Source: Paracoccaceae bacterium
GTDB taxonomy: Bacteria; Pseudomonadota; Alphaproteobacteria; Rhodobacterales; Rhodobacteraceae
Reading direction: 5' to 3'
DNA: 64,000 nucleotides
Assembly: GCA_003567315.1 (NCBI GenBank)
Contig: PWZT01000066.1
Location: 1-64,000 of the forward strand
Part shown: piece by piece, positions 1 through 64,000 of the stretch
Position numbering within the stretch: position 1 is the first letter of the stretch
How the letters are laid out: every line of letters starts with the position of its first letter
Program-made: the position numbers and the translations under genes
The notes under the pieces: generated by a model
Seen by the model: the letters and a program-made list of their open reading frames with translations, nothing else
Databases searched by the model: none
What the model was told of the DNA's origin: nothing

Positions 1-192
1 CAAAGCAACACCACCATCGCGGTGCAACCCCATGCCACCATCCTCAGGATTTATCCCGCCAGACCCATCCAATCTCAGACCCGATCCAGCTCCCAGCACC
101 TCTTCGCCGCCGGTGAACCCCATCTAGATAACACCTCAAACAAACGCAAGACCGAAAAGAATAGAAATAGCGAAAAAATCGTCGGGAAGAGG

Positions 193-927
193 CTAACGAC
201 AATAAGGTCCGTTGCGATGACGCGCGGTGTCGTAATGGAAGTGGTCTTCATGCATGCCATCAGAACCCGGCCCCAAGGTCGTGCCGAAAGTCCCGCAAGC
301 CGCGCGGTGCATCCGCCGCAAAGCCCTTGAATGCCGTGAGTTGTGCCAATCTCGCTCGACCGACATCTCGCTTCCATCGGCCAGGATGATCGCGCTGATA
401 TCGATCGCGCGCCCGCGGCCGTGTTCCGAAACGCGCGCCCCGGGACGATGGTTGCGCGTGCGGCAGACGTAATGCGCGGCGACCCGCAGCTCGCTCACAC
501 CACCGCCTCTGCGCCCCACAGCGGGACGCACGCCCCTGCGCACCCATGTATGCAGCGCCTTGGCTGTTTCGCAGTCGAGAATCGCCCCTTGCGAGAGGTC
601 CACGCCGTCAACTCGGGTCACGCGCACGGGCGCTTCCACACCGCAGCCCGCGACACTCGAGGTGATCGGAGGTATCTGCTCCCCTTCGAGCCCGCGCACG
701 CCGCAGAGCCGCCCCGAGCTTCGCGGGCCCGTGACAGAGCCCGGGGTGCGCCCCCGGAAGGATATGTTCTGAAACGGGTTGAGCCGCGACAGTAGCCCAT
801 CCTCCTGCGGCATCATATCCGATATGATCGGCAAGGCGCGCACGCCTCTGTCCGACCGCCTGTCGGAGGAACACGCTGCAACCCCCATGCCGATCACCAT
901 CACCGCAAGGATCGTAGCCTGCCGCAT
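193..927 (-). CDS. Extensin-like (DUF/PF06904-type) lipoprotein, putative zinc peptidase fold
   Basis: A lipoprotein-type signal ends in VAAC around residue 19, so the protein is probably anchored to a membrane on the periplasmic side. The C-terminal half matches the bacterial extensin-like C-terminal family. It carries S-E-H-G-x5-D (His ~169, Asp ~176) and a late H-F-H pair (~229/231), the layout of LAS-type zinc carboxypeptidases such as MepA/VanY, so a role in peptidoglycan turnover is plausible but inferred. Several cysteines could form disulfides. The start overlaps the end of tyrC. An ATG at 927 is preceded by an in-frame GTG at 930, and either may be used; the overlap suggests translational coupling to tyrC. 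Confidence 0.8.
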   Translation of the reverse strand: MRQATILAVMVIGMGVAACSSDRRSDRGVRALPIISDMMPQEDGLLSRLNPFQNISFRGRTPGSVTGPRSSGRLCGVRGLEGEQIPPITSSVAGCGVEAPVRVTRVDGVDLSQGAILDCETAKALHTWVRRGVRPAVGRRGGGVSELRVAAHYVCRTRNHRPGARVSEHGRGRAIDISAIILADGSEMSVERDWHNSRHSRALRRMHRAACGTFGTTLGPGSDGMHEDHFHYDTARHRNGPYCR

Positions 928-1853
928 CACTCTGCCCCATGTTGTCGGATGCGTCCGAAATCCGGCGCATCGGTATCTTGCCCGGCGTCGATGATACCAC
1001 GGCGAATCGCGCGTGTCCTCGTGAAATATTCATGCAGCAGCACCCCATCGCCCTGCCGAATCGCGCGTTGCAACACGAAAAGCTCTTCCGTGAAGCGCCC
1101 GAGGATTTCGAGCGTCGCCTCCTTGTTGGTGAGAAACACATCGCGCCACATGGTCGGATCGGAGGCCGCGATGCGGGTAAAGTCACGAAAGCCTGCGGCC
1201 GAATACTTGATCACCTCGCTATCAGTGACGCGGCGGAGATCATCGGCCACGCCCACCATCGTGTAGGCGATGAGATGCGGCGTGTGGCTGGTGACAGCGA
1301 GGACCAGATCATGATGCGGGGCATCCATCAGGTCGACATTCGCCCCCATACCGCGCCATAGCGCCTGCAAGCGCTGCAAGGCTGTCGGGTCGCACCCCTC
1401 CGGCGGGGTCAGGATGCACCAGCGATTGTCGAACAACTCGGCAAAGCCTGAGCGCGGGCCGGAATGCTCGGTGCCCGCCAGCGGATGGCCGGGGATGAAA
1501 TGCACCCCCTGCGGCAGATGCGGGGCGACCGCATGGATCACCGCCTGCTTGACCGAGCCCACATCCGTCACAGTCGCGCCGGGGGCAAGATGCGGGGCGA
1601 TTTCGCGCGCAACGGCCTCCATCGCACCGACCGGCACGCACAGCACAACCAGATCAGCGCCCTCCACAGCCTCGGCCGCTGTTTCGAACACTGCATCGAC
1701 CAGCGCGATCTCGCGCGCGATCTCGCGACTCTCGGCAGAGCGTGCGGTGCCGGTCATGGCACCTGCCAAACCTGCGCGCCGTATCGCGTGCGCCATCGAA
1801 GATGCAATCAGACCCAGCCCGATGAAGGCCACGCGCTGATAGAGCGCGCTCAT
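927..1853 (-). CDS. tyrC: Prephenate/arogenate dehydrogenase (TyrA/TyrC family)
   Basis: This NAD(P)-dependent dehydrogenase of about 308 residues oxidises prephenate or arogenate in tyrosine synthesis. The N-terminal Rossmann motif is G-L-G-L-I-A-S-S, near residue 10. The middle of the protein has [11 protein letters not shown], the conserved histidine-containing substrate/catalytic segment of the family, and H-T-P-H-L appears further on. The open frame extends upstream, but the ATG at 1853 overlaps the hisC stop by four bases (ATGA) and gives a normal family length, so it was chosen. hisC-tyrC pairing is common in Rhodobacterales. Which substrate is preferred, prephenate or arogenate, cannot be read from the sequence. 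Confidence 0.9.
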
Positions 1854-2938
1854 CCCTGCTGCTCCATGAAAGTGCCGATGACATACGCCACCCGGCGGCA
1901 GGCGGATTCGTCTCCCACAGTGATGCGCAAGGCCTCCGGCAAGCCATAGCTTGCCACATGCCGCACGATCAGCCCATCGGCCAGGAGTGCTGCGTTGCAC
2001 GCCTCGGCCTGTGCAGCATCGCGAAACCGCGCAAGGACGAAATTCGCGTGCGAGCGGTCCGTCGCCACGCCGATCGCGTTCAGCTTTTCGGCGAGCCAGT
2101 CGCGCAGCCGTGCATTCTCGCTCAACGAACGTGAGATATGCGCCGCATCGCCAAGGGCGGCTTCGGCCACATCGAGTTGCACATTCGAGAGGTTGAACGG
2201 CCCGCGCACCCGGTTGAGCACATCGATCACATGCCCCGGCCCATAGCCCCAGCCCACGCGCAGCCCACCGAGGCCGAAGAGCTTGGAGAAGGTGCGGGTC
2301 ATCACGATATTCTCGCGCGCATCCACCAGCGCCGCGCCGCCATCATATCCTTCCGCATATTCCGCATAGGCGCCATCAAGCACCAGCAATGCTTGCGGGG
2401 GCAGCTCTTCGGCCAGACGCATGATCTCCTCAGTAGGAATCATCGTGCCGGTTGGATTGTTCGGGTTTGCGATGAACACCAGTTTGGTGCGTGGCGTCGC
2501 AGCCGCCAGTAGCGCATCGACATCCGTGGTTCGCGCCCGCTCGGGAGCGGTGACAGGCGTCGCGCCCGCTGCAAGTGCAGAGATGCGATACATCAGAAAC
2601 CCGTGCTCGCTATAGAGCACCTCATCGCCCGGCCCGGCATAAGCCTGACAGAGGAAACTGATGATCTCATCCGACCCCGCGCCACAGATGATGCGTGCAG
2701 GCTCCAGCCCGAAATGCGCTCCCAGCGCCTCGCGCAGCCCGGCATGATCGGTAGACGGATAGCGGTGCAGATCATGGCCGGCGCGCGCATAGGCCATCCG
2801 CGCCAGATCACCCGCGCCAAAGGGGTTTTCATTGGAAGAGAGCTTCACCACATCATCGCGCCCGGCGATCTTGGACGAGCCGCCCTGATAGAGTGCGATC
2901 TCCAGAATGCCGGGCTGCGGGTGAATTTGCGCGTGCAT
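1850..2938 (-). CDS. hisC: Histidinol-phosphate aminotransferase
   Basis: A PLP-dependent fold-type I aminotransferase of 362 residues. The N-terminal [10 protein letters not shown] segment is typical of HisC, ANPNNPTG is the conserved Asn-containing PLP/substrate loop, and the Schiff-base lysine lies in [12 protein letters not shown] with R-x-G-W following. In alphaproteobacteria this paralogue next to tyrC may also transaminate aromatic keto acids or prephenate, consistent with its coupling to tyrC, but this is inference. It is the first gene of the hisC-tyrC-extensin run. The start is ATG at 2938. Confidence 0.92.
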
Positions 2939-3052
2939 CTAAGGCCTCATGAACTATTCTTGCGCTTGTCTTAGCGCCCTGCTGCAAGTGAGGCCAGCGC
3001 GACAGGGCGGTTTTTTCCACGCCAATGCAGGGCGTTGCCTTTGTGCCGCGAC

Positions 3053-4054
3053 TCAGGGCTTGGGGGCGTCTTCATCCTGTTCGAACTTGCCCAAAGGCCC
3101 TGCGCGCATGAAAGTGCCTGTGTCAGTGCGGGTGCGTGTGGCCAGAACCGGGCGGTTGTCGGAAACATTGGCGCGATCTTCGCGCATCACGATATAGAGC
3201 CCGCTGGCAATGATCACGGCAGCACCGAGGATGGTGTAGAGATCCACACCTTCGCCGAAAAAAAGCGCCCCGAAAAGCACCGCCCAGACAATCTGCGAAT
3301 ACTGCATTGGCGCCACAATCGCGGCCGAGGCGCGTTTATAGGCGGCGATCACGCACAGGCTCGCGACGAGCGCGAGCACAGCCATGAGCATGAGCGCCCC
3401 CAGATCAGCGAGCGGAAGGGGCTCATAGACGAAGGGCAAGGCAAGCCCCATCAGCAGCAGATTGGCCATCATGGGATAGAGCAGAAGAACAACGCTGCGC
3501 TCCTCCGCGCCGATCTTGCGCACGATGATCGCGGCCACAGAGCCGCCAAGCGCCCCCACCAGAGCGGCAAGATGGCCGAGGCCGAGGCCGTCAAGCTCGT
3601 TCGGGCGCAGGACGATGATGACACCGATAAGGCCGGCAATGACGGCTCCGCCCCGATGGATGCCGACCGTCTCTTTCAGGATGGGCACCGCAAGCAGCGT
3701 GATCAGCAGCGGTGTGGCGAACAAGATCGCATAGACCTGCGCCAACGGCAGAACCGAGAAGGCGTAGAACACGCTCACCCCGGTGATGACAGCCGCCCCC
3801 GTTCGAAGTGCGGTCCAGCCCGGGCGACGCGGCAGGAGGTTGGCATCCGTCGCGTCGCGCATCAGCATGAACATCGCCAGCGGCAGCCCCAAGAGCACGC
3901 TGAAGAAGACGATCTGAAACGGGCTGTAGCTGCCCCCCAGCGTCTTGACGATCACATCATGGACCGAGAACAGCCCGAAGGCGGTCAGGGCCAGAAGCGG
4001 ACCTGTGAAGGCGGAATTCTGGAGACGATTGGACACGGACAGTGGGGCTCCCAA
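3053..4054 (-). CDS. DMT superfamily (EamA) permease
   Basis: A hydrophobic protein of 333 residues with about ten predicted membrane segments, arranged as two EamA repeats (N-terminal around FGLFSVHDVIVK, C-terminal around MQYSQIVWAVLFGALFFGE). That is the drug/metabolite transporter layout. About 45 residues follow the last membrane helix as a charged cytoplasmic tail. Substrates of this family are very diverse (amino acids, nucleobases, osmolytes), and the sequence gives no specific clue. It lies between hisC and ygfZ on the same strand, with gaps on both sides that allow independent transcription. Confidence 0.85.
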   Translation of the reverse strand: MGAPLSVSNRLQNSAFTGPLLALTAFGLFSVHDVIVKTLGGSYSPFQIVFFSVLLGLPLAMFMLMRDATDANLLPRRPGWTALRTGAAVITGVSVFYAFSVLPLAQVYAILFATPLLITLLAVPILKETVGIHRGGAVIAGLIGVIIVLRPNELDGLGLGHLAALVGALGGSVAAIIVRKIGAEERSVVLLLYPMMANLLLMGLALPFVYEPLPLADLGALMLMAVLALVASLCVIAAYKRASAAIVAPMQYSQIVWAVLFGALFFGEGVDLYTILGAAVIIASGLYIVMREDRANVSDNRPVLATRTRTDTGTFMRAGPLGKFEQDEDAPKP

Positions 4055-4092
4055 GGTCAGCTTCCACCGCTACCACACGCTTTCGCGCAGCT

Positions 4093-4848
4093 TCAAGCGT
4101 GTTCCTCGGATGGCTCCCAATATATGCGCGCATCGCCTGCAATCATCTCGCTCTGTGCCCGATCAAAGCGCAAAAAGGCGATCGCGCGCCCGTTTGACTG
4201 CGTGAAAATCTGGCCCACGGACTTCTGCCCTGCCGTGATTTCGCTGCCCACAGGCGTGGCGCCATCAATCGCGACTGTCGCGAAGCCTTTGCGCAGGGCG
4301 GTCTTGTGATGCATCCGGGCTGTGACTTCCTGCCCGACATAACAGCCCTTGACGAAATCGACGCCGTTCAGCCGCTCGAAACCCGCTTCCAGAATAAAGG
4401 TTTCATTCGGCACAAGCTCGACGCCACTTTCCGGGATACAATGCGCAACCCGGATCGCATCCCAATCGGTGCCGTCATCGGGAAGCGCCCTCCCGTAGAG
4501 CCGCCAGCCCAAGGCGTCGTGGCGCGGGTCGGGCACTGCGCCCTCGGGAGCGGGCACTGTGCCGCGGCTGACAGGCAACTCGATCTGCTCCAGCGTGATC
4601 GGGGCACGCAACTTGTAGAGCGAGAGGCGCTTGAGCAGGTCTTGCGCGAGGGGCTCTGCCACATCGATCAGGATGGCGCCGTCTTCCTGCGCGACCACAA
4701 AGAAATCCGCCAGATACTTGCCCTGCGGCGACAGCAACGCCGCGTAGACGATCCCGTCGCGCGCGAGTTTGCGCAGATCATTGCTGACCAGCCCCTGCAG
4801 GAATTTGTGCGGATCGTCCCCCGAGACCCGGATGATGGATCGTGCCAT
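4093..4848 (-). CDS. ygfZ: YgfZ/GcvT-like tetrahydrofolate-dependent Fe-S assembly protein
   Basis: About 251 residues resembling the folate-binding YgfZ (IBA57) family, which helps repair or assemble certain Fe-S enzymes. The diagnostic K-G-C-Y-V-G-Q-E motif with the functional cysteine is present near residue 180. The ATG at 4848 is preceded by a good ribosome binding site (GAGAGGTG). The reading frame extends further upstream without resemblance to the family, so the internal start was preferred. It sits between pirin and a DMT permease; no operon partner informs its target. Confidence 0.88.
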   Translation of the reverse strand: MARSIIRVSGDDPHKFLQGLVSNDLRKLARDGIVYAALLSPQGKYLADFFVVAQEDGAILIDVAEPLAQDLLKRLSLYKLRAPITLEQIELPVSRGTVPAPEGAVPDPRHDALGWRLYGRALPDDGTDWDAIRVAHCIPESGVELVPNETFILEAGFERLNGVDFVKGCYVGQEVTARMHHKTALRKGFATVAIDGATPVGSEITAGQKSVGQIFTQSNGRAIAFLRFDRAQSEMIAGDARIYWEPSEEHA

Positions 4849-4909
4849 GATCACCTCTCGTATCTTCCGCCGGGATATAGCTCTGTTTGCCGTCTGCGAA
4901 CAGGGGGGC

Positions 4910-5821
4910 TCAATGCGCGGCGCGAATGAAGGTGCCGTTGCGCAGATCACGGATGGCCTGCTGTATCTCGGCCTGCGTGTTCATGACAATCGGCCCATGC
5001 CACGCGACCGGTTCCTGCAACGGCGCGCCCGAGATCAGCAGAAAACGCACGCCCTCCTCTCCGGCCTGCACAGTCACCTCATCGCCGGTTCCGAAGCGGA
5101 TAAGCGTGCGATTGCCGGACATGTCGCGGATATTGACCTCCTGGCCCATCACCTCTTTTTCCAGCAGCACCCCGGAAGGCGCGGAGGCGTCGACAAACGC
5201 CCCCGATCCCGCGAAGACATAGGCGAAGGCACGGCGATAGGTGTCCACCTTGAACGTCTTGCGCACGCCGGGCGGCACGGAGATGTCAAGATATTGCGGA
5301 TCGGCCGCGATCCCGTCCACCGGACCGCGCCTGCCCCAGAACTCGCCCACGACCACGCGCACCTTGGTGCCGTCGTCATCGATGATCTCGGGAATGTCCT
5401 TGGCCTGCACGTCCTGATAGCGGGGCGCGGTCATCTTCAGACTGCCCGGCAGGTTGGCCCAGAGCTGGAAGCCGTGCATCTGCCCCGCTGCATTGCCGCG
5501 CGGCATCTCCTGATGCAGAATGCCCGAACCAGCCGTCATCCACTGCACATCGCCCGCACCCAGCGTCCCGGTATTGCCGAGGCTGTCGCCGTGATCGACC
5601 TCGCCCGCGAGCACATAGGTGATGGTCTCGATGCCTCGATGCGGATGCCATGGAAAACCGCGCATGAAATGCTCGGGCACATCATTGCGGAAATCATCAA
5701 ACAACAGGAAGGGATCGAGTTCGCTGGGATCGGTAAAACCGAAAGCCCGGTGCAGATGCACTCCGGCTCCTTCCATGGCAGGTTGTGCCTTGCGGCTCTC
5801 GATCACCGGACGAATGGACAT
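4910..5821 (-). CDS. Pirin family protein
   Basis: A bicupin of 303 residues. The metal ligands known from pirins are visible: His59 and His61 in W-H-P-H-R-G, and His103 and Glu105 in GSGILHQEMP. Bacterial pirins can have quercetinase-like activity or modulate metabolic enzymes; which applies here is unknown. The C-terminal cupin half (after about residue 170) is less conserved, as is usual. It lies 61 bases upstream of ygfZ and may be co-transcribed with it. Confidence 0.88.
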   Translation of the reverse strand: MSIRPVIESRKAQPAMEGAGVHLHRAFGFTDPSELDPFLLFDDFRNDVPEHFMRGFPWHPHRGIETITYVLAGEVDHGDSLGNTGTLGAGDVQWMTAGSGILHQEMPRGNAAGQMHGFQLWANLPGSLKMTAPRYQDVQAKDIPEIIDDDGTKVRVVVGEFWGRRGPVDGIAADPQYLDISVPPGVRKTFKVDTYRRAFAYVFAGSGAFVDASAPSGVLLEKEVMGQEVNIRDMSGNRTLIRFGTGDEVTVQAGEEGVRFLLISGAPLQEPVAWHGPIVMNTQAEIQQAIRDLRNGTFIRAAH

Positions 5822-5989
5822 GATGCGCCTCCGAGCTTGGTTCCCCGGCCATCAGATGGGCGCTATTGCAGAAAACTCAAGTCTGACGCGTCGCGGCTTC
5901 CCGTGCCGGAGCAAGCGTTGCGGCATGGCCGCACCGGCAACGGCGGAATATCAAGCGAGAAAAACATGCGAAAACTGCGTCTGGCTTCC

Positions 5990-6466
5990 TCACAGATAAT
6001 AGAACACACTCCCCAGACCAACGAGCAAAGCCGCAAAGATATAGGCGCCGTGACGCCCTGAGATCAACGACGGAAGTCTCAGGAACGCAGGACCATACCC
6101 TTTCGAGGTGAACTGCGGCCCGACTGCGCTGGCGGTCGCCATTGGATTGCCCGAGCTTGTTTGCTCGCGCAATGCCGTGGAAAATGCCGATAGCAAGTCG
6201 CCATTGAGCACGGGATCCGCGTCCACAGAGGCGCAGGATGATCCGGACCCGCGCGCGTCGGGCCTGCGGGCAGAGCGCAGCCTCGGCCATCGCGTCCAGA
6301 CTTCTCTGGGCTGTGGGCTTGGCAGGGTCAATACGACCGGGTTTGGTTTGATCCCGAGCCGCTCCTGCCTTGCGAGTAACCGCGCACTGATCTGCCTCGA
6401 TCCCATATCGAAATTACTGACCGCCACCACATGAAGCCCTGTTTGCGATTTCTGCACTGATGGCAC
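5990..6466 (-). CDS. Hypothetical protein with C-terminal membrane anchor
   Basis: An open frame of up to 158 residues, not recognised. The last 20 residues ([18 protein letters not shown]) form a convincing transmembrane helix, while the N-terminal part is low in recognisable structure and may not be translated. A shorter start at an internal Met (NPMATASAVG region) would leave about a 50-residue single-pass protein. Overlapping frames on the same strand are equally long, so coding is uncertain. It sits between pirin and the HNH gene, all on the minus strand. Confidence 0.3.
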   Translation of the reverse strand: MPSVQKSQTGLHVVAVSNFDMGSRQISARLLARQERLGIKPNPVVLTLPSPQPREVWTRWPRLRSARRPDARGSGSSCASVDADPVLNGDLLSAFSTALREQTSSGNPMATASAVGPQFTSKGYGPAFLRLPSLISGRHGAYIFAALLVGLGSVFYYL

Positions 6467-6493
6467 TATCGCTCGAAAATATTAAGAAGCGGT

Positions 6494-6808
6494 TTATCTC
6501 CCGCGCGGTCTGCGCTTGCCCGGGACTTTCGAGGCGAATTCGGGCGGACGCCGTGCAACCCATTTGATGAACCCAGCCAGTCGCGGATGCGCCTTGAGCG
6601 CCGCAATCGTGTTGTAATTGCGTGCCAACTCCGCTTCGCTCAAGGTGGCGTGGATTTCGCGATGGCATATGTGATGCAAAAGCACCACGGGACCGCCCTT
6701 GCCACCGCGCAACTTCGGCACGAGGTGATGCAGGCTCTGGGGCACGTGCGGCGGGATCGGTCGCGCACAAAGCGGGCATATGGGCCAGTCGTCAATGTTA
6801 TCTTCCAT
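6494..6808 (-). CDS. HNH nuclease family protein
   Basis: A 104-residue protein with a compact HNH/beta-beta-alpha-metal pattern: C-P-L-C at residues 11-14, then HHLVP with the catalytic-type His pair (27/28), then LLHHICHREIH. Only one CxxC zinc knuckle plus a Cys/His pair is seen. Standalone HNH proteins of this size are common in Rhodobacteraceae. They may nick DNA, but the physiological role is unknown. No partner methylase or mobile element is adjacent. The basic C-terminus (KRRPRGR) fits nucleic acid binding. Confidence 0.65.
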   Translation of the reverse strand: MEDNIDDWPICPLCARPIPPHVPQSLHHLVPKLRGGKGGPVVLLHHICHREIHATLSEAELARNYNTIAALKAHPRLAGFIKWVARRPPEFASKVPGKRRPRGR

Positions 6809-7027
6809 CGTCTCGCGGTTGACCTCGGTCGCTTATGTCGGACGCTGTAAAGCGCTTCCAATGGAACTGGAAATAGGCTGGGTGGCAAGCTGCGCCACAA
6901 GAAGCGCCGATTGCTTGGCGTCATCTTCGCTATTGTCCGCAACATCGAAAGGGTGTCTTGACCACCGGTACGATCCGGGCAATGGAACTGCGCTATCTCT
7001 TTTCAAAGGGCCAGATCGCGGGGTCAC

Positions 7028-8020
7028 ATGCAGGGTATCATCGAACTGGCCGCGGCCAATCTGCTCTCACCCATCATCTTGTTCTTCGCACTCGGTGTTG
7101 CCGCAGCGCTCGCGCGCTCGGAACTGACGATACCCGAGGCTGTCGCCAAGGGCCTGTCACTCTATCTGCTGCTCGCGATCGGCTTCAAAGGCGGAGCGAG
7201 TGTTGCGGATCACGGCATCGATACGACCCTGATCCTGACACTCTTTGCAGGGATCATGCTGTCCTTCCTGCTGCCCTTCATCGCGTTTGCACTGCTGCGC
7301 GTGATTACCGGACTGTCGACAGTCGATGCCGCGGCGGTCGCCGCGCATTATGGCTCGATCTCGATCGTCACCTATGTCACCGCCACATCGGTCCTGACCC
7401 TGGCCGGGGTCGCATTCGACGGCTACATGGTGGCCGTTGCCGCTGCGATGGAGGCGCCTGCGATCCTGTCAGCACTATGGCTGGCGGCACGAGCGGGCGG
7501 CGTGAACCGCAGCAGCGATCCCGCCATGGAATCTGGGCTGTTTCGCGAAATTCTGCTTAATGGCTCGATTGTCCTGCTGGTCGGAGCCTTCCTGATCGGT
7601 GCCGTCACTGGTGCCGAAGGGCTGGCTCAGATCGACGCTTTCATCATCGCGCCGTTTCAGGGCGTGCTGTGCCTGTTCCTTCTGGATATGGGTCTTGTCG
7701 CCGGGCGTGGTCTGCGCAATGCGAGACACCTGATCACCGTGCGGCTGCTGGCCTTCGGCGTGCTCATGCCGCTCATCGGCGCCGTCATGGGCATGGTCAC
7801 TGGTCTGTTGCTGGGCCTTTCGACCGGCAGCCTCACGCTGATGATGGTCCTTGGCGCGTCGGCCTCTTATATCGCGGTGCCCGCCGCGATGCGCGTGGCC
7901 CTGCCCGAGGCCAACCCCGCGATCTATCTGACACTTGCGCTTGGCATCACCTTCCCGTTCAATCTGACTTTGGGCATCCCGCTATACTTGGCGATTGCGC
8001 AGTTCTTTACCGGAGGCTGA
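7028..8020 (+). CDS. sbtA: SbtA-type sodium-dependent bicarbonate permease
   Basis: A polytopic membrane protein of 330 residues with about ten membrane segments, resembling the SbtA/DUF897 family that takes up bicarbonate with sodium. Small-residue-rich segments such as AAHYGSISIVTYVTA and the repeat-like VLGASASYIAVPAAMR late in the protein fit the inverted-repeat fold of this family. A hydrophilic stretch around residues 150-170 separates the two halves. It is immediately followed by an SbtB-like PII gene, the regulatory partner seen in cyanobacteria, and then by a carbonic-anhydrase-like gene, which strengthens the bicarbonate assignment. Transport itself is inferred. Confidence 0.85.
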   Translation: MQGIIELAAANLLSPIILFFALGVAAALARSELTIPEAVAKGLSLYLLLAIGFKGGASVADHGIDTTLILTLFAGIMLSFLLPFIAFALLRVITGLSTVDAAAVAAHYGSISIVTYVTATSVLTLAGVAFDGYMVAVAAAMEAPAILSALWLAARAGGVNRSSDPAMESGLFREILLNGSIVLLVGAFLIGAVTGAEGLAQIDAFIIAPFQGVLCLFLLDMGLVAGRGLRNARHLITVRLLAFGVLMPLIGAVMGMVTGLLLGLSTGSLTLMMVLGASASYIAVPAAMRVALPEANPAIYLTLALGITFPFNLTLGIPLYLAIAQFFTGG

Positions 8021-8023
8021 GTG

Positions 8024-8335
8024 ATGAAAACCTTCAAGGCAAAGCGGATCGAGATCATGATCGAAAGCGTCATGGAGCGGCGCCTGACCGATGCGCTCGC
8101 AAAGGCGGGTGTGAAAGGATACACGATCCTGCCGGTTCTTGGGGGCTCGGGGCGCGCAGGCCGGTGGAGCCGCGAGGGGCAGGTCAGCCGCGCGGCCGGG
8201 ATGGTTGCGATTGTCTGCATCCTCAAATATGACAGCGCCGAAAAGGTGCTCGACACCGTATTCGGGATCGTTGATCGCCATAATGGCGTCGTTTGTGTCA
8301 CCGAATGCGAAATTGTCAGGGCAGATCGCTTCTGA
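8024..8335 (+). CDS. SbtB-like PII-family signalling protein
   Basis: A 103-residue protein with the PII beta-alpha-beta pattern: an N-terminal strand with Lys/Ile repeats, TILPVLGGSG as the T-loop entry, and a C-terminal VCVTECEIVR strand. Next to sbtA such proteins act as SbtB, binding adenine nucleotides and gating the transporter. Start choice: CGGAGG at 8011-8016 lies 7 bases before ATG 8024, while an adjacent in-frame GTG (8021) would be only 4 away. The gap to sbtA is three bases, so coupled translation is likely. Confidence 0.82.
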   Translation: MKTFKAKRIEIMIESVMERRLTDALAKAGVKGYTILPVLGGSGRAGRWSREGQVSRAAGMVAIVCILKYDSAEKVLDTVFGIVDRHNGVVCVTECEIVRADRF

Positions 8336-8418
8336 GGGTGGCGCAAAACCCCGCCAAGAGGGTCGCGGTCAAGTCCGTCCGGCGATTGGTCCTGCTCCGA
8401 TAAAAGAGGGACACAGTG

Positions 8419-8805
8419 ATGGATCAACCCAGCCGCGCGGAAATTGCAGGTCTGCTGCAAATCTGGACCGAAACCTTGAAAACGCTCGATCCGGACAAGA
8501 TGGCCGCGCTCTATGCCGAAGACGCCGTGCTGCTGCCGACGCTTTCGAAGGAGGTCCGGCAGAGCCAGCCCGCCATCAGCGATTACTTCAGGCATTTTCT
8601 GGCGCTGAAACCGCGTGCAGAAGTGTTGCAGCAGACCATCAGAAGTTATGCGCAGGTCGCAACCAATTCGGGAATCTACAAGTTTTTCACCGAGATCGAG
8701 GGCGCAGAACATGTTGTCGTTGCGCGCTTCACCTTTGTTTACCGGCGCGATGATGATGGCTGGAAGATCGTGGATCACCACTCCTCCATGCTCCCCGACA
8801 CCTGA
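8419..8805 (+). CDS. CaMKII-AD/SgcJ-type protein, putative iota-class carbonic anhydrase
   Basis: A 128-residue alpha+beta-barrel-type protein of the CaMKII association-domain/SnoaL-like superfamily. The C-terminus holds D-H-H-S-S-M-L-P (His120, His121, Ser122, Ser123), the motif typical of iota-class carbonic anhydrases, preceded by ARFTFVY with Thr105. No signal peptide is seen, so it would be cytosolic, unlike several described bacterial iota enzymes. Position directly behind sbtA and its PII partner supports a job in converting imported bicarbonate. The alternative is an uncharacterised SgcJ/EcaC-like small-molecule enzyme. ATG 8419 follows AGAGGG at 8405-8410; an in-frame GTG at 8416 is adjacent. 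Confidence 0.65.
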   Translation: MDQPSRAEIAGLLQIWTETLKTLDPDKMAALYAEDAVLLPTLSKEVRQSQPAISDYFRHFLALKPRAEVLQQTIRSYAQVATNSGIYKFFTEIEGAEHVVVARFTFVYRRDDDGWKIVDHHSSMLPDT

Positions 8806-8819
8806 GCGCTGGAGCGCGT

Positions 8820-8837
8820 AAGAAAACCGGTTTTCTT
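8820..8837. repeat. Perfect 18-bp palindrome between CA-like gene and pepA-like gene
   Basis: AAGAAAACCGGTTTTCTT is a perfect palindrome. GCGCG (8814-8818) and CGCGC (8839-8843) extend it outward with one mismatched pair. It lies 14 bases after the carbonic-anhydrase-like stop. It could fold in RNA as a terminator-like hairpin or bind a dimeric regulator; no T-tract follows. Confidence 0.6.
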
Positions 8838-8879
8838 CCGCGCGCATCTGGCTAGGGTGCGGCAAGTCAAGAGAGGATC

Positions 8880-10283
8880 ATGAACATGGCAGAGACCGAC
8901 ACCGCCTTTGTGCCCGATACGAGCGCGGCCATTGACCTGCATCTCGTCGCCTCGGAAGGCTTGGAGGACTGGGCCGATATGCAGCCGCGCCGCGTGCGCG
9001 CATGGCTCGAGGCGACCGGGTTCACGGCCAAATCCGGCGCGGTGATGCTTGTGCCCAATGCCGATGGCGGGCTCGAATGCGCGGTTGTGGGGCACGGCAG
9101 CGCGCGGGACCGAGCGCGCGAGCGTTTCTGCCTTGGCGGCGCGCGCACGCGCCTGCCCGCTCAGACCTATCGCCTTCAGCATTCTCTGGATGACGACGCC
9201 TTGCAGGAAGAGGCGCTCGGCTGGGCGCTGGCGGGCTACAGCTTTCAGCGCTATCGCAGTACCAAACCGCCCGCGCTGGCGCAGCTTGTCGCGCCGCAGG
9301 GCTTGGATACCGCAAAGACAGATGCGATTGCAGCGGGTGAGCGCCTGACCCGCGATCTGATCAACACCCCGGCCGAACATATGGGGCCCGAAGAGCTGGA
9401 GGCGGCATTTCTGGCGCTCGCCGACCAGCATGGCGCGCAGCCATCGGTGATCTATGGCGACGAACTCCTGACCCAGAATTTCCCTCTGATACACGCAGTC
9501 GGCCGCGCCTCCGAGCGAATCCCGCGGCTTCTGGACATGCGCTGGGGTGAAAGCGGGCCGCTGCTGACGCTGGTCGGCAAGGGCGTGTGTTTTGACACAG
9601 GGGGGCTCAACCTCAAACCCGGCGGCTCGATGGGGTTGATGAAGAAGGATATGGGCGGGGCCGCCACAGTGCTTGGGCTTGCGCATATGATCATGGCACA
9701 GGGCTGGAAAGCGCAGCTGCGCGTGCTGATCCCAGCTGTGGAAAACGCGGTTTCGGGCAATGCGATGCGCCCCGGCGACATCCTGCCCTCGCGCAAGGGG
9801 TTCAGTGTCGAAGTCAACAATACCGATGCCGAGGGCCGTCTGGTGCTCGCCGACGCATTGGCACTGGCCGATGAGGAAAGCCCCGATGCGCTGATCTGCA
9901 TGGCCACGCTCACAGGCGCGGCGCGCGTCGCACTTGGCCCTGATCTCGCGCCGTTCTTCACCGATGATGCGGGCCTTTCCGCAGCACTCGCGCAATCTTC
10001 CGCCAGGGTGCGTGATCCACTCTGGCAGATGCCCTTCCACCCGTCCTATGAAACGATGATCGAGCCCGGCATTGCCGATCTCGACAATGCCCCCTCGGGC
10101 GGCATGGCAGGCGCGATCACGGCGGCGCTGTTCCTGCGCCGCTTCGTCTCCGCCAGCCCGCGTTTTGCGCATTTCGACATCTATGGCTACCAGCCCAAAC
10201 CAGCGCCCGCACGCCCCAAGGGCGGCGCGGGCCAGGGCGCGCGGGCACTGTTTGACGCGCTGCCCGGCGTGCTCGGCCTGTGA
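8880..10283 (+). CDS. M17 leucyl aminopeptidase family protein
   Basis: A 467-residue metalloaminopeptidase of the leucyl aminopeptidase (PepA-like) family that removes N-terminal residues from peptides in the cytosol. The signature N-T-D-A-E-G-R-L is present around residue 319, preceded by VGKGVCFDTGG with metal and catalytic Lys/Asp residues, and KKDMGGA follows. The N-terminal domain is divergent, as in the shorter alphaproteobacterial branch. GAGAGG precedes both ATG 8880 and ATG 8886, and either start is possible. Its stop overlaps the start of the NlpC/P60 gene, so the two are coupled. Confidence 0.9.
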   Translation: MNMAETDTAFVPDTSAAIDLHLVASEGLEDWADMQPRRVRAWLEATGFTAKSGAVMLVPNADGGLECAVVGHGSARDRARERFCLGGARTRLPAQTYRLQHSLDDDALQEEALGWALAGYSFQRYRSTKPPALAQLVAPQGLDTAKTDAIAAGERLTRDLINTPAEHMGPEELEAAFLALADQHGAQPSVIYGDELLTQNFPLIHAVGRASERIPRLLDMRWGESGPLLTLVGKGVCFDTGGLNLKPGGSMGLMKKDMGGAATVLGLAHMIMAQGWKAQLRVLIPAVENAVSGNAMRPGDILPSRKGFSVEVNNTDAEGRLVLADALALADEESPDALICMATLTGAARVALGPDLAPFFTDDAGLSAALAQSSARVRDPLWQMPFHPSYETMIEPGIADLDNAPSGGMAGAITAALFLRRFVSASPRFAHFDIYGYQPKPAPARPKGGAGQGARALFDALPGVLGL

Positions 10284-11101
10284 GCGACCCGCGCATCACG
10301 CCGTTCAGCGGGCGCGTCGCGCATAGCCGGCTGCAAGGCCAGATCGAAGCGCCGGCCTTCAGCGCGGGCGAGATGCTGCGGCTCGCAGCTCCCCTCGCAG
10401 ATCTGCTGCGCCACCCCGATGGCCCGCGCGACCGGCAAATCCTCTTTGGTGCGCGGCTCTGCAAACTCGATCAGCAAGGGCAATGGGCCTATGTGCAGGC
10501 CGAGGCTGATGGCTATTGCGGCTGGCTCGATGCCGATGCACTCGGCCCCGATCACCCGGTAACTCACCGCGTGCAAGCCCCTGCCACGCATCTCTATTCC
10601 GCCCCCGATCTCAAAAGCCGCGAGCACGCCGCGCTGTCGCTGAATGCGCAGGTCGAAGTCATCGGCGCAGAGGGCCGCTTCCTGCAAACCCCGCAAGGCT
10701 GGGTGCCTGCGCAGCATTTCGCCCCGCTCGACCAGCCCGAGACCGATCCGGTCGCCGTCGCGGAGTCGCTCCTCGGCACGCCCTATCTCTGGGGCGGCAA
10801 CTCGCATGCCGGGCTCGATTGCTCGGCACTGGTGCAGCTTGCCCTGCTAGCCTGCGCCCGCCCCTGCCCCGGCGACAGCGATTTGCAGGAACGCGCGCTC
10901 GGCCCGAGCCTGCCGGAAAACACCCCACCACGGCGCGGTGATCTTCTCTTCTGGCGCGGCCATGTCGCCTGGGTCAGCGTGCCCGACACGATCCTGCACG
11001 CCAATGCCCTGACCATGTCCGTGGCCCATGAGCCGCTCAAGCAGGCGCTAACCCGCATCGCCGCCGAGAGCCCGCTCACCAGCCATATCCGGCCTGATTA
11101 A
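10280..11101 (+). CDS. NlpC/P60 cell-wall hydrolase with SH3-like domains
   Basis: A 273-residue protein whose C-terminal half is an NlpC/P60 cysteine peptidase: catalytic Cys in GLDCSALVQ (~183), catalytic His in RGHVAWV (~230). The N-terminal 150 residues contain two SH3-like segments (around QWAYVQ...GYCGWL and GRFLQTPQGWVP). The family cleaves D-Glu-meso-DAP links in peptides from peptidoglycan. No signal peptide is visible, so it may act on imported muropeptides, which suits coupling to an aminopeptidase. The GTG start at 10280 overlaps the preceding TGA. Confidence 0.87.
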   Translation: MSDPRITPFSGRVAHSRLQGQIEAPAFSAGEMLRLAAPLADLLRHPDGPRDRQILFGARLCKLDQQGQWAYVQAEADGYCGWLDADALGPDHPVTHRVQAPATHLYSAPDLKSREHAALSLNAQVEVIGAEGRFLQTPQGWVPAQHFAPLDQPETDPVAVAESLLGTPYLWGGNSHAGLDCSALVQLALLACARPCPGDSDLQERALGPSLPENTPPRRGDLLFWRGHVAWVSVPDTILHANALTMSVAHEPLKQALTRIAAESPLTSHIRPD

Positions 11102-11107
11102 CCCGCT

Positions 11108-11131
11108 GGCTTCATCTTGCCAGAAATACTC
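11108..11131 (+). repeat. 24-nt dispersed box, copy 1
   Basis: Begins GGCTTCATCTTGC and ends ACTC. It matches the 24-nt boxes at 40844 and 58875 in 19 or more positions. It starts six bases after the NlpC/P60 stop, in the convergent gap with hrpB. Confidence 0.7.
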
Positions 11132-11153
11132 AAACACACCGCCGCACCCGCGC

Positions 11154-13589
11154 TCAACGCTTGCGCGGTTTCGCCCGTAAGGTCGGATCGGCTTCCAGCG
11201 GGTTTTCGGGCCAGGGATGCTTGGGGTATTGCCCGCGCATGTCCTTGCGCACATCAGCATAGGAATTGGCCCAGAAGCCCGGCAGATCCGTCGTCACCTG
11301 CACTGGCCTGCGCGCGGGCGACAGCAGCACGATCCGCAAAGGCAGGCGCTCAGGCCCCACCACCGGATGCTCCGCCACCCCGAACAATTCCTGCAAGCGC
11401 AGCACAATTTCAGGAGCCTCACCCGAATAATCGATCGGCACCTTGTTTCCCAAAGGGGTTACAAAATGCGCAGGCGCAAGCGCGTCGAGCCTCTGCATCT
11501 GGCCCCAGTCAAGCTGCGCGCGCAGCCCCGGCAACAGATCAAGCCCGCGTAAATCCTCGGCGCTCCGCACGCCTTCCAGCCAAGGCGCGAGCCAGTCCTC
11601 CAGCCGCGCAAGCAGGCTTTCCTCGCGCAGATCGGGCAGGTCAACCCCTTGCGCGCGCAACAGCTCCACCCGCGCGATGAACCGCCGCGCCGCATCCGAA
11701 AGCGGCAGGCCCAGATCGCGCAAGCCCTCGCAAGCGGCGCGGATCACAGCGTCGGGGTCAGGGTCACGCCAGATACGATCCTGCAGAACCAGCGCACCGA
11801 GGCATTCCTGCTCTCGCGCCTCGATCCGCCTGGCACGGCGCGACCAAATGCAGCTTTGGCGCCAGATAATCTGCGTCCCGTAAAGCGCGCGCAACTCGGC
11901 CTCGGAAATGGCAACCGCCTGCCGGATGCGCGCCTCGCGCGGGTCGCCATCACTATCCGTCACCACAATCAGCCGCGCCTGCGCGAGCGAGTCGCCCTCC
12001 GGCAATACCGCACCCTTCCCGCCCGAGAGCACGAAGCGCGGCGCCTCCCCCTTGCGCCGCAACCCGATCCGGTCGGGATAGGCCAGCGCGGCCAACCCGG
12101 CAGGCGAGAGCGCCGCGCTTGCTTCCGGGGCCATCCGCGCAAGCCGCTTCGCTTCCGCCTGCACCCGCTCCAGCGTGGCGCGATGGATAGGGTAGGAATA
12201 GCGATCGCGAAAGCCGCGCGGATCGCGCAGCGCCTCCAGTCGCAGCGTCAGATCCACAGGCGCACCCTGCAAGATGTCGCGCTCGGACAACAGTGCCGCC
12301 AGCCCCGCCGCCCCGCGCCCCCCGCGCAACAGCATATGTGCAAGCCGCGGATGCAGCGGCAGACCGGCCATCGCCCGCCCATGCGCCGTAATCCGACCTG
12401 CCGCATCCAGCGCGCCGAGGCCCCGCAACAGCGCCTGCGCCTCGGCAAGCGCGCCCTCGGGCGGCGGGGTGAGAAAGCGCAAATCGTCGGCGCCACCCCA
12501 GAGCGCCAGTTCCAGCGCGAGCCCTGCGAGATCCGCCCGCGCCATCTCGGGCGGCGCGAATGCGGCGAGCGCGCCTTCCTCTGCCTGTGCCCACATCCGG
12601 TAGCACACGCCTTCCGCCACGCGCCCCGCCCGCCCCCGGCGCTGCTCTGCCTCGGCGCGCGTCACGGGCTCGGTCACCAGCCGCGCCATGCCCGTGCCCG
12701 GGTCGAACCGCGCCCGCCGCGCCCGCCCGCAATCGACGACGATGCGGATATCCTCGATGGTCAGCGAGGTTTCGGCAATCGCTGTTGCGAGCACGATCTT
12801 GCGCCCGTCCTGCATCGGCGCAATCGCCGCACGCTGTGCAGCAAAGGGCAGCGCGCCATAAAGCGGTCGGATCTCCGCCGCCCCCACGCGCCCGTTCAGT
12901 GCAGCGGCCACGCGCCGGATCTCCGCCTCTCCGGGCAGAAACACCAGTATCGCGCCCTCAGCCTCGTCCAGCGCCTGCAGGATCAGGTCCACCGCCCCGG
13001 TCTCGAAGCGTTCAGCCTTGGGGCGCGGGCGCGGTAGCCAGCGGGTCTCGACGGGAAAGGCGCGGCCCTCTGCTGTGAGGATCGGTGCATCATCAAGAAG
13101 CGCGGCAACCGGGCCTGCATCGAGCGTGGCCGACATCACCAGGAGCTTCAGATCAGGCCGCAACGCTCCGCGCAATTCCCATGTGAGCGCCAGCCCCAGA
13201 TCGGCATTGAGCGAGCGTTCATGAAACTCGTCGAAAATCACCGCGCCTATGCCCGGCAATTCCGGGTCACGCTGCACCATCCGCGTGAGAATACCCTCGG
13301 TCACGACCTCGATCCTGGTCGCCTCCGAGACAACAGCCTCACCGCGAATGCGGTACCCAACCCGCCCGCCGGGCCGCTCGCCCAGCAGCCGCGCCATCTG
13401 CTCGGCGGCTGCGCGCGCAGCCAGCCTACGCGGCTCAAGCATTACGATCCGGCCTGCGACATGCTCCATCAGCGCAAGCGGCACGCGCGTGGTCTTGCCG
13501 GCCCCGGGCGGGGCCTGCAACACGGCCCGTCCCTCAGCCTCAAGCGCCGCGATCAGATCGGGCAGGATGGCATCAATCGGCAGATCCAT
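11154..13589 (-). CDS. hrpB: ATP-dependent helicase HrpB
   Basis: A DExH-box helicase of about 811 residues. Walker A is APPGAGKT at residues 26-33, the Walker B box DEFHERS follows near residue 120, and the helicase C-terminal domain has Q-R-R-G-R-A-G-R. After it come the HA2 region and the HrpB-specific C-terminal domain. The biological role of HrpB is poorly defined. ATG 13589 (MDLPID) aligns with the family start; ATG 13613 with GGAG four bases upstream is a possible longer start. It converges with the NlpC/P60 gene. Confidence 0.88.
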   Translation of the reverse strand: MDLPIDAILPDLIAALEAEGRAVLQAPPGAGKTTRVPLALMEHVAGRIVMLEPRRLAARAAAEQMARLLGERPGGRVGYRIRGEAVVSEATRIEVVTEGILTRMVQRDPELPGIGAVIFDEFHERSLNADLGLALTWELRGALRPDLKLLVMSATLDAGPVAALLDDAPILTAEGRAFPVETRWLPRPRPKAERFETGAVDLILQALDEAEGAILVFLPGEAEIRRVAAALNGRVGAAEIRPLYGALPFAAQRAAIAPMQDGRKIVLATAIAETSLTIEDIRIVVDCGRARRARFDPGTGMARLVTEPVTRAEAEQRRGRAGRVAEGVCYRMWAQAEEGALAAFAPPEMARADLAGLALELALWGGADDLRFLTPPPEGALAEAQALLRGLGALDAAGRITAHGRAMAGLPLHPRLAHMLLRGGRGAAGLAALLSERDILQGAPVDLTLRLEALRDPRGFRDRYSYPIHRATLERVQAEAKRLARMAPEASAALSPAGLAALAYPDRIGLRRKGEAPRFVLSGGKGAVLPEGDSLAQARLIVVTDSDGDPREARIRQAVAISEAELRALYGTQIIWRQSCIWSRRARRIEAREQECLGALVLQDRIWRDPDPDAVIRAACEGLRDLGLPLSDAARRFIARVELLRAQGVDLPDLREESLLARLEDWLAPWLEGVRSAEDLRGLDLLPGLRAQLDWGQMQRLDALAPAHFVTPLGNKVPIDYSGEAPEIVLRLQELFGVAEHPVVGPERLPLRIVLLSPARRPVQVTTDLPGFWANSYADVRKDMRGQYPKHPWPENPLEADPTLRAKPRKR

Positions 13590-13633
13590 GCGCCGCTTAT
13601 GCCGCGTGCGCATCACGCTCCGCAAGCACCCTC

Positions 13634-13706
13634 GCCCATGCCGCAGGCATGGGCAGCGCCCGCGAGGCGTGCAGGGGCGGGTGGGTGGGCGCGGCTCGCG
13701 GGCGCT
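13634..13706. repeat. 73-nt two-hairpin element with G-quadruplex loop, copy 1
   Basis: Hairpin 1 (13634-13654) has a perfect 9-bp stem GCCCATGCC/GGCATGGGC with loop GCA. It is directly followed by hairpin 2 (13655-13706), a perfect 12-bp stem AGCGCCCGCGAG/CTCGCGGGCGCT around a 28-nt loop containing GGGGCGGGTGGGTGGG on the plus strand. The second copy at 63594 has an identical loop and stems differing only by compensated changes. Here it starts six bases beyond the CMD-gene stop (minus strand) and precedes hrpB. Confidence 0.9.
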
Positions 13707-13712
13707 TCTTGC

Positions 13713-14267
13713 TCAGAACCGCAGATCCGGCGCCAGAGCGGCAAGCTCCGCTGCAACCCCTTCTTCCAGCGGCGGAGGCGCGCTTTTCAGAATGAACCCC
13801 AGCGTCAGATACATGCCCGCTGTCGCCATCAGATCAAGCACGCCATGCCTCCCCAACAGCGCCTCCAGCCGCGCCATCAATGGCGCGGAAAGCTGCGCGT
13901 CATCCACCAGCGCATCCACGGCCTCGGCCATAAGCGCCTCTTCTGCGCCCATCCCGGACAGCGGCCCGCGCATCGAGGCGATCTGGGCCCTCGAGAGCCC
14001 GACCTTGAGCCCGCGCAGCAGATGCTGGTTCCACTCATAAGCGCAATCGAGCCGATGCGCGAGCCGCAGGATCACCATCTCGGCCCGGACCTTTCCCAAA
14101 GCGGTGTCACGCACGATATGCTCACGCAGCCCCGTCCATGCGCGCAGAAGCGCCGGATGATGCGCCATCAGCCGATAGACGTTCAGCTGACCCGCGAAGC
14201 CTGTGCACATGTCCGCGATCTCTTCGGGCCAATCGGCATCGCTGATCGGAACGAACGGCACACTCAT
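13713..14267 (-). CDS. Carboxymuconolactone decarboxylase (AhpD-like) family protein
   Basis: A 184-residue all-helical protein with a CMD/AhpD-like core: the L-R-L-A-H-R-L-D-C-A-Y-E-W-N-Q-H segment holds the conserved Cys-x2-Glu-x3-His arrangement. The usual CxxC of peroxidase-type AhpD is not present (a single Cys), so it is closer to the CMD branch than to active alkylhydroperoxidases. It is the last gene of an rpiR-aminotransferase-CMD run and overlaps the aminotransferase end by four bases. Its reaction is unknown. Confidence 0.78.
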   Translation of the reverse strand: MSVPFVPISDADWPEEIADMCTGFAGQLNVYRLMAHHPALLRAWTGLREHIVRDTALGKVRAEMVILRLAHRLDCAYEWNQHLLRGLKVGLSRAQIASMRGPLSGMGAEEALMAEAVDALVDDAQLSAPLMARLEALLGRHGVLDLMATAGMYLTLGFILKSAPPPLEEGVAAELAALAPDLRF

Positions 14268-15589
14268 GCTGCCAACGCCGCGCTTACGGCGCCTTCCAGA
14301 CGATCGACAATATCCTGCACGTCATCCCTGGTCACGATGAAGGGCGGCGCCAGCAGCACATGATCCCCGCGCACCCCGTCAATGGTGCCGCCCATCGGAT
14401 AGACCATCACCCCGCGCGCCATCGCCTCGGCCTTGATCTTCGCATTCAGCTTGCGCGCCGGGTCGAACGGCGCCTTGGTCTCGCGATCCGCCACAAGCTC
14501 GATGGCCTGAAACAATCCACGTCCGCGAATATCGCCGACATGCGGGTTCTGCCCGAAAGCGGCCTGCAACGCGTCGCGCAGATGCCCGCCCATGACCTGC
14601 ACATTGTCGAGCAGATTGTCGCGCTTGATCACCTGCTGCACGGCCAGCCCGGCCGCAGCTGCCATCGGGTGGCCCATATATGTATGGCCATGCTGGAAAA
14701 ACCCGGTGCCATTGGCGAAAGCGTCATAAATCTTCTGGCTCAGAAGCGTCGCCCCAATGGGCTGATAGCCGCCGCCCAACCCCTTGGCGATGGTCAGCAG
14801 ATCCGGTGCGATGCCCTCCTGCGCGCAGGCATGCAGGCTGCCCGTGCGCCCCATGCCGCACATCACCTCATCGAGGATCAGGAGCACGCCATATCGATCG
14901 CAAATCTCGCGGATGCGCTTGAAGTAATCGGCCACGGGCGGCACTGCGCCGGATGTCGCGCCCACCACAGGCTCGGCCACAAACGCGGCCACTGTCTCGG
15001 GGCCTAGCTCGAGGATTTTCGCCTCCAACTCGCCCGCCGCGCGCGCAGCATATGCCGCATCGCTCTCGCCGTCCATCTGTTCGCGATAAGCGAAACAGGG
15101 CGCGATGTGATGGGCCTGCATCAGCAGCGGGCGGAATTGCGCGCGGCGCCATTCATTGCCGCCCGTGGCCAGCGCGCCCAGAGTATTGCCGTGATAGCTC
15201 TGCCGACGCGCGATGATATGGCGGCGTTCGGGCTGGCCAGTTTCGGTGAAATACTGCCGCGCCATTTTCAGAGCAGCCTCCACAGCCTCGGATCCGCCCG
15301 AGAGCAAATAGACATGGCTCAACCCTTCCGGCGCATCCTCGATCAGTGTCTCGGCCAGTTCCTCGGCCACGTCGGTCGTGAAAAAGCCCGTATGCGCATA
15401 GGCCAGCCGGTCAAGCTGCGCATGCAACGCCTCGAGCACCGCCGGATGCGCGTGGCCGAGGCAGGAAACCGCCGCGCCGCCCGACGCATCGATATAGCTC
15501 TTGCCCTCGGCGTCAGTGAAGCGGATGCCCGAGGCCGAAACAGCGCGGCGCGGGGGCGTGTGGATGGAGCGGTGCAGAAGGCGGGTCAT
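14264..15589 (-). CDS. Class III (omega) aminotransferase
   Basis: A PLP enzyme of 441 residues in the subgroup III aminotransferases. Recognisable are GGSEAVEAALK (phosphate binding), SYHGNTLGAL, LILDEVMCGMGRTG with the PLP-contacting Asp, and the Schiff-base Lys in TIAKGLGGGYQP. Substrates in this class include beta-alanine, GABA, taurine and diamines; the sequence alone does not decide. Control by the adjacent RpiR regulator and pairing with a CMD protein suggest a catabolic operon. The start ATG overlaps the rpiR stop. Confidence 0.88.
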   Translation of the reverse strand: MTRLLHRSIHTPPRRAVSASGIRFTDAEGKSYIDASGGAAVSCLGHAHPAVLEALHAQLDRLAYAHTGFFTTDVAEELAETLIEDAPEGLSHVYLLSGGSEAVEAALKMARQYFTETGQPERRHIIARRQSYHGNTLGALATGGNEWRRAQFRPLLMQAHHIAPCFAYREQMDGESDAAYAARAAGELEAKILELGPETVAAFVAEPVVGATSGAVPPVADYFKRIREICDRYGVLLILDEVMCGMGRTGSLHACAQEGIAPDLLTIAKGLGGGYQPIGATLLSQKIYDAFANGTGFFQHGHTYMGHPMAAAAGLAVQQVIKRDNLLDNVQVMGGHLRDALQAAFGQNPHVGDIRGRGLFQAIELVADRETKAPFDPARKLNAKIKAEAMARGVMVYPMGGTIDGVRGDHVLLAPPFIVTRDDVQDIVDRLEGAVSAALAA

Positions 15590-16467
15590 ATGGAGACTTT
15601 CTGTGGTTCGGAGAGATATGTGTTGCGCGCCGAGAGTTGGCGGTCGAGGTCTTCAAGCCGTGCCAGCACGGCCGGATCATCCCCGCGCGCCACGAGCGCC
15701 GCCAGACAATCGGCGAGCGCGAAGGCCGGGGTCATCGCATGCAGGTAGGAGGCGCTCTCGGTCGGGGAGATCAGCACGCAGCCGCCCTGCACAGCGAGCG
15801 GGGAAAGGGGCGAGTCCGTCACTGTGACGATCTGCAACCCGTTCGCCTGCGCCTGCAAGCTCGCCTCCACGACCGCGCGTGTATAGGGCGCGACCCCGCA
15901 GACGAAGAGCACATCGCCCGGCTGCGCATGTGAAAGCGCATCCAGCCCCGTGGCGCCGCTGCCGTCGAGAAGTTGCGCCCGGTCGGTGATGAGCGACATG
16001 GCATAGTGGAAATGCCATGCCACCGGGTAGCTGGAGCGCTGGCCAAGGCAATAGACACGCCGGGCCGAGGCGATGAGCGCGGCCGCCCTGGCGATGGCGG
16101 CAAGGTTGTCCGCACTGCTCAGGTAAGAAATCTGGTCCGCGCTTTCAGCAAGAAGCGCTTGCGCGGCCGCCTCCGTTGAATTGGCGTCGAGCGGGCGTCT
16201 GCGCTGTGCTGTCGCGGCAAGGCCCTGGCCATTGCGGCGCAGCGCGTCCGCATGCTGGGCGCGCAGAGCATCATAGCCGCCATATCCCAACGCCCTCGCA
16301 AGCCGCGACATGGTGGCAGGCTGCACGCCCGCGCGCCGCGCCTGATCGCGCATCGACAACAGCGCAACATCCTGCGGATTTTCGGAAATCCAGCGGGCCG
16401 CGACCTGCAACTGCTCGGGCAGGTCGGCGAATCGGGCAGCAAGGGTTTGGGCGAAGGGTATGGTCAT
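15586..16467 (-). CDS. MurR/RpiR family transcriptional regulator
   Basis: About 293 residues with an N-terminal RpiR helix-turn-helix (QARRAGVQPATMSRLARALGY region, residues 45-65) and a C-terminal SIS sugar-isomerase-like ligand domain (from about residue 130, with CLGQRSSYPVAWH and VTDSPLSPLA). RpiR proteins usually sense phosphosugars or related metabolites. It leads the operon with the aminotransferase and CMD genes and probably controls it and itself. ATG 16467 was chosen; a frame extension to 16488 adds seven residues. Direct repeats upstream may be its operator. Confidence 0.86.
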   Translation of the reverse strand: MTIPFAQTLAARFADLPEQLQVAARWISENPQDVALLSMRDQARRAGVQPATMSRLARALGYGGYDALRAQHADALRRNGQGLAATAQRRRPLDANSTEAAAQALLAESADQISYLSSADNLAAIARAAALIASARRVYCLGQRSSYPVAWHFHYAMSLITDRAQLLDGSGATGLDALSHAQPGDVLFVCGVAPYTRAVVEASLQAQANGLQIVTVTDSPLSPLAVQGGCVLISPTESASYLHAMTPAFALADCLAALVARGDDPAVLARLEDLDRQLSARNTYLSEPQKVSI

Positions 16468-16497
16468 GGAAACCTGATACCATCCCAACCGAATATT

Positions 16498-16555
16498 GCA
16501 ACATTTGTTTCAATGATGTATTCATGTGTTTCATGGCGGCAACAGCTGTTTCAAT
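16498..16555. promoter_or_regulatory. Paired 17-bp repeats upstream of rpiR, candidate operators
   Basis: GCAACATTTGTTTCAAT (16498-16514) and GCAACAGCTGTTTCAAT (16539-16555) share the pattern GCAACANNTGTTTCAAT exactly, are 41 bp apart (about four helical turns), and each contains a dyad AACANNTGTT. A partial TGTTTCAT lies between them. They sit 31-88 bp upstream of the rpiR start, suitable for autoregulation. Confidence 0.6.
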
Positions 16556-16608
16556 GCCCGGCCAACGGCGTGTGCCCAAAAAACCTATCAGGGGAACGGC
16601 ATAGAGAA

Positions 16609-16637
16609 GACGCTGGCCAAAACGCTTGGCCAGCGTC
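16609..16637 (-). terminator. Hairpin after the baeRF gene
   Basis: A perfect 11-bp inverted repeat GACGCTGGCCA/TGGCCAGCGTC with a 7-nt loop lies 12 bases past the baeRF stop. On the minus strand it is followed by TTCTCTAT, a weak T-rich tail, so it is a probable terminator. Confidence 0.6.
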
Positions 16638-16649
16638 TGCTTGCAAGGC

Positions 16650-17771
16650 TCAGATCGCGTAGCGCAATACAGCGGCCAATTCGGCCTCTTGCGGAATATC
16701 GGCGCGGCGGACGGCCAGCACCTTGCCGCCATTGGCGATCACGCGGCCTGCGATTTCGTCGATCACACCGTAGCTGGCAGCGCTCTTCGTCTCATCGAAG
16801 GTGATCTCGCCCGTCGTGTCATCCACAAGCCCCGGCACGACCGAGTCCATATCGACCAGCAGCGTATCGACAGCACCGAACGTGGCTGCACGCGCGGTCC
16901 GAGCCACCTGCGTGGTCGCGCGCCCTTCATTCTCGCGCGCCGCATAGAGATCGGCGAAATCCGCAACCGACTTCGCATTGATCTCATCCATGATCTTGCG
17001 CGCCGCCTCGCCCAACTCATGCGCAGGCACGCGGACGGGGCTGCTGGTGATCGCCGCATCCGCCAGATGCGGATAGGTGTTGATCGAGCGATACATCGAC
17101 AGCAGCGGATCAGTCGCGGCCACGATCAGCGGCTCGTGCCGCCCGGCGAGCAGCCCACGCAGCGCCGCATCAATCTGGCGGCAAAATTGGCGTAAATGGT
17201 GTTTCTGCCCTTCCGAGCCACCAAGACGCCCTGAATAATTGCGCGAGTTCACATTCGCCGTTCCGGCAACCGACGCCGCGTCCTTGGGCAGGTCCGGCAC
17301 GCGAATTTCCTGCGCAGGCTGGTCGCCCAGAAGCTCGATCACGCGCAACTCATTCTCGGCCAGCGCCAGGACGAAAGCGTGCTGCGGCATGGAGACCGCA
17401 CGCAACAGCGGCTTGATATGGAAGCGGTCGGAGACCTGCACAGTCTCAGTCAGATGGTTCGGCAGACGGTAACTGCGCAGCGAGTCCGGCGTCACGAAAA
17501 TCGCCAGCGCATTGGCCTGCACGCGCCAGAAATCATCATCATCCATCAGATCGTGCAACTGTTCCTCGATCGGCCATATGGTGCGCTTGGCGACACCGAC
17601 CTCCTCGAGTTGCGCCACCGCCTCCTGCGTGAGTTGCTTCAGCCTTGTACGCGCGGCATCAATATGTTGCGTCTCGGGTGTGGTCTGAAGGTAAATACTG
17701 ACCATCGCCGCACCCCGCTCGCTGACAAGTTGGCCGATTTCGGGCTGGGTGGGGATATCGACATATAGCAT
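16650..17771 (-). CDS. baeRF-type (bacterial eRF1-like) domain protein
   Basis: A 373-residue protein resembling the bacterial eRF1-like (baeRF) group. The start reads MLYVDIPTQPEI, and the middle holds GGSEGQKHHLRQFCRQID and a segment PLIVAATDPLLSMYR typical of the eRF1 domain-2/3 relatives. Families of this group are predicted to act at stalled ribosomes, possibly in stress, but experimental roles are scarce. The open frame runs 30 codons further upstream; ATG 17771 with CAGGAG upstream was preferred. It is transcribed divergently from dnaK. Confidence 0.65.
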   Translation of the reverse strand: MLYVDIPTQPEIGQLVSERGAAMVSIYLQTTPETQHIDAARTRLKQLTQEAVAQLEEVGVAKRTIWPIEEQLHDLMDDDDFWRVQANALAIFVTPDSLRSYRLPNHLTETVQVSDRFHIKPLLRAVSMPQHAFVLALAENELRVIELLGDQPAQEIRVPDLPKDAASVAGTANVNSRNYSGRLGGSEGQKHHLRQFCRQIDAALRGLLAGRHEPLIVAATDPLLSMYRSINTYPHLADAAITSSPVRVPAHELGEAARKIMDEINAKSVADFADLYAARENEGRATTQVARTARAATFGAVDTLLVDMDSVVPGLVDDTTGEITFDETKSAASYGVIDEIAGRVIANGGKVLAVRRADIPQEAELAAVLRYAI

Positions 17772-17900
17772 GGGCGAACTGCTCCTGTGTAAAACCGGCC
17801 TTGGCTTGCCATGTTCTCGCGCGCATCGCAAGCACAGCTCCGGGCCTCTGGCATGCTCCAAGAATCTCGAATTGAAGCGAATTTCACGGCTTCGCGACGG

Positions 17901-17929
17901 TTGCAGCCTTCACAGGCCGTTCCTATATA
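17901..17929 (+). promoter_or_regulatory. Candidate dnaK promoter
   Basis: TTGCAG (17901-17906), a 17-bp spacer, and TATATA (17924-17929) preceded by TCC. The CCTATAT-type -10 resembles alphaproteobacterial RpoH promoters, which fits dnaK. It would give a leader of about 100 nt. No CIRCE element is seen. Confidence 0.45.
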
Positions 17930-18032
17930 CCGGCCAAGCCGCCCGGATGAGGGCGTTCACACAGATCAGACGGGCCGGGGCCTGAGCGGACCAGCCCTCT
18001 GCCACATCGCTTGAAGAAAAGGATGCTAGACC

Positions 18033-19946
18033 ATGGGTAAAGTCATCGGGATCGACCTTGGCACCACCAATTCCTGCGTCGCCATCATGGATGGCAGTCA
18101 GGCGCGGGTAATCGAAAATTCGGAAGGTGCCCGCACCACACCATCAATTGTCGCGTTCACGGAAAACGAGCGCCTTGTCGGCCAGCCCGCCAAGCGGCAG
18201 GCGGTCACCAACCCCTCGAACACGATCTTCGCAGTCAAGCGCCTGATCGGGCGTCGCCTGACCGACGCGGAAGTGGAAAAGGACAAGAAGCTTGTCCCCT
18301 ACAACATCATTGATGGCGGCAATGGCGATGCCTGGGTCGAATCGCGCGGTGAGAAATACAGCCCTTCGCAGATTTCGGCCTTCATTCTGCAGAAGATGAA
18401 GGAAACCGCTGAAAGCTACCTCGGCGAGGGGGTCACGCAGGCCGTGATCACGGTGCCAGCCTATTTCAACGATGCTCAGCGTCAGGCGACGAAGGATGCC
18501 GGCAAGATCGCGGGGCTCGAAGTGCTGCGCATCATCAACGAACCCACCGCTGCCGCTCTGGCTTATGGGCTCGACAAGAATGAAAGCAAGACCATCGCGG
18601 TCTATGACCTTGGTGGTGGCACATTCGACATCACGATCCTCGAGATCGACGATGGCCTGTTCGAGGTGAAATCCACCAACGGGGATACATTCCTAGGCGG
18701 TGAAGATTTCGACATGCGCATCGTCAATTACCTCGCTGACGAGTTCAAGAAAGAGCATGGTGTCGATCTGACGCTCGACAAGATGGCTTTGCAGCGGCTG
18801 AAAGAAGCGGCCGAGAAAGCCAAGATCGAGCTGTCATCCTCCAGCCAGACCGAGATCAACCAGCCCTTCATTTCGATGGACAAGAGCACGGGCCAACCGC
18901 TGCATATGGTCATGAAGCTGACCCGCGCGAAGCTGGAATCGCTGGTGGGCGACCTGATAAAGAACTCGCTGAAACCTTGTGCGGCTGCGTTGAAGGATGC
19001 AAGCCTGTCCAAGGGCGATATTGACGAAGTGATCCTTGTGGGTGGCATGACCCGCATGCCCAAGGTTATCGAGGAGGTTACGAGCTTCTTCGGTAAAGAG
19101 CCGCATAAGGGTGTCAACCCCGACGAAGTCGTGGCCATGGGCGCGGCAATCCAGGCGGGTGTGTTGCAAGGCGACGTAAAGGATGTGGTGCTGCTGGACG
19201 TGACGCCGCTGTCGCTCGGTATCGAGACGCTGGGCGGGGTGTTCACGCGCCTGATCGACCGCAACACCACCATCCCGACGAAGAAGAGCCAGGTGTTCTC
19301 TACGGCCGAAGACAACCAGAACGCCGTGACCATTCGCGTCTTCCAAGGCGAACGCGAAATGGCGGCCGACAACAAGATGTTGGGCCAGTTCAATCTGGAG
19401 GAAATTCCGCCCGCGCCGCGCGGCATGCCGCAAATCGAAGTAACCTTCGACATTGACGCGAACGGCATCGTCAATGTGTCCGCCAAGGACAAGGGGACGG
19501 GCAAGGAGCAGAAGATCACCATCCAGGCTTCGGGCGGGTTGTCCGACGAGGATATCGAAAAGATGGTGCGCGACGCTGAAGCCAATGCCGAGGCCGACAA
19601 GCAACGCCGCGAACTGGTCGAAGCGAAGAACCAAGCCGAAAGCCTCGTTCATTCCACGGAGAAAGCACTGGAAGAGCACAAGGACAAGGTTGACCCGACC
19701 ACGGTTGAGGCGATCGAATTGTCAATCGCGGCACTCAAGGACACGCTCGAAGGCGACGACGCTGGCAAGATCAAATCCGGCATCCAGAATGTGCAGGAAG
19801 CTTCCATGAAGCTCGGCGAGGCTATCTACAAGGCGCAAACCGAGGCTCCGGAAGGCGGAGAGTCGGAGAGCGATGAGCCGCGCAATGTGGATGACGATAT
19901 TGTCGACGCCGATTTCGAGGATCTCGACGACGGCAAGCGCAAGTAA
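18033..19946 (+). CDS. dnaK: Molecular chaperone DnaK (Hsp70)
   Basis: A 637-residue Hsp70. The ATPase domain starts [16 protein letters not shown] and includes [17 protein letters not shown] and the phosphate loop [10 protein letters not shown]. The substrate domain follows the [14 protein letters not shown] linker region, and the lid ends in an acidic tail with [14 protein letters not shown]. It folds and protects cytosolic proteins together with DnaJ and GrpE. dnaJ follows 69 bases downstream, separated by a strong hairpin that may adjust the DnaK:DnaJ ratio. A heat-shock type promoter is suggested upstream. Confidence 0.98.
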
Positions 19947-19965
19947 ACCCTCTAGGTTGCAACCC

Positions 19966-19996
19966 GCACCCGGCCTGAGCTGCTCAGGCCGGGTGC
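19966..19996 (+). terminator. Intercistronic hairpin between dnaK and dnaJ
   Basis: GCACCCGGCCTGAGC and its perfect reverse complement are separated by one base, giving a very stable stem after loop relaxation. It lies 20 bases after the dnaK stop. No T-run follows, so it more likely causes partial termination or mRNA stabilisation than full termination. Confidence 0.7.
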
Positions 19997-20015
19997 CGTA
20001 TTCGGATAACACAGC

Positions 20016-21167
20016 ATGGCCAAACGCGATTTCTATGATGTCCTCGGTGTCGAGAGGTCAGCCTCCACAGACGAGATCAAAAAAGCCTATCGCAAGAAGG
20101 CCAAGGAACTGCACCCCGACCGGAACGCCGACAACCCCAATGCCGAGGCGCAATTCAAGGAAGTGAATGAAGCCTATGACGCGCTGAAGGATCCCGAAAA
20201 GAAAGCTGCGTATGACCGGTTTGGTCACGCCGCGTTCGATGGTGGCATGGGTGGGGGGCCGCGCGGCGGCCGCCCTGGCGGCTTTGGCGGCAATGCCGAT
20301 TTCGCCAGCGCATTTTCCGACGTGTTCGAGGATCTGTTCGGGGATTTCGTCGGCGGCCGCCCCGGTGGTCGAAATCGCGCGACGCGCGGCTCCGATCTGC
20401 GCTACAACATGCGGATCACGCTGGAAGAAGCCTATTCCGGCACGCGCAAAACCATCCGCGTCCCGCGCCTGTCGGCTTGCGATGCCTGCAATGGAACCGG
20501 CGCCGAGGGCGGGGCGGAACCCGTCACCTGCCCCACTTGCTCGGGCATGGGCAAGGTGCGCGCGCAGCAAGGGTTCTTCACTGTTGAACGCACCTGCCCG
20601 ACCTGCGGCGGCTCTGGCCAGATCGTCAAGAACCCCTGCAAAGCCTGCGCCGGGGCCGGACGGGTGGAAAAGGAAGCCAGCCTCTCGGTCAATGTTCCCG
20701 CCGGTGTCGAGACCGGCACGCGCATCCGGCTGTCAGGTGAGGGCGAGGCAGGTCTGCGCGGCGGGCCGTCCGGAGACCTCTATATTTTCGTGAATGTTGC
20801 AGAGCATCCGATCTTCAAGCGCGAGGATGTCACATTGTTCTGCCGCGTGCCCGTGAGCATGGCGCGCGCCGCATTGGGCGGTGAGGTCGAGGTGCCGACC
20901 ATTGATGGCGGGCGCTCGCGCGTGAAGGTGCCCGCCGGCAGCCAGTCAGGGCGGCAGATGCGGTTGCGCGGCAAGGGGATGCCCGCACTGCGTGGTGGCG
21001 GACAGGGGGATATGCTGATCGAATTGGCAGTTGAAACCCCTGTGAATCTGACGTCGCGCCAGAAAGAATTGCTTCAGGAGTTCGAGGAACTCAGCGCCGA
21101 AAACAACCCCGAAAGCAGCAGCTTCTTCGACAAGGTCAAAGGCTTTTGGGACGGGATGAAAAGCTGA
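20016..21167 (+). CDS. dnaJ: Chaperone protein DnaJ (Hsp40)
   Basis: A 383-residue type I DnaJ. The J domain has the HPD motif in [10 protein letters not shown] (about residue 33). A Gly/Phe-rich linker ([15 protein letters not shown]) follows, then four CxxCxGxG zinc repeats ([32 protein letters not shown]), and the C-terminal substrate domains. It stimulates DnaK ATPase and delivers clients. It is co-directional with dnaK and converges with a small lipoprotein gene whose stop abuts its own. Confidence 0.98.
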
Positions 21168-21506
21168 TTAGACTTGGCAGGCGCGGGCGGCGCGGCTCTC
21201 GATAATACTGCGCTCGCGCATCAGGCGGCGCATCTGCGCGCTTTGCTCCTGCGCATGACCACGGGCGACCTCGGTGCACGCGATCTGATTCCCGGAGCGC
21301 GTCACGCAATGATACGTTCCGTAGCTCCGCGATGCGAGCGTGGCGGTGAAGCCCATCGCCCCGGCAGCGCGCGCAGCGTCAATTCGCGAATCATGGACCC
21401 GCAGCGCGTGGCTCGCCTCTTCGCAACTTTGCGCACTGCGGCTTGGGAAGAAATGCGCGCATCCTGACAACATTAGTGCCCCGGCAAGCATGATGATGAT
21501 CCGCAT
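21168..21506 (-). CDS. Small lipoprotein of unknown function
   Basis: 112 residues. A short signal ends with the lipobox L-S-G-C (Cys16), so the mature protein is probably lipidated. The remainder has several Cys (SCEEASHAL, YHCVTRSG, ACTEVARG, final RACQV) and a helical Arg/Glu-rich C-terminal part (QMRRLMRERS). Not recognised beyond a lipoprotein. It lies immediately convergent with dnaJ, with no intergenic space. Confidence 0.65.
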   Translation of the reverse strand: MRIIIMLAGALMLSGCAHFFPSRSAQSCEEASHALRVHDSRIDAARAAGAMGFTATLASRSYGTYHCVTRSGNQIACTEVARGHAQEQSAQMRRLMRERSIIESRAARACQV

Positions 21507-21689
21507 GATCCACTCCTTGAAAGCGGGCAGAAGACTAGGTGACGCGCGATTTCTTTCTTTTTCCTTGTATTGCCTCGACGCGCAGGAACCGCGCGCCGAG
21601 TTTTTTCATGTCATGACCTCCGCAGAGAACTGCACCTGTCCATTATACCCATCGGGACAAGTCCAAATCTGCTGCGAAAATCGGGCGCC

Positions 21690-21986
21690 TCAGTTGCCTT
21701 TGCGGCAGGGCGCGGGCTTCATCACATAATGGCCCGGGCGGACGAGATGCTTGCGCTGCTCGTAAATCGCCGGGTAATGCATGCGATAGACCTGCTCGAC
21801 ACCTTTGCCATTGCGGTATTCGAGCTTGGTCTTGGCTTCCTTGACCAGATGCTTGGTGTAGCGATATTCCGGCGCCACATACACCTTGTCAAAGCATTCG
21901 ACCACATGGCCTTTCCAAGCTGCCGCCGGTGTCGCGAGAAACGGCGCCATTGCCAGAGCAAGTGCCGGGAGTGCGATTCTCTTCAT
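21690..21986 (-). CDS. Small secreted protein, unknown function
   Basis: 98 residues with a clear Sec signal (MKRIALPALALAMAPFLATPAAA, cleavage after about residue 23), so it is periplasmic. The mature part is rich in Tyr and Lys, with two cysteines (VECFDKVYV and PAPCRKG) that could form one disulfide. The start ATG 21986 has an excellent ribosome binding site (GGAGGACTATA), and upstream in-frame codons were therefore excluded. No family is recognised. It stands alone between a lipoprotein gene and the divergent radC. Confidence 0.65.
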   Translation of the reverse strand: MKRIALPALALAMAPFLATPAAAWKGHVVECFDKVYVAPEYRYTKHLVKEAKTKLEYRNGKGVEQVYRMHYPAIYEQRKHLVRPGHYVMKPAPCRKGN

Positions 21987-22269
21987 TATAGTCCTCCGAG
22001 TGTTAAGAAGTTGTTTGTTATTATCACTGCTCAAAATGCCTCTGTTCAGTGCGCGGAAACCCGCCAATTCACGAAATTATCCCGCACTTGTGATAATGCT
22101 AGCATCAGATTGTGAAGCTGGCAACAACCATGCGTGGAGCCTTTTGATTGTTAATGAGATTTTAGCAGTCGGGTCACAGACTCGCGGCATGAACTGTTCG
22201 GCTACAAGCAGCAAATCGCATTATTCGTGCCTGTTCGCAGGAGACGCGCCGCGCGAGCGCGCGTGCGGT

Positions 22270-22959
22270 ATGTCCGAAACATATCAGGCGACGGCGCGAC
22301 GGCGCGCGGACTGCGCGCACTCGAAATCCCGTGTCGCGAAAGCCTCACACGCACTGTCTGATGAGGATCTGCTCGAACAGATACTGCTTCGCGTCGTCCC
22401 TGAATGCGTTGCAAAACGCATTTCCACTGGGCTTTTGGGCGAGCTCGGTGATTTTGGGCGTGTCATTGCAGCATCCGATGCGCGGTTGCGCGTTGTGACG
22501 GGTGTGAACGATACTGTCATCTGCCAGATCCGGATGATCGAAGCCTGCGCGCAGCGAATCGCACGGTCCAAAGTGATAGATCGGCCGCTGCTTTCCAGTT
22601 GGCAGGCTGTGCTCGATTATTGCCACACAGTCATGTCGCACCGTGAAACCGAACAGTTCCGTGTTTTTTTTCTGGACCGAAAGAATGTCCTGATCGCGGA
22701 CGAGGTTCTCGGCGAGGGCACAGTCGATCATGTCCCCGTTTATCCGAGGGAAGTCCTGCGGCGCGCTCTGGAACTCAATGCCTCCGCATTGCTGCTCGTC
22801 CACAATCACCCCTCGGGCGACCCGACGCCATCAGAGTCCGACCTGGCAATGACCAAAACCATTCAATCAGCCGCTGATGCGCTCGCAATCACGCTACACG
22901 ATCATATCGTCATCGGAAAATCATCCGAAACCAGCTTCCGTAGCGCAGGCCTCCTGTGA
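22270..22959 (+). CDS. radC: RadC/JAB-domain protein
   Basis: About 229 residues. The C-terminal JAMM-type metalloprotease-like domain has the H-x-H-x10-D motif in HNHPSGDPTPSESD and a preceding LGEGTVDHVPVYPRE segment. The N-terminal region (SDEDLLEQILLRVVPE...) corresponds to the helix-hairpin-helix UPF0758 part but is shorter than in typical Rhodobacter homologues. Despite its name, RadC is not an established repair protein, and its function is unresolved. No strong ribosome binding site is seen; an earlier in-frame ATG at 22190 is an alternative start. Confidence 0.85.
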   Translation: MSETYQATARRRADCAHSKSRVAKASHALSDEDLLEQILLRVVPECVAKRISTGLLGELGDFGRVIAASDARLRVVTGVNDTVICQIRMIEACAQRIARSKVIDRPLLSSWQAVLDYCHTVMSHRETEQFRVFFLDRKNVLIADEVLGEGTVDHVPVYPREVLRRALELNASALLLVHNHPSGDPTPSESDLAMTKTIQSAADALAITLHDHIVIGKSSETSFRSAGLL

Positions 22960-22963
22960 CCGA

Positions 22964-24052
22964 CTACTCCTGCCAGCCAGTCAGTTGCAGACCGCCTTGC
23001 GGATTGGCGGCAGCGTGAGCTTCCTCGAGCGTGACCTGCATCACCATCAGGCCGTCGCTGGCCGGGCAGTCAGGGGCTGCAAATTTCATTTCGGTCATTT
23101 CACTCACATGGCTTCCCTTGGAATGTGAGAGAAATGCCAGCAGATCCTGGCCGCATTGCGCCTGCGTGAACTGTGCCTCGACCTCCAGTCGCGATTTGTC
23201 CATCATCTCCAGAGGCAATGAATAGACCTGCGCAAGCATCGACTCAGCCCCCCGCATCTCGCCTAGAGAAATCAGAAACGCCTCGTCGAGATCCGGATCA
23301 AAAGGCTGGCCGGCATGCACATGCCCGCTCTCACCGAACCGGGCACCATCATGATAGGCGTGAAGGCCGAATTGTGGCTCCCCTGTCCATTGCAGCATGA
23401 CGCGCAGGAATTGGTCGGCGTCTTCAACTTCGGTTTTGGCAGAGATGAATGTGTCATCGGCGAGAAAAACATCGATTTTCGCCGTCGTCGCCAAAGCCGG
23501 GAAATAGGTCGAGAACCGCCCTTCGGTGTCGAGATAGGCGCTGACGACAAGATCGTCATGGCTGATGACAAAGCGGCTTTCAGCATGGCATGGCGCCACG
23601 AGTTCGACTTCGATCAGCGCGTCGAAGGTTGCGGAGGCAGTGAGTGTCGCTTCACAGTCGCGCTCCATCATCGCATCTTCGCCAAGGGCGATTTGCGCGT
23701 CCGCACTGTCGGATGCCTCAACCGCAGCCGTTGGGTCAGAACTGTCTTCAAGGGCTGCTATTCTCACTGTCTGGGCTTCAGCCATCTCCAGGAGCTCGGT
23801 ATCCGGACCGGTCATGGCACGCGTTTCGACCGCCTCGCTATCAATAACGCCGGGGTCGGGCACCACCTCGAACGGGTTGCTGGCACCTGCAAGCCCGGCG
23901 CTCTTCAACGCCGCGCGCTCCTGCAAAACGCTCAGATCGACTTTCGTCGCATCGCCACTATCGGACTTGAAGATATGCGGTGCAGCAAACACGGTTGCAG
24001 AGCCCGCCATACAGAGGATTGCCGCACCGCGGATGATATGTTGCTTTTCCAT
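22964..24052 (-). CDS. Conserved secreted protein of unknown function next to secA
   Basis: 362 residues with an N-terminal hydrophobic signal/anchor (IIRGAAILCMAGSATVFAAP), so probably exported. The N-terminal third is acidic and likely disordered. From about residue 130 a Cys-containing beta-rich domain follows (ERDCEATLTAS, ELVAPCHAESRFVISHDDL, QAQCGQDLL, APDCPASDG), with four or more Cys for disulfides. It has no recognised enzymatic motif. Similar proteins beside secA in Rhodobacteraceae have sometimes been labelled translocase by position only. It lies 111 bases downstream of secA and could be co-transcribed. Confidence 0.7.
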   Translation of the reverse strand: MEKQHIIRGAAILCMAGSATVFAAPHIFKSDSGDATKVDLSVLQERAALKSAGLAGASNPFEVVPDPGVIDSEAVETRAMTGPDTELLEMAEAQTVRIAALEDSSDPTAAVEASDSADAQIALGEDAMMERDCEATLTASATFDALIEVELVAPCHAESRFVISHDDLVVSAYLDTEGRFSTYFPALATTAKIDVFLADDTFISAKTEVEDADQFLRVMLQWTGEPQFGLHAYHDGARFGESGHVHAGQPFDPDLDEAFLISLGEMRGAESMLAQVYSLPLEMMDKSRLEVEAQFTQAQCGQDLLAFLSHSKGSHVSEMTEMKFAAPDCPASDGLMVMQVTLEEAHAAANPQGGLQLTGWQE

Positions 24053-24163
24053 TATGCCACCCAACTCTATCCATCAGTACTTTATCGGCACTGAATCGGG
24101 CGGCATTGGGGCAACTATGAGGTCAGACCATGATCCCGGAACAATTGCGGGATCGCGCCGCGA

Positions 24164-26854
24164 CTACAACACGCTGCCGTGACAATGCTTGAATTTCTTG
24201 CCGGAGCCGCAGGGGCAGAGATCGTTGCGACCCGGGTTGCCCCAGGTGTCGGGATTGGTCTCGTCGAATCCGTCGACCAAGGGCGTCGGCGCTTCACCCT
24301 CGTTCTCTTCGGCGACTTTCAGGCTTTGCTGTTGCAGCGCCAGTTGCTTCAGCATCGACTTCTGTTCTTCCTCACTCATCGGGCGGATGCGCGACAGATA
24401 GGCGGTCACGTCCTCACGCAACGAATTCAGCATCCGTTCGAACAGCACGAAACCGTCTGATTTGTATTCATTCAGCGGATCGCGCTGCGCATAGCCGCGA
24501 AAACGCACCGCAGAGCGCAGATGGTCGAGATTGAGCAGGTGTTCGCGCCATTTGCGGTCAATCGTCTCGAGCAGGATCTGTTTTTCGAGGTTGCGCAACG
24601 TATCCTCGCCAAATTGCGAGAGCTTTTCGGTCATCAGCGCGTCCGAGGCTTCCGTCAGCCGCTCGCGGACCACATCCTGATCGACGCCATCTTCCTCGCC
24701 CCATTCCTCGGCGGGCACATCGAGCCCGAGCTTCTCGCGGACCTGTTCGCGCAGCCCTTCCATATCCCATTGCTCTGCATAGCTCTTTTCGGGCATATGC
24801 GTATCGATCAGATCGTCGACGACCTGATGACGCATGTCGTCCACGATCTCTGAGAGGTCATCGGCCTCCATGATCTCCAGCCGCTGCTCGAAGATCACGC
24901 GGCGCTGGTCATTCATGACATTGTCGTATTTCAACAACTCCTTGCGAATGTCGAAATTGCGCGCCTCGACCTTGCTCTGCGCCTTCTCCAGCGACTTGTT
25001 CACCCAAGGATGAATGATCGCCTCACCTTCCTTCATCCCCAGTGTCGAAAGCACTTTCTCCAGCCGCTCGGAGCCGAAAATGCGCATCAGATCGTCTTCA
25101 AGGCTGAGGAAGAACACTGACCGCCCCGGATCGCCCTGACGGCCGGAGCGCCCTCGCAACTGGTTGTCGATCCGGCGGCTTTCATGGCGTTCGGTGGCCA
25201 GAACAAAGAGCCCGCCCGCCTCGATGACCTTTTTCTTCTCTTCCGCTACCTCTGCTTCGATCCGCTTGCGTGTCTCGGACGGGTCGGCTTCAGGATCATC
25301 GGCCAAAGCTTGCAGCACGCGCATCTCGACATTGCCGCCAAGCTGGATGTCGGTGCCGCGCCCGGCCATGTTGGTCGCGATCGTCACCATTCCCAACCGC
25401 CCGGCATCGGCGACGATCTGGGCTTCCTGCTCATGCTGGCGCGCGTTGAGAACATTATGCGGAATGTCCGCCTTCTTCAGAAGCGCCGAAAGCTCCTCGG
25501 ACTTCTCGATGGAAGTCGTCCCCACCAGCACGGGCTGGCCTTTTTCATGCGCCGCGCGCAACTCTTCCAGCACGCCGTCGAGCTTTTCGCCCACAGTGCG
25601 ATACACCTGATCATGTTCGTCAAGCCGCGCAATCGGCAGGTTTGTCGGAATTTCGACCACACCGAGCCCGTAGATTTCCTTGAATTCATCGGCCTCGGTC
25701 GAGGCCGTCCCGGTCATGCCCGCGAGCTTTTCATAGAGCCGGAAGTAGTTCTGGAAGGTGACCGAAGCATAAGTCACATTCTCGGGCTGGATCGCGCAGC
25801 CTTCCTTGGCCTCGATCGCCTGATGCAGCCCGTCCGACAGTCGGCGGCCCACCATCATGCGGCCAGTGAATTCGTCGATCAGCACAACCTTGCCATCGCG
25901 GACAATATAGTTCTGATCCTTCAGGAACAGCTTGTGCGCACGCACGGCCTGGTTGACATGATGCACCAGCGAAGTCGATTCCGGGTCATAGAGTGCCTGC
26001 CCCTCGGGCAGGATCTCGGCCTCGCGCAGCTTTTCCTCGATGAACTCGCTGCCCTCGTCGGTCAACGTCGCATTACGGATTTTTTCGTCAACAGTGTAAT
26101 GCTCGGGCATGAGCTTTGGTATCAGGGCATCGACTTTCACATAGAGGTCGGACTTGTCCTGCGCCGGGCCGGAAATGATCAGCGGTGTGCGCGCCTCGTC
26201 GATCAGGATCGAGTCCACCTCATCCACGATTGCGAAATAATGCCCGCGCTGGCTCATCTCATCGCGGCGCATCCGCATGTTGTCGCGCAGATAGTCGAAG
26301 CCAAGCTCGTTATTCGTGGCATAGGTCACATCGGCCTGATAAGCGTCTTTCTTCTCGGCATCGGGTTGCTGCGAATAGACAACGCCCGTGCGCATACCCA
26401 GCCGCTCAAACACCTTACCCATCCATTGCGCGTCACGTTTAGCGAGATAATCATTGACTGTCACGATATGCACGCCGCGCCCGGTCAGCGCGTTCAGATA
26501 GGCGGGCAAGGTCGCAACCAGCGTCTTGCCCTCGCCCGTTTTCATCTCGGCTATATTGCCGCGATGCAGGAAGATACCGCCGATCAACTGCACATCGAAG
26601 GCCCGCAGACCCAGCGCCCGGCGCGCGCCCTCGCGGCAATTCGCGAAAGCTTCGGGCAGCACATCTTCGAGGCTGGCACCATCCGCCACGCGGGCTTTCA
26701 ACTCTTCGGTCTTGGCTCTGAGGTCGTCATCGGACATGGCCTCGAACTCTGGCTCCAGCGCATTGATCCGGGCAATGATCGGGCGAACAGCTTTGACCTT
26801 GCGATCATTCGCCGTTCCAAACACCTTTTTCGTGATCGCTCCGAAACCCAGCAT
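24164..26854 (-). CDS. secA: Preprotein translocase ATPase SecA
   Basis: An 896-residue motor ATPase that drives Sec-dependent export. Walker A is MKTGEGKTL near residue 105, [15 protein letters not shown] is the DEAD-like Walker B, and [12 protein letters not shown] and [10 protein letters not shown] mark the second nucleotide domain. The C-terminal SecB/zinc-binding tail [14 protein letters not shown] is intact. ATG 26854 with GAGAGAG upstream was chosen although the frame is open for a further 36 codons. It is divergent from the parvulin gene, a functional neighbour in protein export. Confidence 0.97.
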
Positions 26855-27082
26855 GCACTCTCTCTGCCTCTCTGACCTCTCGCAACGCGTCGGGCGCGCT
26901 GCTAACCAATTCGTCATGGTCCGCCGCGCCCGCCGGGGTTGCCCGTGGGTGCAGGCTTCCATAGAAGGGCGGGTGAACCCTTGTGGCCCCCCGGGTGGCA
27001 GGCCAGACCTGTCCGCGATGTAATGGGCGGCCCCAAAACTGTCAACGATGCGCAGCCCGCGCGCCCTGTCCGGAGTAGTGAT

Positions 27083-27940
27083 ATGACATCCTTTTCACGC
27101 ATAAATGTTGCTTTAACAGCGGCGCTGATGCTCGGCACGCCGACACTTGCCCAGGCAGAGCCGACCCGCGACACTGTTATTGCCACGGTCAATGGCACCG
27201 AAATCACTGTCGGGCACCTGCTGGCGGCCAAAGACACGCTGCCCGAGCAGTTCCGCCAGATGCCTGCCGAGTCCCTGTTTCAGCCGCTGGTCGAGCAATT
27301 GATCGAGCAGACCGCTATCATGCAGGATGCCGAGGACACGCTCACCCCGCGCGAGCGGATCGCATTCGAGAACGAACAGCGCGCCTTCATCGCCAATGCT
27401 GCCCTCACCCGTGCCGCCGAAGCCGCGCTGACCGAAGAGAATATCGATGAAGCCTATACGGCGTTCGTGACCGAGTTCGACGGGCGCGAGCCGGCGCCCG
27501 AATTCAATGCCTCGCATATCATCGTGGAAACCGAGGCCGAGGCGCAGGAATTGCGCGCGCTTCTCGATGACGGGGCCGATTTCGCCGAGCTTGCGCGCGA
27601 GCATTCCATGGATGGCGCGGCCGAAGGCGGCGGATCGCTGGGCTGGTTCGGCCTCGGCGCGATGATCCCGGCATTCGAGGAAGCGGTGCAATCGCTCGAA
27701 GTCGGCGAATATATGGGACCGCTGGAAACCGAGTTCGGCTGGCATCTGGTGCTGTTGAACGACACCCGTATGTCGCAGGCGCCGGCGCTTGAGGAAGTGC
27801 GCGAAGCGCTCGAAGCAGACCTGCAGCGCGAGGCCGCGCAGGCCGAACTCACCCGCGCGACCGAGGCCGCGACGATCGAGCGCGCCTATGAAGATCTCGA
27901 CCCCTCGATCCTGATGCGCGACGAGCTTCTGGACGACTGA
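27083..27940 (+). CDS. Periplasmic parvulin-type peptidyl-prolyl isomerase
   Basis: 285 residues. A Sec signal ([18 protein letters not shown]...AQA) precedes a SurA/PrsA-like N-terminal helical chaperone region. The parvulin domain spans about residues 145-235: [15 protein letters not shown], then [21 protein letters not shown] and FGWHLVLL. It would help fold exported and outer-membrane proteins. CGGAG precedes ATG 27083. It is divergent from secA, and a rho-independent terminator follows. Confidence 0.9.
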
Positions 27941-27966
27941 GCCGCGCGCGTGTAGTGCTTCCTCCC

Positions 27967-27996
27967 GGCTGCCCCTCGCGGCCGGGCTTTTTCATG
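27967..27996 (+). terminator. Rho-independent terminator after the parvulin gene
   Basis: A 9-bp stem (CCCGGCTGC pairing with GCGGCCGGG, one G-U) and a 5-nt loop, followed by CTTTTTC. It lies 26 bases after the stop and 12 before argJ. Confidence 0.85.
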
Positions 27997-28008
27997 GAGT
28001 GCAGGGAC

Positions 28009-29325
28009 ATGGGCGCGAAGAAGAAACTCAAGCGGAAGGTCAGGTTACTCAAGGCGCAGTTGAAAGCCGCGCAATCCACCGCGCCACAGGCCCCGCAAGT
28101 CTCCCCCCTCGCCCCCGCGCACTTCCCGGATCTGCCCCTCATCCGCGGGGCGCGTTTTGCCGCTGCCGAGGCCGGCGTACGCTACAAGGGCCGCCCCGAT
28201 GTGATGCTCGCCCATCTCGCGCCCGGCTCTGTCATCGCGGGCAGCTTCACCCGCTCGGCAACCCGCGCCGCCTCCGTGCACGACGCGCAGGAAAAGATCC
28301 GCGGTGACGCGACCGAGGGTGCCGCGATCCTCGTCAATTCGGGCAATGCCAATGCCTTCACCGGCGCGCAGGGCACAGAGTCGGTCGCGGCACTCTGCGG
28401 CGCGCTCTCGGCGAAACTGGGGCTACCCCCCACGCGCATCTTCACATCCTCGACCGGCGTGATCGGCGAGCCGCTGCCCCATGAGCGAATCACGGGCGCG
28501 CTCGACGACCTGGTGGCAGCGCTATCCGAGGACGTGTTCCACGATGCCGCCCGCGCCATCATGACCACCGACACCTTCCCCAAGGGTGCCAGCGCCAGCG
28601 CCGAGATCGGCGGCGCGACCATCCAGATCGCAGGCATCGCCAAGGGCTCGGGCATGATCGCACCGGATATGGCAACGATGCTCGTCTATATCTTCACTGA
28701 TGCGAAGATCACGCGTCCGGCGCTGCAAACCCTCACCACGCGACTGACCGACCGCAGCTTCAACTGCATCACAGTCGATAGTGACACCTCGACCTCCGAC
28801 ATGTTGCTGGTCGCCGCAACCGGCCAGAGCGACGCGCTCGAGATCACCGATCCCGACAGCCCCGAAGGCATGGCGTTTGCCAATGCGCTGGAGCAGGTCA
28901 TGCTCGATCTGGCGCATCAGGTCGTGCGCGATGGCGAAGGCGCCACGAAATTCATCGAAGTGGCCGTCACAGGCGCGCGCTCGGACGCGGATGCGCGCAA
29001 GGTTGCCTTTGCAATCGCCGATTCGCCTCTGGTCAAGACCGCTGTCGCGGGCGAGGACCCGAATTGGGGCCGGATCGTCATGGCTATCGGCAAATCCGGT
29101 GCCGAGGCCGATCGCGATCGTCTTTCCATCCGCTTCGGTCCGCATCTGGTGGCGATGGATGGGCAGGTCGCTCCCAGCTATGCCGAGGAGATCGGTGCCG
29201 CGTATATGCGCAATGCCGAGCTTGTCATCGGTGTCGATCTGCGGCTGGGCACGGGCGCGGCGACGGTCTGGACCTGCGATCTGACCCATCGCTATATCGA
29301 GATCAACGCGGATTACCGCTCATGA
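28009..29325 (+). CDS. argJ: Bifunctional glutamate N-acetyltransferase/amino-acid acetyltransferase
   Basis: A 438-residue ArgJ that transfers acetyl from N-acetylornithine to glutamate (and usually from acetyl-CoA) in the cyclic arginine pathway. The autocleavage site A-T-M-L is in GSGMIAPDMATMLVY, splitting the precursor into alpha and beta chains. KLGLPPTRIFTSSTGVIG and EDPNWGRI are further family segments. The first 30 residues form a Lys/Arg-rich amphipathic extension before the usual VSPLAP start. ATG 28009 follows AGGGA. mutT overlaps its stop. Confidence 0.95.
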   Translation: MGAKKKLKRKVRLLKAQLKAAQSTAPQAPQVSPLAPAHFPDLPLIRGARFAAAEAGVRYKGRPDVMLAHLAPGSVIAGSFTRSATRAASVHDAQEKIRGDATEGAAILVNSGNANAFTGAQGTESVAALCGALSAKLGLPPTRIFTSSTGVIGEPLPHERITGALDDLVAALSEDVFHDAARAIMTTDTFPKGASASAEIGGATIQIAGIAKGSGMIAPDMATMLVYIFTDAKITRPALQTLTTRLTDRSFNCITVDSDTSTSDMLLVAATGQSDALEITDPDSPEGMAFANALEQVMLDLAHQVVRDGEGATKFIEVAVTGARSDADARKVAFAIADSPLVKTAVAGEDPNWGRIVMAIGKSGAEADRDRLSIRFGPHLVAMDGQVAPSYAEEIGAAYMRNAELVIGVDLRLGTGAATVWTCDLTHRYIEINADYRS

Positions 29326-29720
29326 AGATGGTGCTTGTCGCCGCTGTGGCGCTGATTGATCGCGATGGCCGCGTGCTGCTTGCCCAGCGTCCCGAGGGCA
29401 AATCCATGGCGGGGTTGTGGGAGTTTCCCGGCGGCAAGATCGAGCCGGGAGAGACCCCCGAGACCGCGCTGATCCGGGAATTGCACGAAGAGCTTGGCAT
29501 CGATACATGGTCAAGTTGCCTCGCACCGCTGAGTTTCGCGAGTCACAGCTATGACGCGTTTCACCTGCTCATGCCACTCTTTGCTTGCCGCAAATGGGAA
29601 GGTCAGCCGCAAAGCCGCGAGGGCCAGGCCCTGAAATGGGTACGCCCTGCCGATCTGCGCGACTACCCGATGCCTGCCGCAGATTTGCCGCTGATTCCCG
29701 TCCTGCGCGACTGGTTGTGA
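29322..29720 (+). CDS. mutT: NUDIX hydrolase, MutT-type 8-oxo-dGTP pyrophosphatase
   Basis: 132 residues with a complete Nudix box: G-G-K-I-E-P-G-E-T-P-E, then ALIRELHEELGI, preceded by RPEGKSMAGLWEFPGG, the typical MutT segment. It would sanitise oxidised nucleotides (8-oxo-dGTP) and so prevent transversions. Start ATG 29322 overlaps the argJ TGA (ATGA), a linkage common in alphaproteobacteria. Downstream lies an unusual 435-base gap. Confidence 0.92.
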   Translation: MKMVLVAAVALIDRDGRVLLAQRPEGKSMAGLWEFPGGKIEPGETPETALIRELHEELGIDTWSSCLAPLSFASHSYDAFHLLMPLFACRKWEGQPQSREGQALKWVRPADLRDYPMPAADLPLIPVLRDWL

Positions 29721-30155
29721 TACCCGGCCCCCTGCCGCGCCCCGAAGCTGGAAACAAAAGCGGCCAAGCGTACCATTTGTTTCCATCTTCCCATGAAAAT
29801 TTGCGCACAGACCGAGAAATTCGGGCAAAACGGTGTCAACATACCGATTTTTCCTTATCCCGCGACTGCTGATCTGCCACATTGTAATCAATGGAAGCAA
29901 CGCCATGGCTTCCAAGTCGAGTTTGAGAATTTCTTGCAAGGGACACTTTACGCATTTCATCGATCCTACTCTTCGCTACTCGGACAGGTCATCAGCCGAA
30001 CACAGGCCGTCCAGTCTCCAAGCGCGCCGCCTGAACACCGTCGCGTGGGTTCTACTCAGCCGAAGACGCCCTGACCATATGGTCAGGGCGTTCTTCGTTG
30101 GCGTAACCTCACCGCAGATACCCCCTGCCCCGACGCCACAATCCAGAGTGACCCG
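29721..30155. other. Long intergenic region, no convincing gene
   Basis: 435 bases between mutT and the lyxose isomerase gene, with visibly lower GC than the surroundings. Short open frames occur but show no family resemblance, good ribosome binding site or Rhodobacter-like codon use. It contains a small stem GGAAGC/GCTTCC near 29890-29910 and a strong palindromic hairpin at 30067-30090. A small RNA or decayed sequence is possible. Confidence 0.5.
30067..30090 (+). terminator. Strong hairpin CGCCCTGACC-ATAT-GGTCAGGGCG
   Basis: A perfect 10-bp stem with a 4-nt loop. The flanks CGAAGA and TTCTTCG extend pairing with one bulge. On the plus strand the 3' side is TTCTTCGTT. It could end an RNA made from the 29.8-30.1 kb gap or work in both directions. 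Confidence 0.55.
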
Positions 30156-30836
30156 ATGAAACGCTCCGAGATCAACACCATTCTCCAGGCGGCGGACGAC
30201 TTCATCCGCAGCTTCGGCGTCCCCCTCCCCCCTTTTGCCCACGCCTCCCCCGATGTGCTGCGCAAGGAAGATAACGCGTGGATAAGAGCGCGTCGTCTCG
30301 GATGGGATGTCACCGATTACGGGCTTGGACGCTTCGCGGCGCAAGGGCTTGCGCTTTTCACCCTGCGCAATGGCACCAGCGTCGAATTATCGGCGGGGCG
30401 CGGCATGGTCTATGCCGAGAAGCTTCTGGTCGTGCGCCGCGACCAGCGCGCGCCGATGCACACCCATCGCATCAAGACCGAAGACATCATCAATCGCGGC
30501 GGCGGGCGCCTGATCGTGGAGCTTTATCCCTCCACCCCCGACGGCGACCGCGACCACGACGCCCCGATCCGCGTGATGAGCGACGGCATTGCCCGCACGC
30601 TCGCGCCCGGCGACAAGCTTTCCCTCGCGCCCGGCGAGAGCGTGACTCTGCGCCCCGGCGACTGGCATGCCTTCTGGGCCGAAGGCTCGGATTGCCTGAT
30701 CGGCGAGATCAGCAGCGTGAATGATGACGACACCGATAATGTCTTCGACCCGCCCCTGCCCCGATTTCCCACTGTGACCGAAGATGCGGCCCCCTGGCGG
30801 CTCCTGGTCAGCGATTACCCCCATATCCGCGACTGA
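30156..30836 (+). CDS. D-lyxose/D-mannose ketol-isomerase (cupin type)
   Basis: 226 residues of the D-lyxose isomerase family (PF07385-type cupin). The metal ligands known from the E. coli O157 enzyme are seen at matching places: His102, His104 and Glu109 in MHTHRIKTED, and His171 in PGDWHAFW. It interconverts D-lyxose with D-xylulose and often D-mannose with D-fructose. No sugar transporter or kinase is adjacent, so the pathway is unclear. The ABC1-kinase gene follows after a structured repeat. Confidence 0.88.
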   Translation: MKRSEINTILQAADDFIRSFGVPLPPFAHASPDVLRKEDNAWIRARRLGWDVTDYGLGRFAAQGLALFTLRNGTSVELSAGRGMVYAEKLLVVRRDQRAPMHTHRIKTEDIINRGGGRLIVELYPSTPDGDRDHDAPIRVMSDGIARTLAPGDKLSLAPGESVTLRPGDWHAFWAEGSDCLIGEISSVNDDDTDNVFDPPLPRFPTVTEDAAPWRLLVSDYPHIRD

Positions 30837-30850
30837 TGCCGCGCGGGGGC

Positions 30851-30912
30851 AGCCGGCGCAGCCCGGCTGGGGGCGCAGCCCCCTGAAGAAAAGGCTTGCG
30901 AAGCGCAATTTG
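30851..30912 (+). repeat. 62-nt multi-hairpin dispersed element, copy A
   Basis: Hairpin AGCCGG/CCGGCT (30851-30868), hairpin GGGGGC-GCA-GCCCCC (30869-30883), then a tail with GCTT-GCG-AAGC and CAATTTG ending at 30912. The element at 40874-40935 has the same length, order and tail, with a different but still paired first stem. It sits between the lyxose isomerase and ABC1-kinase genes. Confidence 0.8.
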
Positions 30913-30957
30913 GTCAAACCGCTCGACTTTCGTTTCGCCGGGCCCATCTTGCGTCGC

Positions 30958-32268
30958 ATGTCCTCGCTCGATGATCCACGTCCCGTTCCCGACCGCGCCT
31001 TCGCCCGCAATCTGCGCATGGGCGGGGTCGCAGGCGGCATCCTTGGCGCAACACTGGGCAGCGCTGCGACCACGCTGCTGCGCGGCCAGCGCCCCGATCT
31101 CGCGAAAGCCGCGCTGACACCTGCCAATGCATTGCGCCTTGCCGGGGGCCTTGGCGAATTGCGCGGCGCGGCGATGAAGCTCGGGCAGATGCTGTCGATG
31201 GAAAACGGTGTCGCCCTGCCGCCTGAGTTGGCCGCAATCCTCGGGCAATTGCAGGCCAATGCGCCCGCCATGCCACCCGCGCAACTCAAGCAGATGCTGA
31301 CGCAGGAATGGGGCGCAGGCTGGCACCGGCACTTCAAGCGGTTCGAGGTCCGCCCCATCGCCGCCGCCTCGATCGGGCAAGTGCATCGCGCGCGCACCCA
31401 TGACGGCCGGACGCTCGCCATCAAGGTGCAATTTCCTGGCATCGCGCAGAGCATCGACAGCGATATCGCCACCCTCGGCCGCATCCTGCGTATGCCGGGG
31501 CTCCTGCCGCGCGGCCTCGATATCACGCCGCTCCTGGCCGAAGCGCGCAGCCAGCTTCATGACGAGGCCGATTACCAGCGCGAAGCCGCCGCACTCACGG
31601 CCTTCGGCACGGCGCTCGCCGAGGAGCCCGCCTTCTACGTTCCGACCCCCTGCCCCGAATTCAGCACCCGCCGCATCCTCGCGATGGAATTCGTCGAGAG
31701 CCAGCCCATCGACGACGCATTGCAGGCCCCGCAAGCACAGCGCAACCAGATCGCCGCCGATCTCATCGCGCTGGTGCTGCGTGAAATCTTCGGGCTGGGG
31801 CGCATGCAGACCGATCCCAATTTCGCCAATTACCGCCTTGCCCCCGATGGCCGGATCGTCCTGCTGGATTTCGGCGCCACCCGCGAGATCGCACCCGAAA
31901 TCTCCGCCACCTATCGCGCGCTCCTGCGCGCCTTCCTCGCCCCGGATCGCGATGCGATCTGGCAACATATGACCCAACTCGGCTATTTTCGTCCCGATCA
32001 ACCGCAGGCAAGGCAGGCGCTTATCGTGGAGCTTGCGCTGCAGGCCAGCGCGCCGCTGCGCCAGTCAGCGCCCTATGATTTCGCGCGCTCCGCGCTGATC
32101 GAGGATCTGGCCCGCGCCGGGCAGGAGCTGGGCAGCGCGCGCGAGTTCTGGCATGTCCCGCCCGCCGATCTGCTGTTTCTGCACCGCAAGATCGGGGGCA
32201 TGTTCCTGCTCGCGCAGCGCCTTGGCGCGCAAATCGCCCTGCCGCCGCTTCTCGAGCCCTGGGCCTGA
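30958..32268 (+). CDS. ABC1/UbiB/AarF-family atypical kinase
   Basis: 436 residues. The family hallmark K-x-G-Q is present in AAMKLGQMLSMENG (about residue 78), followed by SIGQVHRA (A-rich loop), LAIKVQFPG with the ATP-binding Lys, ALVLREIFGLGRMQTDPNFANY and the metal-binding LLDFG. Members (COQ8/UbiB) support ubiquinone synthesis, possibly by ATP-dependent extraction of membrane intermediates. No ubi genes are nearby, so a second paralogue role is possible. The ATG at 30958 was chosen because the upstream frame contains repeat sequence. It converges with der. Confidence 0.85.
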   Translation: MSSLDDPRPVPDRAFARNLRMGGVAGGILGATLGSAATTLLRGQRPDLAKAALTPANALRLAGGLGELRGAAMKLGQMLSMENGVALPPELAAILGQLQANAPAMPPAQLKQMLTQEWGAGWHRHFKRFEVRPIAAASIGQVHRARTHDGRTLAIKVQFPGIAQSIDSDIATLGRILRMPGLLPRGLDITPLLAEARSQLHDEADYQREAAALTAFGTALAEEPAFYVPTPCPEFSTRRILAMEFVESQPIDDALQAPQAQRNQIAADLIALVLREIFGLGRMQTDPNFANYRLAPDGRIVLLDFGATREIAPEISATYRALLRAFLAPDRDAIWQHMTQLGYFRPDQPQARQALIVELALQASAPLRQSAPYDFARSALIEDLARAGQELGSAREFWHVPPADLLFLHRKIGGMFLLAQRLGAQIALPPLLEPWA

Positions 32269-32271
32269 GCT

Positions 32272-33723
32272 TCAGTCGGGTCGCCGCCCCTGCAGATGCT
32301 TGCGCAGCTTCGAGGGCGCAGCTTTCTTGCGGCCCTTATAGGGGTTCTTCTCGCCCTGCGAGCGCAGGAAGACGCGAATCGGCGTGCCCGGCATGTCAAA
32401 ACTCTCGCGCAGCCCGTTGATCAGATAGCGCGTATAGGCCGATGGCAGTTCCTCGGGGTTCGAGCACATCACCACAAAACCGGGGGGCCGCGTCTTGGCC
32501 TGTGTCATATAGCGCAGCTTGATCCGTTTGCCGCCCGGCGCGGGCGGCGGATGCGCGGTCACCATCGCACCCAGCCACTGGTTCAGCTTCGCGGTCGGCA
32601 CGCGCCGATTCCAGACCTCATGCGCGCGCAGGATCGCGGCATGAAGCCGGTCGAGCCCCTTGCCCGTCTTGGCTGACACTGTCACCAGCGGCGCGCCCTT
32701 GAGTTGCGGCAGCAGCTTCTCGAACCCCGCGCGCAACGCCTTGAGCTTGTCCTGCTTTTCGTCCTCGAGATCCCATTTGTTCACTGCGACCACCACTGCG
32801 CGCCCTTCGGTCTCGGCGAAATCGGCGATGCGCAGATCCTGTTGCTCGAACGGGATCGCAGCATCGAGCAGCACCACCACGACCTCGGCAAAGCGCACTG
32901 CGCGCAACCCGTCCGCGACCGAGAGCTTTTCGACCTTGTCGGTCACGCGCGCCTTCTTGCGCATCCCCGCCGTGTCGAAAATCCGCGTGGGCGTGCCCAT
33001 CCAGTCAGCCGAGACCGAAATCGAATCGCGTGTGATCCCGGCTTCCGGGCCGGTCAGCAGCCGGTCCTCTCCGATTATCTTGTTGATCAGCGTGGATTTC
33101 CCGGCATTGGGCCGCCCGATCACAGCGACCTGCAAGGGCCGCTTGGCTGAGGGCGCGAAATCCTCGGCCGCGCCGTCGGTGACATCCAGATCCGTCTCGG
33201 GCGCATCGGCTGCCGCGCGCTCGGCATATTCATCCGCCAACGGGCGCAGCATGTGGTAAAGCTCATCAAGCCCCTCGCCATGCTCGGCCGACAAGCGCAC
33301 GGGCTCGCCCAGCCCAAGGCTGTAGGCATCAAGCACGCCAGCCTCGCCCGCCCGTCCCTCGGCCTTGTTGGCCGCAAGGATCACATGATCCGCGCGCTTG
33401 CGCAGGATCTCGGCAAAGACCTCGTCGGTCGGGGTAATCCCTGCGCGCGCATCGACCATGAAAAGGCAGATATCGGCCATATCGACCGCGCGCTCGGTCA
33501 GCCGCCGCATCCGGCCCTGCAGGCTTTCGTCATTGGCCTCTTCGAGCCCCGCCGTGTCGATCACGGTAAAGCGCAGATCGCCCAGCTTCGCCGCCCCCTC
33601 GCGCAGATCGCGCGTCACGCCGGGCTGGTCATCGACCAGCGCGAGACGCTTGCCGACCAGCCGGTTGAACAGCGTCGATTTGCCGACATTGGGGCGGCCC
33701 ACGATGGCCAGGGTAAAACTCAT
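32272..33723 (-). CDS. der: Ribosome biogenesis GTPase Der (EngA)
   Basis: 483 residues with two consecutive G domains. G1 motifs are GRPNVGKST near residue 9 and GRPNAGKST near residue 208; [18 protein letters not shown] are the G3 regions, NKAEG/NKWDLE the G4 regions. A KH-like domain follows (about residue 385 onward, with [17 protein letters not shown]), then a basic tail. Der is essential for 50S assembly. GGAGCTG precedes the ATG. It lies downstream of bamB in the same order as in enterobacteria. Confidence 0.97.
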
Positions 33724-33746
33724 CTTCCACAGCTCCTGAACGCAAA

Positions 33747-33771
33747 CATGGCCCCGCGAACCGGGGCCATG
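33747..33771 (-). terminator. Hairpin between bamB and der
   Basis: A perfect 10-bp stem CATGGCCCCG/CGGGGCCATG with a 5-nt loop. On the minus strand TTTGCGTT follows. It lies after the bamB stop and before der's ribosome binding site, so it may attenuate transcription into der. Confidence 0.6.
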
Positions 33772-33796
33772 ACGCGCAGTTACCTCACATCAGCCC

Positions 33797-35110
33797 TCAG
33801 CGAAAGGCCACAAGCCGCCCATCGCGCGAGACGACATAGAGCGTGTTGCCCACCGCAATCGGCGCGCTGGCCGCGCCCGAGCGCAGGGCGGTTTCCGAGA
33901 GTATCTCGCCCGAGGCCGGGTCGAAACTGCGCAGCACCCCGTCGCCCGAGCCGACGATCAGCCGTCCTCCAGCCAGCAGCGGGCCGTAATGCGGGAAGAT
34001 CCCGGCGCGGCGACGCTCGCGCGTCTGGGTGAAGAGCGGCAGTTCCGTGCCCCAGACGAAATCGCCACCATTTGCCTCCAGCCGGATCAGACGGTTGCGG
34101 TCGGACATCAGGAAGAGCGATCCTGCAACGGGCCACACCGGGCCATAGGCGGCTTCGTCGGCGGTCCAGCGCGGGCTGCCCGAACGGCGATCCAGCGCCA
34201 TCACGCGGCCCGACTGGTTGCCCACATAGATCACATCGCCCTGCACCACCGGATCGCCTGTCACATCGGTCACAGAGGCATAAGCCACGCCAAGCCGCGT
34301 TCCGGCCACGGCGCGGCGCCACATGATCTGGCCGGTGTCGCGGCGTGCGGCGATCAATTCGCCCGCCGGGGTCGGGAAAAGCACCATATCGCCCGCCAGA
34401 GCCGGGGCCGCGCCTCCCACCATCGAGGACGGCGAGGGCGCGCCCGAAAGCTGCCACTCGGTCTGACCCGTCGCGGCATCCAGCGCCCAGCCTGTGCTGT
34501 CGGAGGCCACGACATAGGCCATGCCGCCTGCAATCGTTGGCGGCGCGCTGAGTGGGGCGTCAAAACGCTTGGACCAGATATCCTCGCCCGTGGCTGGATC
34601 AAGCGCCCAGAGCTTGCCGAATGCCGAGGTCACATAGAGCCGCCCTTCGGCCAGCGCGAGCCCACCGCCCGAAGCGGAGTCGCCGCTGCGCGTCCAGGCC
34701 GGGGTCAGATCGCGCGTCCAGGCAACTTCGCCGCTGGTGCGCACCGCTGTCACGCGGGCACGGCTGTCGAGCGTGTAGATCAGGTCATTCGCCGCGACCG
34801 GCTCTGCCGTGATGCGATGCCGCCGCCCATCACCCTGCCCGATGGAGACGGACCAGAGCTCTTCCAGCGAACTGCCCAGCGCCGGATGCACGCTGCGGCT
34901 GGCCGCACTGCCCAGCCTGTGCGTCCAGTCGGAGTTGACAGTGGTCGAGGGCAGCGAAATCGGGACAGAACGGTTCTCCGGCTCCTCGCCAGCATCTTCC
35001 GCAAAGGGCGCGCGGAGCGGGAACCGCTCGCCTTCGAGAATGAAATCGCGACTACAGCCTGTGATAAACAGGGTCACCGCCAGAAAGATCACGCCGGTCC
35101 TGAAGGTCAC
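33797..35110 (-). CDS. bamB: Outer-membrane assembly lipoprotein BamB (PQQ-like beta-propeller)
   Basis: About 437 residues. A lipoprotein signal ends with I-T-G-C (Cys ~19), then come repeated propeller blades with characteristic W-A-L-D-x-A-T-G and GDVIYVGNQSGRVMALD segments. BamB scaffolds the BAM complex that inserts outer-membrane proteins. Start: two consecutive GTG codons (35113, 35110) are possible; GGAG six bases before 35110 favours the latter. A nearby ATG is out of frame. The neighbours, a YfgM-like gene and der, reproduce the yfgM-bamB-der order known from E. coli. Confidence 0.92.
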   Translation of the reverse strand: MTFRTGVIFLAVTLFITGCSRDFILEGERFPLRAPFAEDAGEEPENRSVPISLPSTTVNSDWTHRLGSAASRSVHPALGSSLEELWSVSIGQGDGRRHRITAEPVAANDLIYTLDSRARVTAVRTSGEVAWTRDLTPAWTRSGDSASGGGLALAEGRLYVTSAFGKLWALDPATGEDIWSKRFDAPLSAPPTIAGGMAYVVASDSTGWALDAATGQTEWQLSGAPSPSSMVGGAAPALAGDMVLFPTPAGELIAARRDTGQIMWRRAVAGTRLGVAYASVTDVTGDPVVQGDVIYVGNQSGRVMALDRRSGSPRWTADEAAYGPVWPVAGSLFLMSDRNRLIRLEANGGDFVWGTELPLFTQTRERRRAGIFPHYGPLLAGGRLIVGSGDGVLRSFDPASGEILSETALRSGAASAPIAVGNTLYVVSRDGRLVAFR

Positions 35111-35181
35111 CACATGCTCCTATCGTCCTTGCCCGAGCGCCTTCGGATCAAAACATCTGCCGACCGCGCAACCTTGCTCTA

Positions 35182-35823
35182 TCAGACCTCGCCACCGAGT
35201 GCGACGACAAGTTGCGTCACCCTGCGCCGCAAAGAGTCTGTCACATCTGATTGAGACAACAAGTCGGTCATGATTTCAATGGCTGTTTCGCGATTGCCCT
35301 GCTCCAGTTGCAAGAGCGCCAATTGCTCCAGCGCCAGCGGCCGCATCGGCTGGCCGGGCTGCGAGAGGCGCTCCAGCAGCGCCTCGCGCTCGGAGATGGG
35401 GAGCTCCGCGCCGCCCGCGATGACGCGTTTGAGCGCGGCGAGCTGGCGATAGGCATCGGGCAGGCTGGTATCCTCGGCCGCCTGATTGAAGGCCGCGAGG
35501 GCCGCTTCGCGGTCGGTTTCCAGCAATTCGCCAGCGCTCAGAAGCTGAACCAGCCCGGCCTGCGCGCCGCTCACTTCGATCTGCGCCAGCGCCTCGACCC
35601 GATCACTCGGGGCATCGTGCTCGAGCGCGGCCAGCACGGCGTCACCGAACGCTTCGGCACTGGCCTGCTCGCTGGCCTTGCGCCACTCGTTCCAGGCCGT
35701 CCCGCCGACGATCAGCATAACCGCCAGAACCGCAATCCAGCCATAGCGCCGCAGATACCCCATCAGGCGGTCGCGACGCAGTTCTTCCGTCACTTCATTG
35801 ATAAAACTGTCTGGATTGCTCAC
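35182..35823 (-). CDS. yfgM: YfgM-like tetratricopeptide membrane protein
   Basis: 213 residues. A cytoplasmic N-terminus (FINEVTEELRRDRL) is followed by one transmembrane helix (IAVLAVMLIVGGTAW, about residues 30-45) and a periplasmic helical TPR-like domain. In E. coli YfgM is an ancillary Sec-translocon protein that works with periplasmic chaperones. Homology is weak but size, topology and position directly upstream of bamB support it. It probably starts the yfgM-bamB-der operon. Confidence 0.82.
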   Translation of the reverse strand: MSNPDSFINEVTEELRRDRLMGYLRRYGWIAVLAVMLIVGGTAWNEWRKASEQASAEAFGDAVLAALEHDAPSDRVEALAQIEVSGAQAGLVQLLSAGELLETDREAALAAFNQAAEDTSLPDAYRQLAALKRVIAGGAELPISEREALLERLSQPGQPMRPLALEQLALLQLEQGNRETAIEIMTDLLSQSDVTDSLRRRVTQLVVALGGEV

Positions 35824-35953
35824 GCGCCACCTCGGTCAGATTTCGCTCTGTCTTAACGTGGCAGGTGCAGTATTGCCAAGCCCTGCTTGCGGAATATCAT
35901 GGCGCCATTGTAAGTGGCATAAGCGAATTTGATGTAAACGCGATAAACATCGA

Positions 35954-35998
35954 TTGTATTTCTGCAGATGCAAAAGTAATCTGAACTGGTCAGTTCAG
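35954..35998 (+). promoter_or_regulatory. Promoter with overlapping TetR-like operator for RND efflux operon
   Basis: TTGTAT (35954-35959), a 17-bp spacer and TAATCT (35977-35982). Directly overlapping the end of the -10 is the perfect inverted repeat CTGAACTGGTCAGTTCAG (35981-35998), of the form used by TetR/AcrR repressors. Repression by occlusion is the simple reading. No tetR gene is nearby. Confidence 0.6.
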
Positions 35999-36044
35999 CG
36001 TAGATGCTTTACGTTTTGCGACAGGTCGGTATTGGAGTGGCCGG

Positions 36045-37133
36045 ATGCGGGTTTTTCCTCTGGTAACAGCTTTGGCGGTCACGGTCGCCCTTTATCTCGT
36101 GATCATGGAACGCGAGGCTTTGCTGAGCTTCGCGGGTGTCATGGCGGAGGAGGCCGAAGAGGTCGAGGCCGCGCCCGAGCCTGCACCCGTGCGCGTGCGC
36201 GCGGAGCGCTCGGTGGCCGAGCCAATGGCAAGCCCGATCGTGCTGCGTGGCCGGACCGAAGCACGGCGGCAGGTCGAAGTGCGCGCGCAGACCAACGGGC
36301 TTGTCATCTCCGACCCGCTGCGGCGCGGGGCCAGTGTCAGCGCGGGCGATCCGCTATGCGAAATCGCACCCGGCGAGCGCAAGGCGGCACTCGACGAGGC
36401 GCGCGCGCGGCTGACCGAAGCCGAGATAAATTATCGCGCGGCTTCGGGCCTCTCGGAGAGCGGCTTCGCGACCGAAGTACGGCTCGCCAATGCGCGCGCG
36501 GCGCTGCAATCAGCGCAGGCCGGCGTGGATCGCGCGATTGAGGAGATGGCGCGGCTGGTGATGCACGCCCCGTTCGACGGGATGCTGGAGACCGACACAG
36601 CGGAGGTCGGCTCGCTCTTGCAGCCCGGCGGACTCTGCGCCACGCTGATCCAGCTCGACCCGATCACACTGGTCGGGTTCGCGACCGAAGCGCAGGTCGA
36701 TCTGCTGGAGCTTGATGCGCCTGCAGGTGCACGGCTGGCCTCGGGGCGCGAGGTGCTTGGCACGGTCAGCTTCATCGCCCGCTCGGCCGACCCGAATACG
36801 CGCACCTTCCGGGTCGATGTCAGCATCCCCAATCCAGACGGGCGCATTCGCGATGGCCAGAGCGCCGATATCCTCATCCAGGCGCAGGAACAGACCGCGC
36901 ATCTGCTGCCCAGCTCGGCGCTGACACTCAATGACGCGGGCGAGCTTGGCCTGCGGCTTGTCGATGATGAGGGGCTGGTCAGCTTCGCGCCCGCACGCAT
37001 TGTCCGCGACACCGCCGATGGCATGTGGCTGGGCGGCTTGCCCGACGAGATCAACGCCATAACGCTGGGGCAGGAATTCACCCGCGAGGGCGCGCGCGTG
37101 CATGTGACCTGGGCTGACGAGGCCGCGGAATGA
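36045..37133 (+). CDS. RND efflux periplasmic adaptor (HlyD/MFP family)
   Basis: 362 residues. An N-terminal membrane anchor (LVTALAVTVALYLVIM) is followed by a Glu/Ala-rich linker. The lipoyl half-motifs (VEVRAQTNGLVI and VMHAPFDGMLE) flank an alpha-hairpin (residues about 110-180), and then come the beta-barrel and membrane-proximal domains (VSFIARSADPNTRTFRVDV). It bridges the RND pump to an outer-membrane channel, which is not encoded here. It overlaps the pump gene by four bases and is controlled by the TetR-like operator upstream. Confidence 0.92.
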   Translation: MRVFPLVTALAVTVALYLVIMEREALLSFAGVMAEEAEEVEAAPEPAPVRVRAERSVAEPMASPIVLRGRTEARRQVEVRAQTNGLVISDPLRRGASVSAGDPLCEIAPGERKAALDEARARLTEAEINYRAASGLSESGFATEVRLANARAALQSAQAGVDRAIEEMARLVMHAPFDGMLETDTAEVGSLLQPGGLCATLIQLDPITLVGFATEAQVDLLELDAPAGARLASGREVLGTVSFIARSADPNTRTFRVDVSIPNPDGRIRDGQSADILIQAQEQTAHLLPSSALTLNDAGELGLRLVDDEGLVSFAPARIVRDTADGMWLGGLPDEINAITLGQEFTREGARVHVTWADEAAE

Positions 37134-40100
37134 TCGGTATCGTTTCTTGGGCGGCCAACCATGCACGCATGGTGATGGCGCTGGTGGTCATGGTGCTGGT
37201 CGCAGGCACCGCCGCCTATATCAACCTGCCCAAAGAGGGCGAGCCCGATATCGAGGTGCCCGCTGTCATCATCACAGTTCCCTTCCCCGGCATTTCCGCG
37301 GTCGATGGCGAATCGATGCTGGTCAAGCCGATGGAAGCGGAGATGTCCGACCTCGAAGGGCTGGAATCCATCTCCGCCTTCTCCGCCGAAGGTTTCGCAG
37401 CAGCTGTGCTGGAATTCGAATTCGGCTGGGACAAGACCGCCACCATGGCCGATATCCGCGATGCGATGGGCCGCGCGGAAGGCAAATTCCCTGAAGGCGC
37501 GCAGAATTACACTGTCACCGAGATCAATTTCTCGGAATTTCCAATGATAATTGTTGCTGTCGCGGGCGATGTCTCCGAGCGCACGTTGCTGCGGGCCACG
37601 CGCGATCTGCAAACGCGGATCGAGGGGCTGGAATCGGTGCTGGAAGCCGAAATCGCCGGATCGCGCGATGAAATGGTCGAGGTGCTGATCGACCCGCTGA
37701 AGCTCGAAGCCTATAACGTGACAGCGGGCGAGTTGATCAATGTCGTCACCCAGAACAATCAGCTTGTGGCGGCAGGCGAGGTCGAGACCCTCTCCGGCGC
37801 TTTCGCCGTGACCGTGCCATCGAGCTTCTCCACGCGCGAGGACATCTATCGCCTGCCCGTCAAGGTGAATGGCGATTCGGTCGTGACGCTTGGCGATCTG
37901 GCCGAAATCCGCATGACCTTCGCTGATCGTGAAGGCACGGCGCGCTTCAACGGCGACGACAACCTCGCCATTCAGGTAGTCAAGCGCAAGGGCTTCAACG
38001 CCATCGACACCTCGGTCGAGGTGCGCGAGGCCATAGAGGCCGAGCGCGCAACATGGCCCGAAGAATTGCAGGCGGCAATCCGCATCACCCCCACGCTCGA
38101 CACCTCGATCCAGACTGGCGAGATGGTCAGCCAGCTCGAGGGCTCGGTGCTGACTGCCATTGCGCTGGTGATGATCGTGGTGCTCGCCGCGCTTGGCGCG
38201 CGCTCGGCGCTCCTGGTGGGGTTCGCGATCCCGACCTCGTTCCTGCTGTGCTTCATCCTGCTCGGGCTCATGGATGTCGCGGTCTCCAATATCGTGATGT
38301 TCGGCCTGATCCTGGCCGTGGGCGTGCTGGTCGATGGCGCGGTTGTCGTGACCGAATACGCCGACAAGCGCCTGGCCGAAGGCGACGGCCCGATGGAAGC
38401 CTATGTCAAGGCCGCCAAGCGCATGTTCTGGCCGATCACCGCCTCGACCGCGACCACGCTCTGCGCCTTCCTGCCGATGCTCTTCTGGCCCGGCGTCGCG
38501 GGCGAGTTCATGGGCATGCTGCCGGTCACGCTGATCTTCGTGCTCACCGCTTCGCTGATCGTGGCGCTGATCTTCCTGCCCGTGATGGGCGGGATCACTG
38601 GGCGCATGGCAGGCAGACTCGCCCATGTCACCACGGCCCTGCGCCGCCTGCCATGGCTGCTGCGCCTGCCCTTCGCCGCGATCTCGGTGGCGGGCCTGGG
38701 CTTGGGCGCGCTGCTGCTTGTCAATCCCGGCTATCTCACCGGCGGCACCACCACGGCGCAATCGCTGACAGACTTCCTGCCCGGCGCGGCGCTGATGGCG
38801 CTCTCGGCCATCGGCATCTCCACCAGCTTCGCCGCCGTCGCGCCCGAGCGCAAACCCCGCCGCATCAATGCCGGGCGCCGCTACAGCCCGGCGGGCCATG
38901 TCGCAAGGCTCTTCGTCGGCAACCCGGTCATGCCCATCGTGCTGATCATCGCGGTCGGCGCCTTCGTCGCGGGCGTATTCCAGTATTATGGCGAGAACAA
39001 TCGCGGCGTGGAATTCTTCGTCGAGACCGAGCCCGAACGCGGCATCATCTATGTCCGCGCGCGCGGCAATCTCTCGCTGAGTGAAAAGGACGGGCTGGTG
39101 CGTCAGGTCGAGCAGATCGTCATGGCAGAAGACGGCATCGAGACGGTGTTCGCCTTCGCAGGCGATGGCGGGCTCGACACCAACACTGCCGGGCAAGGCC
39201 CACCCCGCGATGCCATCGGCCAAGTCCAGTTCGAGATGGCGCATTGGCGCGAACGTCATGGCGACCCCGATCTGCGCGGCAGCGCGATTCTCGAGCGGCT
39301 GGAAACGCAACTGGCCGAACTGCCCGGGCTCTATGCCGAATTCCTGATCCAGACCGGCGGGCCTTCGGGCGCCAAGCCTGTGCATCTGCGCCTGACAGGT
39401 CAGAGCTTCGATGATCTGGAAGAGGCCGTCGAGATCGTGCGCGCACAGATGGGCCGCACCGAGGGGCTGTTCGATCTCGAGGATTCCCGCCCGGTGCCGG
39501 GCATCGACTGGCAGATCAATGTCGATACCGAAATGGCGGGCCGCTTCGGCGCTGATGTCGCCACGATCGGCGGCATGGTCCAGCTTGTCACGCGCGGGCT
39601 TTTGCTCGACACGATGCGGGTGGACACTTCCGAGGAGGAAATCGACATCCGCGTGCGCCTGCCCGAAGGTGATCGGTTGCTCTCGACGCTCGACACGCTG
39701 CGCGTGCAGACCAATCGCGGCCTTGTGCCGCTGTCGAATTTCATCACCGCCGAGACGGTCGCCGCGCGCGGCCAGATCGACCGCGTCAATCAGGAACGGT
39801 TTTTCGATGTGCTGGCCGATGTACGCCCCAATCTGGTGCGCATCACCGACCGCGCGGGCGAGACCATCCGCGTGCTGCCCCGCGCCGATCTTGTCCCGCG
39901 CGAGCATGAAACCGGCTCGCCCGAATACCAACGCGCCCGCGAAAGGCTGGCAGAGATCGAAGCGAATGGCTGGCGGCAGGTGCCGATCACGGCCACCGAA
40001 CGCATCGAAACGCTGACCGAGTGGCTCGAGACCGAAAGCCCCCTGCCCGCCTCCATCGGCTGGGAATGGACCGGCGAGCAGCAGGATCAGGAGGAAAGCA

Positions 40101-40837
40101 CCCAGTTCCTGACAGTCGCGTTCTCGGCCGCGCTCGGGCTCATGTTCGTGATCCTGCTCACCCAGTTCAACAGCTTCTACAATTCGGTGCTGGTGCTGCT
40201 CGCGGTGATCCTGTCCTCCGCTGGCGTGCTGATCGGCATGCTCGTGATGGACCAGACCTTCTCGGTCATCATGACCGGCACCGGGATCGTCGCGCTCGCG
40301 GGCATCGTGGTGAACAACAATATCGTGCTGATCGACACCTATCAGAATTACGCGAAAATCATGCCGCGGATCGAAGCGATCATCCGCACGGTCGAGGCGC
40401 GGATCCGCCCCGTCCTGATGACCACCATCACCACCATGGCGGGTCTCACCCCGATGATGCTCGGCCTCTCGATCGATTTCGCCAATGGCGGCTACACGAT
40501 CGACAACCCCACCGCGCTCTGGTGGAAACAACTCGCCACGGCCGTTGTCTTCGGCCTGGGGGTCGCCACGATCCTGACGCTCATGCTCACCCCGTCGCTG
40601 CTCGCGCTGCGCGTCTGGGTCGAGAAAGGCGCCTATCGCGGCGCGCTCGGCCTGCGCTGGCTCTTCTCGGCGCGCGATTCCGCCGCGCGCCGCGACCGCG
40701 CGCTGGAAAAGCGGATGCGCCAGATCCGGGAGGCAGAGCTTATCTGGGATGTCCCGCCCGAACCGCCTGCCCGCCAACTCCCACTCAGGTTGGAGACCCC
40801 GCTCCCCCCGGAGGCCCCGCTACGCGCAGCCGAATGA
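37130..40837 (+). CDS. RND-superfamily efflux pump with extended central region
   Basis: A large inner-membrane RND transporter of 1,235 residues; most HAE-type pumps have about 1,030. Membrane helix 4 reads VGVLVDGAVVV (Asp402-Gly403) rather than the Asp-Asp pair of AcrB, and helix 10 has VVNNNIVLID rather than a Lys. Between residues about 490 and 600, after helix 6, there is an insertion with two additional hydrophobic stretches (AAISVAGLGLGALLLV and GAALMALSAIGISTSF). A Pro-rich tail ends the protein. The substrate is unknown. Confidence 0.9.
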   Translation: MIGIVSWAANHARMVMALVVMVLVAGTAAYINLPKEGEPDIEVPAVIITVPFPGISAVDGESMLVKPMEAEMSDLEGLESISAFSAEGFAAAVLEFEFGWDKTATMADIRDAMGRAEGKFPEGAQNYTVTEINFSEFPMIIVAVAGDVSERTLLRATRDLQTRIEGLESVLEAEIAGSRDEMVEVLIDPLKLEAYNVTAGELINVVTQNNQLVAAGEVETLSGAFAVTVPSSFSTREDIYRLPVKVNGDSVVTLGDLAEIRMTFADREGTARFNGDDNLAIQVVKRKGFNAIDTSVEVREAIEAERATWPEELQAAIRITPTLDTSIQTGEMVSQLEGSVLTAIALVMIVVLAALGARSALLVGFAIPTSFLLCFILLGLMDVAVSNIVMFGLILAVGVLVDGAVVVTEYADKRLAEGDGPMEAYVKAAKRMFWPITASTATTLCAFLPMLFWPGVAGEFMGMLPVTLIFVLTASLIVALIFLPVMGGITGRMAGRLAHVTTALRRLPWLLRLPFAAISVAGLGLGALLLVNPGYLTGGTTTAQSLTDFLPGAALMALSAIGISTSFAAVAPERKPRRINAGRRYSPAGHVARLFVGNPVMPIVLIIAVGAFVAGVFQYYGENNRGVEFFVETEPERGIIYVRARGNLSLSEKDGLVRQVEQIVMAEDGIETVFAFAGDGGLDTNTAGQGPPRDAIGQVQFEMAHWRERHGDPDLRGSAILERLETQLAELPGLYAEFLIQTGGPSGAKPVHLRLTGQSFDDLEEAVEIVRAQMGRTEGLFDLEDSRPVPGIDWQINVDTEMAGRFGADVATIGGMVQLVTRGLLLDTMRVDTSEEEIDIRVRLPEGDRLLSTLDTLRVQTNRGLVPLSNFITAETVAARGQIDRVNQERFFDVLADVRPNLVRITDRAGETIRVLPRADLVPREHETGSPEYQRARERLAEIEANGWRQVPITATERIETLTEWLETESPLPASIGWEWTGEQQDQEESTQFLTVAFSAALGLMFVILLTQFNSFYNSVLVLLAVILSSAGVLIGMLVMDQTFSVIMTGTGIVALAGIVVNNNIVLIDTYQNYAKIMPRIEAIIRTVEARIRPVLMTTITTMAGLTPMMLGLSIDFANGGYTIDNPTALWWKQLATAVVFGLGVATILTLMLTPSLLALRVWVEKGAYRGALGLRWLFSARDSAARRDRALEKRMRQIREAELIWDVPPEPPARQLPLRLETPLPPEAPLRAAE

Positions 40838-40843
40838 CCATCA

Positions 40844-40867
40844 GGCTTCATCTTGCAAAAAAAACTC
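40844..40867 (+). repeat. 24-nt dispersed box, copy 2
   Basis: Begins GGCTTCATCTTGC and ends ACTC, with an A8 run between. It starts six bases after the RND stop, the same distance as copy 1, and is immediately followed by the 62-nt element copy B. Confidence 0.7.
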
Positions 40868-40873
40868 TGGGGG

Positions 40874-40935
40874 CGCCGCGCCTCGCGCGGCGGGGGCGAA
40901 GCCCCCTGAACAAGGATCTTGCGAAGCACAATTTG
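40874..40935 (+). repeat. 62-nt multi-hairpin dispersed element, copy B
   Basis: Hairpin CGCCGCGC/GCGCGGCG (40874-40892), hairpin GGGGGC-GAA-GCCCCC (40892-40906), then a tail with CTTGCGAAGC and CAATTTG ending at 40935. Same architecture as copy A at 30851. It fills the convergent gap between the RND gene and aroC. Confidence 0.8.
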
Positions 40936-40936
40936 A

Positions 40937-40959
40937 TCCGCCGGAATTATTCCGGCGGA
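40937..40959 (-). terminator. Hairpin overlapping the aroC stop codon
   Basis: Perfect 9-bp stem TCCGCCGGA/TCCGGCGGA with a 5-nt loop that contains the aroC TAA. A likely end of the aroC transcript, though no T-run follows. Confidence 0.55.
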
Positions 40960-42068
40960 GTATCCCCCACATGCCCGACGGGCCCCAGCGCGCCGCTCTG
41001 CGCGCGCTGCAGGAGCAGATGGTCAAGCAGCACACAGGCCATCATCGCCTCGCCCACCGGCACCGCACGAATCCCCACGCAAGGGTCATGGCGGCCTTTC
41101 GTGACCACTTCCGTAGGGCTCCCGTCACGCAGAACCGAGGCGCGCGGCGTATGGATCGAGGATGTGGGCTTCACCGCAAAGCGCACCACCACATCCTGAC
41201 CCGTCGAGATCCCGCCGAGTATCCCGCCCGCCTTGTTCGACCGATACACGGGTCCATCATCGCCCATCTCGATCTCATCGGCATTCTCGACCCCGGTCAG
41301 CCCAGCCGCCCCCATACCCGCGCCGATCTCCACGCCTTTCACGGCATTGATCGACATCATCGCCGCCGCCAGCTCAGTGTCGAGCTTGGCATAGATCGGC
41401 GCACCAAGCCCCGCCGGCACGCCTGACGCCATGACCTCAATCGCCGCGCCCACTGAATTGCCATCCTTGCGGATGCGGTCCAGCGCCACAGCCCAGTCTG
41501 CCGCCGCCTGCGCATCAGGAACCCAGAACGGGTTGCGCTCCACCTCTCCCAGATCGAACCGCGCGCGGTCGATCCCATGCGGGCCCATCTGCACCATATA
41601 GCCCGTGATCCGCAGCCCCGGCACCAGCGCGCGCAGAACTTCGCGCGCCACACCGCCTGCCGCCACCCGAGCCGCAGTCTCGCGCGCCGAAGACCGCCCG
41701 CCGCCGCGCGGATCGCGCAGCCCATATTTCTGGAAATAGGTGATATCGGCATGGCCGGGACGGAACGTGTCAGCGATATTGCCGTAATCCTTGGAGCGCT
41801 GATCGACATTGCGGATCATCAACTGGATCGGCGTGCCGGTCGTCCGCCCCTCATAGACGCCCGAGAGGATCTCCACCGCATCCGGCTCGCGCCGCTGCGT
41901 CGTGTAGCGGCTCTGCCCCGGCCTGCGCCGGTCGAGCCAGTGCTGAATCTGCGCCGCTTCCAGCGCGATCCCCGGCGGGCAGCCATCGACTGTTGCGCCC
42001 AGCGCAGGCCCGTGGCTTTCGCCCCATGTCGTCACACGGAACAGATGGCCGAATGTATTGTAACTCAT
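40947..42068 (-). CDS. aroC: Chorismate synthase
   Basis: A 373-residue FMN-dependent enzyme that makes chorismate from EPSP, the last shikimate step. Signatures: [18 protein letters not shown] at the N-terminus, [11 protein letters not shown] in the middle and [16 protein letters not shown] later. Start ATG 42068 gives the usual length. The adenine methyltransferase gene ends only nine bases upstream, so aroC is probably read from the same transcript as the restriction-modification pair, or has a promoter inside it. Confidence 0.96.
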
Positions 42069-42077
42069 GCGCGCGTC

Positions 42078-42725
42078 TTATCTCTTCGTGGCCCGCAAGG
42101 GAACTACCGCGCTTTGCGAATGATTGGAATAGGTCTTCCAGGTTGGCGTGTAGTCCTCGGCCTGATTGCCCCAGACCGTCCAGCCTTCCCGCGGCCCGCG
42201 CGCGAACAATTCCAGCCGCCGCCCGAAACTGCAGGTCTCGATCAGCGCGTATTGCTCGTCGGGCTTGCGGCTGTGCTCGCGCTTCTGCGCCACGATCACA
42301 TTCTCCTGCGACCGCCCCGGCGCGAGCGTCCGCGCATTCTTGCCGCGCACCCCAAAGAGCAGCATTTCGGTGACATTACGGAAATAGAACCCCACGCCCC
42401 GCCGATCCGGCCCGCCATCCTTGCGCACCTTGTACCAGATCAGGTTGCTCTTGTAGCTAAACCCCCAATGCTCCATCACCTTCAACCCCTCGGGCAAGAG
42501 CGCATTCGGCACCCAGAGATAGAGATGCGCCGGATCGCCCGCCAGCGCCTCCACCGGCATGTCGCAGATCTCCTCGAGCGTCAGCGTCGGGTAGCGCGAC
42601 AGCCGCCGATGCTCGGGGGCCATCTTGCCGGTGCGGTTCTGGAACTGCCACGGGGGATCGGCCAGAATGGTCTGGAATTTCTGCCCGCCCAGCGCCTCCA
42701 GCAGATCATCGCCCGCGCTTTTCAT
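42078..42725 (-). CDS. MT-A70 family adenine DNA methyltransferase
   Basis: 215 residues. The catalytic D-P-P-W motif is at 23-26, followed by an MT-A70-type fold (YLWVPNALLPEGLKVMEHWGF, NLIWYKVRKDGG, TEMLLFGVRG). The family makes N6-methyladenine. It overlaps the BglII-like endonuclease gene by four bases (ATGA), so it is probably the protective methylase of a type II restriction-modification system. The specificity is not readable but may be a GATC-centred site, as for BglII/BstYI relatives (inference). Confidence 0.85.
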   Translation of the reverse strand: MKSAGDDLLEALGGQKFQTILADPPWQFQNRTGKMAPEHRRLSRYPTLTLEEICDMPVEALAGDPAHLYLWVPNALLPEGLKVMEHWGFSYKSNLIWYKVRKDGGPDRRGVGFYFRNVTEMLLFGVRGKNARTLAPGRSQENVIVAQKREHSRKPDEQYALIETCSFGRRLELFARGPREGWTVWGNQAEDYTPTWKTYSNHSQSAVVPLRATKR

Positions 42726-43315
42726 CGCTCATCCTCCAGAAACAGGCTGGCCCTGATCCCGAAGACCAGAAGCGGGCAACCTGCCGCCCCGCCGCCTTCG
42801 ATCCGTGGCAGGAGCTTGCTCATATGCGTGGTCGAGGCGCCATAGCTCGTGCCCCGCCCAAGTTTATTGAAAATATCCTGCAATTCATCGCAACGCGTGA
42901 CGATCACCCCAACACTGACCGCGCGCAGATCGAACAGCAAGCGGAAATTGTTCAGGTCGCGGTCGAAGAACGGATCCTTGTTGTTCCACTCGATCTCGAG
43001 CGCCACCTTGTTGCGATAACAGTCGATCTGATGCGTGGGGCTGTCGAGCCGCTTGCCGTCGATCATCACGCCAGTCTCGAATTTCTTCTCCGACCAGCCC
43101 CGCGCATGGAGGAAATTATCGATATAGGCCGCGATCTGGCTCTTGCGCCCGCCTGCCTGCGTGATCCAGCTTCGGCGCAGCCGGAAAGCTGTCAGCACAT
43201 CGATGATATCGCGCCATTCTTTCGGAAAATCCGCCGACAGGATCGCGCTGGCATGGCGCCATTCCTGCACATCGTAATGCGTCTTGATGAAATCGGGCAG
43301 GCGATCTTGCAACAT
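42722..43315 (-). CDS. BglII/BstYI-type type II restriction endonuclease
   Basis: About 197 residues resembling the BglII/BstYI endonuclease family. The putative metal-binding set is Asp98 in HQIDCY, and Glu107/Glu109 in ALEIEW, followed by NNKDPFFDRDLNNFR, a characteristic block. It would cut near AGATCT or RGATCY if the specificity of described relatives holds. ATG 43315 is the first ATG; the frame stays open upstream to 43393 with TTG/GTG codons and no clear ribosome binding site, so the start is uncertain. The methylase follows immediately. Confidence 0.8.
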   Translation of the reverse strand: MLQDRLPDFIKTHYDVQEWRHASAILSADFPKEWRDIIDVLTAFRLRRSWITQAGGRKSQIAAYIDNFLHARGWSEKKFETGVMIDGKRLDSPTHQIDCYRNKVALEIEWNNKDPFFDRDLNNFRLLFDLRAVSVGVIVTRCDELQDIFNKLGRGTSYGASTTHMSKLLPRIEGGGAAGCPLLVFGIRASLFLEDER

Positions 43316-43416
43316 ATTGGGGGCCTTGGCAGAGCCACCACGATATGCGCGAAATCCCGTGAAGGCAATGGCCGACACCCGGCCTTGCCCCAACGCGCGA
43401 AACCAAGTATCCAGAG

Positions 43417-43504
43417 CCTTGCCTCGGGGTGCCCTGTCACGGGCTGAGATGCGCCTTGCGCGAACCCGTTGAACCTGACCCGGTTAGGACCGGCGGAGGA
43501 AAGG
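43417..43504 (+). promoter_or_regulatory. TPP (THI-box) riboswitch
   Basis: The closing stem P1 pairs CCTTGCCTC (43417-43425) with GAGGAAAGG (43496-43504). The conserved CGGGGTGCC, GGCTGAGATG, CCCGTTGAACCTGA and GGTTAGGACCGGCGGAGG segments appear in order. It lies 55 bases before thiB and should lower thiBPQ expression when thiamine pyrophosphate is plentiful. No terminator is evident, so translational or Rho-type control is possible. Confidence 0.95.
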
Positions 43505-43559
43505 TCAGGGCACGCGCGCCCCGCTTCGATCCGCCTGTCGTGAGAGATGGAGAGAAGCG

Positions 43560-44537
43560 ATGAAATACCCTGTTTTCGCGGCAGTTGCAGCACTGGCAGT
43601 CACCAGCGCCGCGCAGGCCGACACACTCACTGTGCTCGCGCCCGATTACTTCGGCTCGAGCTGGGGGCCGGGGCCTGCGATCAAGGAAGGGTTCGAGGCG
43701 CGCTGCGACTGCACGCTCGATTTCCGCACCGGCGATGTGCTGCCGCGCCTGATCCTCGATGGCGCGCGCACCGAGGCCGATGCCGTGATCGGGCTTGGCA
43801 CCGATGAATTGCTGCGCGCGCGCGACACCGGGCTGTTTGCCCCGCATGGCCAGGATCTCGCGCCCCTGACCGTGCCGGTGGAGTGGGAGGACAACACATT
43901 CCTGCCCTTCAACTGGTCCTATGCGGCCTTTGTCTATGACAGCACCCGGCTGGACACCCCGCCCGCGAGTTTCGCCGAACTGATCGAGCGCGATGATATC
44001 TCGCTGATCTGGCAGGATCCGCGCTCCTCGGGGGCAGGGCTCGCGCTGCTGCTCTGGGTCGATCAGCTTTATGGCGATGACGCGACCGCCATCTGGGAGA
44101 ATCTCGCTGCCAATACGGTCACGGTAACGGCGGGCTGGTCCGAAGCCTATGGCATGTTCACCGATGGCGAGGCCGATATGGTGCTCAGCTACACCACCTC
44201 GCCTGCCTATCACATCATCGCCGAAGAGGATGACACGAAAGCCGCCGCGATCTTCGAGGAGGGGCATTACTTCATCGCGGAGGCCGCAGGCGTGCTGGAA
44301 GGCGCCGCGCAGCCTGATCTCGCGCGCGATTTCATGGCCTATATCCTGTCGGAAGAGTTCCAGTCGATGATCGCGACCGCCAACTGGTCCTATCCCGCCG
44401 CCCTGCCGCGCGACGAGTGGAACGAGGTGTTCCGCGACCTGCCCATGCCCGAGACCGCGATCTTTCTGGACGAAGAGGCCGCCGATGACCGCCGCAGCCC
44501 GGCGCTTGCCCATTGGCTCGATGGCATGACACGGTGA
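43560..44537 (+). CDS. thiB: Thiamine/TPP ABC transporter, substrate-binding protein
   Basis: 325 residues. A Sec signal (MKYPVFAAVAALAVTSAAQA) precedes a type II periplasmic binding fold of the ThiB/TbpA family: TLTVLAPDYFGSSWGPGPAI, FNWSYAAFVYDS, WQDPRSSGAGLALLLWV and TTSPAYHIIAEED. It binds thiamine and its phosphates in the periplasm and delivers them to ThiPQ. ATG 43560 follows GGAGAG. The TPP riboswitch upstream fixes the substrate assignment. It overlaps thiP. Confidence 0.95.
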   Translation: MKYPVFAAVAALAVTSAAQADTLTVLAPDYFGSSWGPGPAIKEGFEARCDCTLDFRTGDVLPRLILDGARTEADAVIGLGTDELLRARDTGLFAPHGQDLAPLTVPVEWEDNTFLPFNWSYAAFVYDSTRLDTPPASFAELIERDDISLIWQDPRSSGAGLALLLWVDQLYGDDATAIWENLAANTVTVTAGWSEAYGMFTDGEADMVLSYTTSPAYHIIAEEDDTKAAAIFEEGHYFIAEAAGVLEGAAQPDLARDFMAYILSEEFQSMIATANWSYPAALPRDEWNEVFRDLPMPETAIFLDEEAADDRRSPALAHWLDGMTR

Positions 44538-46108
44538 ACGACGCCGCACAGCGCGCGCGGCTCATCATCCTTGCGCTTGGCGGGGTGGTGGCCGCGTGGC
44601 TGTTGCTGCTGAATTTCGGCGCGCTCGGGGCCGTTGCCTGGCGCGCCGAAGGGCTGACCGCGCTGCGCAGCGCCGAATGGGCGGCGGTGCGCTTCACGCT
44701 CACGCAGGCGCTCTGGTCGGCAGGGCTGTCGGTGCTTCTGGCCATTCCCATCGCGCGCGCGCTGGCGCGACGGCAATTCACCGGGCGCGCATGGCTGATC
44801 ACGCTGATGGGCGCGCCCTTCATCCTGCCCACGCTGGTCGCGGTGCTCGGGCTGCTCGCAGTGTTTGGTCGCGCGGGGCTCGTCAATGACGGGCTCGCCG
44901 CGCTCGGGTTCGCGCGGTTCAACATTTTCGGGCTGCATGGCGTGGTGCTCGCGCATGTGTTCTACAACCTGCCACTGGCCACGCGCATCCTGCTGCAGGG
45001 CTGGGCCGCCATTCCGGCGGAGCGCTTCCGCCTCGCCGCGAGCCTCGGCTTCGGCCCGCGCGAGAGCTTTCGCCAGCTCGAGGGGCCGATGCTGCGCGAT
45101 CTCGCACCGGGGGCGTTTCTGGTGATCTTCCTGATCTGCCTCACCAGCTTTTCAGTGGCGCTGACCATGGGCGGCGGCCCGCGCGCGACCACAGTGGAGC
45201 TTGCGATATACCAGGCCTTCCGCTTTGATTTTGACATGGGCCGTGCCGCCGCCCTGGCGCTTCTGCAATTCGGGATCTGCGCGCTCGCCGGGCTGCTCGC
45301 ATGGCGCGTCAGCCTGCCCTCGAGCCTCGGCGGCGGCATGGACCGGCCCGTGCAGCGTTTCGATACCAACAGCCGCGCACTCCGGCTCTGGGACGGCGCG
45401 CTGATCGTCACCGGCGGGCTGTTCCTGCTGGTCCCGCTCGCGATGGTGGCGCTGCGCGGGCTGCCGCATGTCGCAGGGCTGCCGCCCGAGGTCTGGCAGG
45501 CCGCGCTGCGCTCGCTCGGCGTGGCGCTAGGTGCGACGCTGGTCACGCTCGCCATGACGCTGGCGCTCGCCCATGCCGTGCTGGCGCTCGGCGGCAAACG
45601 CGGCGCACTGCTCGAATGGCTGGGGCTGGCCGCGCTCGCCGCCTCGCCGCTGGTGATCGGCACGGGGCTTTTCCTGATCATCCGCCCGCTCGCCAATCCG
45701 CGCGATTTCGCACTTTTTGTGACGATGCTTGTCAATGCCGGCATGGCGCTGCCCTTCGCGTTGCGGCTGATCCTGCCTGCCCTGCGCGAGATCCAGAGCA
45801 CGCAAGGCCGCCTCGCCGACAGCCTCGGGCTGCACGGGCTGGCGCGGCTGCGTATCCTGACCCTGCCGCGCCTGCGCCGCCCGCTCGGCTTTGCCGCCGG
45901 GCTCACGGCGGCCTTGTCGATGGGCGATCTCGGCGTCATCATGCTCTTTGCCGAACGCGAAGGGGCGACCTTGCCGATGCAGCTTTACCGGCTGATGACC
46001 TCCTACCGGCTCGATGATGCCGCCGGGGCGGCGCTGGTGCTGCTGGGCGTAAGCCTTGCGCTGTTCTGGATTTGCGACAGATGGGGGCGCGGCAATGCTG
46101 GTGCTTGA
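44534..46108 (+). CDS. thiP: Thiamine/TPP ABC transporter, permease
   Basis: A 524-residue inner-membrane permease made of two fused six-helix halves, as usual for ThiP. Each half has an EAA-like cytoplasmic loop (AAIPAERFRLAASLGFGPRE in the first; LREIQSTQGRLADSLGLHG in the second). The GTG start at 44534 overlaps the thiB stop (GTGA). An in-frame TTG at 44513 is a less likely start. It works with thiQ, which overlaps its end by 14 bases. Confidence 0.94.
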   Translation: MNDAAQRARLIILALGGVVAAWLLLLNFGALGAVAWRAEGLTALRSAEWAAVRFTLTQALWSAGLSVLLAIPIARALARRQFTGRAWLITLMGAPFILPTLVAVLGLLAVFGRAGLVNDGLAALGFARFNIFGLHGVVLAHVFYNLPLATRILLQGWAAIPAERFRLAASLGFGPRESFRQLEGPMLRDLAPGAFLVIFLICLTSFSVALTMGGGPRATTVELAIYQAFRFDFDMGRAAALALLQFGICALAGLLAWRVSLPSSLGGGMDRPVQRFDTNSRALRLWDGALIVTGGLFLLVPLAMVALRGLPHVAGLPPEVWQAALRSLGVALGATLVTLAMTLALAHAVLALGGKRGALLEWLGLAALAASPLVIGTGLFLIIRPLANPRDFALFVTMLVNAGMALPFALRLILPALREIQSTQGRLADSLGLHGLARLRILTLPRLRRPLGFAAGLTAALSMGDLGVIMLFAEREGATLPMQLYRLMTSYRLDDAAGAALVLLGVSLALFWICDRWGRGNAGA

Positions 46109-46787
46109 ACGCGTCGAGATCACGCAGGACGCCTTCCGCCTCAGCGCCGATATCAGCATCGCGCAAGGCGCAAGCGTGGCGGTGATCGGGCCGTCCGGCG
46201 CGGGCAAATCCACGCTGCTGGCTGCGATTGCGGGCTTCACCCCCATCGCTTCGGGGCGCATCCTCTGGGAGGGGGCGAATATCGCGCCCAAAAGCCCCTC
46301 GGCCCGCCCGCTCTCGATCCTGTTTCAGGACAACAATCTCTTCCCGCATCTCAGTGCCTTTGACAATGTCGCGCTTGGCCTCAAACCCTCGCTGCGGCTG
46401 ACAAACTCTGAGCGAACCCAAGTCACAGGAGCGCTCGCGCGTGTGGGGTTGGAGGGGTACGACACCCGCCGCCCGGCGCAGCTTTCAGGCGGGCAGCAAA
46501 GCCGCGTGGCGCTGGCCCGCGTGCTCTTGCGGCAACGCCCGCTGGTGCTGCTCGACGAGCCCTTCGCCGCGCTTGGCCCTGCGCTCAAGGCCGAGATGCT
46601 GGCGCTGGTACGCGAGATCTGCGCGGGGCTTGGCGCGACGCTCCTGATGGTCACGCATGACATCGACGACGCCCGCGCCATCGCGCCGCAAACCGTGCTC
46701 GTCGCCGATGGCACAGCGACCGGCCCGCATGCGACCGAAGCGCTCCTCGAAAACCCGCCCGCGTCGCTGCGCGCCTATCTCGGATAA
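46095..46787 (+). CDS. thiQ: Thiamine/TPP ABC transporter, ATP-binding protein
   Basis: A 230-residue ABC ATPase. Walker A is IGPSGAGKST (about residue 33), the signature is QLSGGQQSRVALAR, Walker B is PLVLLDEPFAALG, and the switch His is in VTHD. It powers ThiBP. ATG 46095 (MLVLERV) was preferred to the earlier in-frame codon at 46056, which lies deeper inside thiP. It converges with fur with only eight bases between the stops. Confidence 0.95.
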   Translation: MLVLERVEITQDAFRLSADISIAQGASVAVIGPSGAGKSTLLAAIAGFTPIASGRILWEGANIAPKSPSARPLSILFQDNNLFPHLSAFDNVALGLKPSLRLTNSERTQVTGALARVGLEGYDTRRPAQLSGGQQSRVALARVLLRQRPLVLLDEPFAALGPALKAEMLALVREICAGLGATLLMVTHDIDDARAIAPQTVLVADGTATGPHATEALLENPPASLRAYLG

Positions 46788-46795
46788 GCCCGCGC

Positions 46796-47206
46796 TCAGC
46801 GATCAAGCTTGCGTCCCAGAAGCTCCAGCCGGTGCCCCTCCAGCCGATAGCCCAGCCGCCGCGCGATCTTCTCCTGCAGCGCCTCGATCTCGGGGTCGCA
46901 GAACTCGATCACCTCGCCCGTGTCCATATCGATCAGATGGTCATGATGGTCGCGCTGGCTGTCCTCGAACCGGGCACGCCCATCGCCGAATTCCAGCCGA
47001 TCGAGGATCCCCGCCTCTTCGAGAAGCTTCACCGTGCGATAGACCGTGGCCAGCGAAATCCGCGAATCGAGTGCATTGGCGCGGGCATGCAACTCCTCGA
47101 CATCAGGGTGATCCTCGGACCGCTCGATCACCTGCGCGATGGTGCGGCGCTGATCGGTCATGCGCAGCCCCTGCGCTTCCAGCCGGTCCATAATGGTTTT
47201 CGTCAC
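46796..47206 (-). CDS. fur: Fur-family metal-responsive repressor
   Basis: 136 residues. The winged-helix DNA-binding part (MTDQRRTIAQVIE..., ISLATVYRTVKLLEEAG) is followed by the dimerisation/metal domain with RDHHDHLID. The Cys-x2-Cys structural zinc site of some Fur proteins is absent; one Cys (IEFCDPEIE) remains. In Rhodobacteraceae such proteins may act as Fur or as the manganese regulator Mur, and the sequence does not settle this. GTG 47206 is preceded by GAGAGAG; ATG 47191 lacks a ribosome binding site. It is divergent from the Mrp operon. Confidence 0.9.
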   Translation of the reverse strand: MTKTIMDRLEAQGLRMTDQRRTIAQVIERSEDHPDVEELHARANALDSRISLATVYRTVKLLEEAGILDRLEFGDGRARFEDSQRDHHDHLIDMDTGEVIEFCDPEIEALQEKIARRLGYRLEGHRLELLGRKLDR

Positions 47207-47473
47207 GCGGCTCTCTCTGCTTGCCTGACTTGGGAGTTTACGCCCTGCGCCCCGTGCTGAAAACCGCAAATCGCCACGGCCATATCGCAATCCCCCGCGC
47301 CTGCCAGTCTGACAGAGCGCCTTCCCGCCAGGCTCTCCTGATCGACATTCGGGATTAAGTTCACATATTGAACGTATGGATATTGTTCGGAAGCGCAAAA
47401 ACGCGTTGGCTGATCCGAGAGATCTATCTTGTGGACACCCTTGGTCGCATGGTCAGCAGGGTGGCCATTTGCT

Positions 47474-48070
47474 GTGAACGAGGTTGATGTGCACCAGACG
47501 GTTTCAGAGGAAAGACAGGCAGACACCACGCGACTGGTGCCAGCACGCGCCGTAACCGTGCAGACCGCGAGATCCAGCCTGCCCTGGCGGCAATTCCTCG
47601 CCAAATTCATCTTCCTCGCCCTGCTCTGGGCCGTCCTGACCGATTTTCGGCTGGATGCGCTGATCTTCGGGATCCCTGCGGTACTGCTTGGGGCAGGGTT
47701 GGTGTTCATCTTGCCTGCACGCCCAGGCTGGTGGCTGAGCTTGCGCGGGTTTGTGGAATTTGCGCTGTGGTTCGCAGGACAGTCGATACGCGGGGCAGTG
47801 GATGTAGCCTGGCGGGCCTTCACGCCCACAATGCCGCTCGATCCGGGGTTTCGCAGCTTTGCGTCCGCGCTGCCCGATGGCGCACCGCGCATCCTGTTTC
47901 TCAACGCGATCACGCTCCTGCCCGGCACGCTTTCGGCCGAGCTTTCGGGCGACGAGGTGGTCGTGCACATGCTCGACACTTCTGCCGATCTGGACGCCGA
48001 CCTGCGTAGATTGGAGCGCCGGGTCTCGGCGCTCTTCGGATTGACATCTGATGAGGAGGTCTCGGAATGA
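47474..48070 (+). CDS. mrpE: Mrp-type cation/H+ antiporter subunit E
   Basis: About 198 residues with two or three membrane segments (FIFLALLWAVLTDF, LIFGIPAVLLGAGLVFIL) and the C-terminal MnhE-type domain (ITLLPGTLSAELSGDEVVVHMLD). First gene of an eight-gene operon of overlapping genes. The start is uncertain: GTG 47474 has an AGGGTGG-like site upstream, and about 45 residues of unusual hydrophilic N-terminus precede the first helix, so a later start is possible. Confidence 0.85.
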   Translation: MNEVDVHQTVSEERQADTTRLVPARAVTVQTARSSLPWRQFLAKFIFLALLWAVLTDFRLDALIFGIPAVLLGAGLVFILPARPGWWLSLRGFVEFALWFAGQSIRGAVDVAWRAFTPTMPLDPGFRSFASALPDGAPRILFLNAITLLPGTLSAELSGDEVVVHMLDTSADLDADLRRLERRVSALFGLTSDEEVSE

Positions 48071-48327
48071 CCCATTTCCTTGGCGTGATCATTTTCGTGC
48101 TGCTGGCCAGCATTCTGGCAGGGCTGCTCCGCGTCTTTCGTGCCACGCGCCCGGCCGAGCGGATGCTGGCCGCGCAGCTTTTCGGCACCGCGGCGGTGGC
48201 GATCCTGCTGATCCTATCGCGGCTGATGGAGATGCCCGCGCTTCTGGATGTGGCGATGGTCTTTGCGCTGCTCGCCGCCGTTACGCTGGTCGCCTATGTC
48301 GTGCTTGCCGGGCGGAAACTGTCATGA
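48067..48327 (+). CDS. mrpF: Mrp-type antiporter subunit F
   Basis: 86 residues with three membrane helices of the MnhF/MrpF family, including RVFRATRPAERMLAAQLFGT and LLDVAMVFALLAAV, whose Asp is conserved in the family. A small core subunit of the Mrp complex, related to part of the Mbh hydrogenase membrane arm. It overlaps mrpE and mrpG by four bases each, so it is translationally coupled. Confidence 0.9.
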   Translation: MTHFLGVIIFVLLASILAGLLRVFRATRPAERMLAAQLFGTAAVAILLILSRLMEMPALLDVAMVFALLAAVTLVAYVVLAGRKLS

Positions 48328-48617
48328 TGCTGGAATTGGTCGCGACCGCGCTGATCACGCTCGGAACCGTGTTCTTCATCGCGGGCACGGTCGGGCTCTT
48401 GCGCTTCCCCGACATCTATTGCCGGCTGCACGCGCTGACCAAGGCCGACGGGCTGGGGCTCGCCCTGATTGCGCTGGGGCTCGCGCTGATGGCCGATGGT
48501 TTCGGCGAGGTCTTCCGCATCATTCTGATCTGGTTCTTCGTGGCGCTCGCCTCTGCCACCAGCGGCCATCTGATCGCCGCGCATGCCCGCCGCGTTGACC
48601 GGGAGCGCGAGACGTGA
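48324..48617 (+). CDS. mrpG: Mrp-type antiporter subunit G
   Basis: 97 residues with three membrane helices of the MnhG/MrpG family. The characteristic GLLRFPDIYCRLHALTKADG segment is near residue 24. The start ATG 48324 lies in the mrpF stop overlap (ATGATG; the second ATG at 48327 is also in frame). A charged C-terminal tail (HARRVDRERE) is cytoplasmic. Confidence 0.92.
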   Translation: MMLELVATALITLGTVFFIAGTVGLLRFPDIYCRLHALTKADGLGLALIALGLALMADGFGEVFRIILIWFFVALASATSGHLIAAHARRVDRERET

Positions 48618-49594
48618 ACGATCCGTTTCTCCTCTTCGATCTGCTGCTGGCAAGCGCGGTCATCGCGCTGGCTGTCGCCACCCTCAGCGTGCGCGATCTC
48701 TTCGCGAGCATCGTGCTTTTTGTCATCTTCGGGCTGTTGTCCGCGCTGGCCTGGGTGCGGCTTTCGGCCCCCGATGTGGCGCTGGCGGAGGCCGCCATCG
48801 GCACCGGCGTCACTGGCGCGCTGCTGCTCAAGACCCTGCACCACATGCGTTTTGTCACCGGCAGGCTCGGGCAGGACGCGGCCGAAAGCGTCACCCCGGC
48901 GCAGCCTGTCCCCGCGCCTGTGATCTGGGCCAATGCCGCACTGTGCGGGCTGATCACGCTGGGCCTTGCGATGGCCTTTTTCGCGGCGCCGCAGGCCGGG
49001 CCAGGGTTCGAGGCGCTGGTCACAGATGCGATGCCAGAGAGCGGCGTCACGCATCCGGTGACGGCGGTGCTGCTGAATTTCCGCTCCTATGACACGCTGA
49101 TGGAGGTCGTGGTGCTGCTGGCCGCCGTGATCGCGGTCTGGCAGATCGAGCGCGGGCTGTCCGAGGCCCCGGCCCCGGCGCTGGGCGAGATCTGGCACGG
49201 CTTTGCCCGCCTCACGCTCCCGGCCATCGTTGTGGTGGGAACGTATCTGCTGTGGAAAGGCTCCGAAGCCCCCGGCGGCGCATTTCAAAGCGGGGCCGTA
49301 CTCGCTGCTGTAGGGCTTTTGTTGCTGCTCTCGCGCAACTATGTGCCGCGCCCGGCGCATCGCGGTCTGGCGCGTTGGGCCTTCGTGCTGGGCACCGGCG
49401 TTTTCGCAGCCATTGCGCTGCTGGTCGCGGGCGGGGGGCGCGAAGTGTTCGAATACCCCGCCGAGCATGCCTATTCCCTGATCCTGCTGATCGAAGGGCT
49501 GGTGACGATTTCCATCGCCGTGACCCTGGCCGCGCTGTTTCACGGGCGCGAGCCCGTGGCGCTGGCCATCGAGGAGAAACGCCATGACACCTGA
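48614..49594 (+). CDS. Fused MbhD-like (MrpA C-terminal) and MrpB subunit
   Basis: 326 residues with about nine membrane helices. The first 75 resemble the DUF4040/MbhD segment that forms the C-terminus of canonical MrpA (IFGLLSALAWVRLSAPDVALAEAAIG). The last 140 match MnhB/MrpB (YLLWKGSEAPGGAFQSGAVLAA, ILLIEGLVT). A spacer domain joins them. Canonical bacterial Mrp keeps the first part inside full-length MrpA, which is not present here. GTG 48614 overlaps the mrpG stop; mrpC overlaps its end. Confidence 0.85.
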   Translation: MNDPFLLFDLLLASAVIALAVATLSVRDLFASIVLFVIFGLLSALAWVRLSAPDVALAEAAIGTGVTGALLLKTLHHMRFVTGRLGQDAAESVTPAQPVPAPVIWANAALCGLITLGLAMAFFAAPQAGPGFEALVTDAMPESGVTHPVTAVLLNFRSYDTLMEVVVLLAAVIAVWQIERGLSEAPAPALGEIWHGFARLTLPAIVVVGTYLLWKGSEAPGGAFQSGAVLAAVGLLLLLSRNYVPRPAHRGLARWAFVLGTGVFAAIALLVAGGGREVFEYPAEHAYSLILLIEGLVTISIAVTLAALFHGREPVALAIEEKRHDT

Positions 49595-49874
49595 TCTGAT
49601 CTATGGCGCCACCGGCATCGCGGTCTTCGCCATCGGGCTGATCGGCGCCCTTTGCGCGCAGGATCGGCTGCGCCGGGTGCTCGCGCTCAAGCTCTGCTCG
49701 GTCGGCGCAGGCTTCATTCTCGTCGTCGGCGCGTGGCGGATACCGCCCGCAGACCCCGACCCGGTGCCGCATGCGCTGGTCATCACCGGCATCGTGGTGA
49801 TGGTCAGCGCGACCGCTGTCGCCCTCGCCCTGATCCGCCGCCTGCACACATTGGAAGCCGAAGATGACGATTGA
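49584..49874 (+). CDS. mrpC: Mrp-type antiporter subunit C (NuoK-like)
   Basis: 96 residues with three membrane helices of the MnhC/NuoK type: GATGIAVFAIGLIGALCAQDRLRR and HALVITGIVVMVSATAVALALIRR. The second helix lacks the pair of Glu residues characteristic of NuoK, and the protein is slightly shorter than usual MrpC. It overlaps its neighbours by 11 bases on each side. Confidence 0.85.
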   Translation: MTPDLIYGATGIAVFAIGLIGALCAQDRLRRVLALKLCSVGAGFILVVGAWRIPPADPDPVPHALVITGIVVMVSATAVALALIRRLHTLEAEDDD

Positions 49875-51306
49875 TCCGATCACACTCGCGGTCTTTGTCC
49901 CGCTTTTCGGCGCGATTGCGGCATTCGTCTTTCCGCGCGCAGCGGTCTGGCTGGGGCTTGGCGCGGTGCTCGCCACCTGCGCGACGGTGCTGGGGCTTGC
50001 GCGCGAAGTGCTGGCTGCGGGCGAGGTTGTCACACCGCTTGGCGGCTGGGCGCCGCCGCTTGGCATCAGCCTGCGCGCGGACGGGCTGAGCGTGGCGATG
50101 CTCGGCATGAGCGCCATTGTCGGGCTGCTGGTCAGTTTTGGCGCACTCGACGCCCTGCGCGATCTGCGCCAGCGGCAGTATTTCTGGCCTCTCTGGCTCT
50201 TGCTGCTCACCGGCATGAACGGGGTCTATCTAAGCACCGATATCTTCAACCTATATGTAATGATCGAGGTGATCGCGCTGGCGGCGGTCGGCCTGACTGT
50301 TCTGAGCGGCACGAAAGACGCTGTGCGCGCGGGGCTGGAATACATGTATGCCTCGATCCTCGGCGCGCTCCTGTTCCTGATGGGGGTGGGTTTTGTCTAT
50401 CTGCAACTCGGGCGGCTCGATTTCGCGGGGCTGATCGCGGCCGAGCCCTCGGGCGCGCTGAGCGCGGCGCTTGCGCTCATGGTCATCGGGCTCTTGCTCA
50501 AGACCGCGCTCTTCCCGCTGCATTTCTGGCTTCCGGCCGCGCATGCCAATGCCACTGCGCCAGCTTCCGCGCTCCTGTCGGGGCTGGTGGTCAAGGCCGC
50601 GCTCTATATCTTCCTGCGGCTGACCACCTATATGCCGCTGCCCGACGAGATCCTGGTGACGCTGATCGGCGCGCTCGGGGCGGGGGCGGTGCTCTGGGGC
50701 GGTGTGCAGGCGCTGCGCGCGGAGCGGCTGAAGCTGCTGGTGGCCTGGTCTACCGTGACGCAGATCGGGCTGATCTTCCTTGCTTTCGCGCGCGCGGGCC
50801 AGGTGGGCCTGACCGAGAGCTGGAAGGCCGCAGCGCTGCTGATCCTTGCGCATGGGGTGGCGAAATCTGCAATGTTTCTGGCGGCTGGCCGGATCAAGGA
50901 TGAAGTCGGCCATGACCGTATCGCCGATCTCGACAAATCAGATATCCGTCCGACGCTTGCGCAATTCACCTTCGCGCTGGCTGCGATCAGCCTGATCGGA
51001 CTGCCGCCCTCGCTGGGCTTCATCGGCAAATGGTCGCTGATGGAGGGGGCGATGGCGGCGGGCTACTGGCACTGGGTGGCCGTCACCATGATCGGCACGC
51101 TGATGTCGGTGGCCTATTTCAGCCGGGTCTTCGCGGGCTTCCTGCGCTTCGATCGGATGCGGGGCGAGTTGGCCGAGCACAAGGGCTGGGCGCTCGCGGA
51201 TATCGCCCCGCTCACGCTCGCGGTGGCCGCGATTTCGCTGGGGCTTATGGCCGCGCCGATCCTGAGCTTCATCGAGCTAGGCTATCCGTTCGGAGAGCTT
51301 CCATGA
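49864..51306 (+). CDS. Mrp antiporter subunit D family protein 1
   Basis: A 480-residue, about 14-helix ND2/4/5-type ion-translocating subunit. Key residues are present: Glu135 in FNLYVMIEVIALA (helix 5), and Lys in LLLKTALFPLHFWLPAAHA (helix 7) and VVKAALYIFLR (helix 8). It is one of three such proteins in the operon; canonical Mrp has two (A and D). Its stop overlaps the next antiporter-like gene by four bases. Confidence 0.9.
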   Translation: MTIDPITLAVFVPLFGAIAAFVFPRAAVWLGLGAVLATCATVLGLAREVLAAGEVVTPLGGWAPPLGISLRADGLSVAMLGMSAIVGLLVSFGALDALRDLRQRQYFWPLWLLLLTGMNGVYLSTDIFNLYVMIEVIALAAVGLTVLSGTKDAVRAGLEYMYASILGALLFLMGVGFVYLQLGRLDFAGLIAAEPSGALSAALALMVIGLLLKTALFPLHFWLPAAHANATAPASALLSGLVVKAALYIFLRLTTYMPLPDEILVTLIGALGAGAVLWGGVQALRAERLKLLVAWSTVTQIGLIFLAFARAGQVGLTESWKAAALLILAHGVAKSAMFLAAGRIKDEVGHDRIADLDKSDIRPTLAQFTFALAAISLIGLPPSLGFIGKWSLMEGAMAAGYWHWVAVTMIGTLMSVAYFSRVFAGFLRFDRMRGELAEHKGWALADIAPLTLAVAAISLGLMAAPILSFIELGYPFGELP

Positions 51307-52787
51307 CCGAGACCCCGTTTCTACCGCTGATCATCCTCCTGACCTCGCTTCTGGCCGCGCCGGTCCTATTCGCGCTGCCCGAACGCGCGGCGCGGCTGCG
51401 CACAGGCATCAATCTGGGTGTTGCGGCGCTGAAACTCGTGCTGGTCGGCTGGCTGAGCTGGAAGGTCGGGCAGGGTGTGATCTACGATATCAGCTTCGAG
51501 GTGCTGCCGGGGCTCGAATTCAAGCTGCAGGCCGATCCGCTGGCGATCCTCTTCGTCTCGCTCTCGGCGCTTTTGTGGCTGATCACCACCGTCTATTCGG
51601 TGGGCTATCTCGAAAGCGGGCCACATCGCGCGCGCTTCTTCGGCTTCTTCAGCCTGTGCGTCTCCGCGACTGTGGGCGTCGCGATGGCGGGCAATCTCTT
51701 TACCTTCCTGATCTTCTACGAATTGCTGACGCTCGCGACCTATCCGCTGGTGATCCATCGCGGCACCGCCGAGTCGCTGCGCGCGGGCCGCATCTACCTG
51801 ATCTACACGCTCGCGGGCGGGCTTGTGCTGCTTCTGGGCACGCTCGCGCTCTGGGTGCTGGCCGGCACGACCGATTTCAGCCCCGGCGGCGTGCTGGAGG
51901 CGGTGGTGGCCGAGAACCGGCTGGCCGCGCAGATGCTCTTTGTCGTGCTGGTGGGCGCAGTCGGGGTGAAGGCCGCGCTCGTGCCGCTGCATGCCTGGCT
52001 GCCCATCGCCATGGTCGCGCCCGCCCCTGTCTCGGCGCTGCTGCACGCAGTGGCGGTGGTCAAGGCGGGCGCGTTCGGGATCATGCGCGTGGTCTATGAG
52101 GTCTTCGGCATCGAGACTGCGCAGGCCCTGGGCATGACCGCGCCGCTCGCAGCCCTTGCAGGGATCACCATCATCTATGGCTCGCTCAAGGCCATCACGC
52201 AGGATGACATCAAGAAACGGCTGGCCTACTCGACTGTGTCTCAGGTCAGCTACATCACGCTGGGCGTGGCGCTCGCGAGCCCCATCGCCGCCGTGGGCGC
52301 GCTCGCGCATCTGATCCATCAGGGGCTGATGAAGATCACCATGTTCATGGTCGCGGGCAATCTCGCCGAAGGGCTGGGGGTCAAGAAGGTGAGCGAGATG
52401 GACGGTGTGGGCCGACGCATGCCCGGCACCATGCTGGCTTTCTCGGCGGCAGCACTGGCGATGATCGGGTTGCCCCCGCTCGCAGGTTTCGTGAGCAAAT
52501 GGTATCTCGCGCAAGGTGGCCTCGATGCGGGCGCGGTCTGGGTGATCGCGCTTCTGCTGGGCTCGAGCCTGCTCAACGCGCTCTATTTCCTGCCGATGCT
52601 GCAACGCGCCTGGTTTCGCGACCCGACCGACGCGGACGCGCCCCCGAAACAGCGCATCGGCTGGATGCTCGCCGCGCCGCCCATTACCACGGCGCTGATG
52701 GTGCTCGCAGTGGGCGGGTTCGCCAATGCGCCTTTCAGCCCGCTGGAATGGACGCGCTTCGTCGTCGCTATCGAGTATCAGGAGTAA
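51303..52787 (+). CDS. Mrp antiporter subunit D family protein 2
   Basis: 494 residues, again a 14-helix NuoM/MrpD-type subunit. Glu140 lies in LIFYELLTLATYPLV, and conserved Lys in GVKAALVPLHAWLPIAM and AVVKAGAFGIMRVVYE, so proton-path residues are intact. DDIKKRLAYSTVSQVSY is a highly conserved helix/loop. ATG 51303 overlaps the preceding stop. It resembles MbhH/MrpD-like proteins more than full-length MrpA. Confidence 0.9.
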   Translation: MTETPFLPLIILLTSLLAAPVLFALPERAARLRTGINLGVAALKLVLVGWLSWKVGQGVIYDISFEVLPGLEFKLQADPLAILFVSLSALLWLITTVYSVGYLESGPHRARFFGFFSLCVSATVGVAMAGNLFTFLIFYELLTLATYPLVIHRGTAESLRAGRIYLIYTLAGGLVLLLGTLALWVLAGTTDFSPGGVLEAVVAENRLAAQMLFVVLVGAVGVKAALVPLHAWLPIAMVAPAPVSALLHAVAVVKAGAFGIMRVVYEVFGIETAQALGMTAPLAALAGITIIYGSLKAITQDDIKKRLAYSTVSQVSYITLGVALASPIAAVGALAHLIHQGLMKITMFMVAGNLAEGLGVKKVSEMDGVGRRMPGTMLAFSAAALAMIGLPPLAGFVSKWYLAQGGLDAGAVWVIALLLGSSLLNALYFLPMLQRAWFRDPTDADAPPKQRIGWMLAAPPITTALMVLAVGGFANAPFSPLEWTRFVVAIEYQE

Positions 52788-52790
52788 CGC

Positions 52791-54593
52791 ATGACCCTTG
52801 CCACGCTTCTCTTCGTGGTCGGCTGGCCGATGCTGATTGCCTTCGCGCTCTTGTGGGAACAGGCGCGCCCGATCCTGTGGCGGATGCTGCCGCTGGCGGC
52901 AGCACCTGCGCTGATCGTCGGGCTGATGCTGCGCGAGCCGCTGACCGTGGAAGGCGACTGGTTCGTTCTTGGCCTGACCATGGGGCTCGATGATGTCTCG
53001 CGGCTGTTTCTGATCTTCACGGCCACGCTCTGGATCGCAGCCTCCAGCGTCGCGCGGCACTGGATGCGCGACGATCCGCGCGCCACCGGCTTCGGCGTGC
53101 TGTTCCTGATGGCGATGAGCGGCAATCTGGGGCTGATCCTGTCCAAGGACGCGATGGCCTTCTACGGCGCCTTCGCGCTGATGAGCTTTGCCTCCTACGG
53201 GCTGGTCGTCCATACCCGCGAGGCAGGCGCGAAATCTGCCGCGCGGCTTTATATCGGATTCGTGGTGATCGGCGAGCTGATCCTGTTCTCGGGGCTGGTG
53301 CTGGCGGCGACGCAATCAGGTTCGATCCTGCTCGCCGATATGCGCGCAGCCGATCTCTCGGGGCTCGCGGTCGCGCTCCTGCTGGTGGGCTTCGGCATCA
53401 AGCTCGGCGTCATGCCGCTGCATTTCTGGCTGCCGCCCGCGCATGGTGCAGCCCCGGTCCCGGCGAGCGCCGTGCTCTCGGGCGCGATGATCAAGGCAGG
53501 GCTCTTCGGCATCCTCTCGGCGGTGCCGCTGGGCGCTGTGGCCTATGCCGATCACGGCACCATCGTGATGGCCGCGGGGATGGTGACAATCTTCGCAGCC
53601 CTCCTGCTGGGCGTGCAGCAGACCAGCGCCAAGACCGTGCTGGGCTTTTCCAGCGTCAGCCAGATGGGGATCATCGCGCTGGGGCTTGGCGCGGGGCTGA
53701 TGGTGCCCGAGGCCTGGCCCGCGATCACCCCTGTCGTGATCTTCCTGGCCGCGCATCACGCGCTGGCGAAGGGCGCGCTGTTTCTCGGCGTGGGCGCCTA
53801 TGCCGCGCAGACCGGGCGGCTTGGGCGCGCCATGATGGGCGCGGCGCTTCTGCTGCCTGCGCTCGTACTCGCAGGGCTGCCGCTGTCCTCGGGCGCTTTG
53901 GGCAAAGAGGCGCTGAAGGACGCGCTCGCGCTCGGCTCCGAGATCTGGCTGCCCTGGCTCACCCTCGCCTTGACCCTCTCAGGGATTGCCACCACGCTGC
54001 TGCTCGCCCGCGCCGCAGCCCTGCTGATCCTCGCGCCGCCCAAAGTACCGCCCGCCCGCCCCGAGGCGCTCGCCCTGCCTTTCCTGACGCTTGCTGGCGC
54101 CGCGGTTGCCTTGCCCATACTCTGGCCCGTTCTCGATGCCGCGCTGGCCGCGCCCGTGCTCGCGGCCAGCACTGGCGCGCTCTGGCCTGTGGCGCTGGGG
54201 ATCGCCGTTGCGCTTGCCACGGCCATCACCGCCCATGCCCAGAAAATCGGCCCCGAGCAATTCCTCGCAGGGCTGATCGCGCCCTTCCAGACGTTATCGG
54301 CCCAGGCAAACACCCTCTGGGCCACCAAACGCCGCGCCGCGCGCCGGGTCGGCAACTCCATGCCCCGCCTCCTCGAATCCCATGCCAGCCGCTGGCGGCT
54401 GGGCCAGACGGCCATCGCGACCCTGATCGCGGCGGTGCTGATCGTCGAGGGCTTGTCCGTTCAGCGGACGACCGAAGACAAAACCCCTGCCGTGCTGCGG
54501 ATCACACCCGCCGAGGAACTCGACGGCCCGGAGTTCGAGACTGACCGGGAGATCGAAGACACCGAAGGCGTGGAGGACGCGTTTTCGGAATGA
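52791..54593 (+). CDS. Third ND5-like subunit lacking the helix-5 glutamate
   Basis: 600 residues with an antiporter-like core: GIKLGVMPLHFWLPPAHGAAP with the helix-7 Lys and SGAMIKAGLFGILS with the helix-8 Lys. At the usual helix-5 Glu position the sequence is AFYGAFALMSFASYG, giving Ala129 instead. After about residue 440 there is an extra C-terminal region with a linker (IAPFQTLSAQANTLWATKRR), one further helix and a very acidic tail. GGAG lies six bases before the ATG. It may be a structural or modified channel subunit. Confidence 0.85.
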   Translation: MTLATLLFVVGWPMLIAFALLWEQARPILWRMLPLAAAPALIVGLMLREPLTVEGDWFVLGLTMGLDDVSRLFLIFTATLWIAASSVARHWMRDDPRATGFGVLFLMAMSGNLGLILSKDAMAFYGAFALMSFASYGLVVHTREAGAKSAARLYIGFVVIGELILFSGLVLAATQSGSILLADMRAADLSGLAVALLLVGFGIKLGVMPLHFWLPPAHGAAPVPASAVLSGAMIKAGLFGILSAVPLGAVAYADHGTIVMAAGMVTIFAALLLGVQQTSAKTVLGFSSVSQMGIIALGLGAGLMVPEAWPAITPVVIFLAAHHALAKGALFLGVGAYAAQTGRLGRAMMGAALLLPALVLAGLPLSSGALGKEALKDALALGSEIWLPWLTLALTLSGIATTLLLARAAALLILAPPKVPPARPEALALPFLTLAGAAVALPILWPVLDAALAAPVLAASTGALWPVALGIAVALATAITAHAQKIGPEQFLAGLIAPFQTLSAQANTLWATKRRAARRVGNSMPRLLESHASRWRLGQTAIATLIAAVLIVEGLSVQRTTEDKTPAVLRITPAEELDGPEFETDREIEDTEGVEDAFSE

Positions 54594-54709
54594 CCCTCTG
54601 CGCCGAAGGCCTATGCTGGCCACTTCGCGTTGACGCAGCGTTGATTGGCCTGCATCTCGACGAAATGATACCGAACCGGAACAAATAAATAAAAAAACGG
54701 AAGTAATCC

Positions 54710-55618
54710 ATGGACCGTCTGAGCTGTGACCGCATGTTCGCGGCCGTGATGGAGACTGGCAGTTTCACTGCCGCCGCGGCGCTCTTGGGCACGACTTCGG
54801 GGCAGGCGTCGAAGCTGGTCTCGCGGCTCGAAGCCACGCTGGGTGTGCGGCTCTTGAACCGGACCACGCGCGCCGTTGCCCCGACCGAGGCCGGGCAGGC
54901 CTATTTCGACCGGCTGCGCCCCCTGCTTGATGAATTCGACAGCCTCGATGCCGCCATGCGCGATGCCACGCAAACGCCGCAGGGGCGGCTGCGGCTTTCG
55001 GCCCCGGTGACCTTTGGCGGGCTGGAACTGACCCCGATCCTCAATGATTTCGCCCTGCGCTGGCCCGGGATCGAACTGGAGGTCAATTTCTCCGACCGTG
55101 TCGTGTCGCTGGTGGATGAAGGGTTCGACATGGCCATCCGCGTGGGCCAGCCCGAGGATTCGAGCATGATCGCGCGCAGGCTCTGCGATGTGCGGATCAT
55201 CACGGTCGCCGCCCCTGACTGGATCGCCCGGAATGGCGTGCCTGCCACGCCGCAGGCACTGCGCGATCTGCCCTGCATCATCGACACGAATTTTCGCGAC
55301 CCGGATCGCTGGGCGTTTCGCGATCAGGGTCAGCCCCTCGGCATCCCCGTGCGCGGACGGTTGCGCTTTTCCAGCGCCGTGGCCTGCCTCAGCGCCGCAG
55401 AGGCCGGGCTGGGGATCGCCTATGTGCCAAGCTTCGTGGCCGCTGACGCCTTGCGCGCGCGCCGAGTGCAACAAGTGCTCGGCGCGTTCGAGCCCGCGCC
55501 CTATGGCGTGCACGCGCTCTACCCCCATAACCGCTACCTCGCCGCAAAGGTGCGCGCGCTGGTCGATTTTCTGGCCGAGCGCTATCGCGGCACCCCACCC
55601 TGGGATCAGGGCTGGTGA
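54710..55618 (+). CDS. LysR-family transcriptional regulator
   Basis: 302 residues. The N-terminal winged HTH (FAAVMETGSFTAAAALLGTTSGQASKLVSRLEATLGVRLLNRTTR split over residues 9-55) is followed by the LysR effector domain (GRLRLSAPVTFGGLELTPIL, AIRVGQPEDSSMIARRL, GIAYVPSFVAADAL). Close in type to regulators that often control an adjacent small membrane protein gene. It is co-oriented with doxX 113 bases downstream, and a dyad in that gap may be its site. Confidence 0.9.
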   Translation: MDRLSCDRMFAAVMETGSFTAAAALLGTTSGQASKLVSRLEATLGVRLLNRTTRAVAPTEAGQAYFDRLRPLLDEFDSLDAAMRDATQTPQGRLRLSAPVTFGGLELTPILNDFALRWPGIELEVNFSDRVVSLVDEGFDMAIRVGQPEDSSMIARRLCDVRIITVAAPDWIARNGVPATPQALRDLPCIIDTNFRDPDRWAFRDQGQPLGIPVRGRLRFSSAVACLSAAEAGLGIAYVPSFVAADALRARRVQQVLGAFEPAPYGVHALYPHNRYLAAKVRALVDFLAERYRGTPPWDQGW

Positions 55619-55623
55619 CATTC

Positions 55624-55668
55624 CTTCCCATATGGAAGCAATGATTTTCCGGGATAGCGGATTATAAT
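55624..55668 (+). promoter_or_regulatory. Candidate doxX promoter with LysR-type dyad
   Basis: CTTCC-CATAT-GGAAG (55624-55638) is a perfect interrupted dyad. A consensus TATAAT follows at 55663-55668, 63 bases before the doxX ATG. The -35 is weak, as expected for activator-dependent promoters. Binding by the upstream LysR protein is inferred. Confidence 0.45.
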
Positions 55669-55731
55669 CCCCCACGATCAAGCCATGTATCGGTCATCGA
55701 AGCTTCAAACGCGAATCCGAGGAGACCCAAC

Positions 55732-56166
55732 ATGACTTTCGCAAATCCCACCACAGACCGCCCCAGCCTGCTCGCAGGTGTCAGCAATGCCGATCTGGCC
55801 GCGACCCTGCTGCGCGTCACGATGGGTGTGTTCTTTCTCGCCCATGTCTGGCTGAAACTCGCCATCTTCACCCCCGCAGGCACAGTCGGCTTCTTTCAAA
55901 GCTTAGGCTTTCCGGGCTTTCTCGCCTATGTCGTCATCGCGGCCGAAGTGGTTGGCGGGATCGCGCTGATCCTCGGGGTCTGGTCGCGCTGGGTATCGCT
56001 GGCGCTGCTGCCGATCCTGCTGGGCTCGATCTACGCGCATTGGGGCGCAGGCTTCTTCTTCTCCAATGAGGGTGGCGGCTGGGAATTCCCCGCTTTCTGG
56101 TCCGTGGCGCTGATCATGCAGGCCCTGCTGGGGAATGGGGCCTTCGCGCTTGGCCGTGACCGCTGA
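55732..56166 (+). CDS. DoxX family membrane protein
   Basis: 144 residues with four membrane helices of the DoxX/DoxD family (LLRVTMGVFFLAHVWLK, FLAYVVIAAEVVGGIALILG, VSLALLPILLGSIYAHWG). Family members have been tied to redox or thiol stress protection, but bacterial roles are mostly undefined. It follows a LysR gene and has its own probable promoter, so it is likely inducible. A hairpin terminator lies downstream. Confidence 0.87.
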   Translation: MTFANPTTDRPSLLAGVSNADLAATLLRVTMGVFFLAHVWLKLAIFTPAGTVGFFQSLGFPGFLAYVVIAAEVVGGIALILGVWSRWVSLALLPILLGSIYAHWGAGFFFSNEGGGWEFPAFWSVALIMQALLGNGAFALGRDR

Positions 56167-56193
56167 ACAGCAGCACCCAATGTCGCAAACTCC

Positions 56194-56225
56194 GCGCCGG
56201 TGTCCCTGTGGGCACCGGCGCTTGT
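56194..56225 (+). terminator. Hairpin terminator after doxX
   Basis: GCGCCGGTG/CACCGGCGC, a perfect 9-bp stem extended inside by CCC/GGG, followed by TTGT. It lies 28 bases after the doxX stop and separates it from the copper ATPase promoter. Confidence 0.65.
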
Positions 56226-56267
56226 CATGCGCCGCGATAACGGTTGGCTTTCGGGGGAGCGCGGCGC

Positions 56268-56298
56268 TTGACCTTACCACGGTGGGAAGGATTATGTA
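56268..56298 (+). promoter_or_regulatory. MerR/CueR-type promoter with 19-bp spacer for copA
   Basis: TTGACC (56268-56273) and TATGTA (56293-56298) are separated by 19 bases, the over-long spacing typical of MerR-family promoters. The spacer carries a dyad CCTTACCAC-GGTGGGAAGG centred between the two hexamers, close to the known CueR operator form. No cueR gene is present in the window. Confidence 0.75.
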
Positions 56299-56335
56299 CG
56301 GAGCGTAACCCGAGATACCAGCATCCGAGGCCCCC

Positions 56336-58804
<2,469 letters not shown>

Positions 58805-58874
58805 CGAACTCGCTTTGCGCGAATTGATCCGTTCCCGATCAGCCAGGGCCAGCCGACACGACCCTGCGCGCCTC

Positions 58875-58898
58875 GGCTTCATCTTGCCCAAAATACTC
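58875..58898 (+). repeat. 24-nt dispersed box, copy 3
   Basis: Begins GGCTTCATCTTGC and ends ACTC, as at 11108 and 40844. It lies 70 bases after copA in the convergent gap with the second RND gene. Confidence 0.7.
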
Positions 58899-58910
58899 TC
58901 GCAAAAGGCA

Positions 58911-58933
58911 GCGCGCCGTCAGGCGCGCTTCTC
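58911..58933 (+). terminator. Hairpin terminator after copA
   Basis: GCGCGCC-GTCA-GGCGCGC, a perfect 7-bp stem, followed by TTCTC. It comes 12 bases after the 24-nt box and probably ends copA transcription. Confidence 0.55.
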
Positions 58934-58969
58934 CCCGAAAGGCGACGCATCAACGCAGCGGGCCTGATC

Positions 58970-61900
58970 TCAGCTCGTCTGCGCCCGCGTCAACTCCTGC
59001 TCCAGCCGCATCTGACCGGCCGCGCGCGGGGTGCTATACCGCGCGAGCAGCAGATACGCGACCGGCGTGAGATAGAGCGTCGCCAGCGTCGCCAGCCCCA
59101 GCCCACCAACAACGACCCAGCCCAGCGCCTCGCGCGCCTCTGCCCCCGGCCCCGACGACAGGATCAGCGGCACACCGCCCAGCACTGTTGAGGTCATGGT
59201 CATCATCACCGGCCGCAACCGGATGGTCGAGGCTTGCAGGATCGAGTCATACACCTCCGCCCCGGCATCGCGGAGCTGATTGGCGAATTCCACGATGAGG
59301 ATGCCGTTCTTGGCCATGATCCCCACCAGTAGCACCAGTCCGATCTGCGAATAGACATTCAAACTGACCCCGGTGATCAGGAGCGCAAACCCCGCACAGG
59401 CGAGCCCCAACGGCACGGTCGCCATCACCACGATGGCCGAGATGAAACTTTCGAACTGCGCCGCCAGCACCAGAAACACGACCAGGATCGCAAAGCCGAA
59501 CACCAGCAGGATCCCCGCCGAAGTCTCGTCCAGCGTCGCCGCTTCCGCCAGCGGGATCACCCGCTCGCCAGCGGGCAGGATCTCCGCCGCCAGTCGCTGC
59601 GTTTCCGCAAAAGCACTGCCCAGCGGGAATTCGGGCGAGAGGCTCGCGGTCACCTGCACCGCGCGCTGCTGGCTTTCGCGCGTCAATTCCGGCGCGATGG
59701 AGCGTTCCGAGAGCGTGATGAAGCTCGAAATCGGCACCACATCGCCGCTATCGGTGCGCACGAAGCTCTGCTCCAGATCCCCCGGATCGCGGACCGGCGT
59801 GCGGGTCGAAAGCATCTGGATATCGAAGCTGCGGTCATCGATGAACACACTGCCCAGCGTGCGCCCGTCGAGCACCGCCTGCAACGCCTCGCCCAACCCG
59901 TCGATATCCACACCGATGTCAGAGGCCCGCTCGCGATCCACCTCGATGGAAAGCTGCGGCTGCGTGGTCTCGAAATCCAGCCGCACCTGCCCGAAGCGTC
60001 GGTCATCATTCATCCGGTCCACAAGCGCCTGCGCGTTTTCGGCCAGATCGTCGTAATTGTTGCCCAGAATCGCAAAACTCAGCCCCCGCCCCGCGCCGCG
60101 AATACGCAGCGAGTTGGGCTGGATCGCAAAGGCCCGCACCCCGATAATGTCGCGCAGCCCGGCATTGATCTGGCCCACAATGTCCTGCTGGCTGCGCTCG
60201 CGCTGGTCCCAGTCGGCCAGCGTCATCACCATGAAGGCGCGGTTGTCCTGCTGTCCGAAACCGATGATCGAGAACAGGTTTGTCACCTCGCCCGACTGGC
60301 GCAGCGGCGCGATTACCTCCTCGATCTCGCGCACCTTCGCATCGGTGTAGTCGATCGACACGCCCTGCGGCGCGGTCACGCTCAGAAGTGCGACGCCGCG
60401 ATCCTCGGGCGGGGTGAGTTCCTGCTGGATGGATTGCGATGCAAACCACCCCGTCGCGGCAAACAGAAGCGCGGCCAGCACCACCGCGAACGGCATGGCC
60501 AGCGCGCCTTTCAGCGAGCGCGCATAAAGCCGCGCCATCATGTCGCCGAACCGCGCCACCGGGCCGGGGCGGGCCGTGTCATCTACCGGGCGCAACAGCT
60601 TGCTTGCCAGCACCGGGCAGAGCGTGAGCGCCACGAAGGACGAGATCAGCACCGCCATCGCCAGCGTGAAGCCAAACTCGCGGAAAAGCCCCCCGGCCTG
60701 CCCCGGCAGGAACGACAGCGGCACGAAGACCGCCGCGAGCGTGGCTGTGGTGGTCACGACCGCGAAGAACACCTGCCGTGTGCCCAACACCGCCGCCGCC
60801 CGCGCGCCCAGCCCTTGCCCCCGCCGCCGCACGATGTTTTCCAGCACCACGATGGCATCATCGACCACCATCCCCGTGGCCAGCACCAGCGCCAGCAATG
60901 TCAGGATATTGACCGAGAACCCGACCAGATGGATCGCCGCGATGGTCCCGACCAGCGCCACCGGCAGGCTGACCATCGGCACCATGGTCGCGCGCGCATC
61001 GCGCAGGAACAGGAAGATGATCGCCACCACGATCATCAGCGCCAGCGCCAGCGTCTTGAGCACTTCGGTGATCGCGCCGCCCACGAAGGTCGCCTCATCC
61101 GAGGTCACGAAGATGCGCACATCATCGGGCAGGATCTCCTGCAACTCATCGACGATCCCGTTCACCGTGCGCGAGATGTCCAGCGTGTTGCTTTGCGCCT
61201 GCCGGATGATCCCGAGACCGATGCCGGTCTGGTCATTGGCGCGCAGGATGGTCTCGCCCGGGGCAGGCCCGAGTGTGACGCGGGCAACATCGCCCAGCCG
61301 CGTGCCCTCGCGCAGAACCAGCGCCTCGAACGCCTCGGGCGTGGTCACATTGGCCGTGGTGCGCACCTGGATGCTCTGCCGCTCGTTCGACAGCGCGCCT
61401 GCGGGCACATCGAAAGACACATTGCGCAACGCCGTGCGCACATCGGCAAGGCTGAGGCCGCGCGCGGCAAGCTCCAGCGTGTCGATATCGACGCGGAAAA
61501 TCGCATTCCGGTCGCCGAAGATCTGCAAATCCGCCACACCGGGCGCCGAGATCAGCCGGTCCTCGACCTGATCCTCCACCAGCCGCGTCAGATCCTGCAC
61601 CGAGCGCGTGGGCGAGGTCACGCTGATCCGCATCACCGCGTCCGCGTCCGAATCCGCCTTGACGATGCGCGGCTCGTCGATGTCATCGGGCAGGCTGTTG
61701 CGGATACGCCCGATCGCGTCGCGAATATCGGTCGCAGCCACGTCGATATCGGTGCTGTCGGAAAACTCTGCTACAACCCGGCTGCGTCCGAAGCGCGAGC
61801 TTGATGATATGCTCTCCACCCCCGAGACACGGCCCACCGCGCCCTCGATCCGGTTGGTGATCTCGCGGTCGATCGTTTCCGGCCCGGCCCCGCTGAACTG

Positions 61901-62146
61901 GGTCGTCACCGTGATGACAGGCCGGTCCACATTGGGCAATTCGCGCACTTCCACGGCAAAGATCGCCGCAAGCCCTGCGATGACCACCAGCGCGCTCAAC
62001 ACGAAGGCCAGGATCGGGCGGCGCACGAAGAGCGCGGTGCCCGATTTCGCGGCCTCGGATGCATCGAAAGCGTCATTTTCGGGCTTGTCCTTGCGCTCGG
62101 GCGTGTCAGCCTCTTGCGCCGGGCGTTCGGGGATCTCGCTATTCAT
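58970..62146 (-). CDS. RND efflux transporter permease (HAE type)
   Basis: A 1,058-residue AcrB-like inner-membrane pump. The proton-relay residues are complete, unlike in the pump at 37130: VVDDAIVVLEN (Asp-Asp, helix 4) and GIMAKNGILIVEF (Lys, helix 10). N-terminal VEVRELPNVDRPVITV and VGRVSGVESISS are porter-domain segments typical of the MdtB/MexF-like branch. It starts 12 bases after its adaptor gene and is co-transcribed. Drug or detergent efflux is likely; the substrate is unknown. Confidence 0.94.
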   Translation of the reverse strand: MNSEIPERPAQEADTPERKDKPENDAFDASEAAKSGTALFVRRPILAFVLSALVVIAGLAAIFAVEVRELPNVDRPVITVTTQFSGAGPETIDREITNRIEGAVGRVSGVESISSSSRFGRSRVVAEFSDSTDIDVAATDIRDAIGRIRNSLPDDIDEPRIVKADSDADAVMRISVTSPTRSVQDLTRLVEDQVEDRLISAPGVADLQIFGDRNAIFRVDIDTLELAARGLSLADVRTALRNVSFDVPAGALSNERQSIQVRTTANVTTPEAFEALVLREGTRLGDVARVTLGPAPGETILRANDQTGIGLGIIRQAQSNTLDISRTVNGIVDELQEILPDDVRIFVTSDEATFVGGAITEVLKTLALALMIVVAIIFLFLRDARATMVPMVSLPVALVGTIAAIHLVGFSVNILTLLALVLATGMVVDDAIVVLENIVRRRGQGLGARAAAVLGTRQVFFAVVTTTATLAAVFVPLSFLPGQAGGLFREFGFTLAMAVLISSFVALTLCPVLASKLLRPVDDTARPGPVARFGDMMARLYARSLKGALAMPFAVVLAALLFAATGWFASQSIQQELTPPEDRGVALLSVTAPQGVSIDYTDAKVREIEEVIAPLRQSGEVTNLFSIIGFGQQDNRAFMVMTLADWDQRERSQQDIVGQINAGLRDIIGVRAFAIQPNSLRIRGAGRGLSFAILGNNYDDLAENAQALVDRMNDDRRFGQVRLDFETTQPQLSIEVDRERASDIGVDIDGLGEALQAVLDGRTLGSVFIDDRSFDIQMLSTRTPVRDPGDLEQSFVRTDSGDVVPISSFITLSERSIAPELTRESQQRAVQVTASLSPEFPLGSAFAETQRLAAEILPAGERVIPLAEAATLDETSAGILLVFGFAILVVFLVLAAQFESFISAIVVMATVPLGLACAGFALLITGVSLNVYSQIGLVLLVGIMAKNGILIVEFANQLRDAGAEVYDSILQASTIRLRPVMMTMTSTVLGGVPLILSSGPGAEAREALGWVVVGGLGLATLATLYLTPVAYLLLARYSTPRAAGQMRLEQELTRAQTS

Positions 62147-62157
62147 GATCGCGCTCC

Positions 62158-63384
62158 TCAGATATCCGGGGCCTGCTCCGGGTCATCCGCCTCCGGCTCC
62201 GTGCGCCGGGTCAGCAGGTCGCCCTCGCCGGGCTCGGCCGGCGCGATCAACTCATCCACGCTGACAGAGGCGCCGGGCCGCAGATTCTGCACCCCCTCCA
62301 GAACCACGCGCTGGCCCTCGTCAAGCTCGGCGCGCAGCAGCACGGCATCATCGCGGCGCTGCACGATCTCGATGGCCACGCGCTGCGCGGTGTCCTCCTC
62401 GTCCAGCGCCCAGACAAACGATCCGCGCCGATCCCACTGGATCGAGAGCGGATCGACCGCCGGGTAGCGCTCGCCGGGCAGCAGCACCGTGATCAGAAAC
62501 GCCATGCCGGGACGCAGCCGGTCATCGGAATTGTCGATCTCACCCTGGATACGCAGCGTGCGGCTGGTCTGATCGACCCGCGCATCGACCGCGCGGATCT
62601 GCCCCTCCACCTGCTCCATCGGGCGCGAAAGCGGGCTGACTTCCAGCGGATCGCCGGGCCCGATCAGCCCCACGAAACGCTCGGGCACATTGAACTCGAC
62701 CCGCAGCAGGCTGCGATCATCGAGCCGCGCGATCTCGGTCTCGGTGCCGACCTGATTGCCCGCCTCGACCGAGACAATCCCAATCCAGCCCGACACTGGC
62801 GCGGTGATCTGGCGACGGCCCAGCTCAAACTCGGCATCGCGCAGATCGAGCTGCGCCTGATTGAGCGCGAGATCGGCATCCTGTATCTGCACTTCGGTCG
62901 CCGTGCCCGACTCGCGCAGCCGCGCCACGCGGTCCGCGCGCACCTGCGCATCGGCCATCGCAAGTTGCGCGCGCTCCAGCGCCAAGTCCTGCGCGGCGCT
63001 GTCAAGCTGCGCCACGATCTGCCCGACCTCGACCCAGTCACCCGAGGCGACGAACACCTCCTCCAGCCGCCCCGAGACCTCGGGCCGCAGCGTCACGCTG
63101 CGCCGCGCCTCGGCCGTGCCGATGGCGCCCAGCCGGTCATCGGCATCCACATAGCCCACTTCCTGCGCCACGACGCGCACATCACCACCGCCCCCGCCGA
63201 AGGGTGGCCCACCTCCGCCGCCGCCATTCTCGGCATCGGCAATCGGCAGCCCAATGGCGCGCATCGGCGCCAGCACGCCCATGCGCTCCAGCACCGGATG
63301 CGCGGCTGGCAGGAACGCGGCCCAGCCCGCAAGCGCGCCGGCAGTCAGGACCAGACAGACAGTAAGGAGCTTGATCCATTTCAT
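62158..63384 (-). CDS. RND efflux periplasmic adaptor (MFP)
   Basis: About 408 residues. An N-terminal anchor (LLTVCLVLTAGALAGWAAFL) is followed by a long linker with an unusual Gly-rich run at residues 53-67. Lipoyl halves (VTLRPEVSGRLEEVFV, ITAPVSGWIGIVSV) flank an alpha-hairpin with Ala/Arg repeats (about 110-170), and then come the barrel and proximal domains. It pairs with the pump directly downstream. ATG 63384 was chosen; an in-frame GTG at 63396 adds four residues. Confidence 0.92.
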   Translation of the reverse strand: MKWIKLLTVCLVLTAGALAGWAAFLPAAHPVLERMGVLAPMRAIGLPIADAENGGGGGGPPFGGGGGDVRVVAQEVGYVDADDRLGAIGTAEARRSVTLRPEVSGRLEEVFVASGDWVEVGQIVAQLDSAAQDLALERAQLAMADAQVRADRVARLRESGTATEVQIQDADLALNQAQLDLRDAEFELGRRQITAPVSGWIGIVSVEAGNQVGTETEIARLDDRSLLRVEFNVPERFVGLIGPGDPLEVSPLSRPMEQVEGQIRAVDARVDQTSRTLRIQGEIDNSDDRLRPGMAFLITVLLPGERYPAVDPLSIQWDRRGSFVWALDEEDTAQRVAIEIVQRRDDAVLLRAELDEGQRVVLEGVQNLRPGASVSVDELIAPAEPGEGDLLTRRTEPEADDPEQAPDI

Positions 63385-63593
63385 GGCTGTGTCCACGGGG
63401 GTAAGAGAAATCGCTTAACTTGTGTCGAAATAGCGCTGGTGGCGCAATTAGAAAGGATATTGCCAACTGACAAGCTGGTGACCCCTGCCAAGCGACGAAA
63501 AAAGCGGGATATTTCATCGCAACGCCCTTGATTGCCGCGCTGTATCCCCCCTGAAAATCCCTCAAGGCGATGCACGGTTTCAGGCGCAAACCC

Positions 63594-63666
63594 ACCCTTG
63601 CCGCAGGCAAGGGTAGCGGCCTCGGGGCGTGCAGGGGCGGGTGGGTGGGCGCGGCCCGAGGCCGCT
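63594..63666. repeat. 73-nt two-hairpin element with G-quadruplex loop, copy 2
   Basis: Hairpin 1 (63594-63614) is ACCCTTGCC/GGCAAGGGT with loop GCA. Hairpin 2 (63615-63666) is AGCGGCCTCGGG/CCCGAGGCCGCT around the same 28-nt loop as copy 1. It lies in the 313-base gap 63385-63697, 31 bases beyond the stop of the ABC permease gene (minus strand) and upstream of the efflux adaptor. Nothing else is recognised in that gap. Confidence 0.9.
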
Positions 63667-63697
63667 TCTGCACCATTGCAACACCCCGTAACCCAGA

Positions 63698-64000
63698 TCA
63701 GCGCCCCCGGATCCGCGGGTCGAGCGCGTCGCGCAACCCGTCGCCGATGTAGTTCACGCTGAGAACCGTGAGCGAGATCAGCACGCCGGGCCAGACCACG
63801 CGGGCCGGGTATTGCTCGATCCAGTCGCGCCCGTCATAGAGAATACGGCCCCAGGTCGGGAAATCGGGCGGAAAGCCAAGGCCAAGGAAGGACAGCGCGG
63901 ACTCGGTGATGATCGCACTCGCAATCCCCAGCGTGGCCGAGACCATGATCGGCGAGAGCACATTGGGAAGCACATGGCGCGTATTGATCCGGAGCGACGG
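63698..64000 (-). CDS. ABC transporter permease, DppC/OppC type (partial)
   Basis: The 3' end of a gene whose start lies beyond the window; 100 residues are visible. It begins within RINTRHVLPNVLSPIMV, the EAA-type loop of peptide ABC permeases, and continues through ESALSFLGLGFPPDFPTWG and VNYIGDGLRDALDPRIRG, the typical DppC/OppC C-terminus. It would import di/oligopeptides or nickel-like substrates together with further dpp genes outside the window. Confidence 0.9.
   Translation of the reverse strand, partial: PSLRINTRHVLPNVLSPIMVSATLGIASAIITESALSFLGLGFPPDFPTWGRILYDGRDWIEQYPARVVWPGVLISLTVLSVNYIGDGLRDALDPRIRGR

Follow-up and report, generated by a model that had tools for sequence, protein, structure and literature searches.

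The described repeats closest to the elements considered here are the BoxC/PIT (TM_ECO) sequences of E. coli and the recurrent quadruplex motifs of the Methanomicrobiaceae, and, as far as the cited parts of the two reports go, both differ from them in structure and setting. BoxC/PIT repeats are likewise intergenic, G/C-rich and repeated, with a near-identical core, a G-rich tract and no transposon link, but in the cited part of that account they form a triplex in vitro, lie upstream of ORFs more often than downstream and show no strand bias (PMC4666352), whereas our elements have a cap with a G-quadruplex (G4) motif, lie at gene 3' ends, are polar with respect to replication and have a free stem sequence. 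The methanogen motifs are also intergenic, repeated G4 motifs, about half of them in tail-to-tail positions and with a competing hairpin; they are, however, archaeal, their C tract pairs with the G tracts themselves, and the section cited describes no replication polarity (PMC8044849). In our elements, by contrast, the G4 motif caps a separate duplex. The GGGAATC quadruplex repeats of Xanthomonas and Nostoc are intergenic and often lie close past stop codons, but, according to the excerpt cited, they are heptamer tandem repeats and not a loop on a conserved stem (PMC4692102).

Two further kinds of element share other features with this set. Rho-independent (bidirectional) terminators have in common with it a GC hairpin behind genes, the T tract seen in this clade and the AAA...TTT symmetry found in one relative (G015), but the capped hairpins differ from them in their large G4 loop, in having two hairpins and in taking their orientation from replication instead of from the gene. 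The KOPS/AIMS octamers, exemplified by GGGNAGGG in E. coli, resemble the capped hairpins in being G-rich and replication-polar; the hairpins, unlike the octamers, have the opposite strand preference, are long and occur in few copies. Kaplan reportedly described, in 2016, a G4-hairpin-duplex switch of E. coli. In the literature searched, which takes in few subscription papers, we recognised no earlier description of such hairpins.

The window, meaning the whole stretch of 64,000 nucleotides analysed here, contains two copies of the element, arranged with their neighbouring genes as follows.

13634..13654, + strand: hairpin 1 of copy 1, with a 9-bp stem and a GCA loop; its arms covary among copies.
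13655..13706, + strand: hairpin 2 of copy 1, with a 12-bp outer stem (13655-13666/13695-13706), a G.G mismatch (13667/13694) and a 5-bp inner stem (13668-13672/13689-13693).
13674..13689, + strand: G4 motif of copy 1, GGGG C GGG T GGG T GGG.
13706..13710, + strand: pyrimidine/T tract of copy 1, 3' of the hairpin on the G-rich strand; the T tract of the family.
63594..63614, + strand: hairpin 1 of copy 2.
63615..63666, + strand: hairpin 2 of copy 2, with three compensated pair changes relative to copy 1.
63634..63649, + strand: G4 motif of copy 2.
13713..14267, - strand: CMD-family gene (Pfam PF02627); copy 1 sits 6 nt past its stop.
11154..13625, - strand: HrpB-type helicase gene (PF08482), flanking copy 1 on the opposite side.
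63698..64000, - strand: ABC transporter permease gene (PF00528), clipped by the window end; copy 2 sits 31 nt past its stop.
62158..63396, - strand: HlyD-type membrane-fusion gene (PF16576), flanking copy 2 on the opposite side.

The first-pass annotation had drawn attention to these two copies (13634-13706 and 63594-63666), and its observation is confirmed and proves larger than described. The copies are equal in length and share an identical 28-nt loop; hairpin 1 differs between them by G-C to A-T and A-T to T-A, hairpin 2 by C-G to G-C, G-C to T-A and A-T to G-C, and all five changes are compensated. Both copies lie, as had been reported, just past the stop of a minus-strand gene, that of the CMD-family protein and that of the ABC permease. 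Missed at that stage were the G4 motif of the loop, the inner 5-bp stem and a fixed orientation relative to replication: the 28-nt loop contains a G.G mismatch, the 5-bp stem and a canonical G4 motif. On both strands the two copies fold better than shuffled sequences, with z from -2.98 to -3.92 and 0 or 1 of 200 shuffles equally good.

Many further copies had been named as a test of a structured family, and they are found. Allowing up to 3 mismatches, the loop occurs 41 times in the 2.84-Mb genome of the window (G000) and 0 times in a reversed control, and a covariance model, R1, has 52 matches there at 51 places, one place being matched on both strands. The contrast of 41 copies with none in the control, together with the 51 covariance-model places, rules out chance. 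At one locus (L031, G000:C5, about 2989) the second hairpin lies 3' and not 5' of the G4 hairpin, and the model matches both strands. In a set of 40 genomes including G000, R1 matches 14 at E 1e-4, G000 among them and all of the same genus, with match numbers that vary among genus members from 0 to 105, the maximum, in G015; among 295 family genomes it matches 3, again including G000. A pattern scan of named genomes gave at least 106 stretches, and those listed all come from organisms named as Rhodobacteraceae bacteria, Natronohydrobacter, Rhabdonatronobacter, Pararhodobacter or Cochlodiniinecator. The earlier proviso that this might be an already catalogued repeat was checked against Rfam, where no relevant match reached the gathering score (window searched strictly, copy 1 permissively) and the copies are not identical to any family.

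From 42 loop matches we obtained an alignment of 38 rows, leaving out one truncated copy (L014), one deviant copy (L040) and two that were out of register (L030 and L031); a false loop match on the minus strand (L009) had been removed before alignment. The covariation asked for in further copies is present, both here and at orthologous sites: 20 of the 26 pairs change on both sides, and double-change cells in the two helices number 89 against 22.7 in shuffles, although the rows are related and the cells are not independent events. Helix 2 is paired on the G-rich strand in 646 of 646 cells, counting as paired the U-G that 32 rows have at one inner pair and the G-U that 17 rows have at the next. 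These cells would be A.C on the C-rich strand, and only the G-rich strand pairs consistently. Helix 1 varies more and is aligned partly out of register; it is paired in 87.5% of cells. Stem position 10 is G.A in 68, and position 11 A.G in 66, of 189 instances drawn from many genomes; tandem G.A forms on the G strand only.

The four GGG tracts are intact in 37 of the 38 rows, which were picked by similarity to the window loop, a choice that bears on this conservation; the G-tract columns are nearly invariant while the linkers vary and the first tract slides. In relatives, too, the inner stem and linkers vary and the G tracts mostly stay. Four G3 tracts with short linkers, kept against substitution, thus make up a predicted G4 motif. 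In the closest relative by protein identity, G006, from which 11 of 13 matches were fetched, one copy is without a G4 and two have a broken G tract, with stems retained, which indicates that the G4 is not indispensable. One G006 locus (L239, G006:C129), orthologous to L024, has lost the G4 cap and kept the stem and hairpin 1, and constitutes a natural G4-deletion allele. The compensated changes had been read as the mark of selection, or copying, acting on structure; the covariation stands, but selection as its cause is not proven, because perfect arms could also be maintained by template-switch correction.

Comparison of orthologous sites shows how the elements change in place. Ten of the G006 elements match a G000 element locus in one flank or both, and for the eleventh both flanks match L295; in all 11, the flanks adjoin an element in G000 too. 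The flanks of one of them (L231, G006:C115) lead to two G000 elements, L021 (G000:C53) and L030 (G000:C4), with both alignments running through the element, which marks a rearrangement breakpoint at the element itself. At the other orthologous sites orientation and position are kept and stems change: in 23 comparisons (27 pairs less three unparsed and the wrong parse L076-L245; 10 of the 23 from one five-species site), 222 of 276 outer-stem pairs are the same, 26 carry two-sided changes that are still Watson-Crick, 21 have switched between Watson-Crick and G.A, 3 involve G.T and 4 are broken. At the site of copy 1, among 8 relatives with 61-82% protein identity, the 7 with readable downstream DNA have other sequence there and no element was found, and in some relatives an ordinary terminator-like hairpin, judged by eye, lies 3' of the gene. 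At the site of copy 2, none of the 23 relatives with readable upstream DNA (24 orthologues) has a G4 motif within 600 nt upstream of the HlyD-type gene. We also considered hairpin 1 as a terminator that pre-existed at the insertion site, and rejected this because the same hairpin 1 accompanies many copies and changes at orthologous sites.

Hairpins of this design are not limited to the sequence recognised by R1. A pattern with GCGCC/GGCGC ends enclosing a G4 has 234 matches in 31 of the 295 family genomes, G000 included, against 33 matches in 21 genomes for its reversed control, and 87 against 30 when G000 and G076 are left out; a few of the matches consist of nothing but poly-G, and the control, being an inverted repeat as well, is able to catch capped hairpins. 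Many of the matched stems are unrelated in sequence and nearly perfect over 12-30 bp. A second covariance model, R2, was built from 23 capped hairpins with covarying stems and no fixed stem sequence (alignment A5, which omits six out-of-register rows of the 29-row alignment A4), and its covariation arises by construction, since the source hairpins were chosen for their stems. With at most 21 candidates scored per genome in the large searches, all of them within the class, R2 matches 68 of the 295 family genomes (genera) at E 0.001 and 19 of the 40 genomes at E 0.01, G000 included in each case and none of the 19 outside the genus; in a 289-genome sample of the class it matches G000 only, and three other family genomes in that sample have none. 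The pattern GATCTGCGC...GCGCAGATC occurs in 4 of 37 genus genomes and encloses a G4 in only 2 of them (G011 and G021), at an orthologous site. Three genus members (L335, L337 and L338) have a common hairpin, GCGCGCCCTTGCG / CGCAAGGGCGCGC, around a G4, with L335 and L338 at an orthologous site. Going by organism names, the class is a dispersed set of predicted G4-capped hairpins of one bacterial family, the Rhodobacteraceae.

The gene context of these elements is distinctive. With genes called by our own codon-usage script, 109 of 168 elements had both neighbours within 300 nt, and of these 72 lay between convergent, 35 between tandem and 2 between divergent genes (+- 72, -- 25, ++ 10, -+ 2), whereas baseline intergenic gaps, 70-500 nt long and taken from the window and from loci L089-L194, divided into +- 58, -- 80, ++ 64 and -+ 44 (n=246, of which 144 tandem). 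Counting orthologous copies individually, the convergent enrichment has a p of 6e-14 and the divergent depletion a p of 5e-6; 11 of the 168 elements fell inside called ORFs. In this clade the elements sit a few tens of bases past stop codons, mostly between convergent genes, and in having a GC-rich hairpin close behind a stop codon they resemble terminators. T occupies the first base 3' of the hairpin in 160 of 189 instances, the second in 110 and the third in 84, and the mean number of T in the four bases 3' of it is 2.1-2.3 in the three main contexts, compared with 1.17 for 81 ordinary 3' hairpins and 0.70 for places taken at random. The U tract does not generally lie on the sense strand of the gene that has ended, however: in tandem pairs the G strand, and the tract with it, is antisense to both genes in 25 of 35 cases and sense in 10 (p 0.017). 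For the tandem pairs with an antisense tract, which are the majority, this direction excludes an intrinsic terminator of the adjacent gene. In each of the 72 convergent pairs the tract would suit one of the two genes. In other genera many hairpins have no T tract and the gene contexts are more mixed. A terminator-type boundary is suggested by where the elements lie, behind genes, and by this clade's T tract, and the earlier proposal of a structured 3' element gains support from the position at gene 3' ends, the further copies and the covariation.

We had an early impression that orientation was governed by the upstream gene; this was dropped when the tandem ratio reached 25:10 with more genomes, and the replication strand gives a better fit. 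In 40 tiles from six other genera, placed at known matches and with the element strands known before skew was computed, the G strand of the capped hairpins runs opposite to the local GC skew in 43 of 46 cases; of the three exceptions, two share a tile with a skew of -0.007. In G000 this orientation is shown by 21 of 30 elements when every skew is admitted but by 12 of 13 when |skew| is >=0.02, and pooling at the latter threshold gives 49 of 51 with the G-rich strand opposite to skew. It is seen with ++, -- and +- neighbours alike. The few uncapped G4 motifs of the tiles have no such bias (3 of 8 against skew). The same relationship can be followed along the 5.56-Mb contig of G278, where 10 of 10 listed matches from 0.3 to 2.15 Mb are on the minus strand and skew is positive in 9 of 10 tiles up to 2.5 Mb, while 5 of 6 listed matches from 2.97 to 4.65 Mb are on the plus strand and skew is negative in 8 of 8 tiles; one of the 17 listed matches, at 5.41 Mb, lies where skew is unclear. 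Matches mostly hold one strand along contigs, as in 10 of the 14 G000 contigs with at least two elements.

Two features support taking the positive-skew strand as the leading strand: it carries 61% of coding bases and, in the window and 20-kb tiles, an excess of 242:65 of GGGNAGGG, the KOPS-type octamer of E. coli. With the G strand opposite to skew, the G-rich strand is thus the leading-strand template. The hairpins themselves are not KOPS, an identity that we considered and rejected, since their G strand lies in 49 of 51 cases opposite to the strand on which GGGNAGGG lies 242:65. As a separate observation, GGGNAGGG (242:65) and GGGNCGGG (494:221) both favour the positive-skew strand in the window and 20-kb tiles (L370-L449) and are candidate FtsK-orienting octamers for this family. 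The trend reported for bacteria, in the portion of the source cited, is for G4 motifs to go with GC skew and lie on the leading strand, the G-richer one (PMC12581993), and the capped hairpins, at 49 of 51, run opposite to it.

We prefer to interpret these elements as putative two-way boundaries whose orientation is limited by replication. In its full form, this interpretation holds that the element is a terminator-type 3'-boundary hairpin, that its G4 is kept on the leading-strand template, and that its arms are matched by selection, template switching or both; we give this combination an even chance of being correct. We suggest that the hairpin, with its short T tract in this clade, would block RNA polymerase and convergent read-through, and that the G4 cap would strengthen the block, either as folded RNA on G-strand transcripts or as a roadblock on the template strand. 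An element would persist only if its G-rich strand were the leading template, perhaps because the G4 is least exposed as single strand there. The arms would change fast and yet stay matched if unpaired variants were selected against, corrected by leading-strand template switching, or both. Mutability measurements in E. coli, in the cited part of the study, show that (G3T)8 is 5- to 174-fold more mutable with the G strand as lagging template and that a (G4T)4 dimer behaves in the opposite way, being more mutable on the leading template (PMC10530614).

An alternative that we think unlikely, but must take seriously, is that the palindromes have a mutational origin. A leading-template G4 would stall the polymerase, and the nascent strand would fold back and copy itself, building and re-perfecting a palindrome that is tolerated only behind genes; covariation would then reflect copying and not selection. 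The leading-template polarity (49 of 51) and the swapping of stems at orthologous sites are consistent with this origin, as are arms that are arbitrary in sequence yet Watson-Crick in 606 of 644 cells, in hairpins picked for a stem score >=9. Likewise, 26 of 31 long perfect palindromes with 11-40-nt loops in the tiles, most of which were chosen at such hairpins, hold a G4; 14 short palindromes without one are uninformative because a G4 cannot fit their loops. A leading-strand-specific case of quasipalindrome template switching is said to exist, to judge from a cited title. Copying leaves unexplained, however, the U-G and tandem G.A pairs, both of which correction should erase, as well as the T tract, the conservation at orthologous sites and the restriction to one family in the class sample. 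What makes the mutational reading of covariation a serious rival is that quasipalindrome correction is, in the passages cited, a nascent-strand template switch with strand bias (PMC7202029).

A bolder proposal, which we put forward tentatively and regard as rather unlikely, would join copying to function. Rhodobacteraceae may carry replication-polar, self-perfecting palindromes, in which a leading-template G4 stalls replication, template switching builds and repairs the hairpin, and the product is used as a direction-marked boundary of transcription units. If the palindromes were self-perfecting in this way, stem covariation would record polymerase copying as much as selection, and the set serves as a warning that replication might generate stem covariation.

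It is also improbable, in our view, that the elements are a replication or segregation signal, that is, a polar mark that a translocase, helicase or fork-pausing factor reads on the leading template and that stands behind genes since promoters and coding sequence do not admit it. Orientation does follow replication in ++, -- and +- contexts (42 of 45 elements with both neighbours called, in other genera), and the polarity is far stronger than the gene bias, with 61% of coding bases on the positive-skew strand. A signal of this kind is nevertheless hard to reconcile with the few copies in many carriers (1-2 matches in 49 of 68 family genomes, with at most 21 candidates scored per genome) and with a polarity opposite to that of KOPS-like octamers, and no protein partner was found, the Y1 transposase being the sole partner sought.

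The elements are short extragenic palindromes in many copies (52 matches at 51 places), and in this they resemble REP sequences; near-identical cores dispersed within a genome, genome-specific stem variants and match numbers ranging unevenly from 0 to 105 among genus members would also fit a REP/MITE-like palindrome spread by a transposase. Such mobility is very unlikely, however, because a Y1 transposase (Y1_Tnp, PF01797) exceeds the Pfam cut-off in only one of ten carriers (G001), the other nine, which include G000, G015, G006 and G076, having none above it, and because 11 of 11 fetched G006 elements share their element-adjoining flanks with G000. The REP-like mobile hairpin offered in the first-pass annotation is therefore not borne out. 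A BoxC/PIT-like intrastrand triplex in place of the quadruplex is highly improbable: although many copies have, by eye, a C-rich arm (CCCGCC) within hairpin 1 or ahead of it that is complementary to GGCGGG in the loop, and BoxC oligonucleotides, in the part of the report cited, also looked G4-like until NMR (PMC4666352), the outer stem comes between this C-rich block and the G block, where a triplex calls for contiguous pyrimidine, purine and purine blocks. In other genera, again by eye, many of the capped hairpins have no C block in the flank viewed.

The capped hairpins make G4 tolerance, replication polarity and gene-end position separable in one natural set, and they offer a testable system for the handling of G4s by the leading-strand polymerase. 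Elsewhere in the window, the Rfam search placed a TPP riboswitch at 43415-43518 on the + strand, with 70 bits and an E of 1e-11.
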